A stretch of 49,399 nucleotides of DNA from Bacteroidota bacterium. Lineage in GTDB: Bacteria > Bacteroidota > Ignavibacteria > SZUA-365. The stretch lies in NCBI GenBank assembly GCA_014860565.1, contig JACZJN010000166.1:1-49399 (forward strand). The letters are read 5' to 3'. Positions 1-49,399 of this stretch are shown here, piece by piece (within the stretch, counting starts at the first letter, position 1; each line of letters starts with the position of its first letter). The position numbers were made by a program, and so were the translations under genes. The notes below the pieces were generated by a model. The model worked only from the letters and a program-made list of their open reading frames with translations. It made no database searches and was not told the DNA's origin.

Positions 1-2749
1 CGGCAAGGCGGTGGGCCTTCACGTACACGACGAACTCGCCGATATCCTCGGTGCCCTCTGGAAGTATCATTCGGAGAGTGTCCGCATGATACAGCTCGAT
101 ATTGTCAGGCATGATGAAGATCTCCTGCGAGCCCGTCGGCGCCGGCGTGCTGAAAACTTCATCATAGTTGATGGGAGCGATCTTCAGTTTCCTTGCTGCC
201 TTTGCCGTGGTGAACTTCACGCGCTTGGCGACTGCCGATTGCGTGATCGCGGGATTTGCCTGCATGGATGGTCCCTGGATCCTTGGGATCCTGGGGATCT
301 GCATCAGAGGCTTGATCTTCTTGGTTGTATGCACATCCGAGCCCGTTCCGACACGAATCGTCGCCGCGACAGGCCGACCGAACTCGTCGATGATCTTGCC
401 ATGCACCAGCAGTTTCGGTTCCATCGGGACCTGCGGGAAAGTGCGTTGCTCCCCCTTGAGCAGGGTGATCGGGTCCACGTTCAGATACTTCGGCCACTGA
501 AGGTCCTTGTATCCGTTTTTATACAACTTCAGGTAGTAGTACGTCCCGTCACTAGGGTTGGGAGTTGGCTGGAGATTGTCGAATTCGAAATAGCCGACGT
601 CGTTTGCCCATGTAAGCTTCAGGCATTCGACCTTGGAGGACTTCCTGTAGAGTGCCACCAGTGTCCCGGGCAGCGCTTGCAGCATGTTGTCCGATCGGTA
701 GACGTACCCCCTGATGCGCGGATTTTTCGGTGTCATCCGCGCATCCACCATGGCGTGCATCGCCTCCGGGTCGTAGGTCTCGTTGTTGATTGCCTGGTCC
801 CAGAGCAGGCCGTTCCCCATCTCATCGGTTTCATGCAGGAGGAAGTTGAAGCGGAATGTTTTCCACTGCTGGGCGTAATACTTGGTGCTTTCCTCCGGGT
901 TGGTGCAGACGACGTAGTACTTGTCTCCCGGACCGGCACTCTTGACGACGTGCTTGAATGTGACGAGGCCGTCGGCATCGCTTTCGCCCTCGGCGATCGT
1001 CTCCGAATTGGGGAGGAAGTCGGAGATCACAGGGGGGTTGAGCGTCCCCTCATTGGGCGGCACATCGAAAGGCCGGTTCGTCCGGACGATCCGGACCCTC
1101 ATGCCGCTCAACGCGAAGTTGCTGTCGAGCTGGCTACGCACGCGCACGGTCACGCTGTAGCTCCGAACAAGCGAGTAGACCGTGCCGATATCAACGGTTT
1201 CGCTCGGCTGTACTTTGAACTCGTCGCTGGGCGAACACAGGTGCGGATCGGTGACGCGAATACTGTAATAGCGGTACAGGTCGCCGGTGAAGTTGCACAC
1301 ACCGACGTCCCCGCTGCCGCCGGAGTGGATGGGGGCGTCCTTGTACAAACGGCCGGTGGAGTCCTTCGAGAAGAAGCGGAATTCGAATGCGCCATCCGCA
1401 TTCGTAGTGGCCGTCGCGACAATCTCTTCGCTGTAGAAGTTCTTCCCGTCGGTCGTGAACGGGTATATGCCGCAAACGGGATTGGTACGCACGTTGCGAT
1501 ACAGCGTCAGGTGGATGCCACGCATCGGCAGGTCCTGTTTCCCGTTGAGGAAGAAGACGTTCCCCAGTTTCATAACTGTGGAGGACTTCATGGCCTGTGT
1601 ACCCGACGTGCTCTGCGCCGCGCCCTTGGTCGATGTCGACGTCTTCGTCGATGTCTTCGTCGATGTCTTGGTTTGCTCGGACTGAGACTTGGACTGCTGG
1701 GCTTTTCCCGTCCCCGGCTTCGGATCATGAACGGTGACGGATTTCGGTTCGGGAATGCGGTTGGGATAGAACGTCGTCAGCAGTGTGCCCCGGATGGTAG
1801 TCATTCCCGCGAACGTGAAATTCGGATTCGTGTTGATCTGGGACATGCTGGATTTCGCCGACTGACTCGACTTCGTCGTCTGCTTCACGCCGACCGTTGC
1901 TTTTGTATCCTTGAACCCAGGCGGTACGACAGGATTATACAGGAAGGTCCAGATTTCGCTGTAGCCGTCGTTAACAAAGGTGTAGCTCTCATCGAGGTCG
2001 AAGGCCCGCACCTGCCAGACATAGGAACTGCCTTTCTCCAACTGTGGATCCGACGGAAGAATCTGGTACATGGCCATGTTCGTTTCGCGCTGGATCAGCG
2101 GAAGATTGGTCTTGATCGCCTGTGTGTAGTTGGTCTGCCCCGGCTCGAGTTCGACGATCGTAATCTCATAGCGCGCGAATTTCCCCGTACCCAGGGGTAC
2201 AACCGACCACTGGAATCCCGGGGCGGATTTCACGTCGCTTTTGTTCAAAGGCGCGATCAGCGTGGGAGGCATGATCAGCCGGATCGCGAAACGCGAGCAG
2301 GTCTCCGGAGTGAGCATGTTGTATGGCGGGCCGTAGGCCATCAACCGTACGCAGATGCGGTAGTTGTCTTCGGGCAGGCGGCCGCTGCGACGCGTTTCCT
2401 CGCTGGTCGGACCGGTGTAGAGCACCGAGCCCTCCTCGAGTATGCCGATGTCGACCGCACTGAGGATGGTGGTCCCCGGGGGAATCACGACCGGGGGGAC
2501 AGGGGAATCGTCGATCGTCTCCGCCACTTTGCCGCGCGCATCTCCCTCGATGTACCCGACGAAGCGGACCTCGACGTCGGCTCCGGTTGGATTCGTGACA
2601 ATAAAACGCAGGACGTTCGGATTGGAGCGCCAGTCGGAGATGTACGGCGATGGATTCGGATCCATCTGGACGGCGACATTTAACTGCGCCCTCGCCTCGA
2701 GAGAAAGCGTCAGAAAAAGAGCGCAGAGCAAGGCTGAGTATTTAAACAT
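1..2749 (-). CDS. Large secreted multidomain protein, 3' end outside the window
   Basis: This minus-strand frame is open from the ATG at 2749 to the window edge (about 916 codons) with no stop. An AGGAG ribosome site lies 6 bases before the ATG. The N-terminus is a signal peptide (hydrophobic FKYSALLCALFLTLSL, then EARAQ). What follows reads as beta-rich modules: a region with FIVTNPTGADVEVRF near residue 50, a fibronectin-III-like stretch with GFQWSVVPLG and YVWQVRAFDL near residues 175-260, a low-complexity Ser/Thr/Lys/Gln linker with TKTS repeats near 355-380, then several carboxypeptidase-regulatory-like domains (for example IRGYVYRSDN, then LVALYRKSS; later KIIDEFGRPVAATIRV). Such proteins are usually exported or surface-exposed in Bacteroidota relatives. 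The specific role is unknown. It lies 67 bp behind the barrel gene at 2817-4544 on the same strand, so co-transcription is likely. Confidence 0.8.
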   Translation of the reverse strand, partial: MFKYSALLCALFLTLSLEARAQLNVAVQMDPNPSPYISDWRSNPNVLRFIVTNPTGADVEVRFVGYIEGDARGKVAETIDDSPVPPVVIPPGTTILSAVDIGILEEGSVLYTGPTSEETRRSGRLPEDNYRICVRLMAYGPPYNMLTPETCSRFAIRLIMPPTLIAPLNKSDVKSAPGFQWSVVPLGTGKFARYEITIVELEPGQTNYTQAIKTNLPLIQRETNMAMYQILPSDPQLEKGSSYVWQVRAFDLDESYTFVNDGYSEIWTFLYNPVVPPGFKDTKATVGVKQTTKSSQSAKSSMSQINTNPNFTFAGMTTIRGTLLTTFYPNRIPEPKSVTVHDPKPGTGKAQQSKSQSEQTKTSTKTSTKTSTSTKGAAQSTSGTQAMKSSTVMKLGNVFFLNGKQDLPMRGIHLTLYRNVRTNPVCGIYPFTTDGKNFYSEEIVATATTNADGAFEFRFFSKDSTGRLYKDAPIHSGGSGDVGVCNFTGDLYRYYSIRVTDPHLCSPSDEFKVQPSETVDIGTVYSLVRSYSVTVRVRSQLDSNFALSGMRVRIVRTNRPFDVPPNEGTLNPPVISDFLPNSETIAEGESDADGLVTFKHVVKSAGPGDKYYVVCTNPEESTKYYAQQWKTFRFNFLLHETDEMGNGLLWDQAINNETYDPEAMHAMVDARMTPKNPRIRGYVYRSDNMLQALPGTLVALYRKSSKVECLKLTWANDVGYFEFDNLQPTPNPSDGTYYYLKLYKNGYKDLQWPKYLNVDPITLLKGEQRTFPQVPMEPKLLVHGKIIDEFGRPVAATIRVGTGSDVHTTKKIKPLMQIPRIPRIQGPSMQANPAITQSAVAKRVKFTTAKAARKLKIAPINYDEVFSTPAPTGSQEIFIMPDNIELYHADTLRMILPEGTEDIGEFVVYVKAHRLA

Positions 2750-2816
2750 GATCCGCTCCTGGCAAGAAACTGTATGACAGATATTGCTAAACGATGTCAG
2801 GGGTTCGCGACGGACG

Positions 2817-4544
2817 TCAGTCCGTTCCAAACGAGAATGCACGGCTGTACTGTACGCGTATGACGCTGCCGTCATAGGAATTGCGCATGGGATTGACGGC
2901 GTGGTACTTGTTGAACTGATAGCGGAACTCGAGGTTGTCTGCCCGGCTGAACCGGTAGCGCGCGCTCAGCGTCACGAGATGCTGTGTATCGGTTTCGCTC
3001 TCGCTCGACGCGCGCGTCAGGTTGATGGCATAGGAAAGACTGGTGTTGAGCGTGTTATCGAAGAAGCCGCGGTTGGCCTCCACGGTGAAACCGCGGACGA
3101 TGTTCGTCAGAAAGACGGTTTGCACTTCGGTAAAGAGAAAAGAACCGGAAAATCCGTAACCCGAGGAGAACCCCAGCGTGTAGCTGAGAACGGCGGTGAA
3201 GACATCGTTGTCCGACATCGCCCCGGTCAGCAGATTCTCGTCCGAGAATATCTGCTTCGTCAGGAGCAGCATGAGAAAATGCTGTGTCGTCATGCCGGTG
3301 ATGGACAGACGGGGAGAGAGCGACCACGATTCCGATACGTTGTCGAGCCGCGTGCTGTCGTTGACAGGAATGGACCCCGCGGCGCTCGACATGCTGTAAT
3401 TGCTGTAGTTGCCGTCTATGTTGAATACGGGATCGGGCATCCAGTTGACGGTGGCGGAGCCGATGACCCGGTTTGTGGTGAACTGCCGGTCATCGAACAG
3501 ATTGTCGTGCCGCCAGCCGATGGACCCTCCGGCGCGCAGCGATCCGTCGGAAAGATGAAACTGTGGCTTGATGCTGATATCCTCATAATCGTTCTGTGTG
3601 TAGATCGCACCCATGGTCTCGTATTCCGGTTCCACGCGCGCGTATTCGAGGCGCAAGGACCAGAGGTCGGCGTTGTATGTCGCTCCGCTGCGCCATGCGT
3701 AGTTGAGACGGGAGGAGTAACGGGTTTCGGTGAGCAGTGGGTCCAGCACGTCTTCGTTCTTCACTTCCGGCTGATCGGTATCGCGTGTCACAAAACTCGC
3801 AGCGAACTCCGCATCGAAGACGATGCGTCCGTTGTCGAGAGGCAGGCGTCCGTTCAGCCCGCCCACGACATTTTCAGCTGGGCGCACATTCGCAATCGTT
3901 TGCGGTGTGCTCAGCGAGGTGGAGTCGTCCCAGGCATGCAGAATGTTGAGGTCAAGGTAGGTCTCCTTGTCGCCGATGCCCCCGCCGACGGCCCACCCCA
4001 TGCGTTTGTAGACCGCACGAATTCCGTTCACGGTATCTTCGTCAACGGATCGGCGGAGCCGGCCGTACATGCCGCGAAATCGAAACAGATCCCCCTGTGC
4101 TTCCGCGCCGCCACCCAGAAAAACGGCGTCGCTCAGCGTGAATTCCGAAAAACGCAGCGAGCGGTATCCGCCATGCAGCGTCAACCAGCGGTAGGTGGGA
4201 CTGACGCCGAACTGATTGAACGGTTGGTTGTAGTTTCGCTCCTGCGTGGAAAGCAGGAAACTGAATGGAAGCTGGAGTCCATAGATCGACAGGGTCGGAT
4301 TGAAGTAGAGCCGGGCCGAGTTTTCCGGACGGCGGGTATCAAGTCCAGGAATCTTGTAGTGTTCCCCGGCGGTAACGAGCGTCCCGGTCAGTGTGAAGGG
4401 GCGGACGTTTTCCGAAGACAAATCCTGCGCTGCGGCGTTTGTCCCGAACAGCACAGAGATCAAGAGAGAAAGTACTCCGATTCTCGAACGGAATGAAAAC
4501 TCAGGACCCGTTGCATGCAGAATGAAATTGTGCAGCACGCGCAT
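2817..4544 (-). CDS. Outer-membrane beta-barrel protein, unknown function
   Basis: This is a 575-aa protein with a hydrophobic export signal (IGVLSLLISVLFGTNAAAQ) and then many alternating hydrophobic/aromatic segments typical of transmembrane beta strands (for example SLRLEYARVEPEYE, RAGGSIGWRHDNL, LEFRYQFNKYHAV). I recognise no named family. The ATG at 4544 is preferred because GAGG lies about 5 bases before it; an ATG at 4562 has no such site. The signal still has a long N-region, so the true start is not certain. It is the first gene of a likely two-gene unit with the large secreted protein downstream. The pair looks like cell-envelope proteins of one pathway, but no substrate can be named. 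Confidence 0.75.
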   Translation of the reverse strand: MRVLHNFILHATGPEFSFRSRIGVLSLLISVLFGTNAAAQDLSSENVRPFTLTGTLVTAGEHYKIPGLDTRRPENSARLYFNPTLSIYGLQLPFSFLLSTQERNYNQPFNQFGVSPTYRWLTLHGGYRSLRFSEFTLSDAVFLGGGAEAQGDLFRFRGMYGRLRRSVDEDTVNGIRAVYKRMGWAVGGGIGDKETYLDLNILHAWDDSTSLSTPQTIANVRPAENVVGGLNGRLPLDNGRIVFDAEFAASFVTRDTDQPEVKNEDVLDPLLTETRYSSRLNYAWRSGATYNADLWSLRLEYARVEPEYETMGAIYTQNDYEDISIKPQFHLSDGSLRAGGSIGWRHDNLFDDRQFTTNRVIGSATVNWMPDPVFNIDGNYSNYSMSSAAGSIPVNDSTRLDNVSESWSLSPRLSITGMTTQHFLMLLLTKQIFSDENLLTGAMSDNDVFTAVLSYTLGFSSGYGFSGSFLFTEVQTVFLTNIVRGFTVEANRGFFDNTLNTSLSYAINLTRASSESETDTQHLVTLSARYRFSRADNLEFRYQFNKYHAVNPMRNSYDGSVIRVQYSRAFSFGTD

Positions 4545-4603
4545 AGTCGCCTCATACGGCATGGATCAAATCTGGAAGACTGACGTTGAGTTTGCGGTCA
4601 ACA

Positions 4604-4632
4604 TACATAAATTGGATGAAATTGTCCAGCAA
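4604..4632 (-). promoter_or_regulatory. Weak candidate promoter for the barrel gene
   Basis: On the minus strand, TTGCTG (4627-4632) and TATGTA (4604-4609) are separated by 17 bp, upstream of the start at 4544. The -10 box is poor. The surrounding 4545-4844 region is AT-rich and separates two divergent transcripts. I could not find a convincing promoter for the plus-strand gene at 4845. Confidence 0.25.
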
Positions 4633-4844
4633 AACGTGACGTTCTTTAAAAAGAATCTGAAAATCCTATTATCCGCCACTTTGTTTTCTGCAATTCGGAT
4701 CAGCCGGATGTATTTATACAGGAAATCGGACGCGAAGCGGGTATTGATTATCCTCCATTATTTCGCGTTCTTTCGTCTGTTTCCCACAATAGATCAACCG
4801 ACATTCGCAATGGCGTTGCGTAAGATGGGTGATCCGAGGTCTCC

Positions 4845-5426
4845 ATGAATCTGGCTCTGTTCAGTGAACTCTCCGTCAGGGAGTATTACGATTCGAATGT
4901 CATTCAGGCAGCGGAGCGCCGCGTGTTCAGCATCCCGGACGAAGAACTCTGCGCGCGTACCGGTTCTGATTTGATTCAAAACATCCTCGATGGATTGAGT
5001 CCGGAACGGCTTGTGCTGCTCGGGGCGGTCCATGAGACGACGCATCGCGCCGGCGATCAGAGCGTACGCATCCGGAGGTGGATGGAGTATTCCGGATCGG
5101 TTCGTCTGCTCACACTCCGCCCCCGTCAGTATTACGCTTCTCCTCCTCACGTGAGCGCGTTGCAGCCCTCTTCAACCGATCAGCCCGGGAGCATCATTAT
5201 CGAGCACAGCGTGCGCAGCATTGCCGAAGAAACGCAGTTCGACGAGTTCTGCGCCGCGGAATACAAGAAGATTACCGACTACGCGGTGTGGGTCAATGAG
5301 GATCTCGACTACTATGAACAGTCAGCCCGAAGCTGGCTCTTGACGCTGGTGGAGACAAAAAAGAAACGCCTCTGCATCGAGCATGAAGACGAGGCTGAAT
5401 TGTCTGCCGGCGAGCTCTACTCGTAG
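4845..5426 (+). CDS. Hypothetical protein, first gene of the RecQ-like helicase operon
   Basis: This is a soluble 193-aa protein with no signal peptide or membrane segment. GAGG lies 5 bases before the ATG. I recognise no family. It has a predicted mixed alpha/beta first half (LIQNILDGLSPERLVLLGAVHE; SGSVRLLTLRPRQYY) and a helical acidic C-terminus (WVNEDLDYYEQSARSWLL; CIEHEDEAELSAGELYS). No nuclease or nucleotide-binding motif is visible. It is followed after 101 bp by the large helicase on the same strand, which is itself overlapped by the coiled-coil gene. The three probably form one functional unit, in which this small protein could be an effector, adaptor or recognition subunit. That role is inference only. 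Confidence 0.7.
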   Translation: MNLALFSELSVREYYDSNVIQAAERRVFSIPDEELCARTGSDLIQNILDGLSPERLVLLGAVHETTHRAGDQSVRIRRWMEYSGSVRLLTLRPRQYYASPPHVSALQPSSTDQPGSIIIEHSVRSIAEETQFDEFCAAEYKKITDYAVWVNEDLDYYEQSARSWLLTLVETKKKRLCIEHEDEAELSAGELYS

Positions 5427-5527
5427 ACGGAGGACGCTCCTTCTGCAACCTTACATGGAATTAATGCGTTGCTCATTGCTTCTTAGGGAGTGATCCACTA
5501 TCATCATTCCATTCCCAAGGGCATACC

Positions 5528-8500
5528 ATGCCCCGGAATACCGAAGCTTGTAAGAGCGGAGTCTGGAAGGAGTACGCTGGAATGATGTCTGCCTGCCACG
5601 CGGGATATGTGCTTCCCGGATTCGTCAACGCCCTGGCGGAATCCGGATCAATCGGAGCTGATGCTCTGCGCTCACTGTTGCGCAGGGTTGCAGTGGCCGA
5701 TTGTGAGAGCACGCTTGATCTTTCCGACCGGAAGATCGCGGAGGATCCCGTTCTGCGCACGGCAGCGAACTTCATTTCCCGCGGACTCCCGACGATTCCC
5801 TCCCTCGCCTGCGAACGGATTTTCGCGGACGCCTTCCATCACAGCACCGTAGAAGAGGATGATCGTGGCCGCTTTCTCTCACGCGTCATCATCTCTGACC
5901 CCGCATTCCCCCTCCTTCTCTCCCGATCTCTTTACGCGATTGCCGCGGAGACCGATGAACATCTGCTGATGCGCCTCGGGAAGTCAAAGGCTGCCCCTTT
6001 GCTCAAGATTATTGTTCCGCTGTTCCGCGAGCTTTTCGGCGCTGCTTCGCTTGCTCTGATCGAGAGCGATGAGAAGCACGGCTATCTTCAACTGCCGTTC
6101 CCGTATCCGATCGCTGGAGTGCGCGGAGTTCGAGCACATGGTGTCGCCCAGGACGGAGGATCCGAGCGGAGCGGACTGCTCCCCGATGGCTGGTACACTC
6201 TCGTGCTGGTGCCCGGTGGGACGAAGCAGCTCCAGGCCGATGCCGCCGCACTGAAAAAAATGATCGCGCACGAATTTCCTTCCGAAGGAATAGCCATCGA
6301 TGCGGCGGCACTGATGTCCGTGCCGCTGGCGAAGCAGGCAATACAGCTGATGCTGTCGCCGTTCGCGGTGGCACGCGTACAGCGCACGCTGCTGCAGATT
6401 CTTCTTGCCGGGGGTCTCGACCTGGCCGCGGCAGCGTGGACGTTTACCGTGGTCGAACGCGACATCCCGGGTGCTGCTCTGGGGATTTCAGAATTTCAGC
6501 GTTTACTCAAGACCTTTTTCCTGCTCGAAGGGAAGGGGCGAACCGTACCCGAAATCAAGGTCGTGGTGGCTCCCGGCAATGGATTCGCGGATTCCCCGCT
6601 GCACGCGCAAGGAGGCATCCGTCTGCTCCGTGCGGGAGAGGCATTCCCCGCAGCAGATCTGCACATCGATATCTCCGTTCTCCACCGCACGGGCGCCGTT
6701 CTCCCCGATGTTCCCTCGGAGGCCAGAAATCGGATTGTATTGCGCACGGCGCGTTCCGTCACCGAACCCCGCCGCTTCTACCTTGCAGAGACGCAGCCAT
6801 GGAAAGCACTCACCGCGAAGGGGACGGATGGATTTGACCCCGAAGTCCGTGGGGCGGTACAAACGCTGCTCGCGAACATTTTCCGCATAGGACGGCCCAC
6901 CGAGCAGCAGCTGCAACTCATTGATCAGGTGCTGCAGAACGGTTCCTTCCTCGCGGCGCTGCCCCCCATGGCCGGCAAATCGCTCGTATATCAGTTTGCA
7001 GCTCTGCTTCAGCCAGCGCTTTCCTTCGTCGTCGTTCCGACGGCCTCGCTCGCGGAAGACCAGGGCGACCAGTTGAGGGATATTTTTGTTGACTGCTTCG
7101 AATGTCAGCATGAGGCGATGGGAATGGAATTGCGCGGCCAGGCTCGCGAGCGGTTCCGTGATCGCCAGGCACTTTTATTGTTGGCTACGAGCGAGGTGTT
7201 CAGGAACGAGGAGATTGATGACGTTCTCGCCTCGCTGCGCAGGGAGAAAGCCTATTTTTCGCAATGTGTGATAGACGAGGCGCATGGGAGTTCGGAATGG
7301 AGCCATGATGTGCGTCCCGCCATGCAGCTCGCCGCCGCTTTCGCAGTGGAGCGGCTCGATGCGGGGAAGAAAAAGAACATCGCCATCCGGTTGCTGACAG
7401 GCAGTGTCTCGCGCGATGTGATCGCCGATCTTCGCATGCAGCTCACGGTTCTGGGCAGACCCTGGGCGCTTGATGACAGGCAGTGCGTCGTTTCTTCCTC
7501 GCTAATTCAGCCCCAGCAGCAGTTTCAGCTTCTCTCCGCTCCGGCCCAGGCTACGGATACGTTCTCGATACTATCTGCGCGGCAGGATAATGCGGCGCAT
7601 TCGCTTCTCTCCCAACAGAAGACGTTTTCATCGCTGCATGAGCAGGCAGGGCCCGCCCTGCGCGTTCCCGGGTGGCACGCGGATGCTCCGCTGCCGACTG
7701 TCCTTTTCTGTCCCTTCTCGTCCGGAACGCTCGGCGTGAGCAACCGCTACGCTGCCGGGGCCTCTGAAGCGGCGCTGGATGAAGTCCTCAGCATTCCGCA
7801 GCATGCCGTGGGCATTTTTATCGGGAAGGACGACGGACGCAGCCGCGTCGGACGCCACTGTCTCATCGATGCCATTGAATCCCGCGCACAGTTCCGGCGT
7901 GGAGCGCTGAACCTGCTGATCACGACAAGGGCATACGGCATCGGCATGCAGAAACCGGATATCCGCTGCACGCTGCATTTGATGCCGCCGCCTGGTGTGG
8001 AGCGACTCGTGCAGGAATGCGGTCGTGGCGGACACGACGGACGACTCTCCCTGCACACCGTTCTTTATGGTGTCGGGGCCACAAGTGGAGAGAGTCAAGA
8101 TCTTAAGGTGGGGATAAGCATGATCACCGCCGGATCAAGCGATGCCGCGCGGGAGAAGCAACTCATCCACGATCTCATGAGAGAAATCAGCTACCCGGAG
8201 GATTCGAATACCGGGCGGGTGGCAAACATGATCCGTGACGAGTTCGGGGTCGATGTGCGCATCAGCTACTGGCAGCGTGGGCTTGAGGAGCGCATGTATG
8301 TGCAGCATGGGGGAAATACCTTCGGCCACATCGATCTCGTCACGCAGGATATCGTTCTTGATCCGAAGTACCCGGAAAGCGAGTTGGCAAAGGAAATTCT
8401 TGACTTCGCCTTTGCCACGAGCCTTGAGGCAGCAGGTTCGGGGCCCAGCCTGTCCTCCTGGGTCGCGGCGACCTTCCCGGCGGATATTGATGACGGCATC

Positions 8501-10303
8501 GCCCGACAGATGCAGGATTTCGATCCCGGGGCATCATTCACTCTGCGGATAGGATATGAAAACGACCGCGAACCCCTTCTCAACCAGATACATCAACTGT
8601 TGTGGCGGCAGGCGGAAATTGAGATTCAGAGAAAAATTCTCTCCGAGGTGCAGGGACTGAACTGGACGGAGTTTCGTGAACAACTGCTGCATCGCATCGG
8701 ACAACCTGAGCTGTTCGCGGCACTCGATCCGGAAATTGAAGCCCGCCTCGTCCAGCTTTACAATAAGATTCGCACGCGAAGCGACACCGAACGCATCATC
8801 TTCCGACTTGCCACGCTTGGCGCCGTGCAGGACTACAAGTCGCATCCCGCTTCGCGCAGGTTTTCAATCCGCATCAACGTGCGCGCGGATCACGAAATCC
8901 GGTCCGCCCTCGAAGCCTACCTCGGACTCTTTCTGACGGAGCGGCAGGTGGAACGTACGCTCTCGTCGCTGCATACGTACCCCGGTGATTCGCTCCTCGA
9001 GCAGTGCCTGCATTTTCTCGTCGATTTTTCCTATCAGCATTGCTATCAGCGGCAGATCGAAGGGGCCCGCGCGATGGAAACATTGTGCCGCGCGGCGCTG
9101 AAGGAAAAGGAAGATGCGGGCAATTTCCGGAACAACATTGAAACGGCGTTACTGGCCAAATATGCACTTCCGTGGCGACTCCCTGCGACCGTGGTGCGAA
9201 CGACCGATAGAATCGCCATTCTGTCGGAATACATGAAGCTGGTGGAGGAGGATAAAAGTGCGAGCGTCAGGGAGAATGCGTTCCACCTGCAGGACTCCTG
9301 CGCGCGTCTCGCACAGAATTTCCCCGACGAACCACTTCTCCCGCTCCTCAGGGCATTTGCAGAGCTGATTAACGCACGGGGAGCAGCGTCGATAAAAACC
9401 GCACAGGGTGAGTTTGCCGCGGCCTTCGGGCTCTGCGCAAGTGCGAGTGGGCTTGAAGGGGAACGCTATCTCGCGATTGTTGCTGATTTCGAAGGGCATC
9501 TTCGTCGGTATTTCGATGATCAGGCAGTGGCCTTGCTGCTCTCGCTATTGCATGACGAAGTAAAACGGGTGAAAGCTCGTCCACTCCCCGCTGCGGTTTC
9601 TCTTGAAACAATGGAAGCTCGTCAGCAGGCGACTGCTCGAAAAGCCGCCGAACAGCGTGCCGCCGAACAGCGCGCCGCCGAACAGCGTGCCGCCGAACAG
9701 CGTGCCGCCGAACAGCGCGCCGCCGAACAGCGTGCCGCCGAACAGCGCGCCGCCGAACAGCGTGCCGCCGAACAGCGTGCCGCCGAACAGCGTGCCGCCG
9801 AACAGCGTGCCGCCGAACAGCGCGCCGCTGAACAGAAGGCTGCGGAAACGCAAGCTGAGGAAGGCAAAATCGACGGATCAGAAGCTGGCAGGCGGAGAAC
9901 CTCCGGGAGGGATGCGGATGATCTGAAAGAGAGTTCGAAACCGGTGGAAAACTCTAACGGAGGCGTACTCGACGATCTTGATCTCATGCTTGCGGAATTG
10001 GAGGGTATGCTCCGTACTGAGGACGATCGCCCCGGACAGAATGCACAAGGCCCCGGGGCAGCCGCAGGAGCACGGGCAAAGCAGTCGGATTCGTCACCGG
10101 CAAAGTCCGCACACACTGCCGACGCAGAGGCACCCGAACAGTCGAAGGCGAAGCCACCCATACCGGCGACGACGCGTCCCCCTGCGAAAGCCCCCTCGCC
10201 TCCGAGGCCAAAAGCTCCAGACCCGGTTGATCCCGAGCTGCTCCAACATATGAAATGGTTGCAAACATTTAATAACAGCTTTCTGAAGCACTATGAATCC
10301 TGA
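5528..10303 (+). CDS. Very large RecQ-like superfamily 2 helicase with long N- and C-terminal extensions
   Basis: The protein has 1591 aa. The helicase core lies near residues 455-870: motif I PPMAGKSLVYQ (K484), Ia-like VVPTASLAEDQ, motif II DEAH (583-586) in a RecQ-type context (DEAHGSSEWSHDVRPAM), motif III LLTGSVSRDVI, motif V ITTRAYGIGMQKPDIR, motif VI QECGRGGHDGR (829-839). RecQ normally has QExGRAGRDG, so the second arginine is His836 here. No four-cysteine RecQ zinc site follows. About 450 residues precede the core and 700 follow it. These hold unrecognised helical regions, a 13-unit AAEQR/K array (1373-1437) and an acidic, then Pro/Ala/Lys-rich tail. Normal RecQ is about 600 aa. The start is ambiguous: an in-frame ATG at 5582 has a stronger AAGGAG site. 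The last 11 bases overlap the next gene. Confidence 0.85.
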   Translation: MPRNTEACKSGVWKEYAGMMSACHAGYVLPGFVNALAESGSIGADALRSLLRRVAVADCESTLDLSDRKIAEDPVLRTAANFISRGLPTIPSLACERIFADAFHHSTVEEDDRGRFLSRVIISDPAFPLLLSRSLYAIAAETDEHLLMRLGKSKAAPLLKIIVPLFRELFGAASLALIESDEKHGYLQLPFPYPIAGVRGVRAHGVAQDGGSERSGLLPDGWYTLVLVPGGTKQLQADAAALKKMIAHEFPSEGIAIDAAALMSVPLAKQAIQLMLSPFAVARVQRTLLQILLAGGLDLAAAAWTFTVVERDIPGAALGISEFQRLLKTFFLLEGKGRTVPEIKVVVAPGNGFADSPLHAQGGIRLLRAGEAFPAADLHIDISVLHRTGAVLPDVPSEARNRIVLRTARSVTEPRRFYLAETQPWKALTAKGTDGFDPEVRGAVQTLLANIFRIGRPTEQQLQLIDQVLQNGSFLAALPPMAGKSLVYQFAALLQPALSFVVVPTASLAEDQGDQLRDIFVDCFECQHEAMGMELRGQARERFRDRQALLLLATSEVFRNEEIDDVLASLRREKAYFSQCVIDEAHGSSEWSHDVRPAMQLAAAFAVERLDAGKKKNIAIRLLTGSVSRDVIADLRMQLTVLGRPWALDDRQCVVSSSLIQPQQQFQLLSAPAQATDTFSILSARQDNAAHSLLSQQKTFSSLHEQAGPALRVPGWHADAPLPTVLFCPFSSGTLGVSNRYAAGASEAALDEVLSIPQHAVGIFIGKDDGRSRVGRHCLIDAIESRAQFRRGALNLLITTRAYGIGMQKPDIRCTLHLMPPPGVERLVQECGRGGHDGRLSLHTVLYGVGATSGESQDLKVGISMITAGSSDAAREKQLIHDLMREISYPEDSNTGRVANMIRDEFGVDVRISYWQRGLEERMYVQHGGNTFGHIDLVTQDIVLDPKYPESELAKEILDFAFATSLEAAGSGPSLSSWVAATFPADIDDGIARQMQDFDPGASFTLRIGYENDREPLLNQIHQLLWRQAEIEIQRKILSEVQGLNWTEFREQLLHRIGQPELFAALDPEIEARLVQLYNKIRTRSDTERIIFRLATLGAVQDYKSHPASRRFSIRINVRADHEIRSALEAYLGLFLTERQVERTLSSLHTYPGDSLLEQCLHFLVDFSYQHCYQRQIEGARAMETLCRAALKEKEDAGNFRNNIETALLAKYALPWRLPATVVRTTDRIAILSEYMKLVEEDKSASVRENAFHLQDSCARLAQNFPDEPLLPLLRAFAELINARGAASIKTAQGEFAAAFGLCASASGLEGERYLAIVADFEGHLRRYFDDQAVALLLSLLHDEVKRVKARPLPAAVSLETMEARQQATARKAAEQRAAEQRAAEQRAAEQRAAEQRAAEQRAAEQRAAEQRAAEQRAAEQRAAEQRAAEQRAAEQKAAETQAEEGKIDGSEAGRRRTSGRDADDLKESSKPVENSNGGVLDDLDLMLAELEGMLRTEDDRPGQNAQGPGAAAGARAKQSDSSPAKSAHTADAEAPEQSKAKPPIPATTRPPAKAPSPPRPKAPDPVDPELLQHMKWLQTFNNSFLKHYES
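9644..9838 (+). repeat. In-frame 15-bp tandem repeat, 13 units, inside the helicase gene
   Basis: The unit is GCCGCCGAACAGCGY: twelve near-identical copies and a thirteenth degenerate one. It encodes AAEQR twelve times and AAEQK once (residues 1373-1437). Units differ mainly at the third base of the arginine codon (CGT or CGC). Copy-number change would alter length without breaking the frame. The alternating charge pattern predicts a long, rigid solvent-exposed helix. Confidence 0.95.
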
Positions 10304-11795
10304 TACAAAGACATCGCTGCTCGCCCTCGAAAAAGAACTCGAACGGCTGCACTCCGCGGTTGAACACATCGAGCAGGCGAAGACTGTCGCACAGAAGGTC
10401 ATCGGCGCGGTTGGTCTGATCCAGAAAAAATACGCGGAGCATCTTGACGCCTTGCTGGAGGTGCAAAAGGATGCTGTCCGTGAAGCGGGTTCCGTGCAGC
10501 AGGAGCGTTTCGATGAGCTCGGGGCGAGTGCGCGGCGGCATATTCTCGAGTCTGCCGCGCGCGCCAAGAAATATCTGGAAGAATACAACGCCGAGGTGGT
10601 CACTGCGATCGAGGCCGCGGGAGAAGCTGCCGGCAGCAGCGTGCGCGACGTTGCCCTGAAGGCGGGCAATGTCATCCAGACCGCGGGAGAAGCCGCCGGC
10701 GGCACCGTGCGCGACGTCGCTCTGAAGGCGGGCAATGTCATCCAGACCGCGGGAGCGCGCATGGATGAACTTGCGGGGAAGTCCGACCGCATCATCAGCG
10801 ATTCCGGTGAGCGGGTTGGGACTTTGCTGGAAAATGCCGGACGGCAGATCGAAGACAAGATCTCCGGAGCAGGCGCGCAGGTTCAGGCGCAGATTACCAG
10901 TGCCGGCGGACAGCTGCATGCACAGCTGCAGGAACTTCTGAATCGCGTGCGTGAACAATTGAACGCATTGAACGACACCGCTGCGAAGGTCATTCAGGAA
11001 AGTGGAACCAGCACCGCAAGGCGCATCGAAGAAATCACATCGAAAGCCGCGGGAGTGCTCGGGACACTCGACGAACGCGCCCGGCATCATGTGGAAGAAG
11101 TAGGGACGCTGGCAACGACCAACCTGCGTGAAGTAATGATGCAGGCAAAAAACAGCATTGAGGATGCCGGCAACCAGTCGAAGCGGATATTCGCGGCGAT
11201 CAAGAAAACTCAGGATCAGCAGACCGTGGAATTCGAAAAGGTCACGGTCTCTGCCGATGCACTCATTGCCGCATCGGGAAAGCTTGTGCGTACGATCGAC
11301 GCTGTCGATTTCCCGACCCGTCTGCAGTCCATCGAGAGCGACATACGGAATCTTCATTTCAATCTGAACTCCGCAATGACGCGTCTCGATGCACTGTCAA
11401 CGTCCAACGAGCAGTCGATGGAGTCTCTCAGCAACGACCTCGTCGCGAAGATCGGCCGCCTCGAGATGTTCATGGAAAAGGGTATTCGTACGCATGATGA
11501 TGAAATGGAGAAGCGGCTGCAGGTGCAGGAAAAGCAGGTTGCAGGTATGCGTGTACTGCTCATTGTGGTGCTCGTGCTCAACTTGCTGATGGCTGCGGGA
11601 ATGTACATGGTATGGAGCGGCGGGGAAGAACCCGCGGCACAGCCCATGGAACTGCCGACAAGCCCCTCCGATACCCTGACAATGCAGGATACCGCTCCCG
11701 CGGAGCCCCCCGTCGAAGAACCGGTAAAGAAGTCAACGAGGCGATCATCGAGGAAATCTTCAAAGGAACCTGAGGGGACGACCCGGAAACGGTGA
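10293..11795 (+). CDS. Long coiled-coil protein with one C-terminal membrane segment
   Basis: The protein has 500 aa. Residues 1-410 are almost entirely predicted helix, rich in Ala, Glu, Gln, Arg and Lys, with amphipathic repeats resembling apolipoprotein- or chemoreceptor-like coiled coils (for example DRIISDSGERVGTLLENAG, IEDKISGAGAQVQAQI). One hydrophobic segment at about 419-441 (MRVLLIVVLVLNLLMAAGMY) is followed by a 59-residue Pro-rich tail ending in a basic cluster (STRRSSRKSSK, TTRKR). There is no signal peptide. The ATG overlaps the helicase stop region by 11 bases, which suggests translational coupling and a shared complex. It could tether the helicase to the inner membrane or sense a signal. 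The function is unknown. Confidence 0.8.
   Translation: MNPDTKTSLLALEKELERLHSAVEHIEQAKTVAQKVIGAVGLIQKKYAEHLDALLEVQKDAVREAGSVQQERFDELGASARRHILESAARAKKYLEEYNAEVVTAIEAAGEAAGSSVRDVALKAGNVIQTAGEAAGGTVRDVALKAGNVIQTAGARMDELAGKSDRIISDSGERVGTLLENAGRQIEDKISGAGAQVQAQITSAGGQLHAQLQELLNRVREQLNALNDTAAKVIQESGTSTARRIEEITSKAAGVLGTLDERARHHVEEVGTLATTNLREVMMQAKNSIEDAGNQSKRIFAAIKKTQDQQTVEFEKVTVSADALIAASGKLVRTIDAVDFPTRLQSIESDIRNLHFNLNSAMTRLDALSTSNEQSMESLSNDLVAKIGRLEMFMEKGIRTHDDEMEKRLQVQEKQVAGMRVLLIVVLVLNLLMAAGMYMVWSGGEEPAAQPMELPTSPSDTLTMQDTAPAEPPVEEPVKKSTRRSSRKSSKEPEGTTRKR
10617..10748 (+). repeat. Tandem 66-bp duplication inside the coiled-coil gene
   Basis: Two adjacent 66-bp copies (10617-10682 and 10683-10748) encode nearly the same 22 residues, beginning AGEAAG and ending KAGNVIQT. 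The few differences are mostly silent, apart from SS versus GT. This is a recent in-frame duplication of two helical turns' worth of coiled coil. Confidence 0.9.
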
Positions 11796-11816
11796 ATGCA
11801 ACGTCCTTCGGGTACC

Positions 11817-11850
11817 GGCGCGATCCTCAATACGGGGTCGCGCCTTTTTT
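11817..11850 (+). terminator. Rho-independent terminator closing the helicase operon
   Basis: The stem GGCGCGA pairs with TCGCGCC, extended by TCC against GGG, and is followed by six T. It lies 22 bp after the stop of the coiled-coil gene and just before the next promoter. Confidence 0.85.
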
Positions 11851-11859
11851 GTATCCGTT

Positions 11860-11888
11860 TTGACCTTGTCGATGGTGCTTGCTACATT
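11860..11888 (+). promoter_or_regulatory. Candidate sigma-70-type promoter for the desaturase gene
   Basis: TTGACC (11860-11865), a 17-bp spacer, then TACATT (11883-11888). It lies between the preceding terminator and the ATG at 11966, which gives a leader of roughly 70 nt. Confidence 0.5.
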
Positions 11889-11965
11889 ACCGTGTTCCTC
11901 ATCACATTGATGAATTCCGCCCCGGAGAAGCAACAACGGGGCTACTCACCAAATCAGGGTGAATC

Positions 11966-12904
11966 ATGGCAGCACCTATTGACTTCATGTATTCCGAGGC
12001 GCCCGAACCCCACAAGCAGCGGACAAGGGATATCCTCGCGCAGCATCCGGAAGTCCGTACCCTCATCGGTCGCACTCCCGCAACGATCCTGTTGATAATT
12101 GGAGTCATTTTCACGCAGCTTGCCGTGGCGTGGTTGCTGCACGCGCAACCCTGGTGGACCGCACCGATCGCCGCATGGCTGGTCGGGGCCTTCGCCAGCC
12201 ATATGTCCTTCGTGCTGATACATGAGTGTTCCCATAATCTGATCTTCAAGAAGAAGCAGTGGAATATCGTTTCGGGCATCGCCGCCGATCTCGTGAATGT
12301 CGTGCCCAGTTCGGTGTCCTTCCGCAGCTACCACCTTCGGCATCACTCCCATCAGGGCGATTACGATTACGACGCCGACCTGGCCAATCGTTGGGAAGCC
12401 CGGTTCATCGGGCACAGCTTCGCAGGCAAGGCGCTCTGGCTGCTTCTGTTCCCTCTGTTCCAGGCACTGCGTCCACCCCGCTTGAAAAACATCCCGTTCA
12501 TCAACGGATGGACTATAGTGAACATGATCGCCGTGGTTGCGTTCGATGCCGCGGTTATATTATTTCTCGGCCCGACGGCCTTTCTGTACCTAGTGTTTTC
12601 TTTCTTTTTTTCCATCGGTCTCCACCCGCTGGGTGCGCGCTGGATACAGGAACATTACCTGACCTATCCGCCACAGGAGACATACAGTTACTACGGACCG
12701 CTGAACATTCCGGCGCTCAACGTCGGCTATCACAACGAACATCACGATTTCCCCTCTGTGCCGTGGAACCGCCTGCCGCGGTTGAAGGCCATGGCGCCGG
12801 AGTTCTATTCCACATTGCATTACCATACGTCCTGGAGCCGATTGCTTCTGCGCTTCATCTTCGATCCGCAGCTCTCGTTGTTCAGCAGGATGGTCAGAAA
12901 GTGA
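11966..12904 (+). CDS. Membrane fatty-acyl/sphingolipid desaturase, dihydroceramide Delta4-desaturase (DES)-like
   Basis: This 312-aa integral membrane di-iron desaturase has the three His boxes: HECSH (86-90), HLRHH (123-127) and HNEHH (256-260). Its overall plan resembles eukaryotic DEGS1/DES1: an N-terminal block with EPHKQRTRDILAQHPEV (DES1 has a similar PHADRRREILAKYPEI), then GLHPLGARWIQEHY, the shared stretch ETYSYYGPLN, and NVGYHNEHHDFP before the C-terminus. Known DES enzymes insert the 4,5-trans double bond of ceramide. The bacterial substrate could be a dihydroceramide or another acyl lipid. CAGGGTGA precedes the ATG. It lies 5 bp before the acyl-CoA synthetase gene, so the two probably act in one lipid pathway. 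Confidence 0.88.
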   Translation: MAAPIDFMYSEAPEPHKQRTRDILAQHPEVRTLIGRTPATILLIIGVIFTQLAVAWLLHAQPWWTAPIAAWLVGAFASHMSFVLIHECSHNLIFKKKQWNIVSGIAADLVNVVPSSVSFRSYHLRHHSHQGDYDYDADLANRWEARFIGHSFAGKALWLLLFPLFQALRPPRLKNIPFINGWTIVNMIAVVAFDAAVILFLGPTAFLYLVFSFFFSIGLHPLGARWIQEHYLTYPPQETYSYYGPLNIPALNVGYHNEHHDFPSVPWNRLPRLKAMAPEFYSTLHYHTSWSRLLLRFIFDPQLSLFSRMVRK

Positions 12905-12909
12905 GCTTC

Positions 12910-14877
12910 ATGAACGAGACCTTTGATTTCGGCGGCGACATTGTCTGGCGCCCCTCACGCGACGACATCGAGCACAGCAACCTCCACGCCTTCATGCAGC
13001 TGCATGGCATTCCTTCCTATGATGCCCTCATGCAGCGCTCGGTCGCGGATGTCCCCTGGTTTACGGACGCACTGCTCCGTTTCCTCGACATCCGTTTTGA
13101 TCGTCCGTACGAGCAGGTAGTGGATTTTCCCGAAGGCATACAGTTCCCCCGCTGGTGCGTGGGCGGCGAGATGAATATCGTCGCGAACTGTGTGGACAAA
13201 TGGGCGGCGGATCCGCTTCATTTTGAGCGCATCGCGCTGGTGTGGGAAGGGGAGGAGGGGACCGTGCGCGAAATGAGCTACGGCGAACTCGCCGCCGAGG
13301 TCTGCAGATGCGCGAATGCACTGCGTGCCCTGGGATTGGGGAAGGGCGATGCCATCGGCATCTACATGCCGATGACACCGGAAATCGCGGTCGCACTTTT
13401 TGCCATCGCGAAGATTGGCGGAATCATTCTCCCCCTGTTTTCGGGATATGGTGCACAGGCCGTGGCTTCGCGGCTTTCCGATGCCAACGCGAAAGCGCTG
13501 TTCACCGCCGACGGATTTTTCCGCCGGGGATCGGTGGTAGACCTCAAATCCGTCGCCGACGAAGCGCTGGCAGATGTGCCGACCATGCGGCATGTCATCG
13601 TACTGCGCCGATCCGGGCATCCCGTTCCCATGACGGAAGGCCGCGATCACTGGTGGGATGAAGTGGTCACGTCGCAATCCCCGGACGCGGCTACCGAAAT
13701 GACGTCCGCAGAGGATCTGCTGATGATCATCTACACATCCGGTACCACCGGTCGGCCGAAAGGCGCGGTGCACACGCACTGCGGTTTCCCGGTCAAGGCC
13801 GCACAGGACATGGCCTTCGGCACCGACGTCCATCAGGACGATCTGATCTACTGGATGACCGACATGGGCTGGATGATGGGGCCCTGGCTTCTGTTCGGTG
13901 CGACGCTGCTGGGGGCGCGATTCTTTCTTTCCGACGGCGCGCCCGACTATCCCGGCGTGGATCGACTCTGGCAGCAGGTCGCCCGTCACGGGATCACCGT
14001 GCTCGGCATCTCCCCGACGCTCGTGCGTTCGCTCATGAAGCACGGTCTCGATCCCGTGCGTGCACACGATATCGGAGCGCTGCGTTTTTTCGCCTCCACA
14101 AGCGAGCCCTGGAATCCCGAACCATGGATGTGGCTGTTCCGCGACGTCGGCGAGTCGCGCCGTCCGATCATCAATTATTCCGGCGGCACCGAGATCAGCG
14201 GCGGCATTGTCATGGGGAACCCGCTTCTGCCGCTCAAACCCGCGTCGTTTTCGGCTGCCTGTCCCGGTATCGCCGCAGACGTGTACGATGAGGATGGCCG
14301 GCCGTTGCGCAACGCCGTCGGCGAGCTTGTGATCACTGCGCCGTGGATCGGCATGACACGCGGATTCTGGCGCGACCGCCAGCGTTATCTCGACACGTAC
14401 TGGGCGCGTTGGGAGAATGTCTGGGTGCACGGCGATTTCGCCGCGATTGACGAAGACGGCCTCTGGTATATCCTCGGCCGCTCCGACGATACGATCAAGA
14501 TCGCGGGAAAGCGCGTGGGTCCCGCGGAAATCGAAAGCGTGCTTGTCGAGCATGAGGCAGTGAACGAGGCCGCCGCCATCGGCGTACCGCATGCGGTGAA
14601 GGGGAATGAAGTCGTGTGCTTCTGCGTGCTCAATCCCGGCCATGCGGCCGATGCCGCTCTCGTTGCGGAATTGCGCGCTTCGGTGATCCATTCGATGGGC
14701 AAACCGCTGGCGCCGCGGTCGATTATCTTCGTCTCCGATATCCCGAAAACGCGTAACGGCAAGATCATGCGCCGCATCGCCCGCAGTGCCTGGCTGGGGC
14801 TCGATCCCGGCGACACAACCAGTCTCGTCAACCCCGCTTCGGTGGATGAAATTCGTCAACTGGGTGCGAACGGCTGA
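12910..14877 (+). CDS. AMP-forming acyl-CoA synthetase, acetyl/short-chain type
   Basis: This 655-aa ANL-superfamily enzyme activates a carboxylate with ATP to acyl-AMP and then acyl-CoA. The phosphate-binding loop YTSGTTGRPKG is near residue 274; the middle region contains YWMTDMGWMMGPW, as in acetyl/propionyl-CoA synthetases; the hinge/C-terminal domain has GRSDDTIKIAGKRVGPAEIE and TRNGKIMRR, with the adenylation lysine near 618. The length fits the acetyl-CoA synthetase group. The frame stays open upstream to 12259, but that part overlaps the desaturase gene, so the ATG at 12910, 5 bp after the desaturase stop, is the sensible start. It may supply acyl-CoA to the lipid pathway suggested by its neighbour, or simply assimilate acetate. 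Confidence 0.88.
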   Translation: MNETFDFGGDIVWRPSRDDIEHSNLHAFMQLHGIPSYDALMQRSVADVPWFTDALLRFLDIRFDRPYEQVVDFPEGIQFPRWCVGGEMNIVANCVDKWAADPLHFERIALVWEGEEGTVREMSYGELAAEVCRCANALRALGLGKGDAIGIYMPMTPEIAVALFAIAKIGGIILPLFSGYGAQAVASRLSDANAKALFTADGFFRRGSVVDLKSVADEALADVPTMRHVIVLRRSGHPVPMTEGRDHWWDEVVTSQSPDAATEMTSAEDLLMIIYTSGTTGRPKGAVHTHCGFPVKAAQDMAFGTDVHQDDLIYWMTDMGWMMGPWLLFGATLLGARFFLSDGAPDYPGVDRLWQQVARHGITVLGISPTLVRSLMKHGLDPVRAHDIGALRFFASTSEPWNPEPWMWLFRDVGESRRPIINYSGGTEISGGIVMGNPLLPLKPASFSAACPGIAADVYDEDGRPLRNAVGELVITAPWIGMTRGFWRDRQRYLDTYWARWENVWVHGDFAAIDEDGLWYILGRSDDTIKIAGKRVGPAEIESVLVEHEAVNEAAAIGVPHAVKGNEVVCFCVLNPGHAADAALVAELRASVIHSMGKPLAPRSIIFVSDIPKTRNGKIMRRIARSAWLGLDPGDTTSLVNPASVDEIRQLGANG

Positions 14878-14914
14878 TTGCCGGCACGCACGGATTCGTC
14901 CCACTGCATGTGCC

Positions 14915-14950
14915 GCAGGATGCACCGGCAGGATGCACCGGCAGGATGGC
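14915..14950. repeat. Short 13-bp tandem repeat, about 2.7 copies
   Basis: GCAGGATGCACCG occurs at 14915-14927 and 14928-14940, followed by a partial copy. It sits in the 199-bp gap between the acyl-CoA synthetase and the permease gene. I see nothing else definite in that gap. Confidence 0.8.
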
Positions 14951-15076
14951 CGTGGATCGGGGGATTGATTCCTGATGCCAGCTGCATTCCGGAAAAAGGA
15001 GATTATTTCCGAAATAGGGAATCCCGCATGGATTACGCGCATCACATGTTCATAACAATGTGACGTTCAGGAGCCC

Positions 15077-15877
15077 ATGGCCCAGTTTTTCGGTTTTCTT
15101 TCCGCGGTATTCATCGGTGTGACGCTCGGCCTGATCGGCGGAGGAGGGTCGATTCTGACCGTCCCGTCAATGGTGTACCTCGTCGGGGTCGATCCGGTGC
15201 CTGCAACGGCATATTCGCTGTTTGTGGTCGGGCTCACCGCACTCGTCGGCTCCGCGATGTACATGCGCCGGGGGCTGGTCAGCTACCGCACCGCGCTGGT
15301 CTTCGGCATCCCATCCCTCACCGCCGTGTTTCTCACACGCCGCTTTCTCATGCCCGCCATTCCCGTCCACCTCGGCTCCATCTCCGGTATCGATATCAGT
15401 CGCGACCTGGGCATCATGCTGCTGTTCGCATTGCTGATGGTCGCCGCTTCGACCTCGATGATTCGTCGAGGCCGGCCCGAAGTCGAAACGGACGGGATTC
15501 GATATAATTATCCGGCGATACTGACGCAGGGACTCGTGGTCGGCACGTTGTCGGGACTGGTCGGCGCCGGTGGGGGATTCCTGATCATCCCTGCCCTCGC
15601 GATTCTTGCGCGGCTGCCGATGAAGCTGGCCGTAGGCACATCGCTGCTCATTATCGCTACGCAATCCCTCATCGGATTCACCGGTGACCTGGGACGAATG
15701 GAAGTTCATTGGGGTTTTCTTGCAGTGTTCTCCGCCTTTGCGGTCGGCGGAATCCTGGTTGGAAGCTGGCTCACGCGCTTCATCCCCGGGGCGAAGCTCA
15801 AACCCGCGTTCGGCTGGTTCACACTCGCAATGGGCGTCTATATAATCGGAAGAGAATTGACTCAAATCAGCATGTAA
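15077..15877 (+). CDS. TauE/SafE-family membrane permease (possible sulfite/organosulfonate exporter)
   Basis: The 266-aa protein has about eight hydrophobic segments and the family's duplicated Gly-rich signature: FIGVTLGLIGGGGSILTVP near the N-terminus and GTLSGLVGAGGGFLIIPAL near residue 155. TauE/SafE members export small sulfur compounds or other anions. The next two genes encode a rhodanese and a persulfide-dioxygenase-like enzyme, so export of sulfite, the dioxygenase product, is a reasonable inference. No substrate can be read from the sequence itself. Confidence 0.85.
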   Translation: MAQFFGFLSAVFIGVTLGLIGGGGSILTVPSMVYLVGVDPVPATAYSLFVVGLTALVGSAMYMRRGLVSYRTALVFGIPSLTAVFLTRRFLMPAIPVHLGSISGIDISRDLGIMLLFALLMVAASTSMIRRGRPEVETDGIRYNYPAILTQGLVVGTLSGLVGAGGGFLIIPALAILARLPMKLAVGTSLLIIATQSLIGFTGDLGRMEVHWGFLAVFSAFAVGGILVGSWLTRFIPGAKLKPAFGWFTLAMGVYIIGRELTQISM

Positions 15878-15899
15878 TCAACAAATACGGATAAATCTC

Positions 15900-16253
15900 A
15901 TGTTCAACGACCTTTTTTCTTCAATCCGTGGTGCGCGCACCACGGTTCCCAACATCAGCGGCGAGGAATTCCACCGCCTGATGCAGGAGCATGCCAACGC
16001 AGTGGTGCTCGATGTACGCACACCGGGCGAGTTCCATGCAGGCCATATTCCCGGCGCCATCAATCTTGACATGATGGACTTCGATTTCGCCGAGAAAGTG
16101 CAATCCTACGAGAAAAGCGCCCCGGTGCTTCTGTACTGCCGCAGCGGCAATCGCAGCTATCATGCGGGCAATGTCATGATGAAGCTCGGCTTCGCAAAGG
16201 TGTACAACCTGGCGTCGGGACTCTTCGACTGGCAGCACCCGCTCGAACGATAA
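15900..16253 (+). CDS. Single-domain rhodanese-like sulfurtransferase
   Basis: The 117-aa cytoplasmic protein has a full rhodanese fold: LDVRTPGEFHAGHIPGAINL, then the active loop YCRSGNRSYHAG with catalytic Cys80. Rhodaneses carry sulfane sulfur as a cysteine persulfide and pass it to thiols. It lies 22 bp after the TauE-like gene and 32 bp before the dioxygenase-rhodanese fusion, forming a compact sulfur operon. It probably loads glutathione- or other thiol-persulfide for the next enzyme. Confidence 0.88.
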   Translation: MFNDLFSSIRGARTTVPNISGEEFHRLMQEHANAVVLDVRTPGEFHAGHIPGAINLDMMDFDFAEKVQSYEKSAPVLLYCRSGNRSYHAGNVMMKLGFAKVYNLASGLFDWQHPLER

Positions 16254-16285
16254 CGCGAACGGATTACGGCCAAGGAGCATACAAC

Positions 16286-17710
16286 ATGTACTTTCACCAT
16301 ATCTACGAAAAAGGTCTGGCACAGGCGAGTTATCTCGTTGGCTGTCAGGCGACCGGCGAGGCGATTGTCATCGACCCGCGCCGAGACATCGACGAGTATC
16401 TCGAAGCGGCCGAGAAGAACCGGCTGCGCATCACGCACGTGGCAGAGACGCATATTCATGCGGATTTTCTGAGCGGCGCGCGCGAACTGGCCGCCGCCAC
16501 CGGCGCCGCTTTGTATCTTTCTGACGAGGGAGGAGCCGACTGGCAGTATCAGTTCGACCACATTGCCTTGCGCGACGGCGACCATTTCATGGTCGGCAAT
16601 CTGCGCTTCGAGGTCATGCATACGCCCGGGCACACCCCCGAGCATATTTCCTTCCTTCTCACCGACACCCCCGCGAGCGACCAGCCGGTGATGATATTCA
16701 CGGGAGATTTCGTGTTCGTGGGTGATGTGGGCCGTCCCGACCTTCTCGAAAAAGCCGCAGGTATCCAAGGAACCCGGGTGCAGGGCGCGCGCGACATGTT
16801 TGCCTCGCTGAAAAAATTCAAGGCGCTGCCCGATCATGTCCAGGTATGGCCGGGACATGGGGCGGGATCGGCCTGCGGCAAGGCACTGGGCGCGGTGCCG
16901 AGTTCGACCGTCGGGTACGAGAGACTATCCAACTGGGCGCTGCGCATTGCGGACGAGGAGCGCTTCATCGAGGAACTGCTCGAAGGACAGCCCGAACCGC
17001 CGCGTTATTTCGCGATGATGAAAAAACTCAACAAGGTGGGGCCGGCCGTTTTAGGCGGCATTCCCCATCCTGCGCGTCTCACACTCGCGCAGTTCGCCGA
17101 TGCAATGGCGAAGAACATGACGCTTGTCGACACACGCGATAAGCTGGCTTTCGCCGGGGGCCACTATCCGGGAAGCCTCAATATCCAGGACAACAGCGCT
17201 TTCAGCACCTGGGCCGGCTGGATGCTTGATTACGAGCACCCGTTTGTGCTGGTCGCCTCGGACAGCCGTATTGAGGAACTGACGCGCGCGCTCATCCGCA
17301 TTGGACTCGATAATATCGCGGGATACGTGCAGGACATGGACCGCATCGGCGACGCCGGATATAATATGCGAGTGTTGGACCAGATCTTCGTCGAAGAACT
17401 TCATGCGCAACGTGAGCACTACCACATTCTCGACGTGCGTGGGTATACAGAGTATGCAGCCGGACATATCCCGGGCGCACAAAGCATCCACGCCGGGCTG
17501 CTCGGCACCGCTCTCGAGCAAGTTCCGCGCGATACCACCGTGGTTGTGCACTGTGTTTCCGGCGACCGTTCCAGCATTGCGAGCAGTTACCTGCTTTCGA
17601 AAGGGTTTCACAACGTTAAAAATCTCACATGCGGCTTCAACGGGTGGCTGCAGCACGAATACCCCGTCGAACGCGGTGTTCCGCGCGACGAGAATGCTCT
17701 CGCGGCATAG
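16286..17710 (+). CDS. Metallo-beta-lactamase-fold persulfide-dioxygenase-like protein fused to two rhodanese domains
   Basis: The protein has 474 aa. Residues 1-240 form an ETHE1/persulfide dioxygenase-like metallo-beta-lactamase domain: THIHADFLSG (H56, H58, D60), MHTPGHTPEH (H112, H116) and FTGDFVFVGDVGRPDL. Two rhodanese domains follow. The first (about 260-350) has VASDSRIEELTRA where the catalytic loop should be, with no Cys, so it is probably structural. The second (about 365-465) keeps VVHCVSGDRSS with Cys423. Such enzymes oxidise a thiol persulfide to sulfite with O2, and the rhodanese part handles sulfur transfer. The neighbouring rhodanese and TauE-like permease fit this pathway. 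A terminator follows at 17741. Confidence 0.88.
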   Translation: MYFHHIYEKGLAQASYLVGCQATGEAIVIDPRRDIDEYLEAAEKNRLRITHVAETHIHADFLSGARELAAATGAALYLSDEGGADWQYQFDHIALRDGDHFMVGNLRFEVMHTPGHTPEHISFLLTDTPASDQPVMIFTGDFVFVGDVGRPDLLEKAAGIQGTRVQGARDMFASLKKFKALPDHVQVWPGHGAGSACGKALGAVPSSTVGYERLSNWALRIADEERFIEELLEGQPEPPRYFAMMKKLNKVGPAVLGGIPHPARLTLAQFADAMAKNMTLVDTRDKLAFAGGHYPGSLNIQDNSAFSTWAGWMLDYEHPFVLVASDSRIEELTRALIRIGLDNIAGYVQDMDRIGDAGYNMRVLDQIFVEELHAQREHYHILDVRGYTEYAAGHIPGAQSIHAGLLGTALEQVPRDTTVVVHCVSGDRSSIASSYLLSKGFHNVKNLTCGFNGWLQHEYPVERGVPRDENALAA

Positions 17711-17740
17711 TACACGACATCGCCGTCGTTGATGCAGCGG

Positions 17741-17780
17741 ATGATGCCGGAATGCAATTTGCGTCCCGGCATCATTTTTT
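17741..17780 (+). terminator. Strong rho-independent terminator after the sulfur operon
   Basis: ATGATGCCGG (17741-17750) pairs with CCGGCATCAT (17766-17775), followed by a run of T. It ends the operon at 17710. It also lies inside the upstream extension of the next reading frame, which argues against starting that gene at 17729. Confidence 0.88.
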
Positions 17781-17854
17781 CTACAATGGAAGCGGAAAAA
17801 GTTGTATTCTGCTTCCCTGATCCACAAGTACATTTGATGATTGAGGACGAAGCC

Positions 17855-19024
17855 ATGCCCAAGCAATTTCGCTCGACTCTCCATGCACTCATGCTGTGGC
17901 GGTGGAAAGGACTTCTCATTCTGAGTCTCACGTTCCTGTCGCTGCTCACCTGCAGGGCGGCAGCAGAACAGGTCGACAGTCTTGACATCAAGATCGGCCA
18001 GATGCTGATGATCGGGTTCAGGGGGGCAACCGTATCCGACCAAAGCCCGGTCGCCAAAGCTATAAGCGACCTCCATATCGGTGGTGTCGTGCTTTTCGAT
18101 TTCGACGTCGCTACCAAGGCTTACGGAAGGAACATCACCTCCCCGATGCAACTGATGGAATTGACGAATGGACTGCGCAGACGCGCGGAGATTCCATTGT
18201 TCATCGCCGTCGATCAGGAGGGGGGCACGGTGCGCCGGTTGAAATCCAAAGACGGCTTTCCACAGACAGTCTCCGCCGCCAAGCTGGGCGCGATGGACAA
18301 TGCCGACAGCACGAGTTATTACAGTGATATTCTGGCGCGATCGATCGCGGTCGTGGGAATCAATACAAACTTCGCTCCTGTCCTCGACCTGAACGTCAAT
18401 CCGCAAAACCCGGTCATCGGAAAGCTGGACCGCAGCTTCTCCGCCGTGCCCGACGTCGTGAGCCGCAACGCTGCACTGATGATCGATGCGCATCATGCGC
18501 GGGGAGTGCTCTGCGCCGTGAAGCATTTTCCCGGACACGGCAGTTCCCGCGACGATTCGCATGAGGGCTTCGTCGATGTCTCTGACACATGGACAAAAAA
18601 GGAACTGGAGCCGTTCGCGACGATCATCGGGAAAGGCGGAGCCGACATGGTCATGACCGCTCATATTTTCAATCGGAAGCTCGATCCCGAATATCCGGGC
18701 ACGCTTTCGAAGGCCACCATTGACGGACTTCTTCGCACGCAAATGGCCTATGACGGAGTGGTTGTTACGGACGATCTGATGATGAAGGCGATCACCGATA
18801 AGTACGGTCTGGAAACCGCTATCGAAAAGGCGGTCAACGCGGGGGCGGATATCCTTCTCTTCGCGAACAACACGTTCACCTTCGATCCCGACATTGCACA
18901 GAAGGCTTTCACGACCCTGAAATCCCTGGTGGCGAGTGGGCGCATCACACCCGCGCGCATCGAAGCTTCATGGCAGCGCATCATGAACCTCAAGGGGCGT
19001 ATGACAAAAACGTGGGACAAGTAA
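17855..19024 (+). CDS. Secreted glycoside hydrolase family 3 protein, NagZ-like beta-N-acetylhexosaminidase
   Basis: The 389-aa protein starts with a signal peptide (GLLILSLTFLSLLTCRAAAEQ), then the GH3 N-terminal barrel: IGQMLMIGFRG, IAVDQEGGTVRRL, the NagZ-type KHFPGHGSSRDDSHEG loop carrying the His/Asp acid-base pair, and GVVVTDDLMMKAI with the nucleophile aspartate. There is no C-terminal GH3 sandwich domain, as in NagZ. Family members remove beta-linked GlcNAc from muropeptides. Here the export signal implies a periplasmic or lipid-anchored enzyme, unlike cytoplasmic E. coli NagZ. The signal ends near a single Cys (LLTCRAAAE), so a lipoprotein is possible. The start at 17855 has GAGGA upstream and avoids the terminator. 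Confidence 0.85.
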   Translation: MPKQFRSTLHALMLWRWKGLLILSLTFLSLLTCRAAAEQVDSLDIKIGQMLMIGFRGATVSDQSPVAKAISDLHIGGVVLFDFDVATKAYGRNITSPMQLMELTNGLRRRAEIPLFIAVDQEGGTVRRLKSKDGFPQTVSAAKLGAMDNADSTSYYSDILARSIAVVGINTNFAPVLDLNVNPQNPVIGKLDRSFSAVPDVVSRNAALMIDAHHARGVLCAVKHFPGHGSSRDDSHEGFVDVSDTWTKKELEPFATIIGKGGADMVMTAHIFNRKLDPEYPGTLSKATIDGLLRTQMAYDGVVVTDDLMMKAITDKYGLETAIEKAVNAGADILLFANNTFTFDPDIAQKAFTTLKSLVASGRITPARIEASWQRIMNLKGRMTKTWDK

Positions 19025-19107
19025 CGGGCGGGGAGAACCCTGGCGCGGTTGCGAGATGGAGTCAGTCCTCGCGTCCTCTGATTCATAATATATCCCACGC
19101 ATCCTGC

Positions 19108-19136
19108 TTGGATTTGTACGGCGATGCTGTTATATT
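19108..19136 (+). promoter_or_regulatory. Candidate sigma-70-type promoter for secG
   Basis: TTGGAT (19108-19113), a 17-bp spacer, then TATATT (19131-19136), 33 bp before the secG ATG. Confidence 0.5.
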
Positions 19137-19169
19137 TCGCTTTCGTAATGAAATTGGAGAAATGAAAAT

Positions 19170-19568
19170 ATGTTCACGTTATTGATGCTTGTTATCGTTG
19201 TGATCGGGGTCGTGATGACTATCTCGATTCTGATGCAGAATCCCAAGGGCGGCGGTCTTTCGAGTGCCTTCGGCGGCGCCAGCGGCGGTGTCGGATCCAT
19301 GCTCGGTGTGCGCCACGCCTCCGATATTCTTGCCAAGACCACCTGGGGCCTTGCCATCGCGTTTACCGTCCTGATTTTTGCTGTCAACATGTTCTTCCTT
19401 CCCACCGAAGGCACGCAGGACAGCATCATCCAGAGGCAGGCTTCGACCGAGCCGATTTCCCCGATGCAGAAGCAGGAACAAATGCAGCAGCAGATGCAGC
19501 AGGAACAGCCCCAGACAGCGCAGCCGCAGGGAGAGCAGCCAGCGCCGCCTCCCGCACCCGCCAACTAA
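19170..19568 (+). CDS. secG: Preprotein translocase subunit SecG
   Basis: The 132-aa SecG has two membrane helices (about 1-22 and 52-73) flanking the conserved cytoplasmic loop with LMQNPKGGGLSSAFGG and GVGSMLGVRHASDILAKTTW. SecG joins SecYE and helps SecA-driven export. The tail after residue 80 is an unusual low-complexity Gln/Met/Pro-rich stretch (QKQEQMQQQMQQEQPQ, then APPPAPAN), as seen in some Bacteroidota relatives. It is a single-gene transcript with its own promoter and terminator. Confidence 0.93.
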   Translation: MFTLLMLVIVVIGVVMTISILMQNPKGGGLSSAFGGASGGVGSMLGVRHASDILAKTTWGLAIAFTVLIFAVNMFFLPTEGTQDSIIQRQASTEPISPMQKQEQMQQQMQQEQPQTAQPQGEQPAPPPAPAN

Positions 19569-19592
19569 TCTGAATCGCACGCTGAAGATCGT

Positions 19593-19621
19593 ACGGGACC
19601 CGATTGGGTCCCGTTTTTTTT
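19593..19621 (+). terminator. Rho-independent terminator of secG
   Basis: ACGGGACCC pairs perfectly with GGGTCCCGT around a 4-base loop and is followed by a run of about 8 T. It separates secG from the convergent lipA gene. Confidence 0.92.
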
Positions 19622-19656
19622 AGCCGGACGCAGAAACCTTCCATCCGTTCTCTCGA

Positions 19657-20547
19657 TTACACGACGGTTTGCTCATCCGCATGGTAGCTTGATCGCACCA
19701 ATGGCCCGGATTCCACGTGTGCAAAACCGAGTTGCATTCCCGCGGTTTTCCACTGAGCGAATTCCGCCGGTGTTACGTACCGTTCGACGGGGAGATGCTG
19801 CTTGGTTGGCTGCAAATACTGCCCCAGCGTCATAATGTCGACTTCGATTGCACGGAGGTCGCGCATGACCTGCAGGATTTCCTCCTCTTCTTCTCCCAAA
19901 CCCAGCATGATGCCGGTTTTCGTGACCAGTCCCTGCTGCTTGCACATCTGCAGCACCTCCAGCGAACGCTGGTATTTTGCCTGCGGCCGCACGCGGCGAT
20001 ACAGCCGCGGAACGGTTTCCATATTGTGATTGAAGATGTCGGGACGCGCGTCGATAACAGTTTGCACCGCCTCCGGCCTTCCCTGGAAATCAGGGGTCAG
20101 GACTTCAATCTTGCAATGGGGAACGCGATCACGGATGGCGCGGATGGTCGCGGAAAAGATTGCGGCGCCGCCGTCCTTGAGTTCGTCCCGATTGACCGAT
20201 GTGATGACTGCGTGACGTAGTCCCATCCGCTCGATCGCTTCGGCCACTCGACGGGGTTCGTCGGTGTCAAGAAAGAGCGGACGCCCGGTTTTCACCGAAC
20301 AAAAACCGCAGCTGCGCGTGCAGACATCCCCCAGTATCATGAAAGTGGCAGTACCTCGATTCCAGCACTCTGCCATGTTGGGGCAGCGGGCGTCCTCGCA
20401 CACGGTGTTGAGCTGCTGCTGATCGACAAGTTTCCGCACCTCGGAGAAGGTTGTTCCCAGCGGTACTTTGATCTTGAGCCATTCAGGGCGGCGTTCACGT
20501 TCCTTTTTCTTTCCCTGGATGTCTATTTCAATCGGCTGCATGTCCAC
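19657..20547 (-). CDS. lipA: Lipoyl synthase
   Basis: This 296-aa radical-SAM enzyme inserts two sulfurs into octanoyl groups on lipoyl domains. It has both iron-sulfur cysteine sets: the auxiliary cluster C50-x4-C55-x5-C61 ([12 protein letters not shown]) and the radical-SAM cluster C76-x3-C80-x2-C83 (CTRSCGFC), with [14 protein letters not shown] and the conserved C-terminal region [10 protein letters not shown] that contains the RSSY auxiliary-cluster serine. It is on the same strand as, and downstream of, the 2-oxoacid dehydrogenase E1/E2 genes, whose E2 carries a lipoyl domain. I found no lipB or lplA in the window. Confidence 0.96.
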
Positions 20548-20744
20548 GCTTTCATAAAATGCTACATGTCATAAAAAATACGACATTGCATTATCTGGAA
20601 AAAGGCACATGTGGAGAGGAGGGGATCGAAGCCGGAGTGAAAATTACCGCGCTCCGGTAAACGGAAAAAGTATACCTCATCCCCTCGGCATCTGGAGTGA
20701 TGTCGCAGGGAGAGGAGGAGGGGATCTGTGGATCAGTTGGGGTA

Positions 20745-21089
20745 TCAGAACACGGTGAGCACGATCACGAAAGCGCCGCAGGTGAGAACAGCGGCAGTGA
20801 TCGTCATCGTCGCCAGCATCAAGGAACGACCCGGCGCATCAGGAAGACCGTACCGGTTCACGCCGCGAAGGAAGCTTTTCTTTGCCTTGTAGAAAAGCAT
20901 CCCGGAGGCGGGGAGTCCAAGAAATCCAACAGCGAGCAGGATTTGCTCGAAAGGCTGTGCATCAGGCGCATCAGGATTCACGTAGGCATTAAACCCCGAG
21001 AGAAAGAGAATAATGCCGACCAGTGTGAACAGAACGCCTATCATCGAGGCCAGCCCCTGGAGCAGCTTCCGGAGTGGAGAGAGCGACAT
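20745..21089 (-). CDS. Small integral membrane protein, unknown
   Basis: The 114-aa protein has about three hydrophobic segments (GLASMIGVLFTLVGIILFLSG, FEQILLAVGFLGLPASGML, MLATMTITAAVLTCGAFVIV). The start at 21089 is chosen because AAAGG lies 7 bases upstream; the frame extends to 21149 without a good site. No family is recognised. It lies between the dehydrogenase genes and lipA, but the terminator at 21199-21231 suggests it is transcribed separately. The gap 20548-20744 before lipA holds a small inverted repeat (CCGGAG/CTCCGG) and otherwise nothing I can assign. Confidence 0.6.
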   Translation of the reverse strand: MSLSPLRKLLQGLASMIGVLFTLVGIILFLSGFNAYVNPDAPDAQPFEQILLAVGFLGLPASGMLFYKAKKSFLRGVNRYGLPDAPGRSLMLATMTITAAVLTCGAFVIVLTVF

Positions 21090-21198
21090 CGGAAACCTTT
21101 CAGAAGGGTGTGCTCGAAACAATGGATGTGAGAGCGTGCCGCGGGGCACATTGCCGAATCAAAGAGCTCTTCTGACTGAATATAGATACTGCCACAAC

Positions 21199-21231
21199 GA
21201 AAATCTCCTCCGGAGGAGAACCGGAGGAGAT
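21199..21231 (-). terminator. Terminator after the E2 gene
   Basis: An 11-bp stem, ATCTCCTCCGG with its complement around a 7-base loop, is followed on the minus strand by a short T run. It lies 54 bp past the E2 stop. Confidence 0.7.
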
Positions 21232-21284
21232 ATTTCTTAATGTACGGTATTGCTACATAGCAGGGGGATGCTATCAGGTCGCTG

Positions 21285-22646
21285 TCAGATCGATTCGAGA
21301 TTGAACTCTTCAAGGTATTGACGCACACGCTCGAGGAAGCGTCCGCCGAGGGCGCCGTCGACGATGCGGTGATCGAACGAGAGCGAAAGGAACATCATGG
21401 AACGAATGGCAATGGCGTCTTCTCCGTCACGCTCGATGACGACCGGCTGTTTCTTGACGGCACCCACGCCAAGGATGGCGACCTGCGGCTGATTGATAAT
21501 CGGGGTTCCGAAGATGTTGCCGAAGATGCCGAAGTTCGTGATCGTGAACGTGCCGTCCTGGATTTCTTCCGGCTGCAGTTTGCGATGCCGCGCGCGCGAA
21601 GCGACATCGGCGATCGAACGGCCAAGACCGATCACGTTGAGGGTGTCGGCGTTCTTTACTACAGGGACGATCAGCCCGCCATCCTCCATCGCGACGGCGA
21701 CGCCGAGATTGATCATGCGCTTGTAATGAATGTTCGCGCCCTCTATGGAGCTGTTGACGAGCGGGAAATCCTTCAGTGCGCGCACCGCGGCTTCGGCGAT
21801 GAAGGGCATGAAAGTGAGTGAGAAGCCTTCGCGCTGCTTGAATGCCGCTGCATGCTGGTCGCGAAATCGCACCACGCGCGTCATATCGACTTCCGATACC
21901 ACCGCCACATGCGGGGAAATCTGCATGCTCTTGACCATGTGCTCGGCCATGAGACGCTGCATGTTGCTCATGGGCACGACCTCGGCTCCCTGTCCCGCCG
22001 TGGCCGACGGTGCGGGCATGGCGGCGAGGGAAGGGCCGGAAGGGGCGGTCGGAGCGGAAGGGGCGGACGGAGCGGAAGGGGCGGACGGAGCGATGAAACC
22101 ACCGGTCTTGCGCTGCTCTACATATGCGAGAATGTCGCTTTTGCTGACGCGACCTCCGGCACCGTTGCCGGGAATGCGTTCGAGTTCCTGCATGCTCACT
22201 CCCTCGACGGAAGCGATGCGCATGACGACGGGAGAGTAGAAGCGCGCCTCGCCCGGAACGGAAGCGGCAGGGATGGCAGGGGCGGCAGGAGCGGCCGGAG
22301 CGGCCGGAGCGGCGGAAGCAGCCGGAGCAGCCGGGGCAGCAGGGGCAGCAGGAGCGGCGGAAGCGGCCGGAGCGGCGGAAGTGCTTTCCTCAACCACGGC
22401 ATTGCCAGCATCGGTTTCGATTATCGCGATCGGGGTACCGACTTCGACGGTGTCGCCTTCCTCCGCCATGATTTTCACAAGGATGCCGGCGTTGGGTGCG
22501 GGGACCTCGGTGTCGACTTTATCAGTCGCGATTTCGAGAATTGTCTCGTCGCGATCGACGGCGTCACCCGACTTTTTCAGCCACTTGAGTATCCGGCCTT
22601 CCGTGATGCTCTCGCCCATCTTGGGCATCTGGACTTCGACTTTCAT
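21285..22646 (-). CDS. 2-oxoacid dehydrogenase E2 (dihydrolipoamide acyltransferase)
   Basis: The protein has 453 aa. Residues 1-80 are the lipoyl domain, with the modified lysine K43 in ATDKVDTEVPA. A long Ala/Pro linker follows (about 90-130), then the E1/E3-binding domain (FYSPVVMRIASVEGVSMQEL...GRVSKSDILAYV), a second Ser/Ala/Pro linker, and the acyltransferase domain ending in SFDHRIVDGA (His426, Asp430 catalytic). It is the core of a pyruvate or branched-chain 2-oxoacid dehydrogenase complex. It lies 57 bp behind the E1 gene. No E3 gene is present here. Substrate class cannot be fixed from E2 alone. The linker DNA is made of short GC-rich repeats prone to length change. Confidence 0.93.
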   Translation of the reverse strand: MKVEVQMPKMGESITEGRILKWLKKSGDAVDRDETILEIATDKVDTEVPAPNAGILVKIMAEEGDTVEVGTPIAIIETDAGNAVVEESTSAAPAASAAPAAPAAPAAPAASAAPAAPAAPAAPAIPAASVPGEARFYSPVVMRIASVEGVSMQELERIPGNGAGGRVSKSDILAYVEQRKTGGFIAPSAPSAPSAPSAPTAPSGPSLAAMPAPSATAGQGAEVVPMSNMQRLMAEHMVKSMQISPHVAVVSEVDMTRVVRFRDQHAAAFKQREGFSLTFMPFIAEAAVRALKDFPLVNSSIEGANIHYKRMINLGVAVAMEDGGLIVPVVKNADTLNVIGLGRSIADVASRARHRKLQPEEIQDGTFTITNFGIFGNIFGTPIINQPQVAILGVGAVKKQPVVIERDGEDAIAIRSMMFLSLSFDHRIVDGALGGRFLERVRQYLEEFNLESI

Positions 22647-22703
22647 TTCAGTATATCCTGATTGGAGAAAAAAATTGAGTTCGTCGTGAAACGGCCTGTT
22701 TGA

Positions 22704-24803
22704 TCAGTAGGCCACCAAGTCGCGCGCGGCCTGTATAATATCCTTGTCCTGCGGCAGGATTTCGCTTTCGAGCGTCCATGCATACGGGATGTGGCAGTCC
22801 TTGGCCGCGATCCGCCGCACGGGTGCGTCGAGGAGTTCGAAGCCTTCGGCCGCGATACGCGCCGCCACCTCGCCGCCGAAGCCGCCGGTGAGAGTGTCTT
22901 CGTGCGCGATCAGCACTTTGCTGGTCTTGGCGATGGATCGCAGTACGGTGTCGATATCCAGCGGCACGAGCGTGCGCAGATCGATCACCTCGATGGAAAT
23001 GCCTTCCTTGTCGAGCACGCGGGCGGTTTCAAGCGACTTCTGTACCATCGCGCCCCAGGCGACGATGGTAAGATCGCTGCCCTCGCGGCGGATGGACGCC
23101 TTTCCGAAGGGAATGAGATATTCCTCGTCGGATTCGAGCGATGCGGCGTAGCCCTGGCGGTACATGCCTTTGTGTTCGAGAAACATCACCGGATCGTCCA
23201 TCCGGCAGGCGGTTTTCAGCAACCCCTTCGCATCCCCAGCCGTCGAGGGATACGCAACGTAGAGCCCGGGAATGTGGGTGAAATACCCGTCGATGTTCTG
23301 GCTGTGGCAGAGCGCGCCGTGGATATAGCCGCCGACAGGCACGCGCAGGACTATCGGAGCCGAAAAGTCGTTATTCGAGCGGTAGCGCATCGACGATACT
23401 TCGTTCCGGATGTGCATCATCGCCGTCCAGATGTAATCGCCGAACTGGATTTCCACGACGGGTTTGAAACCACGCACGGCGAGACCCACCGCGGTGCCGA
23501 CGATGCTCGACTCGGCGAGCGGGGAGTTGAAGCAGCGGTTGAGTCCGAATTTCGTGGAAAGTCCCTTGGTCGCGGTGAACACGCCGCCCTTGCCGTCCTG
23601 CACATCCTGCCCGTAGACGATGATCTTCTCGTTGCGCTCCATTTCTTCATGCAGTGCATGATTGATGGCGTCGACGATCACCGTCTTGTTTCCCGACGGG
23701 GTGTTGTGCTCGTAGCGAAGACCGAGTTCCTTGGGTGAGTACAGATACTGCATGGCGGTGGACGGATCAGGCAGCGGTTTCGCCTCCGCGAGATCGGTTG
23801 CGTCATTGACCTCGTCGAGGATCGCCTTTTCCATCTGTCCGAATTCTTCTTCTGTCAGCATCCCTGCCGCGACCAGGGCGTCTTTCATGCGGATGATCGG
23901 ATCCCGCTGCCGGTCGCGCTCGAGTTCCTCTTTGCTGCGGTACTTGGTCTGGTCATCGGAAGAGGAATGTGCCAGCAGGCGCACGACGTCGGTAACGACC
24001 ACGGTGGGACCATCCCCGCGGCGCGCACGTGCGACGGCCTTGCGGAAGGCTTCATAGGTCTCGAAGAAGTTCGTTCCGTCGACCTCGATGCGGTCGAGGT
24101 TGACGTAGCCGTTGACCATGTCGTAGACCGAACCGCCGGTCTGCTGCGAGAGATGCACCGAAATGGCGTACTTGTTATCCTGAACGCAGAAGATGACCGG
24201 GAGCTTGGCGCGGCTGGCCCAGTTGACCGCTTCGTGAAAATCACCCTGGCTGGTCGTGCCTTCACCGGAGGATACGTATACAACCTCATCGGTGCCTTCG
24301 AGCTTCGCGCCTTTCGCCGTTCCGACCGCATGCAGATACTGCGTTCCGGTGGGGGAGGACTGCGACACGACACGTGCCGACTTCATCCCGTAATGCTGCG
24401 GCATCTGCCGTCCGCCGGAATTCACGTCATCCGCACGCGCCAGAAAATTCGTCATGATCCCGACGGCATCCATGCCCATCCCCATCATATAGGAGAGGTC
24501 GCGGTAGTAGGGATACGACCAGTCCTTGCCCGGGACGATCGCCTTGGCCGCCGCTATCTGCGCGGCTTCGTGTCCTGAACCGCCAATATGGAAAAAGCTT
24601 TTCCCCTGCTTGAGCAGGGTAAGCATTTTCTGGTCGAGGCGCCGCGCGGTCATCATCGTGCGCAAAATCGCACGGAGTTCTTCCGCGGAAAACGGATTGT
24701 TTTTTGGAATGGTCATCGCGAACGGGTTCTTCGGCGCTGCCTCGGAAGGCGCGGCGTCCGGCACGGGGGTGTTCGCCGCCGAGCTCGGGGTCGATTTGGC
24801 CAT
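22704..24803 (-). CDS. 2-oxoacid dehydrogenase E1, alpha and beta subunits fused
   Basis: The protein has 699 aa. Residues about 35-360 are the E1-alpha part, with the thiamine-diphosphate motif GEGTTSQGDFHEAVNWASR to DNKYAIS and the phosphorylation-loop-like VVRLLAHSSSDDQTKYRS. Residues about 375-699 are the E1-beta part (IIVYGQDVQDGKGGVF, FNSPLAESSIVGTAVG, LIAHEDTLTGGFGGEVAA). E1 decarboxylates the 2-oxoacid and acylates the lipoyl group of E2, encoded just downstream. The HSSSDD region and Phe-rich alpha part resemble branched-chain 2-oxoacid dehydrogenases more than the classical homodimeric AceE. The fusion is common in Bacteroidota relatives, where it may serve pyruvate and/or branched-chain acids. 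GGAG lies 8 bases before the ATG. Confidence 0.92.
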   Translation of the reverse strand: MAKSTPSSAANTPVPDAAPSEAAPKNPFAMTIPKNNPFSAEELRAILRTMMTARRLDQKMLTLLKQGKSFFHIGGSGHEAAQIAAAKAIVPGKDWSYPYYRDLSYMMGMGMDAVGIMTNFLARADDVNSGGRQMPQHYGMKSARVVSQSSPTGTQYLHAVGTAKGAKLEGTDEVVYVSSGEGTTSQGDFHEAVNWASRAKLPVIFCVQDNKYAISVHLSQQTGGSVYDMVNGYVNLDRIEVDGTNFFETYEAFRKAVARARRGDGPTVVVTDVVRLLAHSSSDDQTKYRSKEELERDRQRDPIIRMKDALVAAGMLTEEEFGQMEKAILDEVNDATDLAEAKPLPDPSTAMQYLYSPKELGLRYEHNTPSGNKTVIVDAINHALHEEMERNEKIIVYGQDVQDGKGGVFTATKGLSTKFGLNRCFNSPLAESSIVGTAVGLAVRGFKPVVEIQFGDYIWTAMMHIRNEVSSMRYRSNNDFSAPIVLRVPVGGYIHGALCHSQNIDGYFTHIPGLYVAYPSTAGDAKGLLKTACRMDDPVMFLEHKGMYRQGYAASLESDEEYLIPFGKASIRREGSDLTIVAWGAMVQKSLETARVLDKEGISIEVIDLRTLVPLDIDTVLRSIAKTSKVLIAHEDTLTGGFGGEVAARIAAEGFELLDAPVRRIAAKDCHIPYAWTLESEILPQDKDIIQAARDLVAY

Positions 24804-25009
24804 GTATGTACTCCGGGTTCAGGAAACGAATAGACTCAATAAGAGAAAACCCCTCGGCAGCGAAAAAAATTCCCTCCATGGAAGCCTGTGGAAGGATCTC
24901 CCGGTGTGCCTTTCGCAGCTCGGAAGTCGCGCGGAAAAGGGTGAAAGAGCAAAAAATAGATCAATCTTGTCGCAAATGCAATCTCACGCATATTGTCGGT
25001 TTGAGGGGC

Positions 25010-25038
25010 TTGCGTCCTATTTTTCTACTTGCTATCAT
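25010..25038 (+). promoter_or_regulatory. Candidate promoter for the DUF5684-like gene
   Basis: TTGCGT (25010-25015), a 17-bp spacer, then TATCAT (25033-25038), 93 bp before the ATG. It lies in the 328-bp divergent gap 24804-25131, in which I see no other feature. Confidence 0.4.
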
Positions 25039-25131
25039 TGACCTATCGTAGTGCCACGTTGAGCCTTTATCATCGACCCCGGCGATCAGACACCGCGGCG
25101 ATTTTCATTCCATTCATCAGACGGAGGAAAC

Positions 25132-25503
25132 ATGTACGAATATGAGTACAGTGATCCCAGTGGACTCGCCGCGTTCGGCGTCGGGTACATCATTATCATG
25201 CTTGTTGTCGCGGCATTCTTTATCGCCTGCTACTGGAAGATTTTCACCAAGGCGGGGCAGCCCGGCTGGGCTTCAATAATTCCGTTCTACAACCTGTATA
25301 TAATGCTGATGATCGTCGGCAGGCCGGCATGGTGGATCATTCTGTTCCTCATTCCCTGTGTCAATATCGTCGTGATGATCCTGTTTTATCTCGATCTGGC
25401 GCGGGTGTTTGGAAAAAGCACTGGCTTCGGCGTGGGCTTGATCCTCTTGAGCTTCATCTTCATTCCCATCCTCGCATTCGGAGATGCCGAATACGTTGGA
25501 TGA
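25132..25503 (+). CDS. DUF5684-like small membrane protein
   Basis: The 123-aa protein has three to four hydrophobic segments and the typical DUF5684 core: YWKIFTKAGQPGWASIIPFY, then IVGRPAWWIILFLIPCVNIV and LARVFGKSTGFGVGL. The family is widespread in Bacteroidota and Actinobacteria, and its role is unknown. An AGGAGG-like site (GGAGG) precedes the ATG. It ends at or within the start region of the next membrane-protein gene, so the two are co-translated. Confidence 0.8.
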   Translation: MYEYEYSDPSGLAAFGVGYIIIMLVVAAFFIACYWKIFTKAGQPGWASIIPFYNLYIMLMIVGRPAWWIILFLIPCVNIVVMILFYLDLARVFGKSTGFGVGLILLSFIFIPILAFGDAEYVG

Positions 25504-25504
25504 C

Positions 25505-26026
25505 ATGACTGTGGTGCAGCGGGACGCCGCATGCCCGGGCGTTCCGCACACCACGTCGACGGCTTCCGAAGTCCCATCAACAACGTCCAACATTCGGCCT
25601 CGCCGCCCCGCACCCTTTGCTGTCGCGGGAGCACGTCTTGGGACGCACGGTGTCGTGCTTCTGCTGATGGGTGGCATGCTGCTGTTTGGCGTTGTCTGGC
25701 TGAAAGTCCTCGTCCCTTACACCCCGATTGCTCCCATCCCCTGCCCTTTCGAAACATTGACGGGATACGACTGTCCCGGCTGCGGTCTGCAGAGTTCGTT
25801 GACCAACCTCTTCGAGCTGCGCTGGAAATATGTGTTCATGGCGAACCTGCTCAGCCCGATCCTGCTCCCCCTGTTTTTTGTCGCGATGATCTCCGGATTG
25901 GCTGATACACTTTTCGGCGTCACCGTCTGGCGCTTCGATCTCCCGCGCTGGGCCGTCGTGGCCGGCGTTGTCATAGTAATCGTGTATGGCATTGCAAGGA
26001 ATATTCCCACGCTGGGAATCTGGTAA
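25505..26026 (+). CDS. DUF2752 membrane protein
   Basis: About 173 aa. The N-terminal 50 residues are Ser/Thr/Pro-rich and probably disordered. Then come a membrane helix (GVVLLLMGGMLLFGVVW), the DUF2752 signature CPFETLTGYDCPGCGLQSSL and two further helices. The CP-CPGCG cysteines are invariant in the family, whose function is unknown. Two starts are possible: ATG 25505 directly after the upstream stop, or ATG 25484 overlapping it by 20 bases. Neither has a clear ribosome site at proper spacing. Confidence 0.82.
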   Translation: MTVVQRDAACPGVPHTTSTASEVPSTTSNIRPRRPAPFAVAGARLGTHGVVLLLMGGMLLFGVVWLKVLVPYTPIAPIPCPFETLTGYDCPGCGLQSSLTNLFELRWKYVFMANLLSPILLPLFFVAMISGLADTLFGVTVWRFDLPRWAVVAGVVIVIVYGIARNIPTLGIW

Positions 26027-26038
26027 GCAAGACACTGC

Positions 26039-26075
26039 CCGTTGGCTATTGGCAAAGCAACAGCCAACGGCCAAC
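26039..26075. repeat. Inverted heptamer repeat touching the mutS stop codon
   Basis: Units of 7 bp: GTTGGCT, ATTGGCA, AAGCAAC, AGCCAAC, GGCCAAC. CCGTTGGCT pairs with AGCCAACGG over 9 bp, giving a hairpin between two convergent genes. It ends 2 bp before the mutS stop. It could act as a transcription end for both genes, but there is no T run. Confidence 0.75.
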
Positions 26076-26077
26076 GT

Positions 26078-28693
26078 TCAGCTACGGCCCTCCGCCATCT
26101 TCTTCAATTCGTCCAACAGTTTCCAGGCATCGACGGGGGAGAGCACATTGATGTCGATGGCGCGGAGGCGGTCTTTCAATTCGAGATCGCTGGCTTCGAA
26201 CAGGCTGATCTGGAATTGCCGCGCCCGTGCGGAAATCTTTGCGCGTGCTTCCACGTCGTCGCGGGCCGCGAGCACGGTCAGATCCTGTCCCTCCAGCGAA
26301 TGGAGCACCTGCCGTGCACGGTCGATGACCGAGTCGGGGAGTCCGGCCATTTGTGCGACCTGTATTCCGTAGCTGTGGTCGGCGGTACCGCGGGACACAT
26401 TCCTTAAAAAGATCACTTTATCCTGATATTCCCGCACTTCCACCTTGTAGTTGCGGATGCGGGGAAAAATGTCGGCCATCTCGTTGAGTTCGTGATAGTG
26501 GGTTGCGAACATGGTCTTCGCGCGGCTCTCGGGATGGTCATGCAGGTATTCGGTGATGGCCCAGGCAATCGAAATGCCGTCGAAGGTGGACGTACCGCGG
26601 CCGATTTCATCGAGAAGCACCAGGCTTTTCGGTGTGGCGTTATTGAGGATGTTGGCGGCTTCGTGCATTTCCACGAGGAAGGTGCTTTCTCCGGCTGCGA
26701 TGTTGTCCGAAGCACCCACGCGGGTGAAAATGCGGTCGACGACGCCTATCGAGGCTTCTTTCGCGGGAACGAAGCTTCCGATCTGCGCGAGCAGCACGAT
26801 CAGTCCCGTCTGACGCAGGTATGTGCTTTTGCCGCTCATGTTCGGGCCGGTGATGATCATGATCTGCTCGTCGGCGTTGAGCAGCACATCGTTGGCCACG
26901 AAGCGTTCGCCGGGCGGGAGCAGGCGCTCGACCACCGGATGGCGCCCTTCATGGATGGTGATTTCCGTGCCGTCGTTCATGGTGGGACAGGTGTACCCAT
27001 ACTCCAGCGCGGCGATGGCCAGCGCGTTGATGCAGTCGAGCACCGCGATCGCACGCGAGAGCTGCTGGAGGCGGTCGGCCGTGGCGGCGACGGCCATGCG
27101 CAGTTCGTTGAACAACTCGGTCTCGAGCGTCACGATCTGTTCACGCGCATTGAGCACTTTTTCCTCGTACTCCTTCAGCTCCGGGGTGACATAGCGCTCG
27201 GCATTCGTCAGCGTCTGCCGGCGGATGAAGGTCTCGGGCACTTTGTCGAGATTCGCGTTCGAAACGTTGATGAAATATCCGAAGGCCTTGTTGTATTCAA
27301 GCCGCAGCGAACTGATGCCGGTTTCGCGGCGCAGCCGCTCCTGGTAGTTGCGGATCCATTCCTTGCCGTGCGTGGCGATGTCGCGGATCTCGTCGAGTTC
27401 GGCATGATAGCCCGGACGAATGGCGCCGCCGTCGTTGAGCGACATCGGCGGATCGTCCACCAGTGTCTCGTCGATGAGACGCGCAACGTCGTCGAGCGGC
27501 TCAATCTGCGAGTGGAGCGAACGCAGGTATGGTGCATCGCAATCCTGCATCGCGTCGCGCAGCAAAGGGACGCGGCGCAGCGAGGCGCGCAGTGCGGTGA
27601 GTTCCCGAGGGAGTGCGCGTCCGGTGCAGATGCGTCCGGTCAGGCGGTCGAAATCCACCATCTCTCCGAGCATGTCGTGGATGCGGTCGCGGCGTTCATG
27701 CGCGGTGGTGAGTTCCTTCACCGCGGCAAGGCGCTGCTGGATGGCGTCGAGCTTCTTGAGCGGATGTGTGACCCAGTACTTGAACAGTCGTCCGCCCATC
27801 GACGTCGCCGTTTTGTCGAGGATGGAGATGAGCGTGCCGTCCTTGCTGCCCTCGCCGATGGAGGCGATGATCTCGAGATTGCGGCGGGTGGAGGCATCGA
27901 GTGTGATGTAGTCGTCGGCCAGGTAATGCCGGATGTTCTGGAGGTGGGGGAGATTGGCTTTCTGCGTTTCCTTCAGGTAATGCAGCGCAGCTCCCGCGGC
28001 GATGACGCCCGCGGTCAGCGTTTCAATCCCGAAGCCCTTGAGCGACTGCGTCTTGAAATGCGTGACGAGGATTTCATAACTCGTGTCACGGGCATACACC
28101 CAGTCGTCGATTTTCGTGATCGGTACGCGCAGGGGATTGCGGCCGAAGAGGTCGTGGAAGTGGTCGATGTCCTTTTTCGCCAGCAGCACTTCCGACGGAC
28201 CGATGGTATCGAGCTGATCCCGCAGCTGATGTTCCGCGATCTCGCTTGTGAAGAAATCCCCGGTCGATGCGTCGACGAAGGCGACACCCGCGGTTGCCCC
28301 GTGAAACGCGATGGAGGCGAGAAAGTTGTAATGCTTGTGGTCGAGCAACTTGTCGGTGAACACCACGCCCGGAGTGACAATCTCCACCACGTCGCGCTTG
28401 ACGATGCCCTTGGCCTTTTTGGGATCCTCCATCTGTTCGCACACCGCCACGCGCAATCCAGCGCGGATCAGTTTCGGCAGATAGGTATCAAGTGCATGAT
28501 GCGGAAAGCCCGCAAGCGGTACCTCGGTCGCCGCTCCGTTCGATCGTTTGGTCAGCGTTATCCCGAGCACCTTCGCTGCGGTTATGGCATCTTCCTCGAA
28601 TGTCTCATAGAAGTCGCCCATGCGAAACAGCAGGATCGCGTCCGGATACTCGGACTTGATCTGCTGGTATTGTCGCATTAATGGAGTGGACAT
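26078..28693 (-). CDS. mutS: DNA mismatch repair protein MutS
   Basis: This full-length 871-aa MutS binds mismatches and starts repair with MutL. The N-terminal mismatch-binding motif is GDFYETFEEDA (the Phe-x-Glu pair), followed by the connector, lever and clamp domains (QTLTNAERYVTPELKEYEEK) and the ATPase domain with Walker A TGPNMSGKSTYLRQT, Walker B LVLLDEIGRGTSTFDG and the FATHYHEL motif. The C-terminus has a short helical dimer region. It appears to be a single gene: mutL is not in the window, and the flanking sequences on both sides are repeat arrays. The upstream ribosome site is weak. Confidence 0.97.
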   Translation of the reverse strand: MSTPLMRQYQQIKSEYPDAILLFRMGDFYETFEEDAITAAKVLGITLTKRSNGAATEVPLAGFPHHALDTYLPKLIRAGLRVAVCEQMEDPKKAKGIVKRDVVEIVTPGVVFTDKLLDHKHYNFLASIAFHGATAGVAFVDASTGDFFTSEIAEHQLRDQLDTIGPSEVLLAKKDIDHFHDLFGRNPLRVPITKIDDWVYARDTSYEILVTHFKTQSLKGFGIETLTAGVIAAGAALHYLKETQKANLPHLQNIRHYLADDYITLDASTRRNLEIIASIGEGSKDGTLISILDKTATSMGGRLFKYWVTHPLKKLDAIQQRLAAVKELTTAHERRDRIHDMLGEMVDFDRLTGRICTGRALPRELTALRASLRRVPLLRDAMQDCDAPYLRSLHSQIEPLDDVARLIDETLVDDPPMSLNDGGAIRPGYHAELDEIRDIATHGKEWIRNYQERLRRETGISSLRLEYNKAFGYFINVSNANLDKVPETFIRRQTLTNAERYVTPELKEYEEKVLNAREQIVTLETELFNELRMAVAATADRLQQLSRAIAVLDCINALAIAALEYGYTCPTMNDGTEITIHEGRHPVVERLLPPGERFVANDVLLNADEQIMIITGPNMSGKSTYLRQTGLIVLLAQIGSFVPAKEASIGVVDRIFTRVGASDNIAAGESTFLVEMHEAANILNNATPKSLVLLDEIGRGTSTFDGISIAWAITEYLHDHPESRAKTMFATHYHELNEMADIFPRIRNYKVEVREYQDKVIFLRNVSRGTADHSYGIQVAQMAGLPDSVIDRARQVLHSLEGQDLTVLAARDDVEARAKISARARQFQISLFEASDLELKDRLRAIDINVLSPVDAWKLLDELKKMAEGRS

Positions 28694-28708
28694 ATCGATA
28701 TACTTTCG

Positions 28709-28746
28709 ACACTAAGACGCGAAGGCACGAAGACACAACGCACAAG
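28709..28746. repeat. 8-bp tandem repeat array, left flank of the GxxExxY gene
   Basis: GACGCGAA, GGCACGAA, GACACAAC and GCACAAGA lie in 8-bp register, in the 63-bp gap between mutS and the GxxExxY gene. The array is the reverse complement of the array at 29181-29212, about 20 of 23 bases identical in the core. Confidence 0.85.
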
Positions 28747-28756
28747 ATAAAAAGAA

Positions 28757-29152
28757 TCAGAGTATGATGCGCTTGATACCTGATTTTATCAGTGGAACAT
28801 TGAAATTGATCAGCAGGCCAAGCCGTAACGACGTCAATTTAAGATACGTGAGCAGCTGCGCCCGGTGGACAGGGAGCGTCTGTTCGACCGCTTTTACTTC
28901 TACGATGACGCACTCATGAATCAACATATCCAGCCGGTACCCACAAGGGACGAACAGATCCCGATACTGCACCGAAACCGGTATTTGTGTTTCGACCTTC
29001 ATACCCCGTGTTCGAAGCTCATACGAAAGAACGCGTTCATATGTCGATTCGAGTAACCCGGGCCCTAGCGCTGAATGCACCCGATATGCGGCATCGACAA
29101 TTGCTCTGGCGGTCGATTCCGTTTCGATGCCGAGCGGCGTGTACGTTTCCAC
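28757..29152 (-). CDS. GxxExxY family protein (possible PD-(D/E)XK-type fold)
   Basis: A 131-aa protein with the family signature GPGLLESTYE, the central block VQYRDLFVPCGYRLDMLIHECVIVEVKAVE, and LPVHRAQLLTYLKLTSLRLGLLINFNV before a basic C-terminus. The D...EVK arrangement resembles PD-(D/E)XK nucleases, but no activity is established to my knowledge. A GTG start at 29152 is chosen for the GGGAG site 7 bases upstream; the frame also allows TTG at 29176. The gene is bracketed by inverted 8-bp repeat arrays (28709-28746 and 29181-29212), which together look like a cassette inserted between mutS and ade. Confidence 0.88.
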   Translation of the reverse strand: METYTPLGIETESTARAIVDAAYRVHSALGPGLLESTYERVLSYELRTRGMKVETQIPVSVQYRDLFVPCGYRLDMLIHECVIVEVKAVEQTLPVHRAQLLTYLKLTSLRLGLLINFNVPLIKSGIKRIIL

Positions 29153-29180
29153 ATCTTTTCTCCCTAATATTAACAATATG

Positions 29181-29212
29181 GTGTCTTCGTGTCTTTGTGT
29201 CTTCGTGTTCCC
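29181..29212. repeat. 8-bp tandem repeat array, right flank of the GxxExxY gene
   Basis: GTGTCTTC, GTGTCTTT, GTGTCTTC and GTGTTCCC in strict 8-bp register. Read on the minus strand this is GAAGACAC repeated just upstream of the GxxExxY gene, inverted relative to the left array. Confidence 0.9.
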
Positions 29213-29227
29213 GATTTTTCCGAGGAT

Positions 29228-30943
29228 TTACACAAACATCGATGTCAGTTCGAACTTCACGGCGTCGACCAGGCCCATGTCGGTCACCTTCAGAGCAGGG
29301 ATGGGCGAGAGGGCGAGGAAGGACAGAGTCATGAACGGATCCGGGAGCACGCAGCCCAGACCGGCCGCTGCGGCGATGAGAGCGTCGACCTTTCGGCGCA
29401 CGAATTCCAAAGGTTGATCAGAAACGAGGCCTGCAATGGGAAGCGGCAATTCCTCGATCACGCGGGCGTCGCTGACGACGCACTGTCCGCCACCGAGGCG
29501 GATCAGATGCAGCGCCGCGGCGTACATGTCGAGATCGTTGGTGCCGACGACGATGATGTTGTGCGCATCGTGTGCGACGGTGGACGCCAACGCACCCCGC
29601 TGCAGTCCGAAGCCACGTACGAAACCGAGTCCTATGTTGCCTGTGGCGTGATGACGTTCGATGACCGCAAGCTTGAGAATGTCGCGCGTGGGATCTGCCT
29701 CGACATAATCGTCCTCCACGCGGGGATCGACGATGGCCGCGGTCGTGATGATCTGGCGGGGCACGAGTTCGATCACTTTCAATTTGCTGTGCGGCACGAC
29801 GGAAACGAGGAAGCTGTCTTTCCAGAATTCTCCTACGTGCATGGTGTCGGTCATGTGGGACATGTCCGGCGAGGGTGCGGCTTCCGCGGTATAGATGCCA
29901 TCACGGGCGACCAGCGTCCCCTGGTAATACACTTCCTCCGCACGGATGTCGTCGAGATCGGAGAACAGGATCATGTTCGCCCATCTGCCAGGCGCAATCG
30001 CGCCATGCTGCTGCAGATTGTAGTGCCGGGCGGTGTTGATCGTCGCGATCTGCAGAACGGTCATCGGATCGAGTCCGAAGCGGATGGCTTCGCGCACGTG
30101 ATGGTCGATATGGCCCTCGTCCGCAAGATCGGCGGGATGTTTGTCGTCGGTCGCGAACGAGAACTGCGCCGCATTCTGTAGCGTGACCAGAGGCAGAAGG
30201 TCGTGGAGGTTGCGTTCGGCCGTGCCTTCGCGCATGAGAATCTGCATGCCGCGGCGCAGCTTCGCGCGCGCTTCCTCGATCGTCGTGCATTCGTGATCGC
30301 TGCGCACGCCCGCGAGGATGTACGCATCGAGATTGGGACCGGTGAGCCCGGGCGCGTGTCCGTCGACACGCTTGCCGCGAGCAGCGTCGATCTTGGCAAG
30401 TTCCGAATCCATACCGTTGTAAACGCCGGGGAAATTCATCAGCTCGGCGACACCGAGTACATTGTCGTGGCCGGTGTAGAGCACGATATCCACCGCCGTC
30501 AACCGCGCGCCGGACGTTTCGAGGGGCGTGGCGGGCACACACGACGACATCATCACGAATATATCCAGCGGGAGGTCCTTTGCGGCGTCGAGCACATAGT
30601 CGATGCCGTCAAGCCCTACCACGTTGGCGTATTCATGCGGATCGACGATCGCCGCCGCCGTCCCGTGCGGTACCACTGCGCGTGCGAATTCCGCCACGGT
30701 GAGCATCGTGCTTTCAACATGAATATGAGCGTCGATGAAAGAGGGAGCGAGGTAGCGTCCCCCGCAGTCGACGACGGTTTTGCCGTTGTAAGAACCGATG
30801 CCGGCGATCATGCCGTTGGACACGGCCACATCGCCCTCGTGAATTTCTCCACTGAGCACGTTGACGATGCGGGCATTGCGGAATACGATGTCGGCCTGTT
30901 CGTCCCCCCGCGCTACCGAGAGTTTCTGCCGGATGTCATCCAT
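29228..30943 (-). CDS. ade: Adenine deaminase
   Basis: This 571-aa amidohydrolase converts adenine to hypoxanthine and ammonia in purine salvage. The metal-site motif is FIDAHIHVESTM, followed by GTAAAIVDPHEYANVVG, then HAPGLTGPNLDAYILAGVRSDHECT, typical of bacterial Ade/YicP, and the C-terminal insertion with GFVRGFGLQRGALASTVAHDAHNIIVVG. A consensus AGGAGG lies 7 bases before the ATG. It appears monocistronic; repeats occupy the gaps on both sides. Confidence 0.95.
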   Translation of the reverse strand: MDDIRQKLSVARGDEQADIVFRNARIVNVLSGEIHEGDVAVSNGMIAGIGSYNGKTVVDCGGRYLAPSFIDAHIHVESTMLTVAEFARAVVPHGTAAAIVDPHEYANVVGLDGIDYVLDAAKDLPLDIFVMMSSCVPATPLETSGARLTAVDIVLYTGHDNVLGVAELMNFPGVYNGMDSELAKIDAARGKRVDGHAPGLTGPNLDAYILAGVRSDHECTTIEEARAKLRRGMQILMREGTAERNLHDLLPLVTLQNAAQFSFATDDKHPADLADEGHIDHHVREAIRFGLDPMTVLQIATINTARHYNLQQHGAIAPGRWANMILFSDLDDIRAEEVYYQGTLVARDGIYTAEAAPSPDMSHMTDTMHVGEFWKDSFLVSVVPHSKLKVIELVPRQIITTAAIVDPRVEDDYVEADPTRDILKLAVIERHHATGNIGLGFVRGFGLQRGALASTVAHDAHNIIVVGTNDLDMYAAALHLIRLGGGQCVVSDARVIEELPLPIAGLVSDQPLEFVRRKVDALIAAAAGLGCVLPDPFMTLSFLALSPIPALKVTDMGLVDAVKFELTSMFV

Positions 30944-31014
30944 GTGCGTTCCTCCTGTGGTATGCAGGATTATGTAGTGTTTTTATCCGAGGAAATCAAG
31001 TCCGCCTTCGGCTG

Positions 31015-31132
31015 CCGCCTTCGGCGGACGTAGGACTTTGGACATAGGACATAGGCAGCGGACTCCCGGGAAGGAATCCACTTCCCGGCCTACGCTCGAT
31101 TTCGTGCTCGTGCCCGTGCTCGTGCTCGTGCT
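31015..31132. repeat. Composite intergenic repeat, copy A
   Basis: In order: the palindrome CCGCCTTCGGCGG (31015-31027), four 7-bp units GACGTAG, GACTTTG, GACATAG, GACATAG (31027-31054), a 31-bp spacer, CGGCCTA (31086-31092), 10 bases, then five 6-bp units CGTGCY (31103-31132). The last unit ends 3 bp from the histidine kinase stop codon. Copy B is at 45304-45397. The array fills most of the 192-bp gap between the kinase and ade. Confidence 0.85.
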
Positions 31133-31135
31133 CGC

Positions 31136-32320
31136 TCACACGGGCAGCTGGATGCGGAAGGTCGTGCCCTTCCCGGGCGATGTGTCCTGCACGAACAGCT
31201 TGCCGTTGTGATAGTCCTGCACGATGCGCCGCGCGAGGCTGAGACCGAGTCCCCACCCGCGCTTCTTGGTCGAGAAGCCCGGACGGAAGATGTCTTTCTT
31301 CATCCGTTGATCCATGCCTTTGCCGGTATCACGGACGTCAATCGTGACGTGCCGGTGACCGGGTGAGACGGTGAACTCGATCCGTCCCTCGTTCTGTTCC
31401 ATTGCGTCGAGGGCGTTTTTAATCAGGTTCTCGAAGACCCATTCCATCAGTTCGCTGTTGTAGCGCGCGGTCACGCCGTCCAGTTCCGGCACGACGATCT
31501 CAACTTTCTTGCCGAGCTGCGGGGTGCGGCGGCGGTAGTAATCCGCGCTTTTACGGATGGTATCCATCAGATTCTGCTCGTCCAACTGCGGCTTGGAGCC
31601 GATTTTCGAGAAGCGCAGCGCGATGCGGTTAAGGCGGTTGACGTCCTTCTCCATCTCGTCGATGGTCTGGTCCATCTCCTCGGGATTATCGCGATGCACG
31701 CGCAGCAGTTCCAGCCATCCGAGGAGACTCGACAACGGCGTGCCCAGCTGATGCGCGGTCTCCTTCGACATCCCCACCCAGATATTCGCCTGCTCGCTGC
31801 GTTTGATATAACTGAAGCCGATATAGCCGATGAGAATGAACATCGATGCCACAAGAATTTCGATGTAGGGCAAGGCACGGAGTTCCTTGACCATGTCCGA
31901 TTCGTCGTAGTAGACGTAGTTGAGTACCATCGTGTCGTTGTAGGTGACGACGATCGGAGGATTGACCTTCGCGAATTCCTCCCGTTTCTTGTCCAGCAGC
32001 GAGCGGATTTGTTCGGGAGTGAGCGCGGCGGAGTCCACCTCGATGTTCTGGATGCTTACCGGAGCCAGTTCCGCATCCGTCATGAGAATCGGGAAGTCGA
32101 TGTCTTCGATCATGCTGAAGGCGAAAGTATAATCGCCCGATTGCGAGGCGTCGTTGACGATGAACTCGAGCGCCTTGGTGTAGCGGTCGGCCGATTTGTG
32201 CTCGCGTTCCTGCAGCTTCTCCACGATGGTCTGCGTATAGAACAGCACGCTGATGACGATGGCGATGGCCATCACGACCAGCACGATCTTGAAATTCGTC
32301 GGGAGAGGCTTGCCTTTCAT
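31136..32320 (-). CDS. Orphan sensor histidine kinase
   Basis: The 394-aa protein has a first membrane helix near residues 10-30 (FKIVLVVMAIAIVISVLFY), a roughly 150-residue extracytoplasmic region, a second helix (EILVASMFILIGYIGFSYI), a HisKA domain with the phosphoacceptor in MSKETAHQLGTPLSSLLGWLE, and an HATPase_c domain with NLIKNALDAMEQ (N box), DTGKGM (G1) and GFSTKKRGWGLGLSL (F/G2). The start at 32320 is chosen because the open frame upstream runs into the repeat-filled gap. There is no response regulator next to it. The sensed signal is unknown. Confidence 0.88.
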   Translation of the reverse strand: MKGKPLPTNFKIVLVVMAIAIVISVLFYTQTIVEKLQEREHKSADRYTKALEFIVNDASQSGDYTFAFSMIEDIDFPILMTDAELAPVSIQNIEVDSAALTPEQIRSLLDKKREEFAKVNPPIVVTYNDTMVLNYVYYDESDMVKELRALPYIEILVASMFILIGYIGFSYIKRSEQANIWVGMSKETAHQLGTPLSSLLGWLELLRVHRDNPEEMDQTIDEMEKDVNRLNRIALRFSKIGSKPQLDEQNLMDTIRKSADYYRRRTPQLGKKVEIVVPELDGVTARYNSELMEWVFENLIKNALDAMEQNEGRIEFTVSPGHRHVTIDVRDTGKGMDQRMKKDIFRPGFSTKKRGWGLGLSLARRIVQDYHNGKLFVQDTSPGKGTTFRIQLPV

Positions 32321-32389
32321 TCCGTTACGCGTCTTGTGAAAACATGTATCAACCTTGCGAAAATGCATATGAAAAAAAAGGCAAGAATC

Positions 32390-32732
32390 GGAGGAGTAAG
32401 GGAGGGAGGTTGCAGAGGGCGCAGAGAAGATTTTATCACAGAGGCGTGAGAGGCGCAAAGAGGGTTTTGCTGGATGGAGCGTCGTCCCGAGTAGCGTCGA
32501 TCCGCCGAAGGCGGGTGACGCGGATCGAGGGAACATGCCTCGATACGGCCGCCCTTCGACAGGCTCAGGGCGACCTACTCGGCATGACGAAGTGTGAAAA
32601 ATCCACTACGTTGGTCAACATTGCCCCGGATGAAATCGGAGGCCCCTCCCCAAAATCCTCGGCGCGCCTCTGTGCGACTCCGCGGTAAAACTCTTCTCCG
32701 CGCCCTCTGCAACCTCTCTCCCTTACTCCTCC
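32390..32732. repeat. Nested palindromic repeat element of about 340 bp
   Basis: The outer arms run inward from 32390 and 32732: GGAGGAGTAAGG at the left end is matched by CCTTACTCCTCC (32721-32732) and the similarity continues for about 85-90 bp, including GAGGTTGCAGAGGGCGC. The centre holds a second inverted pair (CCGAGTAG near 32487 against CTACTCGG near 32575), the palindrome TCGATCCGC/GCGGATCGA with CCGCCGAAGGCGG inside it, and CCCTTCGACAGGCTCAGGG. It fills the 504-bp gap between the divergent kinase (start 32320) and yicC (32825). Short frames inside it are repeat-derived, not genes. Confidence 0.88.
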
Positions 32733-32753
32733 CGTTCTCCCTGTATTTCTCCA

Positions 32754-32782
32754 TTGTATTCCACGCTGGGGCTCCGTATCTT
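32754..32782 (+). promoter_or_regulatory. Candidate promoter for the yicC operon
   Basis: TTGTAT (32754-32759), a 17-bp spacer, then TATCTT (32777-32782), about 43 bp before the yicC start and just outside the nested palindrome. Confidence 0.4.
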
Positions 32783-32824
32783 ACCGGTTCGTAACGAGTT
32801 GCGCACTTTTTCAGGTGAATGCGG

Positions 32825-33703
32825 ATGCTGATCAGTATGACAGGTTTCGGGAACGCGACGCTCTCCGGAGACGGAATGACGGTGTCGGTGGAGATTCGTT
32901 CGGTCAACAGCCGCTTCTATGAATTTTCCGCCCGCGTCCCGAAGCATCTGCAGGGAAGGGAACTGGATCTGAAGGAAATGGTGCGCGCCCAGCTCAAGCG
33001 TGGGAAGGTGAATCTGACGCTCACCGTCGATAAAGCCGACGGCGCGGAGATGCCGCTGCATGTGGATCTCGAAGCGGCGAAAATGTATCACCACCTGCTC
33101 ACACAGCTGCGCGACGCGGTGGGCCTCACCGAAGAAGTCAAACTCGAGAACCTGCTGCAGTTTTCCGATGTCTTCACGACGGAGGAGAAGGAAGATCTGC
33201 CGGATGAGGAATGGGCCCTCATCATGGCCGGAGTGGAACAGTCGGTCGCCGCACTGTTTGAAATGCGCCGCAAGGAAGGTGAGGAACTCACGCGCGATCT
33301 CGAAGAACGCGTGCGCATCATGGATGCGACCATCGATCGGATCGAGGAGCTCTCACGCGGGCGCGCGGCGCTCGAGCGTGATCGCCTTACCGAACGTCTG
33401 CGCTCCCTTCTCGCGGACGAAAAAATCGATCCCGCGCGTCTGGACACGGAAATCGCCCTTCTGGCGGATAAAATGGATATCACCGAGGAAATGGTGCGCT
33501 TCCGCAGCCATACGAAGTTTTTCCTCGAAACGCTGCAGTCCGAGGTCTCGGAAGGCCGCAAGCTTTCTTTCCTCCTGCAGGAAATGAACCGCGAGGCCAA
33601 TACGATCAGTTCGAAAAGCTATGACGCGAGCATCGCGCATATGGTCGTGGGCATCAAGGAAGAACTCGAACGCATCCGCGAACAGATTCAGAACATCGAG
33701 TAA
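32825..33703 (+). CDS. yicC: YicC/YloC-family endoribonuclease
   Basis: The 292-aa protein begins with the family hallmark MLISMTGFG, followed by VEIRSVNSRFYEFSARVP and ending with SEVSEGRKLSFLLQEMNREANTI and VGIKEELERIREQIQNIE. YicC proteins are endoribonucleases involved in RNA turnover. The ATG at 32825 is preferred over 32819 because it matches the family N-terminus and places AGGTGA at normal spacing. The next gene, gmk, starts 6 bp after the stop, a widely conserved pairing. Confidence 0.93.
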   Translation: MLISMTGFGNATLSGDGMTVSVEIRSVNSRFYEFSARVPKHLQGRELDLKEMVRAQLKRGKVNLTLTVDKADGAEMPLHVDLEAAKMYHHLLTQLRDAVGLTEEVKLENLLQFSDVFTTEEKEDLPDEEWALIMAGVEQSVAALFEMRRKEGEELTRDLEERVRIMDATIDRIEELSRGRAALERDRLTERLRSLLADEKIDPARLDTEIALLADKMDITEEMVRFRSHTKFFLETLQSEVSEGRKLSFLLQEMNREANTISSKSYDASIAHMVVGIKEELERIREQIQNIE

Positions 33704-33709
33704 TCGCCC

Positions 33710-34267
33710 ATGCTGTTCGCGCTCTCCGCTCCGAGTGGATCAGGCAAGACGACCATCGCGCGGCGCATCCTCCGCCAGTTTCCCGCGCTGCGCTTTTCCG
33801 TTTCCGCGACCACGCGCGCACAGCGTCCGCGTGAAGTGAACGGCAAGGATTATTTCTTTCTCTCGCGCGAGGAGTTCGAACGCCGCACGGCGGCAGGCGG
33901 ACTCGTCGAATGGGAGGAAATCTACGGCAACCTCTACGGCACGCTCAAGTCGGAAGTCGACCGCGTGCTGGAAGACGGCGGCCACATGCTCTTCGACATC
34001 GACGTCAAGGGCGCGCTTTCGATCAAGCGGCTCTACGGCGATGCAGCGGTGTTGATTTTCATTCGTCCCCCGAGCATGGACGTGCTGCGCGAGCGGCTCG
34101 AACGGCGGGGAACGGACAGTGCGGAGGTCATCGACCGCCGCATGCAGCGCTCGGCCTGGGAACTCGAACAGGCCCCGCTTTTCGACCATGTCGTGCTTAA
34201 CGACGACCTGGCGCGTTCGGTCCCCGAAGTCGCCGGTATCGTCACGTCGCATATGGACAGGAACTGA
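33710..34267 (+). CDS. gmk: Guanylate kinase
   Basis: The 185-aa enzyme phosphorylates GMP to GDP. The P-loop is SAPSGSGKTTI near the N-terminus, with the GMP-binding segment SATTRAQRPREVNGKDYFFLS and the conserved FIRPPSMDVLRERLERRGTDS. It is the second gene of the yicC operon. Confidence 0.96.
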   Translation: MLFALSAPSGSGKTTIARRILRQFPALRFSVSATTRAQRPREVNGKDYFFLSREEFERRTAAGGLVEWEEIYGNLYGTLKSEVDRVLEDGGHMLFDIDVKGALSIKRLYGDAAVLIFIRPPSMDVLRERLERRGTDSAEVIDRRMQRSAWELEQAPLFDHVVLNDDLARSVPEVAGIVTSHMDRN

Positions 34268-34298
34268 AGCATTATTTCTCTTTCATAAAGGAGCCCTC

Positions 34299-34589
34299 AT
34301 GTCTCTCAACCCCTTGGATTTGACGGTCATCGACTCGCACGCGGAAAACATCTACGAGGCCATCGTGGTGCTTTCGAGCCGCGCACGGCAGATCAACGAA
34401 GAGATGAAGATTCATCTCAACCAGGAACTGGAGATGTTCTCGACCCGCATGGATTCCGACGAAGAAATTGAAACCAATCCCGAGCAGATGCGCATCAGCA
34501 TCGAATTCGAAAAGATGCCGAAGCCGACGCAGCGCGCCGTCGACGATCTGCTCTCGGACCGCATTTCCTACCGCTACAAGGAAGACTGA
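34299..34589 (+). CDS. rpoZ: RNA polymerase omega/Rpb6-like subunit
   Basis: This 96-aa acidic protein has the pattern of Bacteroidota-type omega: NIYEAIVVLSSRARQINEEM near residue 18 and a C-terminus of the KPTQRAVDDLLSDRISYRY kind. Omega helps assembly of the beta-prime subunit. AAGGAG lies at proper distance before the ATG. The position between gmk and coaBC is the classic location. The family is divergent, so the call rests on both sequence and context. Confidence 0.85.
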   Translation: MSLNPLDLTVIDSHAENIYEAIVVLSSRARQINEEMKIHLNQELEMFSTRMDSDEEIETNPEQMRISIEFEKMPKPTQRAVDDLLSDRISYRYKED

Positions 34590-34608
34590 TTCCACACGGC
34601 ACCCGGGC

Positions 34609-35817
34609 ATGACCCTGCGCGGCAAACATATCATCGTCGGCGTCACCGGCAGCATCGCCGCCTATAAATCGGCACTGCTGGTGCGCGAACTGGTGAAAGC
34701 CGGGGCGGAGGTGCGCGTGATCATGACCCCGTCGGCCTGCGAATTCATCACCCCGCTGACCCTGGCCACACTCAGCCAGGCGGACGTGGTGCTGGACATG
34801 TTTCCGCAGGACCGCGCGAAGGGCACCTGGCATATCCATCTGGGAATGTGGGCCGATCTGATGATCGTCGCACCCGCGTCGGCCAATACGATCGCGAAAC
34901 TCGCCCACGGCATGGCCGACAACGCGTTGACTTCCCTCGCGTTGGCCGTGCGCTGTCCGCTCATGGTCGCCCCGGCGATGGACACCGACATGTACGTGCA
35001 CGTCGCCACGCAGGAAAACATCGCCATACTCCGCCGACGCGGCGCGAGCATCATCGAGCCCGAAAGCGGGGAACTGGCAAGCGGCCTGGTCGGTCCCGGA
35101 CGTCTTCCCGACATGCCTGTCCTCATGAACGCCATCACCACGCATTTCGAATCCCGTGCGGGCGATCTCGCGGGCGTCCCCGTGCTCGTCACAGCGGGAC
35201 CCACGCACGAAGCCATCGATCCCGTGCGCTATATCGGCAACCACAGTTCCGGAAAGATGGGCTTCGCCATAGCCGAAGCCGCCGCGCGCCGCGGTGCCGC
35301 CGTGACGCTTGTCTCTGGACCAGTCGCACTCGCAACGCCACCGGGTGTCGACCGCATCGACGTCGGCAGTGCGGAGCAGATGCACGCCGCGGTCATGCAG
35401 CGTTTCGAGGAGCAGCGGATCTGTGTGCTTTCCGCCGCCGTGGCCGATTTTGCTCCTGCGCGGCCTTCCGATCAGAAGATCAAGAAAAGTGAAGCCAACA
35501 CCGATGGCATGCGGATCGATCTTCGCCGCACGCCCGATATCCTGCGCTCCCTCGGAGAGCGGAAGGGGGGAATGGTGCTCGTGGGCTTCGCGCTAGAGAC
35601 CGAAAACGAACACGCGAACGCGGAACGCAAGCTGCGCGAGAAGAATGCGGACATGATTGTCCTCAACAATCCCCGCGTCGAAGGCGCGGCGTTCGGCGGC
35701 GACACCAACGTCGCCACGCTGATCTTTGCGGACGGCCGCGTCGAAGAACTCCCCCTGATGGCCAAATCCGCCCTCGCGGATATCATCCTCGACCGCGCGC
35801 TTGCACTCAGGCGCTGA
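34609..35817 (+). CDS. coaBC: Bifunctional phosphopantothenoylcysteine decarboxylase / phosphopantothenate-cysteine ligase
   Basis: The 402-aa protein catalyses two steps of coenzyme A synthesis. The N-terminal CoaC flavoprotein has IIVGVTGSIAAYKS, the active-site His in GTWHIHLGMWADLMIVAPASANT and the substrate-flap PAMDTDMYVHVAT. The C-terminal CoaB part (from about 190) has VLVTAGPTHEAIDPVRYIGNHSSGKMG and the KIKKS loop. The ATG at 34609 directly precedes the family N-terminus; the frame upstream overlaps rpoZ. Confidence 0.96.
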   Translation: MTLRGKHIIVGVTGSIAAYKSALLVRELVKAGAEVRVIMTPSACEFITPLTLATLSQADVVLDMFPQDRAKGTWHIHLGMWADLMIVAPASANTIAKLAHGMADNALTSLALAVRCPLMVAPAMDTDMYVHVATQENIAILRRRGASIIEPESGELASGLVGPGRLPDMPVLMNAITTHFESRAGDLAGVPVLVTAGPTHEAIDPVRYIGNHSSGKMGFAIAEAAARRGAAVTLVSGPVALATPPGVDRIDVGSAEQMHAAVMQRFEEQRICVLSAAVADFAPARPSDQKIKKSEANTDGMRIDLRRTPDILRSLGERKGGMVLVGFALETENEHANAERKLREKNADMIVLNNPRVEGAAFGGDTNVATLIFADGRVEELPLMAKSALADIILDRALALRR

Positions 35818-35829
35818 GCGCTTCCGCCG

Positions 35830-35858
35830 TTGTCCGAGTGCGCGAAGCTTCGTACTTT
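35830..35858 (+). promoter_or_regulatory. Candidate promoter for udg-dnaB
   Basis: TTGTCC (35830-35835), a 17-bp spacer, then TACTTT (35853-35858). It overlaps a possible GTG start at 35838, so if it is real, the glycosylase starts at GTG 35889. Confidence 0.4.
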
Positions 35859-35888
35859 ACCCATCCTATTCACAACGCCCCCAACACT

Positions 35889-36605
35889 GTGTCCGACCTG
35901 TATCGCTATTTCCGCCAGCAGAAAGAACAATACGGGGACAGTCTCTACGTCGATGAGAATGTCCTCCATCACGCTGCGCTTGCAGCGCAGGGACTGACGG
36001 AGATCGCCGGCACCGTGACCGAGGCATGGAAGGCCTCCTCCACGCTGGAGGACTTGAACGGACGCATTCACGACTGCCAGAAGTGTCCGCTCGGCGCAAC
36101 GCGCAATCAATTCGTTTTCGGCATCGGTAATCCGCAGGCGGATATTGTACTGGTGGGCGAGGCGCCGGGTGCTGAGGAGGACAAAAAAGGGGAGCCATTC
36201 GTGGGACGTGCGGGACAGCTGCTCAACAAGATTCTCGAAGCGGTGGATTTCAAGCGCGAGGATGTATTCATCTGCAACATTCTCAAATGCCGCCCGCCCA
36301 ACAACCGTGATCCGCTTTCGACCGAGGTCGAACAGTGCGAACCATACCTGCACAAGCAACTCGAACTGCTGCAGCCCAAGGTCATGCTGGCGCTCGGCCG
36401 CATCGCGGCGCAGACCCTGCTGCGCACGAACGATTCGCTAACGAAACTGCGGGCCGACGTTCACACCTATCAGGGCATTCCGTTGGTGGTGACCTATCAC
36501 CCGGCGGCGCTTCTGCGGAATCCGAACTGGAAGCGCCCCACCTGGGAGGATGTGCAGAAGTTCCGCGCCCTCTATGACGACATCATCGCAAAGGAGCGAG
36601 CATAA
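35889..36605 (+). CDS. Family 4 (iron-sulfur) uracil-DNA glycosylase
   Basis: About 238 aa. The family-4 features are all present: the 4Fe-4S cysteines (CQKC, then CNILKCRPP and EQCEPY), the catalytic loop [21 protein letters not shown] and the second active-site motif [11 protein letters not shown]. These enzymes remove uracil from DNA. A GTG at 35889 is preferred because a promoter-like pair overlaps the other GTG at 35838. Neither has a strong ribosome site. The N-terminal extension with [18 protein letters not shown] is typical of relatives in this group. It lies just ahead of dnaB. Confidence 0.92.
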
Positions 36606-36624
36606 GCCCGTGAATTCCGCTGAC

Positions 36625-38085
36625 ATGCCCATACCGCCAGAAATACCCGTTCACAGCGGAACGTCCGCGCGAAGCGAGATCTCGCGTCCTGATCTTCCCC
36701 GCGGCGAAAGCCAGGACAGGCGCGGCCGCGTTCCGCCACAGGCGGTGGATGTGGAAATGGCGGTGATCGGAGCCATGCTGCTCCAGCCGGAGGCCACGGT
36801 CTCGAACGTGCTTTCACTGCTCACGCGTGAGGCCTTCTACAAGGAAGCGCACCGCACGATTTTCGATGCGATCGTGGAGCTGTTCGAGAAGCAGCAGCCG
36901 ATCGATCTGATCACCGTGGGGGACGTGCTCCGCCGCAAGGATGCGCTCGAGACGGTCGGCGGCCTGTACTATCTCACAGAGATGACCAATGAAGTGGTAT
37001 CCCCCGCGCATGTGGAGTATCACTGCCGCATCGTCCTTGAAAAGGCGATCAAACGCCATCTGATCGAAATCTCCACCGGCATCGTCAGCGACGCCTATCT
37101 CGACAGCGCCGACGCATTCGAGCTTATCGACGAGGCGGAGGAGAAGATATTCGCGCTCTCCGAAAGCTATATCAAGCAGAGCTTCACCGAGATGCGTACC
37201 ATCATCAAGCCGCTGATGGACCGCATCTACAAGATTTCCCAGGAGCACACCGGCGTGACCGGCGTTCCTTCCGGGTACGATATGCTCGATACGAAGACCG
37301 GCGGCTGGCAGCCGACGGATCTGATCATCCTTGCCGCGCGTCCTTCGATGGGAAAAACCGCACTGGCGCTCTCCATGGCGCGCAACGCTGCAATCGATCA
37401 TGAAGTCCCCATCGGCTTTTTCAGCCTGGAAATGTCGAGCGAACAGCTGGCCCTGCGTCTGCTCTGCGCGGAGGCGCGCGTCAACATGCAGCTCGTACGC
37501 ACGGGCCGTATCAGGGAAGAGGATTTCAGCCGCCTCGCCAAATATGTCGGCAAGCTGGAGCGGGCGAACATTCTCATCGACGACACGCCCGGCATTTCCA
37601 TTCTCGAATTGCGGGCGAAGGCCCGGCGGATGGTGCATGAACACGGGGTGAAAGTCATTTTCATCGATTACCTGCAGCTGATGACCGCACCTTCGATCCG
37701 TGAGAGCCGGGAACGGGAAATCGCGACCATCAGCCGTTCGTTGAAAGGACTCGCGAAGGATCTCAATGTTCCGGTCATCGCTCTCTCGCAGCTCAACCGC
37801 AGCGTCGAGCAGCGCACGGGCGGCAAACCGATGCTCGCAGATCTTCGCGAATCCGGTTCGATCGAACAGGACGCCGACGTCGTGATGTTCATCCATCGCA
37901 ACAAGGACCAGGACGCTCCCCCGGAGGAGCGCGGCAAGGCGTCGGTGATCATCGCGAAGCAGCGTAACGGTGAAATCGGTGAAATCGATCTCGCCTGGAT
38001 TTCCGAATACGCGCGCTTTGAAAATCTCGAGACCCGCTTTCCGGGCCACGCGCTGCCCCCGCCCGAAGAGGAAGTCGCATTCTGA
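36625..38085 (+). CDS. dnaB: Replicative DNA helicase DnaB
   Basis: The 486-aa helicase unwinds DNA at the fork. Its N-terminal DnaG-binding domain begins PPQAVDVEMAVIGAMLLQPE, and the RecA-like domain has Walker A ARPSMGKTALAL near residue 240, FFSLEMSSEQLALRLL, and IFIDYLQLM as Walker B, then RESGSIEQDADVVMFIHR. No intein is visible. ATG 36625 or GTG 36610 could be the start; ATG is chosen. It follows the glycosylase by 19 bp. Confidence 0.96.
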   Translation: MPIPPEIPVHSGTSARSEISRPDLPRGESQDRRGRVPPQAVDVEMAVIGAMLLQPEATVSNVLSLLTREAFYKEAHRTIFDAIVELFEKQQPIDLITVGDVLRRKDALETVGGLYYLTEMTNEVVSPAHVEYHCRIVLEKAIKRHLIEISTGIVSDAYLDSADAFELIDEAEEKIFALSESYIKQSFTEMRTIIKPLMDRIYKISQEHTGVTGVPSGYDMLDTKTGGWQPTDLIILAARPSMGKTALALSMARNAAIDHEVPIGFFSLEMSSEQLALRLLCAEARVNMQLVRTGRIREEDFSRLAKYVGKLERANILIDDTPGISILELRAKARRMVHEHGVKVIFIDYLQLMTAPSIRESREREIATISRSLKGLAKDLNVPVIALSQLNRSVEQRTGGKPMLADLRESGSIEQDADVVMFIHRNKDQDAPPEERGKASVIIAKQRNGEIGEIDLAWISEYARFENLETRFPGHALPPPEEEVAF

Positions 38086-38143
38086 GAAAGCAAGTCCGCG
38101 GGCATGGGTGCATGTCCTTCGCAGGAGTCCTGAGCCAACGTCA

Positions 38144-38172
38144 TTGCGGTACGAATTCAGGCATTGTATGAT
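38144..38172 (+). promoter_or_regulatory. Candidate promoter for the envelope-protein operon
   Basis: TTGCGG (38144-38149), a 17-bp spacer, then TATGAT (38167-38172), 42 bp before the ATG at 38214. Confidence 0.5.
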
Positions 38173-38213
38173 GCCGGCAGCTACCGTAGTTTTTACGAAT
38201 ATCACTTAAGAAT

Positions 38214-39203
38214 ATGGCTATGCGTCAAATAGTACTCATCGTGCTTTTCCTCCCGTCCATGCTGCTTGCGCAGCAGCCACTTGCGGATACGCAGGTCTCG
38301 GAGGGGCTCCTCTCCGCCTCGGCTTCCCCTGAGCCGCGTTTTTCCACGGATCCGGTTTCGCCGGCAGCGCCGCGCTCGTCCGAAGCGCCGCTTTCGATGG
38401 CGCTGGAAATGCAGGGCTACGGTGCGGACTACCGTCCCCACGGCGCGCAGTCGGATCTCGCCGCGGTGTTGCATCCCCTTGCTCCCGAAAATCCTTATAG
38501 CAAGAAATCACCCTTTCTTGCGGGATTGTTCTCAGCCATCATTCCCGGCACGGGAGAACTGTACGCCGGCAGCTATTGGCTGGCCGGGCTCTTTGCCGCG
38601 CTTGAGGGCGCGGGATGGTATTTCAACGTGACGCAGAATAAGAAGGGCGACGACGAGACCGTGGTTTTCGAAGGCTACGCCGACGAACATTGGAGCGCGG
38701 TGAAGTACGCCGAGTGGCTCAATGCAAACGCAAAGAATTTTCCCGGCGGGGAAAATGCCGTGCAGATCGACATCGATCCCGATGCGAGCCTGCCGCACTG
38801 GCAGCGCATCAACTGGGATCAGATGCATGCGACCGAGATGGCCATCCCGCAGTTTTCGCATAAGCTGCCGCCGCATGGCGACCAGCAATATTTCGAGCTG
38901 ATCGGCAAATACAACCAGTACTCCTACGGCTGGGATGACAAAACCGGGGGCGACTACTGGAATCCGTCCGACCGTTTCCTGTATTATGCAGGACTGCGCG
39001 GCGAGGCCAACGATCATTACAACACCGCCGACACCATTCTCAATCTGATCATTCTCAACCACGTGCTCAGCGCGATCGACGCCGCGTGGGCGGCGGCCCG
39101 TTTCAATCAGTTCGTTGAACTGTATTCGCATGCGCAACTGCAGCGTCTTCCCGACGGACGGGCGGACCTGGTCGCGTCGGCACAATTCTCGATCCGTTTC
39201 TGA
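38214..39203 (+). CDS. Secreted or envelope protein, DUF5683-like
   Basis: The 329-aa protein has a signal peptide (IVLIVLFLPSMLLAQ), a low-complexity Ser/Pro/Ala region to about residue 90, then KSPFLAGLFSAIIPGTGELY followed by AGSYWLAGLFAALEGAGWYF, a Gly-rich hydrophobic pair resembling DUF5683 or related Bacteroidota envelope proteins. The rest is soluble, with a hydrophobic segment ADTILNLIILNHVLSAIDAAW near residue 285 and a final strand ending SIRF, as in many outer-membrane proteins. Function unknown. The next gene, an Omp85 homologue, starts 10 bp after its stop, so they are co-expressed. Confidence 0.72.
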   Translation: MAMRQIVLIVLFLPSMLLAQQPLADTQVSEGLLSASASPEPRFSTDPVSPAAPRSSEAPLSMALEMQGYGADYRPHGAQSDLAAVLHPLAPENPYSKKSPFLAGLFSAIIPGTGELYAGSYWLAGLFAALEGAGWYFNVTQNKKGDDETVVFEGYADEHWSAVKYAEWLNANAKNFPGGENAVQIDIDPDASLPHWQRINWDQMHATEMAIPQFSHKLPPHGDQQYFELIGKYNQYSYGWDDKTGGDYWNPSDRFLYYAGLRGEANDHYNTADTILNLIILNHVLSAIDAAWAAARFNQFVELYSHAQLQRLPDGRADLVASAQFSIRF

Positions 39204-39213
39204 CCTTGTCCTG

Positions 39214-40551
39214 ATGATCCTCTCAAGAATAAAAGTATTCGTCGCGACGATCTTTTTTCTGGCCGCGGCTTCGCTGCTGCATGCGCAGGAAGATGCGGTC
39301 GATCTCCCCCTGCCGCCCGCGCCGGTCATCAACGGATTCGCGGTACTGGGGAATGAGACAACCAGGCCCGAAATAATCCTCCGCGAAATCTCGCTGAAGG
39401 TAGGCGATACCATCAACGTCGAGGAGGTTGAATATGCCAAATCGCGCATTTACAGCCTGGGGCTGTTCAATCGTGTCGATATCAGCTGGCCGCCACTCGA
39501 TTCGACGATCCTCCTCATTGAAGTCGATGAACGCTGGTTCCTGTATCCGGTCCCCATCGTCAACCTCGTGGACAGGGATTGGGATAAATGGAATTTCGGG
39601 TTGGGGGTCAAGCATGAAAACCTGCGGGGCCGAAACGAGAAGCTGTTCGTCGGTGGTGCGCTTGGCTACAATCCCTGGGCCTCGATCAGTTACGGTAATC
39701 CCTGGGTGCTCGGAGAGGACGGCCGATCGGCCTTCTTCTCCGAAACCTCGGCCGGGTATTCCAGCGTGGAGAACAAAAGCCGGGCGTCGCGGGGAGAAGG
39801 GCCGAATTTCCGTGAAATCCACTTCGCAGGTTTCCAGACGCTCGGCAAGCGCTTCAGTCCCTACCACAGCGTCTGGATGAGTGCGGGGTATTCATACATC
39901 GAAGTCACCGATAAGCGCGAGGGACGCACGCTTTCTCCGGGCGGCATCGACCGGTATATAACCCTGAGTGCCGGCGCCCAGCACGATACGCGCAATCTGA
40001 AGGAATACCCGACCAGCGGCATCTATGCTGGCGCGGCGATCGCGAAAAAGGGCATTGGCATAGGCGATGTCGACATGATGGCGTATGTGCTGGACATGCG
40101 CGTGTACAAACCGCTGTATAAGGATGTTTCACTTGCTCTTCGCGCGTTGACGCAGCTCAGCAGCGGTCCCTCCATTCCCAACTACGAACACTTCTACTAC
40201 GGTTTCTCCGAGCGGCAGCGCGGCCATTTCGAGGAGGAACGCGAGGGCGAAAATCTGTTCGGCGCCTTTGCTGAACTCCGCATCCCCATCGTGCCGCAGC
40301 TCTATCTCTACGTTCCGGAAGTGCCGATCAAGCAGTTCCGCACCTGGAAGCTCGGTCTCTACGGCGCTCTCTTTTTCGATACGGGAATTGCGTGGAACAA
40401 GGGAGACCGTCCCCTGATCGGCCGCATTCCCCACGGTTACGGCGCCGGCTTGCATTTTCTCCTCCCCTACGGTACGGTCTTTCGCGTCGATCGCGCGTGG
40501 GATGAATCGGGTCGCGGGGAGTGGGTGTTGGATGTGGGGGCGGCGTTTTAA
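39214..40551 (+). CDS. Short Omp85/BamA-like outer-membrane protein with one POTRA domain
   Basis: The 445-aa protein has a signal peptide (KVFVATIFFLAAASLLHAQ), one POTRA-like domain (about 30-105: INGFAVLGNETTRPEIILRE and YSLGLFNRVDISWP) and a beta-barrel ending GEWVLDVGAAF. BamA itself normally has five POTRA domains and about 750-850 aa, so this is a short paralogue of the kind seen in FCB genomes, perhaps for a specific secreted substrate or lipid. Upstream frame extension overlaps the preceding gene; ATG 39214 precedes the signal peptide directly. It lies 1 bp ahead of rsmE. Confidence 0.85.
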   Translation: MILSRIKVFVATIFFLAAASLLHAQEDAVDLPLPPAPVINGFAVLGNETTRPEIILREISLKVGDTINVEEVEYAKSRIYSLGLFNRVDISWPPLDSTILLIEVDERWFLYPVPIVNLVDRDWDKWNFGLGVKHENLRGRNEKLFVGGALGYNPWASISYGNPWVLGEDGRSAFFSETSAGYSSVENKSRASRGEGPNFREIHFAGFQTLGKRFSPYHSVWMSAGYSYIEVTDKREGRTLSPGGIDRYITLSAGAQHDTRNLKEYPTSGIYAGAAIAKKGIGIGDVDMMAYVLDMRVYKPLYKDVSLALRALTQLSSGPSIPNYEHFYYGFSERQRGHFEEEREGENLFGAFAELRIPIVPQLYLYVPEVPIKQFRTWKLGLYGALFFDTGIAWNKGDRPLIGRIPHGYGAGLHFLLPYGTVFRVDRAWDESGRGEWVLDVGAAF

Positions 40552-40552
40552 C

Positions 40553-41257
40553 ATGCATCTCTTCCTCACAAATGACATTTCCGACACGATTGTGCGAATA
40601 CAGGGTGAAGAACATCACCATCTTTCCCGGGTTGTACGGTTGCGGGTGGGTGATGCCCTCTATGTGACGCATGGCGGCGGGGACGCTGTTGAAGCGGTGA
40701 TCGAGGAAATCGGCCAGGGCGAGACGCGCTGCCGGGTGACGGCAATGCATGAGAATTTCAACGAGCCCCGGGTCCCCACTGTGCTTCTGCAGGCGGCGTT
40801 GAAGAATCCGGGGAAGATGGATTGGCTGGTTGAGAAAGGCACCGAACTCGGCATGACGGCGTTCGTGCCTCTGCTCACCGTGCGCACGATCGCGCAGTCG
40901 GTGAAGACCGACCGTCTGCAGAAACTCGCGGAAACCGCGACGAAGCAGTGCCTGCGTGGACGCATACCGAAGATTCACGCCCCCATTTCACTTGCAGACG
41001 CGGTACAGGCACAGGCCGGCGCCCGGTTGCTGCTCTTTCATGAGAGCGCCGCACTCGATGCGACACCCGAATCGTTGCTGCTCGACGGACGTCCCCTCGC
41101 CTTGTTCATCGGACCCGAAGGCGGCTTCAGTGAGGAGGAAGTAGCACTCCTCCGTGGCCTTGGTGCGGATATCCTTTCGCTCGGTCCGCGCCGCCTCCGT
41201 GGCGAAACCGCCGGACTCGCAGCCCTGGCGAGAATCAATGGTATTATGACAAGATGA
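40553..41257 (+). CDS. rsmE: 16S rRNA (uracil1498-N3)-methyltransferase
   Basis: The 234-aa SPOUT-family enzyme methylates U1498 of 16S rRNA. Hallmarks are an N-terminal PUA-like part (HHHLSRVVRLRVGD), LEVEKGTELG-like WLVEKGTELGMTAFVPL and the knot with FIGPEGGFSEEE and LSLGPRRLRGETAGLAAL. The last codons (IMTR and stop) lie in an 8-bp tandem repeat, so the repeat array has reached the gene end. Confidence 0.95.
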   Translation: MHLFLTNDISDTIVRIQGEEHHHLSRVVRLRVGDALYVTHGGGDAVEAVIEEIGQGETRCRVTAMHENFNEPRVPTVLLQAALKNPGKMDWLVEKGTELGMTAFVPLLTVRTIAQSVKTDRLQKLAETATKQCLRGRIPKIHAPISLADAVQAQAGARLLLFHESAALDATPESLLLDGRPLALFIGPEGGFSEEEVALLRGLGADILSLGPRRLRGETAGLAALARINGIMTR

Positions 41258-41310
41258 CAAGACGGCAAGATGGCAAGATGTATGTGATCTTGCTATCTTG
41301 TCGTTTTGCC
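41248..41310. repeat. 8-bp tandem repeat folding into a hairpin at the rsmE stop codon
   Basis: Four left units GACAAGAT, GACAAGAC, GGCAAGAT, GGCAAGAT (41248-41279) face an inverted arm ATCTTGCT, ATCTTGTC, GTTTTGCC (41287-41310), with about 20 of 24 positions matching. The rsmE stop codon is inside the first units. Confidence 0.85.
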
Positions 41311-41326
41311 ATAGAGCGGTTATACA

Positions 41327-41812
41327 ATGTCCTACTCCCAGATTCTCCGCCGTCTGAATCGCCTTATACAGAGCACCATCAACGATGCGCTCGATACGTT
41401 GTCGAAGGGCGACAAGGACGAGCTCGATGATTTCGACCGTGAACTTCGCGGTGAGAAGCGCGCGTCAGAAAGTGCAGGAAGCGGGCAACGCGGCGGAACG
41501 GGATCATCTGCCGGACAGCGGCAGACAGGTTCGTCGTCTCAGTCACGGCAGGGCGGGGGGCAGCAGTCCGCGTCGCAGGAGGGACGTCGGAAGCCGGGGG
41601 AAAAAGACGATGCGTATTATTATAACGTCCTGGGATTGACACCGTCCGCGACCGAGGCCGAAATCAAGAAGGCCTATCGGAAGCTCATGTCGCAATATCA
41701 TCCCGATCGGGTCGCCACGCTGGGGGAGGACCTTCAGCGTGCCGCGAGCGAAAAGGCGATGACCATCAACGAAGCATATCACATCATTGAGCGCCGCCGG
41801 GGATTCAAGTAA
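41327..41812 (+). CDS. J-domain protein with an unusual N-terminal region
   Basis: The 161-aa protein has an N-terminal helical segment (SQILRRLNRLIQSTINDALDTL) that recalls PspA/IM30-type N-termini, a Gly/Ser/Gln-rich linker (about 50-95), and a C-terminal J domain (YYNVLGLTPSATEAEIKKAY, then QYHPDR with the HPD tripeptide). J domains stimulate Hsp70 ATPase. There is no zinc finger or C-terminal peptide-binding domain, so it is not DnaJ itself but a specialised co-chaperone. GAGCGG lies about 8 bases before the ATG. Confidence 0.85.
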   Translation: MSYSQILRRLNRLIQSTINDALDTLSKGDKDELDDFDRELRGEKRASESAGSGQRGGTGSSAGQRQTGSSSQSRQGGGQQSASQEGRRKPGEKDDAYYYNVLGLTPSATEAEIKKAYRKLMSQYHPDRVATLGEDLQRAASEKAMTINEAYHIIERRRGFK

Positions 41813-41887
41813 GCGCTCGCGAAGGGTTCAGCATGCGCGATGTTCCCACGTCGCCGCTGTTTCAGGAGGCCCTGACAGAAAACGCAA

Positions 41888-41922
41888 AGCGCGCGGCCAT
41901 CGGACCGCGCGCTGTCATTTTT
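41888..41922 (+). terminator. Terminator between the J-domain gene and the convergent oxidoreductase gene
   Basis: AGCGCGCGG pairs with CCGCGCGCT around an 8-base loop, followed by GTCATTTTT. It lies 75 bp after the J-domain gene stop. Confidence 0.8.
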
Positions 41923-41956
41923 GGAAAGATCCGGGACGGACGGGAAGGGGAAGGTC

Positions 41957-42937
41957 TCAGACCTGTATCATCCGCACGATCTCTTCTGCCACTTCCAGTG
42001 CCTGTTGACCGGCATAGCCGTCGACGACGGGCTGTGTGCCGTTGCGCACGGCGTTGACGAAGAGCTGTAGTTCGTGCCTGAGGGGATTGTGATTCTGCGG
42101 AACAGGGGGCTGTTCGAACACGATGTTGCGCTTGTTTTTCCCCTGCTCGATCATGCCGAGCATGTACGTGGGCGAAACCTCGGTGTCGTCGGCATCGACG
42201 AGGCGGAACACCTCGGCGAGCCCCTGTTGGAAATCGATGGAGATGTAGGCGTTTTTCTGGAACAGCCGCATCTTCCGCATGCGGTTCTGCGAAATCCGGC
42301 TGGCGGTGATGTTGGCCACGCAGCCGTTCACGAACTTGATACGCGCGTTGGCGATGTCGGCGGAGTCGGAGACGACGGCGAGTCCGCTTGCGTCGATGGA
42401 CTCCACCTCGCTGTGCACCAGGCTGAGAATGATGTCGATGTCATGAATCATCAGATCGAGCACGACGGCGACGTCTGTGCCACGCGGATTGAACTGCGCG
42501 AGACGGTGTGATTCGACGAACAGCGGAGCGATGCTGTAACCGTCGAGCGCGACGATCGCCGGATTGAATCGCTCGATGTGTCCCACCTGAATCGGAACGC
42601 CGTGCGTCTGCGCCAAAGCGTTGAGCTCGCGCGCCTGTTCGACGGTTTCCGTGATCGGCTTTTCAAGGAACACCGGCTTCCCACGCCGGATGGCCTCGGC
42701 GGCGATGTCGAAATGGAGGGAGGTAGGAGTGGCGATGCTCAGTGCGTCGACGCTGTCGAGGAGGTCGTCGTACGACACCGCGGCACGGGAATTGTATTCT
42801 TCCGCCACGCGAATCGTCGTCGCTTCGTTGAGATCATAGACTGCAGAGAGCACGGCGCCTTCTGCGGTGGATAGCATTTTCGCGTGCAGGGAACCGAGAT
42901 GTCCGAGTCCGATCACGCCGACGTTCAGTGCTTCCAT
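41957..42937 (-). CDS. Gfo/Idh/MocA-family oxidoreductase, candidate GnnA (UDP-GlcNAc 3-dehydrogenase)
   Basis: The 326-aa NAD(P)-dependent sugar dehydrogenase has the Rossmann motif VGVIGLGHLGSLHA and the EKP motif in FLEKPITETVEQA. The start at 42937 has AGGAAA upstream. It lies 13 bp after lpxA on the same strand, behind lpxC-fabZ. In Acidithiobacillus and Leptospira a related dehydrogenase near lpxA (GnnA), together with aminotransferase GnnB, makes UDP-GlcNAc3N for amide-linked lipid A. No GnnB is in this window, so this role is a hypothesis; another sugar substrate is possible. Confidence 0.8.
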   Translation of the reverse strand: MEALNVGVIGLGHLGSLHAKMLSTAEGAVLSAVYDLNEATTIRVAEEYNSRAAVSYDDLLDSVDALSIATPTSLHFDIAAEAIRRGKPVFLEKPITETVEQARELNALAQTHGVPIQVGHIERFNPAIVALDGYSIAPLFVESHRLAQFNPRGTDVAVVLDLMIHDIDIILSLVHSEVESIDASGLAVVSDSADIANARIKFVNGCVANITASRISQNRMRKMRLFQKNAYISIDFQQGLAEVFRLVDADDTEVSPTYMLGMIEQGKNKRNIVFEQPPVPQNHNPLRHELQLFVNAVRNGTQPVVDGYAGQQALEVAEEIVRMIQV

Positions 42938-42950
42938 TGCTGCGTTTCCT

Positions 42951-43742
42951 TCAGGCGCCCAGGCGGACGGCCTTGATGATGCCGCGGTCGCTGGCCGCGA
43001 TGAAATCAAGAATGAATGTGACTTCCGGAGTCTGTTCGAGATTGTCCTTGATCCATGCCACCGCCTGCGACACATTCATGCCCTTGCGATACAGCGACGC
43101 GTACACATCGTCGAGAAGTGCCAGTGTCTCGCGCGAGAAACCGCGGCGGCGGAGGCCGATGGAATTGAGCCCTTCGAACTGCGCCGGATGTCCGCCGGCA
43201 AGGATGTACGGCGGTACGTCCTTCACCACGCGCGAATTGGCCCCGATCATCACATGCGCGCCGATGTGGCTGAACTGATGGATGCCCGTGAGTCCTCCGA
43301 TAATCGCCTGGTCGCCGATGATGCAATGGCCGCCCATCTGCGTGCTGTTGGCGATGATCACGTTGCTGCCGACCTGGCAATCATGCGCGACATGCACATA
43401 GGCCATGAGCAGGCAGTTGCTTCCCACGCTGGTTTTCCACGAATGCGTCGTGGCGCGGTTCAGGGTGCAGTATTCGCGGATGGTGCAGTTGTCGCCGAGA
43501 TGAAATTCCGTTTTTTCGTTCGCGTATTTCAGATCCTGCGGCGGGGTGGCGACGACCGTGCCCTGATGGATTGTGCAGTTCTTTCCGATGCGCGCGCCGT
43601 TGTCGACGAGCACATGCGGACCGAGAACCGTACCCTCGCCAATGACGACGTCGGCGTGAATGGTGCAATAGGGACCGATGACCACGCCTTCGGCGATTTC
43701 CGCCTTGGGGTCAACGATCGCGGTAGGATGGATGTTCGACAT
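42951..43742 (-). CDS. lpxA: Acyl-ACP:UDP-N-acetylglucosamine O-acyltransferase
   Basis: The 263-aa left-handed beta-helix protein has hexapeptide repeats throughout residues 1-190 and the catalytic His120 in AYVHVAHDCQVG. It catalyses the first step of lipid A synthesis. The C-terminal helical domain starts near GLRRRGFSRE. It lies between lpxC-fabZ and the oxidoreductase gene, with 39-bp and 13-bp gaps, as one operon. Confidence 0.96.
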   Translation of the reverse strand: MSNIHPTAIVDPKAEIAEGVVIGPYCTIHADVVIGEGTVLGPHVLVDNGARIGKNCTIHQGTVVATPPQDLKYANEKTEFHLGDNCTIREYCTLNRATTHSWKTSVGSNCLLMAYVHVAHDCQVGSNVIIANSTQMGGHCIIGDQAIIGGLTGIHQFSHIGAHVMIGANSRVVKDVPPYILAGGHPAQFEGLNSIGLRRRGFSRETLALLDDVYASLYRKGMNVSQAVAWIKDNLEQTPEVTFILDFIAASDRGIIKAVRLGA

Positions 43743-43781
43743 AACCGTATGCTAGAGTGTATGAAGTCGCCCGGGCTGTGC

Positions 43782-45197
43782 TCAGGCGTCGTTTTTCTTC
43801 GCCGGGACCTTGTCGACGATCGCGGCCATCATGTCGGCCTCGGCCACGAGATCGCCGTCGACGAACGCCCTGCCGCGCATCTGGATGATGTTGCGGCGCT
43901 TGTTCGTCATTTCCACTTCCATGACCAATTGATCGCCGGGAACCACGGGACGGCGGAACTTCGCGTTGTCGATAGTAGAGAAAAAGGCCAGTTTCTCCTT
44001 GGGGTTCTCCAGCGTGTTGAGCATGAGAATGCCGCCGCACTGCGCCATCGCCTCGATCATCAGCACGCCCGGCATGACAGGCATCCCGGGGAAATGTCCC
44101 TGGAAAAACGGTTCGTTCATCGTGACGTTCTTAATCCCGACGATTTTTCCGTCGATTTCGAGACTGACGATTTTATCGACGAGCAGGAAAGGATAGCGAT
44201 GGGGGAGGATCTCGCTGATCGCGTTGATGTCGAACACGATGCCCTGCTTGCGCTCGTGCTGGAATTTTTTCACCAGACGCTTCTCGAGATAGAGCTTGCG
44301 GATCATGCGGGCGAATTCGACGTTGCTCGCGTGTCCGGGACGCGCGGCCAGGATCTGGGCTTTCAGCGGGACACCGACCAGCGTCAGGTCGCCGAGCAAA
44401 TCGAGCAGCTTGTGTCGCGACGGTTCGTTTTTATAGCGCAGCGTAATATCGTTGAGGAAACCGTGGTCGTTGAGGTGGATGTTCTGATCCACGTTGAGTT
44501 TCTTGCCGATGGCGTCGAGATCCTCACGCGTCATGTCGCGGTCGACGATGACGACGGCGTTGTCGAGCGAGCCGCCCTTGATCAATCCCGCGTCGTGCAG
44601 CGCTTCGACCTCCGTCAGGAAGCAGAAGGTGCGGGAGGAAGCGAATTCGCCGACGAATTCGTCGAGAGAAAACATGCCCGTATGCTGACTGCCCAGGGCA
44701 GGGTTTTTGTAATCCACCATGACCGTCATGCGGAAATCGTCGAGCGGGAGCGCAACGATGTCGATTTCCTTGTCCGGATTCGAGAACTGAATGGCGCGGT
44801 CGATGATGAGGTAATCCTTGAGGGCTTCCTGCTTCTGCACGCCGGCGCGCTGCAGGGCCTCGACGAAGGGCATCGCGCTGCCGTCTCCCACAGGCGGTTC
44901 GATGCCGTCGATCTCGATCACGAGGTTGTCGATCTGCAGTCCGGCCACGGCTGCGAGCACGTGCTCGACGGTATAGACCTTGATGTCACCGTGACCGAGC
45001 GTGGTCCCGCGGGAGACGTCCACCACATAGTCGACGATTGCCGGGATTTCGGGATTCCCTCCCAGGTCGGTGCGCACGAAACGAATGCCGTAATTCTCCG
45101 CGGCGGGTTTGAACGTCAGGGTGCATTGCGCCCCGGTGTGCAATCCGGTGCCAGAGTAGGAGACCGGTTCCTGTATTGTGCATTGGTGCTCGAGCAT
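43782..45197 (-). CDS. lpxC/fabZ: Bifunctional UDP-3-O-acyl-GlcNAc deacetylase / 3-hydroxyacyl-ACP dehydratase (LpxC-FabZ fusion)
   Basis: The protein has 471 aa. The LpxC part (1 to about 310) has the zinc site His in YTVEHVLAAVAG, SRHKLLDLLGDL and RPGHASN. The FabZ part (from about 320) has LPHRYPFLLVDKIVS and the catalytic QGHFPGMPVMPGVLMIEAMAQ. The fusion joins lipid A and fatty-acid synthesis and is typical of Bacteroidota/Chlorobi. ATG 45197 is chosen: CAGG lies upstream, and LEHQCTIQEPVSYSGTGLHTG is the expected N-terminus. A TTG 24 bases upstream is possible. Confidence 0.95.
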   Translation of the reverse strand: MLEHQCTIQEPVSYSGTGLHTGAQCTLTFKPAAENYGIRFVRTDLGGNPEIPAIVDYVVDVSRGTTLGHGDIKVYTVEHVLAAVAGLQIDNLVIEIDGIEPPVGDGSAMPFVEALQRAGVQKQEALKDYLIIDRAIQFSNPDKEIDIVALPLDDFRMTVMVDYKNPALGSQHTGMFSLDEFVGEFASSRTFCFLTEVEALHDAGLIKGGSLDNAVVIVDRDMTREDLDAIGKKLNVDQNIHLNDHGFLNDITLRYKNEPSRHKLLDLLGDLTLVGVPLKAQILAARPGHASNVEFARMIRKLYLEKRLVKKFQHERKQGIVFDINAISEILPHRYPFLLVDKIVSLEIDGKIVGIKNVTMNEPFFQGHFPGMPVMPGVLMIEAMAQCGGILMLNTLENPKEKLAFFSTIDNAKFRRPVVPGDQLVMEVEMTNKRRNIIQMRGRAFVDGDLVAEADMMAAIVDKVPAKKNDA

Positions 45198-45303
45198 GAC
45201 AGCCTGTATTGAATGTGACAATTCTTCGAATCAACGCAATCTCATTAAAATCGGGATTATTTCGGGAAAGAACAACGCGTTGAGACGCTTCGCGTATCAA
45301 CGC

Positions 45304-45397
45304 GACGTAGGACGTAGGACGTAGGAAACAGGATCTTGAGCATCGTCCGTGCACCACGGCCTAGATCGGTTCTCGTGCTCGTGCACGTGCTCGTGCA
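45304..45397. repeat. Composite intergenic repeat, copy B
   Basis: Three GACGTAG units and one GAAACAG in 7-bp register (45304-45331), a 25-bp spacer, CGGCCTA (45357-45363), 10 bases, then four 6-bp units CGTGCW (45374-45397). The order and the 10-base distance between CGGCCTA and the hexamers are the same as in copy A at 31015-31132. It lies in the 276-bp divergent gap between lpxC-fabZ and ppk. Confidence 0.85.
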
Positions 45398-45433
45398 CGT
45401 CACCCGTGATTCTCACTCGCTGATTTGCTACAT

Positions 45434-45442
45434 TGATATAAT
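45434..45442 (+). promoter_or_regulatory. Extended -10 promoter element for ppk
   Basis: TGATATAAT: a perfect TATAAT preceded by TGN. No good -35 box is found at 17 bp, as expected for an extended -10 promoter. It lies 31 bp before the ATG. Confidence 0.5.
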
Positions 45443-45473
45443 ACGATCATTTCCAACGAATGAAGGCCGCTTC

Positions 45474-47678
45474 ATGAGTTCAAACGAGAAAGTCGCATAC
45501 ACCACTATCCATCACATGCATGCCCGCGCGCAGGATGCCGCGGCGGACGACAGGAAGCAGGAGGCCGCCTCCACGCCTGATACATCAGCGAGCGTCGATC
45601 TGTATGCGCCCTCGTCGTATTTCAACCGCGAACTGAGCTGGCTCGATTTCAACTGGCGTGTCCTCAACGAAGCGCTTGATCCGGAACTGCCGCTGCTCGA
45701 GCGGTTGAAATTCATTTGCATCACCGCCGCGAATCTCGACGAGTTCTACATGATCCGCGTTGCGGGACTCAAGCAGCAGATCGAACTCGGCGTGACCGAT
45801 CGTCCATCCGATGGCATGACCGCGGAGGAGACGCTCGGTGCCGTGCGCGAGAACGTCTGCCGGATGAACAAGGCGATGTCGGATTGCTTCCTGAATGAAA
45901 TCCTTCCCGGCCTGGAGAAGGAGGGGGTCCATCTGCATTCGTACGCCGAACTTGACGATGAGTCTCGGCAGTGGTGTGAGACGTATTTCATCGATCATGT
46001 GTTTCCGGTGTTGTCACCGCTGGCGATCGATCCCGGACATCCTTTCCCCCATCTGCTCAATCGCTCGCTGAACCTGGTGATCAACGTCGTTGATTCCATC
46101 ACCCTCGACGAACGCATCGCCGTCGTGCAAGTGCCGCCCGTCGTGCCGCGCCTGGTGCACATTCCGATCCGCAAGGACGGCTACCACTACGTCCTGCTGG
46201 GTGAAGTCATCGCGGAGAACGCGAACGCTCTTTTCCCCGGTCTGCAGGTAAAAGACGCCTTCCGTTTCCGCATCACACGCAACGCCGATCTGGAGATCGC
46301 GGACGACGAAGCCTCGGATCTTCTTAAAACCATCGAGGAACAGATCCGCCGTCGTCGCTGGGGCGCGGTCGTTCGCGCGGAGGTGGATCACCACATGCCG
46401 CGGAATGTCTGGCGCATGCTGCAAAGCGCGATGCATCTACAGGACAGTGAGATGTATCCTGTCGAGGGTCCGCTGAATCTTGCGGACTTCATGGACCTGG
46501 TCAAGCTTCCCATCAAGCATCTGAAGGATCCTCCCTTTACGCCCCGCATCATCGAGGACCTCCGCGGCGACCACAATATTTTCGACCGTGTGCGTGAACG
46601 AGACCTTTTCTTCCACCATCCCTACGACTCATTCAGCTCGGTCGTGGAATTCATCGAAGTCGCGGCGGACGATCCGAACGTGCTGGCCATCAAGCAGACG
46701 CTGTACCGTACAAGCGGCGACTCGAGCATCGTCAAGGCGCTGGCGCGCGCGGCGCTCAACGGCAAACAGGTGACCGCATTCGTCGAACTCAAGGCGCGCT
46801 TCGACGAGCAGAACAACATCATCTGGGCGCGGCAGCTCGAACAGGCAGGTGTGCACGTTGTCTACGGCATCATCGGACTCAAGACGCACTGCAAATTCGC
46901 TTTGGTAGTGCGCAGGGAGAAGGGTGGACTCCGCACCTACGTCCACCTGAGCACAGGAAACTACAACGAAATCACCGCGCGGCTTTACACTGATTGCGGA
47001 ATGGTCACGTGCCGTGAAGACATGGCCTTCGAGGCCACGGGCCTGTTCAATTACCTCACGGGGTATTCGCATCAGACAAACTGGAAGAAAATCATCATCG
47101 CGCCGATCTCCCTGCGGCAGAAGGTGCTTGCACTCATCCAACGTGAGATGGAAAACAGGAAAGCGGGCAAACCCGCCGGCATTACCGCCAAACTCAACTC
47201 CCTGGTCGATGCGCAGGTGATTCGTGCGCTCTACCGCGCCTCCCAGGCAGGTGTGAAGATCGACCTCGTCGTACGCGGCATCTGCTGTCTGAAGCCGGGG
47301 GTGCCGGGACTCAGCGACAACATTCGCGTGACCAGCGTCGTCGGACGTTTCCTCGAGCACTCGCGCATCTTCGTATTCGAGAATGAAGGCGATCCGGAGG
47401 TATTTTTCAGCAGTGCTGACTGGATGCCGCGCAATCTGAACCGCCGCGTCGAATCCATGTGGATCGTGGAGGAACCGACCATCAAGGAGCGCGTGCTCAA
47501 TCATATTCTTCCGACCATCCTCTCGGATACAGCGAAAAGTTACGTGCTGCAGTCCGACGGACGCTACCTGCGTCCCGCTGCTCCTGTCAAGGGCGATCGT
47601 ATCAACAGCCAGGAAATGTTCATCCGCTACGCGGAAATCGCATATCGCGAACGGCACGACGACGAGGACGGGGAATAA
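45474..47678 (+). CDS. ppk1: Polyphosphate kinase 1
   Basis: The 734-aa enzyme makes polyphosphate from ATP. The N-terminal domain has SYFNRELSWLDFNWRVLNEA, and the catalytic part has the autophosphorylated His472 in IGLKTHCKFALVV and the second conserved His in FLEHSRIFVFE, plus the terminal FFSSADWMPRNLNRRVE. The first 45 residues are a variable, Ala/Asp-rich extension. The upstream open frame (to 45336) runs through repeat DNA, so the ATG at 45474 with AAGG upstream is chosen. Confidence 0.96.
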   Translation: MSSNEKVAYTTIHHMHARAQDAAADDRKQEAASTPDTSASVDLYAPSSYFNRELSWLDFNWRVLNEALDPELPLLERLKFICITAANLDEFYMIRVAGLKQQIELGVTDRPSDGMTAEETLGAVRENVCRMNKAMSDCFLNEILPGLEKEGVHLHSYAELDDESRQWCETYFIDHVFPVLSPLAIDPGHPFPHLLNRSLNLVINVVDSITLDERIAVVQVPPVVPRLVHIPIRKDGYHYVLLGEVIAENANALFPGLQVKDAFRFRITRNADLEIADDEASDLLKTIEEQIRRRRWGAVVRAEVDHHMPRNVWRMLQSAMHLQDSEMYPVEGPLNLADFMDLVKLPIKHLKDPPFTPRIIEDLRGDHNIFDRVRERDLFFHHPYDSFSSVVEFIEVAADDPNVLAIKQTLYRTSGDSSIVKALARAALNGKQVTAFVELKARFDEQNNIIWARQLEQAGVHVVYGIIGLKTHCKFALVVRREKGGLRTYVHLSTGNYNEITARLYTDCGMVTCREDMAFEATGLFNYLTGYSHQTNWKKIIIAPISLRQKVLALIQREMENRKAGKPAGITAKLNSLVDAQVIRALYRASQAGVKIDLVVRGICCLKPGVPGLSDNIRVTSVVGRFLEHSRIFVFENEGDPEVFFSSADWMPRNLNRRVESMWIVEEPTIKERVLNHILPTILSDTAKSYVLQSDGRYLRPAAPVKGDRINSQEMFIRYAEIAYRERHDDEDGE

Positions 47679-47680
47679 AG

Positions 47681-47722
47681 GCAGGAAGCAGGAGGCAGGA
47701 AGCAGGAGGCAGGAGGCAGGAG
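47681..47722. repeat. 7-bp tandem repeat array after ppk
   Basis: Six units GCAGGAA/GCAGGAG in strict 7-bp register start 2 bp after the ppk stop codon. Confidence 0.9.
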
Positions 47723-47756
47723 GTTCGCCGCTGCGAGTGAGACAAAGACGCTGATA

Positions 47757-47791
47757 GAAAAAGGGCATCCTGAGGTCAGGATGCCCTTTCG
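47757..47791. terminator. Bidirectional terminator between ppk and the DUF1015 gene
   Basis: AAAGGGCATCCT pairs with AGGATGCCCTTT around a 6-base loop, with A/T-rich flank on the left side. It separates convergent genes. Confidence 0.8.
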
Positions 47792-47811
47792 TATGTACAA
47801 TGGCTCGGATG

Positions 47812-49053
47812 TCAGTCGAGGAAGTGGACGAAAAGTCCGTCACGAAGTTTCGGCTCGAACCAGGTGGACTTCGGCGGCATGACCTGCCCTGCGTCCGCGA
47901 TGGCCATCAGTTCGTTGATCGATGTCGGATGCATGCTGAATGCGACGTTCATTTCGCCCGAATTGACGCGGCGTTCGAGTTCGCCGAGACCGCGGATTCC
48001 GCCGATGAAATCGATGCGCTTGTCCGTGCGGGGATCCTGGATACCGAGCACGGGACTGAGAATGAAATTCTGCATGATCGCGACGTCGAGCCGCTGCACG
48101 GGATCGGGGTTTTCGAGCAGCGCCGTACCGGCTTCGAGGAGATACCATGCGCCGTCCATGTACATGCCGAACGTTCCCTTACGCGGCGGGCGGACCTGAC
48201 CGTCTGCGGGCGTGAGCGTGAAATGCGCGCGGAGTTTCTCCATGAACGCGTCTTCGCTCAGGCCGTTGAGGTCCTTGACCACGCGGTTGTAGTCCATGAT
48301 GCGAAGCTGCGCCGCGGGAAAGACGACGGCGAGATAGAAATTATATTCTTCCTCACCGGTGTGCGACGGATTGGCCAGGGCGCGTTCGCGTCCGACGATT
48401 GCCGCCGCGGCGGAACGATGATGACCGTCCGCCACGTACAGGTTCGGTACGGAAGCGAACAGTTCCTGGAGGCGCGTGATCGTGTTTCCCTCGCTGATGA
48501 CCCAGGTCTGGTGACGGATGCCGTCGGCCGCGACATGATCCGTGGTCGCGGGCGCGCTGCGTACGGAATCGACGATGGCGTCGATTTTCGCGTTGTCGGG
48601 GTAGGTCAGGAAAATCGGCCCGGTATGGGCATTGGTCACCCGTACGTGATTGCAGCGGTCTTCTTCCTTGTCCTTGCGCGTGAACTCGTGTTTCTTGATC
48701 GTGTCGTTCCAGTACTCCTCCACCGCCGCGCAGCCGACGAGGCCATACTGCGTATGCTCGCCCATGGTCTGTGCGTACAGGTACATGAACGCTTCGGAAT
48801 CCTGGAAGAGGACGCCGTCGTCGATCAGCTTCTGCAGATTCTCGCGGCCTTTCTCATAGACCTGCGGATCATGAATGTCGACGGACGGATCGAGATCCAC
48901 TTCGGGTTTGCCGATATGGAGGAACGAAAGGGGGTGTCCCTTGACTTCCTCGCGCGCTTCGTCGGAGTTGAGAACGTCATACGGTTTCGCGGCCACTTCC
49001 GCTGCAAATTCTGGTTTCGGGCGAAAGGCCCGGAAGGGACGAAATGTTGCCAT
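47812..49053 (-). CDS. DUF1015-family protein, possible serine-metabolism enzyme
   Basis: The 413-aa cytoplasmic protein matches DUF1015: FRPFRAFRP at the start, AAKPYDVLNSDEARE near 21-35, and YVADGHHRSAAAA with D209-G210-H211-H212-R213. The DGHHR motif resembles the ParB-like motif of the ATP- or ADP-using serine kinases SbnI/SerK. It is 24 bp downstream of serA on the same strand, an association known for this family. A role in serine phosphorylation or phosphoserine metabolism is therefore an inference, not shown by the sequence alone. Confidence 0.85.
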   Translation of the reverse strand: MATFRPFRAFRPKPEFAAEVAAKPYDVLNSDEAREEVKGHPLSFLHIGKPEVDLDPSVDIHDPQVYEKGRENLQKLIDDGVLFQDSEAFMYLYAQTMGEHTQYGLVGCAAVEEYWNDTIKKHEFTRKDKEEDRCNHVRVTNAHTGPIFLTYPDNAKIDAIVDSVRSAPATTDHVAADGIRHQTWVISEGNTITRLQELFASVPNLYVADGHHRSAAAAIVGRERALANPSHTGEEEYNFYLAVVFPAAQLRIMDYNRVVKDLNGLSEDAFMEKLRAHFTLTPADGQVRPPRKGTFGMYMDGAWYLLEAGTALLENPDPVQRLDVAIMQNFILSPVLGIQDPRTDKRIDFIGGIRGLGELERRVNSGEMNVAFSMHPTSINELMAIADAGQVMPPKSTWFEPKLRDGLFVHFLD

Positions 49054-49077
49054 GTCTTGCCTTATGCTACGTGATCG

Positions 49078-49399
49078 TTAGGACTTCAGGGCGTCGATGA
49101 TGCGCTCGGCGATCTCCACGCCGACGCGTGCCTGCCCCTCGACGGTGGAGGCCCCGATGTGCGGAGTGACCGACACATTCGGGTGATTGATGAGTGCGGT
49201 CTGCGCCTCGGTCACCGGTTCGTTGACGAAGACGTCGATGCCTGCCGCGCGGACCTTGCCGCTGTTGAGGGCATCGACGAGATCCGCCTCGACGACCACG
49301 CCGCCGCGGGCGCAGTTGACGAGAAGCACGCCGTCTTTCATCTTCGCGAACTCCGCCGCGCCGATGGTCGGACCCTCTTCCTTGATGTAGGGGATGTGG
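49078..49399 (-). CDS. serA: D-3-phosphoglycerate dehydrogenase, C-terminal part only
   Basis: The gene enters from beyond the window, with about 106 codons visible. The reading HIPYIKEEGPTIGAAEFAKM followed by KDGVLLVNCARGGVVVEADL is the NAD-binding domain, and HPNVSVTPHIGASTVEGQ contains the catalytic His. The protein ends at RIIDALKS with no ACT regulatory domain, so it is a short-form enzyme or belongs to a related 2-hydroxyacid dehydrogenase. It begins serine synthesis from 3-phosphoglycerate. Confidence 0.9.
   Translation of the reverse strand, partial: HIPYIKEEGPTIGAAEFAKMKDGVLLVNCARGGVVVEADLVDALNSGKVRAAGIDVFVNEPVTEAQTALINHPNVSVTPHIGASTVEGQARVGVEIAERIIDALKS

Follow-up and report, generated by a model that had tools for sequence, protein, structure and literature searches.

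The gap between mutS and ade in the window (the whole stretch of 49,399 nucleotides of Bacteroidota DNA that was analysed) holds a pair of inverted octamer arrays around one GxxExxY gene. Going by sequence comparison, this cassette is probably a chromosomal mobile-repeat system in its gene-bearing form, in which a predicted PD-(D/E)XK nuclease drives the dispersal of hairpins of its own flavour. The broader proposal, to which we give an even chance, is that array-armed hairpins dispersed by a dedicated Cas4-like PD-(D/E)XK nuclease, and not by a transposase, make up a new class of mobile DNA that occurs across many bacterial phyla. As part of that proposal, and just as evenly balanced, each nuclease lineage would be coevolving with its own flavour as a convergent counterpart of REPIN-RAYT.

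The cassette in the mutS-ade gap

An earlier note, made from the sequence of the window alone, had placed a GxxExxY gene between inverted arrays of 8-bp repeats at this position, and the repeat search agrees: the two arms are 28 nt long and 86% complementary, with a 13-nt perfect core and 444 nt between them, and the protein scores 144.1 bits against TIGR04256. Both neighbours are on the minus strand, mutS starting at 28693 and ade, an adenine deaminase by profile search of the neighbours, having its stop near 29228. The note was right in putting one array on each side in inverted orientation, and its strand sense has to be turned around: because the gene runs on the minus strand, its downstream array is the left one and its upstream array the right one. 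Read in the direction of the gene, the upstream arm is of the CACGAAG type. The ORF lister begins the gene at a TTG at 29176 (28757-29176), but the GTG is the likely start because of the TAGGGAG ahead of it and a matching start in relatives; at the mutS-ade site of relatives, a similar AGGGAG precedes the gene.

Table 1. Features of the cassette, in window coordinates
Feature	Position	Strand	Remarks
Left octamer array, ACACTAAG ACGCGAAG GCACGAAG ACAC	28709..28736	+	3' of gene; inverted copy of right array
Right octamer array, minus-strand reading ACACGAAGACACAAAGACACGAAGACAC	29181..29208	-	5' of gene
GxxExxY / PDDEXK_3 gene	28757..29152	-	likely GTG start at 29152
TAGGGAG, Shine-Dalgarno-like	29160..29166	-	7 nt ahead of GTG
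Entire mutS-ade intergenic insertion	28694..29227		534 bp

At no more than 1 mismatch, the two-unit pattern CRCRRAGNCRCRRAG has 9 matches in the whole window where 1.93 are expected. None of 100 shuffles gives as many, and the two cassette arrays account for 5 of the 9. Rfam has no RNA family match across 28400-29500, and PHROG gives a weak match to a phage family (E = 0.052).

The predicted nuclease

The TIGR04256 score compares with a cut-off of 35, and PDDEXK_3 (PF13366) scores 138.2 bits with a cut-off of 22. In 139-aa numbering, the window protein has all of G38, G40, E43, Y46, D83, E93, K95, Q107, and Y111. E43, D83, E93, and K95 are invariant in sets of 30 and of 79 sequences, as are G38, G40, and Y46, while Q107 and Y111 are invariant among the 30 and nearly so among the 79, so that comparison finds the active-site pattern intact. 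The AlphaFold model has a pLDDT of 92.3. Its top Foldseek match is SSO0001 (prob 1.00, E = 4.8e-3), which we take to be a Cas4, followed by lambda-type exonucleases. The VIA comparison likewise has SSO0001 at Z = 9.8 as the only chain with Z of at least 8; rows below 8 are ties and are not used for naming a function. A PDB sequence search finds no relative at an E of 1 or better. With its conserved active site and a modeled fold like that of Cas4 and lambda exonuclease, we place the window protein in the PD-(D/E)XK superfamily as a predicted nuclease.

Bracketing of GxxExxY genes across phyla

Relatives were sampled from named genome records by taking the best 80 of 579 confirmed candidates, 4 of which were dropped because their flanks were too short, and the 76 tested loci are thus those closest to the window protein. 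The control for bracketing consisted of 755 windows with the same gap from the same loci, with a maximum score of 30. Among these best-matching loci, inverted flanking arrays exceed the 99th percentile of the control at 58 of the 76, in line with the earlier note's statement that GxxExxY genes often sit within such repeats, and arms do not rise above the threshold at the other 18. About five of the 58 positives (L085, L100, L128, L142, L151) are not octamer-like as judged by eye. By record title, the positives in this best-80 sample come from Bacteroidota, Chloroflexi, Planctomycetes, Verrucomicrobia, Acidobacteria, Cyanobacteria, Proteobacteria, Desulfobacteraceae and other deltaproteobacteria, Spirochaetes, Gemmatimonadaceae, others, and one archaeal MAG. 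A score of at least 30 is reached at 51 of the 76 loci versus 9 of 346 neighboring ORFs, and several of those 9 adjoin a GxxExxY gene and reach that gene's arrays.

Arms are not found on every copy. The window genome (G000) has three PDDEXK_3 genes, the second of which, L002, is flanked by a very different inverted repeat, GAACCACAGAGGGCTTGAAGGGCTAGGAGGATTTTT, and the third, L001, has no matched arms; matched arms are absent from the three orthologous copies G000_C191, G198_C46, and G199_C209. Among 24 copies in the window's own family, the arms score at least 35 in 19, and 5 have none. Some GxxExxY genes, at G099 loci L238 and L243 and at L215, lie between arrays of very different units, CGAATTA and AGGATTA. 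Several GxxExxY matches in G055, G099, G035, and G222 are fragmented or have stops, and decaying copies seem to be common in the genomes compared, which are mostly drafts or MAGs.

The repeat unit and the matching of the two arms

Of 166 loci with enough flank, a set that includes duplicates (e.g., L082 is the same as L001, and the arms of L219 are common to L097), 130 have arms. Over these 130 loci and their 260 arms, the core of the repeat is a degenerate 7-mer, CRCNN[AC][GT], to which the CGAATTA and AGGATTA units above do not conform. Two or more cores are present in 195 of the 260 arms and in 5 after shuffling, and their spacing is 8-10 bp in 287 of 392 cases. By a crude motif count, the CRCRRAG strand is upstream of the gene at 97 of the 130 loci.

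The flavour of the unit varies among loci, including CGCAAAG, CACAGAG, CACGAAG, CGCAGAT, CACGGATC, CGCAACG, and others, and is the same in both arms of one locus. The copy of Nostoc sp. 106C (L119), for example, has clean arms of the CGCAAAG flavour. When whole flanks are compared over 118 loci (identical arms removed), a locus's own downstream flank has a median rank of 1 and its own arm is the best match in 52 of the 118, so arm matching within loci is a direct result of the comparison. The outer ends of the cassette in sister species behave in the same way, with ATCTTGGGGGCAC on both sides in G205 and ATCTTGAGAGCAC on both sides in G208. CACGAAG had been a candidate for the defining repeat, and it was dropped, since the flanks of other copies held many flavours and only the periodic degenerate core is general.

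Coupling of arrays and flavour to the gene

Of the 198 genomes compared in the phylum, 101 have the gene, with up to 12 copies each, so the earlier note's description of GxxExxY as multicopy is accurate. Over the 198 genomes, the pattern CRCRRAGNNCRCRRAG averages 15.4 occurrences in those that have the gene (backward control 1.7) versus 3.5 in those that do not (control 3.9). The excess differs between genomes with and without the gene at p = 1.3e-15, and 0 of 2000 within-family permutations reach the observed value. Flanks of the gene cannot account for the counts, because G184 and G112 have 72 and 48 array matches with one gene copy each. Among the 97 genomes lacking the gene, five show an excess of at least 8, and these arrays could be remnants.

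The coupling extends to flavour. CACGAAG-type arrays number 68, 30, 13, 11, and 20 in G000, G202, G205, G207, and G208, where the window-type gene occupies the mutS-ade site. The number is 0 in G201, G203, G204, and G206, whose GxxExxY genes are of other kinds, with none at mutS-ade. Other counts run against this pattern: there are 28 in G198 and 15 in G199 (an incomplete genome), neither of which yielded a window-like gene, and only 5 in G200. Arrays of the AAGAAAAAACCAC type number 14, 20, 29, and 43 in G000, G198, G199, and G200, with none seen in the sister genus. The earlier note had named arrays occurring at random and independently of the gene as a result that would speak against its idea; arrays away from the gene instead track both the presence of the gene and the resident flavour.

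The main alternative is that a RAYT, TIRYT, or IS transposase moves the hairpins and that the GxxExxY gene is a favoured passenger between arrays. The available part of PMC3733652 describes RAYT and TIRYT genes that lie between terminal inverted repeats with copies dispersed elsewhere, Acidobacteria included, and unpartnered single arrays are common in the window genome. We nevertheless consider this explanation unlikely, because GxxExxY genes are bracketed in many phyla and neighboring ORFs are not (the 51 of 76 versus 9 of 346 given above for the best 80 of 579), because array excess increases with the number of gene copies (Spearman 0.62 over the 198 genomes), and because protein similarity correlates with array similarity over 118 loci (rho 0.30, reached by 0 of 300 Mantel permutations, with host relatedness still included in the correlation). 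We infer that it is the GxxExxY nuclease, and not another enzyme, that moves the hairpins.

Coming and going at the mutS-ade site

The mutS-ade order is present in 13 of 30 mutS loci fetched. In 7 of the 13 genomes, the gap (512-604 bp) contains a GxxExxY cassette with matching arms, and in 6 it does not (15-292 bp); in G206, a congener of four occupied genomes, the gap is 21 bp. The empty sites whose existence the earlier note had raised are therefore real, and the gene is not fixed at this site in all relatives, which the note had listed as an outcome unfavourable to mobility. At the G202 site (L167), the array on the ade side is in three successive copies, which suggests repeated addition at one end. 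No clean target-site duplication is seen at mutS-ade or at two gene-less sites, where the flanks are much diverged, and no excision product was found.

The identity of the occupants is uneven. G200 has a mutS 85% identical and a GxxExxY copy 66% identical to those of the window, while G198 has a mutS stretch 97% identical and a copy at the same site only 44% identical, in CACGAAAA-type arrays. Replacement of the G198 cassette by another is likely, and in the tree, common descent as a fast-changing orthologue is not rejected (p-AU 0.28-0.37). Such a replacement is also what one might see if a homing-endonuclease-like cassette cut cassette-free alleles at preferred intergenic sites and were copied in by repair, with the gene-less palindromes left over as remnants of internal deletion. 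The same site is occupied in several species of two genera, and I-Bth0305I is among the weak Foldseek fold matches. This homing explanation is very improbable in our judgment, given that the gene-less elements read have no visible gene remnants in their spacers, that gene-less copies are at many unrelated sites, and that the G198 copy may be the fast-changing orthologue just mentioned.

As for the gene itself, 26 copies from 6 genomes were compared, and 0 of 50 pairs are at least 80% identical, the maximum being 78%; transposition of the gene within a genome was dropped as an idea on this result. Recent spread thus concerns the gene-less hairpin and not the gene. The earlier note's suggestion of a mobile cassette accordingly holds as far as patchy occurrence (101 of 198) and the empty sites (6 of 13) go, and does not hold for recent duplication of the gene. 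The gene is on 6 of 72,556 plasmids and 0 of 50,697 phages, so spread from cell to cell is left unexplained. Our reading is that GxxExxY is a resident chromosomal enzyme whose repeats spread, and not a jumping gene.

Gene-less hairpins

Two-unit arrays far from the gene number 72 + 83 in the window genome at up to 2 mismatches versus 29 + 44 for the control, and with the stricter CACGAAG-type pattern, there are 68 versus 0. Many of the gene-less copies consist of an inverted array pair separated by a spacer no longer than about 80 nt; they often contain a G+C-rich inner hairpin and are positioned just 3' of stop codons. An ORF-based tally of which arrays are intergenic is unreliable at the high G+C content of this genome and is left out of account. 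An inverted partner scoring at least 30 exists for 13 of 29 array clusters read in the window genome versus 5 of 60 random windows, and all five elements that were folded as single-stranded DNA gave z between -6.3 and -8.4. Near-identical copies are dispersed: G200 has three gene-less elements of 137 nt that are 93% identical, of which C9 has no flank in common with C16 and C263, and the latter two have one flank in common. G170 has 85 matches, and of 15 array regions read there, several are similar to the arms of particular resident genes, e.g., L318 resembles gene L244, L315 resembles L228, and L322 resembles L234. L322 (G170:C1 about 2313262) is a gene-less CACGAATT palindrome, the flavour of gene L234, nested in a CGCAAAG palindrome. 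When two gene-less sites of the window genome are traced in relatives, some relatives have a palindrome of another flavour in the same position (G198 and G199, and at the L036 site G206, with GGATTAC units), and others have none.

The position of these elements raises the alternative that a housekeeping or defence nuclease acts on hairpins, with arrays that are selected binding sites or terminators and arms kept alike by template switching rather than by transposition. Many gene-less elements do have the G+C-rich inner hairpin just 3' of stop codons, relatives at the L035 site have a similar inner hairpin without arrays, and template switching would give the co-variation of arms. We think this quite improbable even so, because the gene is patchy and its mutS-ade site is empty in relatives, the flavour found at one intergenic site varies from species to species, elements that are nearly identical lie in unlike flanks, the L036 site lacks a conserved inner hairpin, and PADLOC gives only a weak match to Cas4 (E = 0.0068), along with Cas4b (E = 0.033). 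The L035 site had also suggested that arrays were inserted around pre-existing host terminators, an idea that was rejected when the relatives without arrays at L036 were also found to be without the inner hairpin.

The L035 region has further features of its own. At L035:6047-6711 (G000:C129), a VapB/PIN toxin-antitoxin pair is between two array palindromes and is absent at the orthologous G198 site, and for this reason other small cassettes may be caught between arrays. The palindrome L035:6720-6860 aligns better with G198:C91 when inverted, at 84% over 136 nt, as recombination between arms would give. L035:361-406 and G198 C18, C50, C13, and C91 belong to a 46-nt repeat family with many G198 copies, in places in 27-bp steps, that has no visible relation to the octamer arrays.

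A possible mechanism and its significance

Mobility of the system, which we infer from these sequence comparisons, could work as follows. The element would be a large hairpin whose arms are inverted arrays of CRCNN[AC][GT] every 8-10 bp, with an autonomous form that has the GxxExxY PD-(D/E)XK nuclease gene in the loop and a non-autonomous form that has the same arms and a short spacer. The nuclease would recognise arms of its own flavour when these are folded or cruciform and, being Cas4-like, may open or cut DNA at or near the hairpin. The freed hairpin, in whatever strand form the intermediate presumably takes, would then be repaired or copied, and by a putative insertion chemistry become a gene-less copy in another intergenic site. 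Copying from arm to arm would keep the two arms alike.

GxxExxY is a common family for which we found no assigned role. If the coupling signifies what it suggests, GxxExxY would be a restriction-fold nuclease family with dispersed hairpin repeats of its own. REP-like palindromes would then have a second origin beside the HUH transposases, and many intergenic repeats that are now unassigned would be explained. Because the hairpins often have terminator-like cores 3' of stop codons, their movement would rewire gene ends. The match of enzyme lineage and flavour also offers a ready test of how a nuclease coevolves with a degenerate, periodic DNA target.

Comparison with known systems

No published description of the GxxExxY-array system was found in open-access papers, with preprints and the NCBI text for TIGR04256 outside the scope of the search. 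Mentions of GxxExxY in the retrieved portions of that literature are passing ones, and the exact octamer string has one match there, in the excerpt of a fish eDNA paper.

By fold, the closest likeness is to Cas4 and lambda exonuclease, with SSO0001 at the top, lambda-type exonucleases next, and the D-ExK with Q-x3-Y present in the window protein. Archaeal Hjc resolvase is of the same fold class, with 1gef at Z = 7.3, a score under 8 that is tied with many restriction-like folds; Hjc has a conserved Glu ahead of the core.

By organization, the closest likeness is to REPIN-RAYT. The available parts of PMC3116915 and PMC3733652 describe dispersed gene-less extragenic palindromes of two inverted units and a spacer, predicted to form hairpins, and a dedicated enzyme gene flanked by its own repeat with repeat-specific pairing. 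The two systems are alike, as far as those texts and the available part of PMC8266576 go, in a resident enzyme lineage with its own repeat, in dispersed inverted doublets, and in dependence on the gene; as in a REPtron, the gene-less inverted doublets here are dispersed and tied to gene presence. They differ in that the REPIN-RAYT or REPtron enzyme is an HUH-Y1 TnpA_REP, whereas only PDDEXK_3/GxxExxY is found in the bracketed gene here, and in that the REP palindrome of a REPtron, 20-40 bp long, has a GTAG/CGTC tag at its foot, whereas the arms here are arrays of the degenerate CRCNN[AC][GT] core in steps of 8-10 bp and no such shared tag is seen in them by eye. Unlike REPIN-RAYT, the GxxExxY system also has several genes of different flavours in one genome (up to 12 genes). 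Since enzyme and repeat are unrelated, the GxxExxY system is not a member of REPIN-RAYT, and by analogy it would work like one if our reading of the nuclease holds.

The TIRYT/TIRtron arrangement, in the part of PMC3733652 that covers it, has a nuclease gene between long terminal inverted repeats, some of which also have copies dispersed elsewhere, and is in this respect like the GxxExxY cassette. It differs in its tyrosine HUH transposase and in the GGGGWSAS common to several of its terminal inverted repeats, where the GxxExxY cassette has octamer arrays.

If any pair of a repeat and a dedicated nuclease were counted as one kind, the GxxExxY-array system would be a variant of it. We rate it as new in kind, because no described system known to us couples a PD-(D/E)XK nuclease to array hairpins that are dispersed.

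Follow-up and report, generated by a model that had tools for sequence, protein, structure and literature searches.

What kind of repeat is the large palindrome that occupies the gap between a histidine kinase gene and yicC, and to which gene is it tied? The window analysed here, i.e. the whole stretch of 49,399 nucleotides, contains this gap together with a nuclease-family gene. The initial annotation had considered a MITE or a large RNA hairpin, as opposed to a single-copy sequence conserved without signs of mobility.

The palindromic element and its family

The element extends over positions 32385..32745 (361 nt; no strand assigned, as for the inner features below). It is a strong nested palindrome of the long variant, composed of an arm, a core of the 170-nt class and an inverted arm, and is a repeat rather than a single-copy sequence. 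Gene annotation of the window bore out its position between two divergent genes, the histidine kinase on the minus strand and yicC on the plus strand. Three layers were distinguished: outer arms, a second palindrome inside them and, innermost, CCCTTCGACAGGCTCAGGG. The left arm (32385..32469, plus strand) is an array of CRCNRAK-type units (GGGCGCAGAGAAGATTTTATCACAGAGGCGTGAGAGGCGCAAAGAGG) matching the family consensus at 88%, and the right arm (32650..32745, minus strand) is its inverted copy, matching at 93%. By repeat search the outer arms formed a 73 nt inverted match, 79% complementary; the consensus arm matched the window at 32390-32468(+) and 32652-32732(-). Units of the outer arms include CGCAGAG, CACAGAG and CGCAAAG.

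The inner nested palindrome, CGTCGTCCCGAGTAGCG ... CGACCTACTCGGCATGACG (32482..32591), belongs to a separate repeat family. The inner inverted pair is CGTCGTCCCGAGTAGCG / CTACTCGGCATGACG, and a second palindrome within the outer arms, CCCGAGTAGCG ... CTACTCGGCATGACG, encloses a perfect 9-nt inverted pair, TCGATCCGC / GCGGATCGA (32497-32505 / 32520-32528). Arms, inner pair and 9-nt palindrome, all claimed for this gap by the initial annotation, were confirmed, and the yicC promoter-like region does lie outside the element, just beyond its edge, where it is conserved between species. Of the four long copies, the window copy alone carried the hairpin CCCTTCGACAGGCTCAGGG, a 19-mer at 32552..32570. 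When up to two mismatches were allowed the genome contained it twice, which ruled it out as the repeated unit. Both this 19-mer and the 9-nt palindrome are passengers in the interior of the long variant, the former being a minor one. The outer arm, by contrast, is repeated about 31 times in the genome.

Folding of 32385-32745 yielded -213 kcal/mol, compared with -136.6 +/- 5.5 for 100 dinucleotide shuffles (z = -14; 0/100 as good). The structure is therefore far more stable than shuffled sequence, and a large RNA hairpin is possible according to this folding model. Rfam 15 displayed no matches above gathering score within the window.

In the genome of origin (G000; 4.75 Mb, 223 contigs), a search returned three more full-length copies (77-80% identity) as well as numerous matches to the arms alone. 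With the 81-nt arm consensus, about 31 arms were found there; of three congeners, G001 had 27, G002 had 17 and G003 had none. These copies, together with the fact that the site is empty in the closest relative (L057), contradict the view of a single-copy sequence without signs of mobility. The arms (~81-95 nt) are arrays of the degenerate heptamer CRCNRAK at steps of ~9-10 nt. In the contigs read from the own genome, most of the arms formed 14 convergent pairs in intergenic gaps, with spacers of 59-67, 81-87 or 167-183 nt. A GAGTAG core is restricted to four of the 14 pairs, which correspond to the 167-183 nt class and include the window copy; it was also encountered without arms, for instance in tandem on contig C121. 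The tandem clusters on that contig (L047, 2650-3320 and 5880-6390) consist of the nested palindrome GTCATGCCGAGTAGG / TATCGAGGCA; they belong to the family of the long-variant core, are devoid of arms, and no partner gene was identified for them. The palindrome of the window is one copy of a dispersed, gap-filling family, and it is the arms that define this family.

GxxExxY genes and their matching arms

A gene of the PD-(D/E)XK nuclease family GxxExxY (PF13366 / TIGR04256) is located at 28757..29176 on the minus strand of the window, with profile scores of 138 bits (Pfam, cut-off 22) and 144 bits (NCBIfam, cut-off 35). On either side of it are inverted arrays built of CACGAAG-type units, upstream at 29181..29210 (CACGAAGACACAAAGACACGAAGACAC, minus strand) and, inverted, downstream at 28708..28746 (CACTAAGACGCGAAGGCACGAAGACACAACGCACAAG, plus strand); this arm family differs from that of the element at 32385. 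Two further GxxExxY genes were found in the same genome, on contigs C191 and C9. The C9 gene lies between arms of a third sequence. The C191 gene (5556-5909) displays an upstream arm only (5387-5468), plus an adjoining minimal element, and this arm is 96% identical to the family consensus of the window element. The cognate gene of the element is therefore the C191 copy and not the one in the window. In G003, which lacks the window arm family, a single GxxExxY gene is found near yicC, with different arms.

The protein is a full member of its family by profile, residues and predicted fold, the latter indicating a superfamily and not an activity. Residues D83, E93 and K95 of the PD-(D/E)XK triad, as well as E43, Y46 and Y111, were invariant among 91 aligned class proteins, and Q107 was nearly so. 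The alignment-based model (pLDDT 91, pTM 0.83) had its best fold match in SSO0001, a Cas4-family protein (Z 9.7 over 100 residues, rmsd 4.3). Numerous PD-(D/E)XK proteins came next, among them Hjc resolvases with Z near 7 (7.4); tRNA splicing endonucleases were among the weak Foldseek matches. Sequence searches of solved structures with GxxExxY gave no match, PHROGs gave none for three GxxExxY proteins, and PADLOC returned weak Cas4 matches for one of these three only. Copies broken by a single stop codon were observed at L203, L224 and L237 and represent decaying copies. Spread of the gene on plasmids was rejected, only 6 of 72,556 plasmid records displaying a match.

Matching arms were sought by aligning each upstream flank with the reverse complement of the downstream flank, mispaired flanks of other GxxExxY loci serving as control. 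Within the class, 64 of 93 pairs scored above the 95th percentile of mispaired controls and 38 above the 99th, imprecise boundaries at the truncated loci L105, L111, L131 and L132 being expected, if anything, to lower this count. Among 75 cross-phylum loci (Bacteroidota, Planctomycetota, Chloroflexota, Cyanobacteria, Acidobacteriota, Verrucomicrobiota, Proteobacteria, Omnitrophota, Nitrospinota and others), 41 exceeded the 95th and 22 the 99th percentile, and a single one of 26 yicC control loci lay above the 95th-percentile score. The cross-phylum matches to GxxExxY included Flavobacterium frigidimaris and Mucilaginibacter psychrotolerans. About a third of the class loci were without a clear arm pair. 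Arms vary from locus to locus and have in common the unit CRCN(A/G)A(G/T), i.e. CRCNRAK, the density of which was 15.9-18.5/kb in the inward-facing 150 nt compared with 2.0-2.5/kb at a distance of 600-1150 nt, with a unit-to-unit spacing that peaked at 9-10 nt. The unit was not enriched next to RAYT genes (0.96/kb) or 23S-IVP genes (1.8/kb). The occurrence of GxxExxY genes inside their own matching arms in at least 10 bacterial phyla suggests an undescribed nuclease-repeat partnership.

The arms are also specific to their genomes. When the arms of six GxxExxY loci were compared with six genomes, nearly all dispersed copies were found in the genome of the GxxExxY locus concerned (a1 in G005, a2 in G008, a3 in G033, a4 in G009 and a6 in G091), the exception being a5, common to G011 and G009, which are of one genus. 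The dispersed palindromes of each genome mostly bear the arm of its own GxxExxY. Across 119 class genomes, three-unit arrays gave 2990 matches versus 117 for the reversed pattern. Arrays and gene co-occurred: the median number of arrays was 28 in the 81 genomes with GxxExxY versus 1.5 in the 38 without (Mann-Whitney p = 4e-9, a value made optimistic by relatedness), and at least 10 arrays were present in 55/81 versus 5/38 genomes. Fifteen genomes with GxxExxY displayed two or fewer arrays, and G013 and G012 displayed 37 and 19, respectively, despite having no GxxExxY match. The order relatives G012, G013, G014 and G015, with 7-37 unit arrays and no match to the gene, are in three of four cases only 70-79% complete; they may have lost the gene, lack it in the assembly or have some other partner.

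Such mismatched genomes, and the presence of arms beside unrelated genes, are what would be expected if some other host or mobile factor spread the palindromes and GxxExxY genes merely settled in or beside them. This explanation is unlikely, as arm pairs match at GxxExxY loci in many phyla, arm families are common to the nuclease locus and its genome, and the units are absent from yicC, RAYT and IVP loci. RAYT genes (PF01797) were likewise rejected as the arm partner, both by the unit density of their flanks and by G002, which has no PF01797 match yet carries 17 arms. Long inverted repeats of other sequences surround the RAYT genes at L034 (contig C91), L303, L304 and L296; these loci are ordinary REP/TIR-type neighbourhoods alongside the GxxExxY system.

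Turnover of arms at orthologous sites

Palindromes of this kind fill intergenic gaps, often between convergent gene ends and just past stop codons, and arms also adjoin unrelated genes. As palindromes and genes alternate in places, an integron-like cassette array was considered; it was rejected on gene content, the genes concerned being ordinary and syntenic between congeners. In G005, G008 and G009, which belong to one genus, GxxExxY stays beside sua5, with a neighbour protein 92-93% identical, and its arms differ in each of the three genomes. The same turnover was observed at dispersed sites. Several orthologous gaps compared between G008 and G009, or between G009 and G005, contained a palindrome in both genomes, the arm families being species-specific and different (L275:2194-2303 vs L277:3209-3307; L275:4280-4390 vs L277:5294-5400; L274:7128-7237 vs L276:1756-1861; L279:2485-2591 vs L292:2532-2667).

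Comparison of G000 with G001 uncovered several states. At C191c the two genomes had one family in common but opposite spacer orientations (score 58 inverted vs 11 direct), and a weaker inversion was found at C31 (18 vs 6). Another arm family occupied the C95 and C160 sites in G001, and the C27, C5 and C7 sites displayed remnants or half elements. The yicC gap contained no element in G001 (L057) and an element of another family in G003; no target-site duplication was evident at L057, the one clean empty site, the flanks of which have diverged. A spacer is common to C160 and C191c within G000 (score 47) while C160 of G001 holds another family, so that copies have moved or been converted since the split. 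The orthologous spacers of L036 (8520-8606) and L312 (G001 C46) are inverted at about 85% identity, which points directly to inversion or re-insertion inside the palindrome. In some genomes, such as G033, minimal copies have their arms in the opposite order to the copy that bears the gene. The site data fit both independent insertion into favoured gaps and conversion in place; the latter is favoured, since the arms turn over at sites that recur.

These observations also bear on whether the palindromes act at the RNA level, as transcribed hairpins (terminators or processing sites), with GxxExxY processing RNA or regulating itself through its flanking hairpins. The very stable predicted RNA fold of the window element, the frequent location of palindromes directly after stop codons between convergent genes and the tRNA splicing endonucleases among the weak Foldseek matches are in line with such a role. 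It is nevertheless improbable: the uniformity of arms throughout a species and the inverted spacers require a DNA-level process, the genes on either side of the window copy are divergent, and the best fold match was to a Cas4-family nuclease.

Relation to known systems and a proposed mechanism

REPIN/RAYT and TIRYT systems consist of inverted doublets of short repeats that are extragenic and species-specific, and the corresponding repeat flanks a nuclease gene of low copy number (PMC3116915, PMC3733652). In REPIN/RAYT the enzyme is an HUH Y1 tyrosine transposase (PF01797) and the palindromes are of 20-40 nt with GTAG or CGTC tags (PMC3116915, PMC3733652). The system described here is similar in that its repeat both surrounds the enzyme gene and recurs at scattered extragenic sites in a species-specific manner. 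It differs in its partner, which belongs to the PD-(D/E)XK family PF13366 instead of the HUH Y1 transposases, and in its arms, which are CRCNRAK arrays of about 40-95 nt instead of tagged hairpins of 20-40 nt. The inner core of the long variant does contain GAGTAG, but this core is a separate family, and RAYT genes of the same genomes carry repeats other than the GxxExxY arms. In the open papers searched, GxxExxY (TIGR04256, PF13366) appeared twice, both times as an annotation only, with no assigned role and no link to arm repeats, and searches of open papers by arm sequence strings retrieved no description of the arms. The GxxExxY-arm system has other components, yet would work like the known REPIN/RAYT kind.

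Genes for 23S rRNA intervening-sequence proteins (PF05635; 23S_rRNA_IVP / four-helix-bundle genes, L329-L358) offer another parallel. They too are small genes within locus-specific inverted arrays, which scored above control at 21 of 25 loci; these arrays differ from those of GxxExxY in their 7-nt tandem-like units (e.g. GAGTNNT, CTGAGTC) and are not enriched in CRCNRAK. They are possibly a second, parallel system.

With insertion-sequence MITEs the present elements share a short length, the lack of autonomy, terminal inverted repeats and dispersal (14 convergent pairs), and this part of the MITE interpretation stands, as does the empty congener site. Orthologous sites, unlike those of MITEs, display arm replacement and spacer inversion. 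That the element is an ordinary MITE moved by a conventional insertion-sequence transposase is very improbable, since inspection of arm neighbourhoods and a profile search with PF01797 revealed no parent transposase with these ends (DDE/IS or other), the gene inside matching arms being GxxExxY, target duplication was not seen at the one clean empty site with its diverged flanks, and the Y1/RAYT genes of the own genome bear different repeats.

The yicC-side element thus probably belongs, as a non-autonomous copy, to a population of repeats tied to GxxExxY, a REPIN/RAYT-like arrangement on an unrelated nuclease. The nuclease gene is few-copy, can keep its chromosomal address and has its own inward-facing CRCNRAK array in its flanks. 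The following mechanism can be envisaged, in which DNA would be the substrate. GxxExxY would bind this array, recognising the hairpin or cruciform formed by its own arm pair, and would nick, cut or resolve it. Repair or re-insertion would then copy the arm pair onto other palindromes or gaps, the arms spreading by conversion or transposition. Such a process would lead to arms shared by the nuclease and dispersed sites, to arm turnover, to spacer inversion and to a low gene copy number. Given the modelled fold, an enzyme related to Hjc and Cas4 that acts on cruciform-capable palindromes is a natural, though unproven, reading.

More tentatively, and with somewhat less than an even chance of being correct, the population might be subject to a homing-like drive in which the nuclease of each lineage imposes its own arm on intergenic palindromes already in place; sites would be inherited, but arms would change together with the nuclease locus, and spacers would flip. 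If so, this would constitute a second, independent partnership of the REPIN/RAYT type, spread over at least 10 bacterial phyla. Irrespective of such a drive, the link with the arms provides GxxExxY, a family of unknown role present in 81 of the 119 genomes sampled from one class, with a likely partner and substrate, and accounts by one rule for intergenic palindromes of the CACAGAG / CACGAAG / CGCAAAG type. The upkeep of extragenic palindrome populations could then be studied in a second system with an unrelated enzyme fold, in which the matching arms would predict the substrate of each enzyme and could be tested gene by gene.
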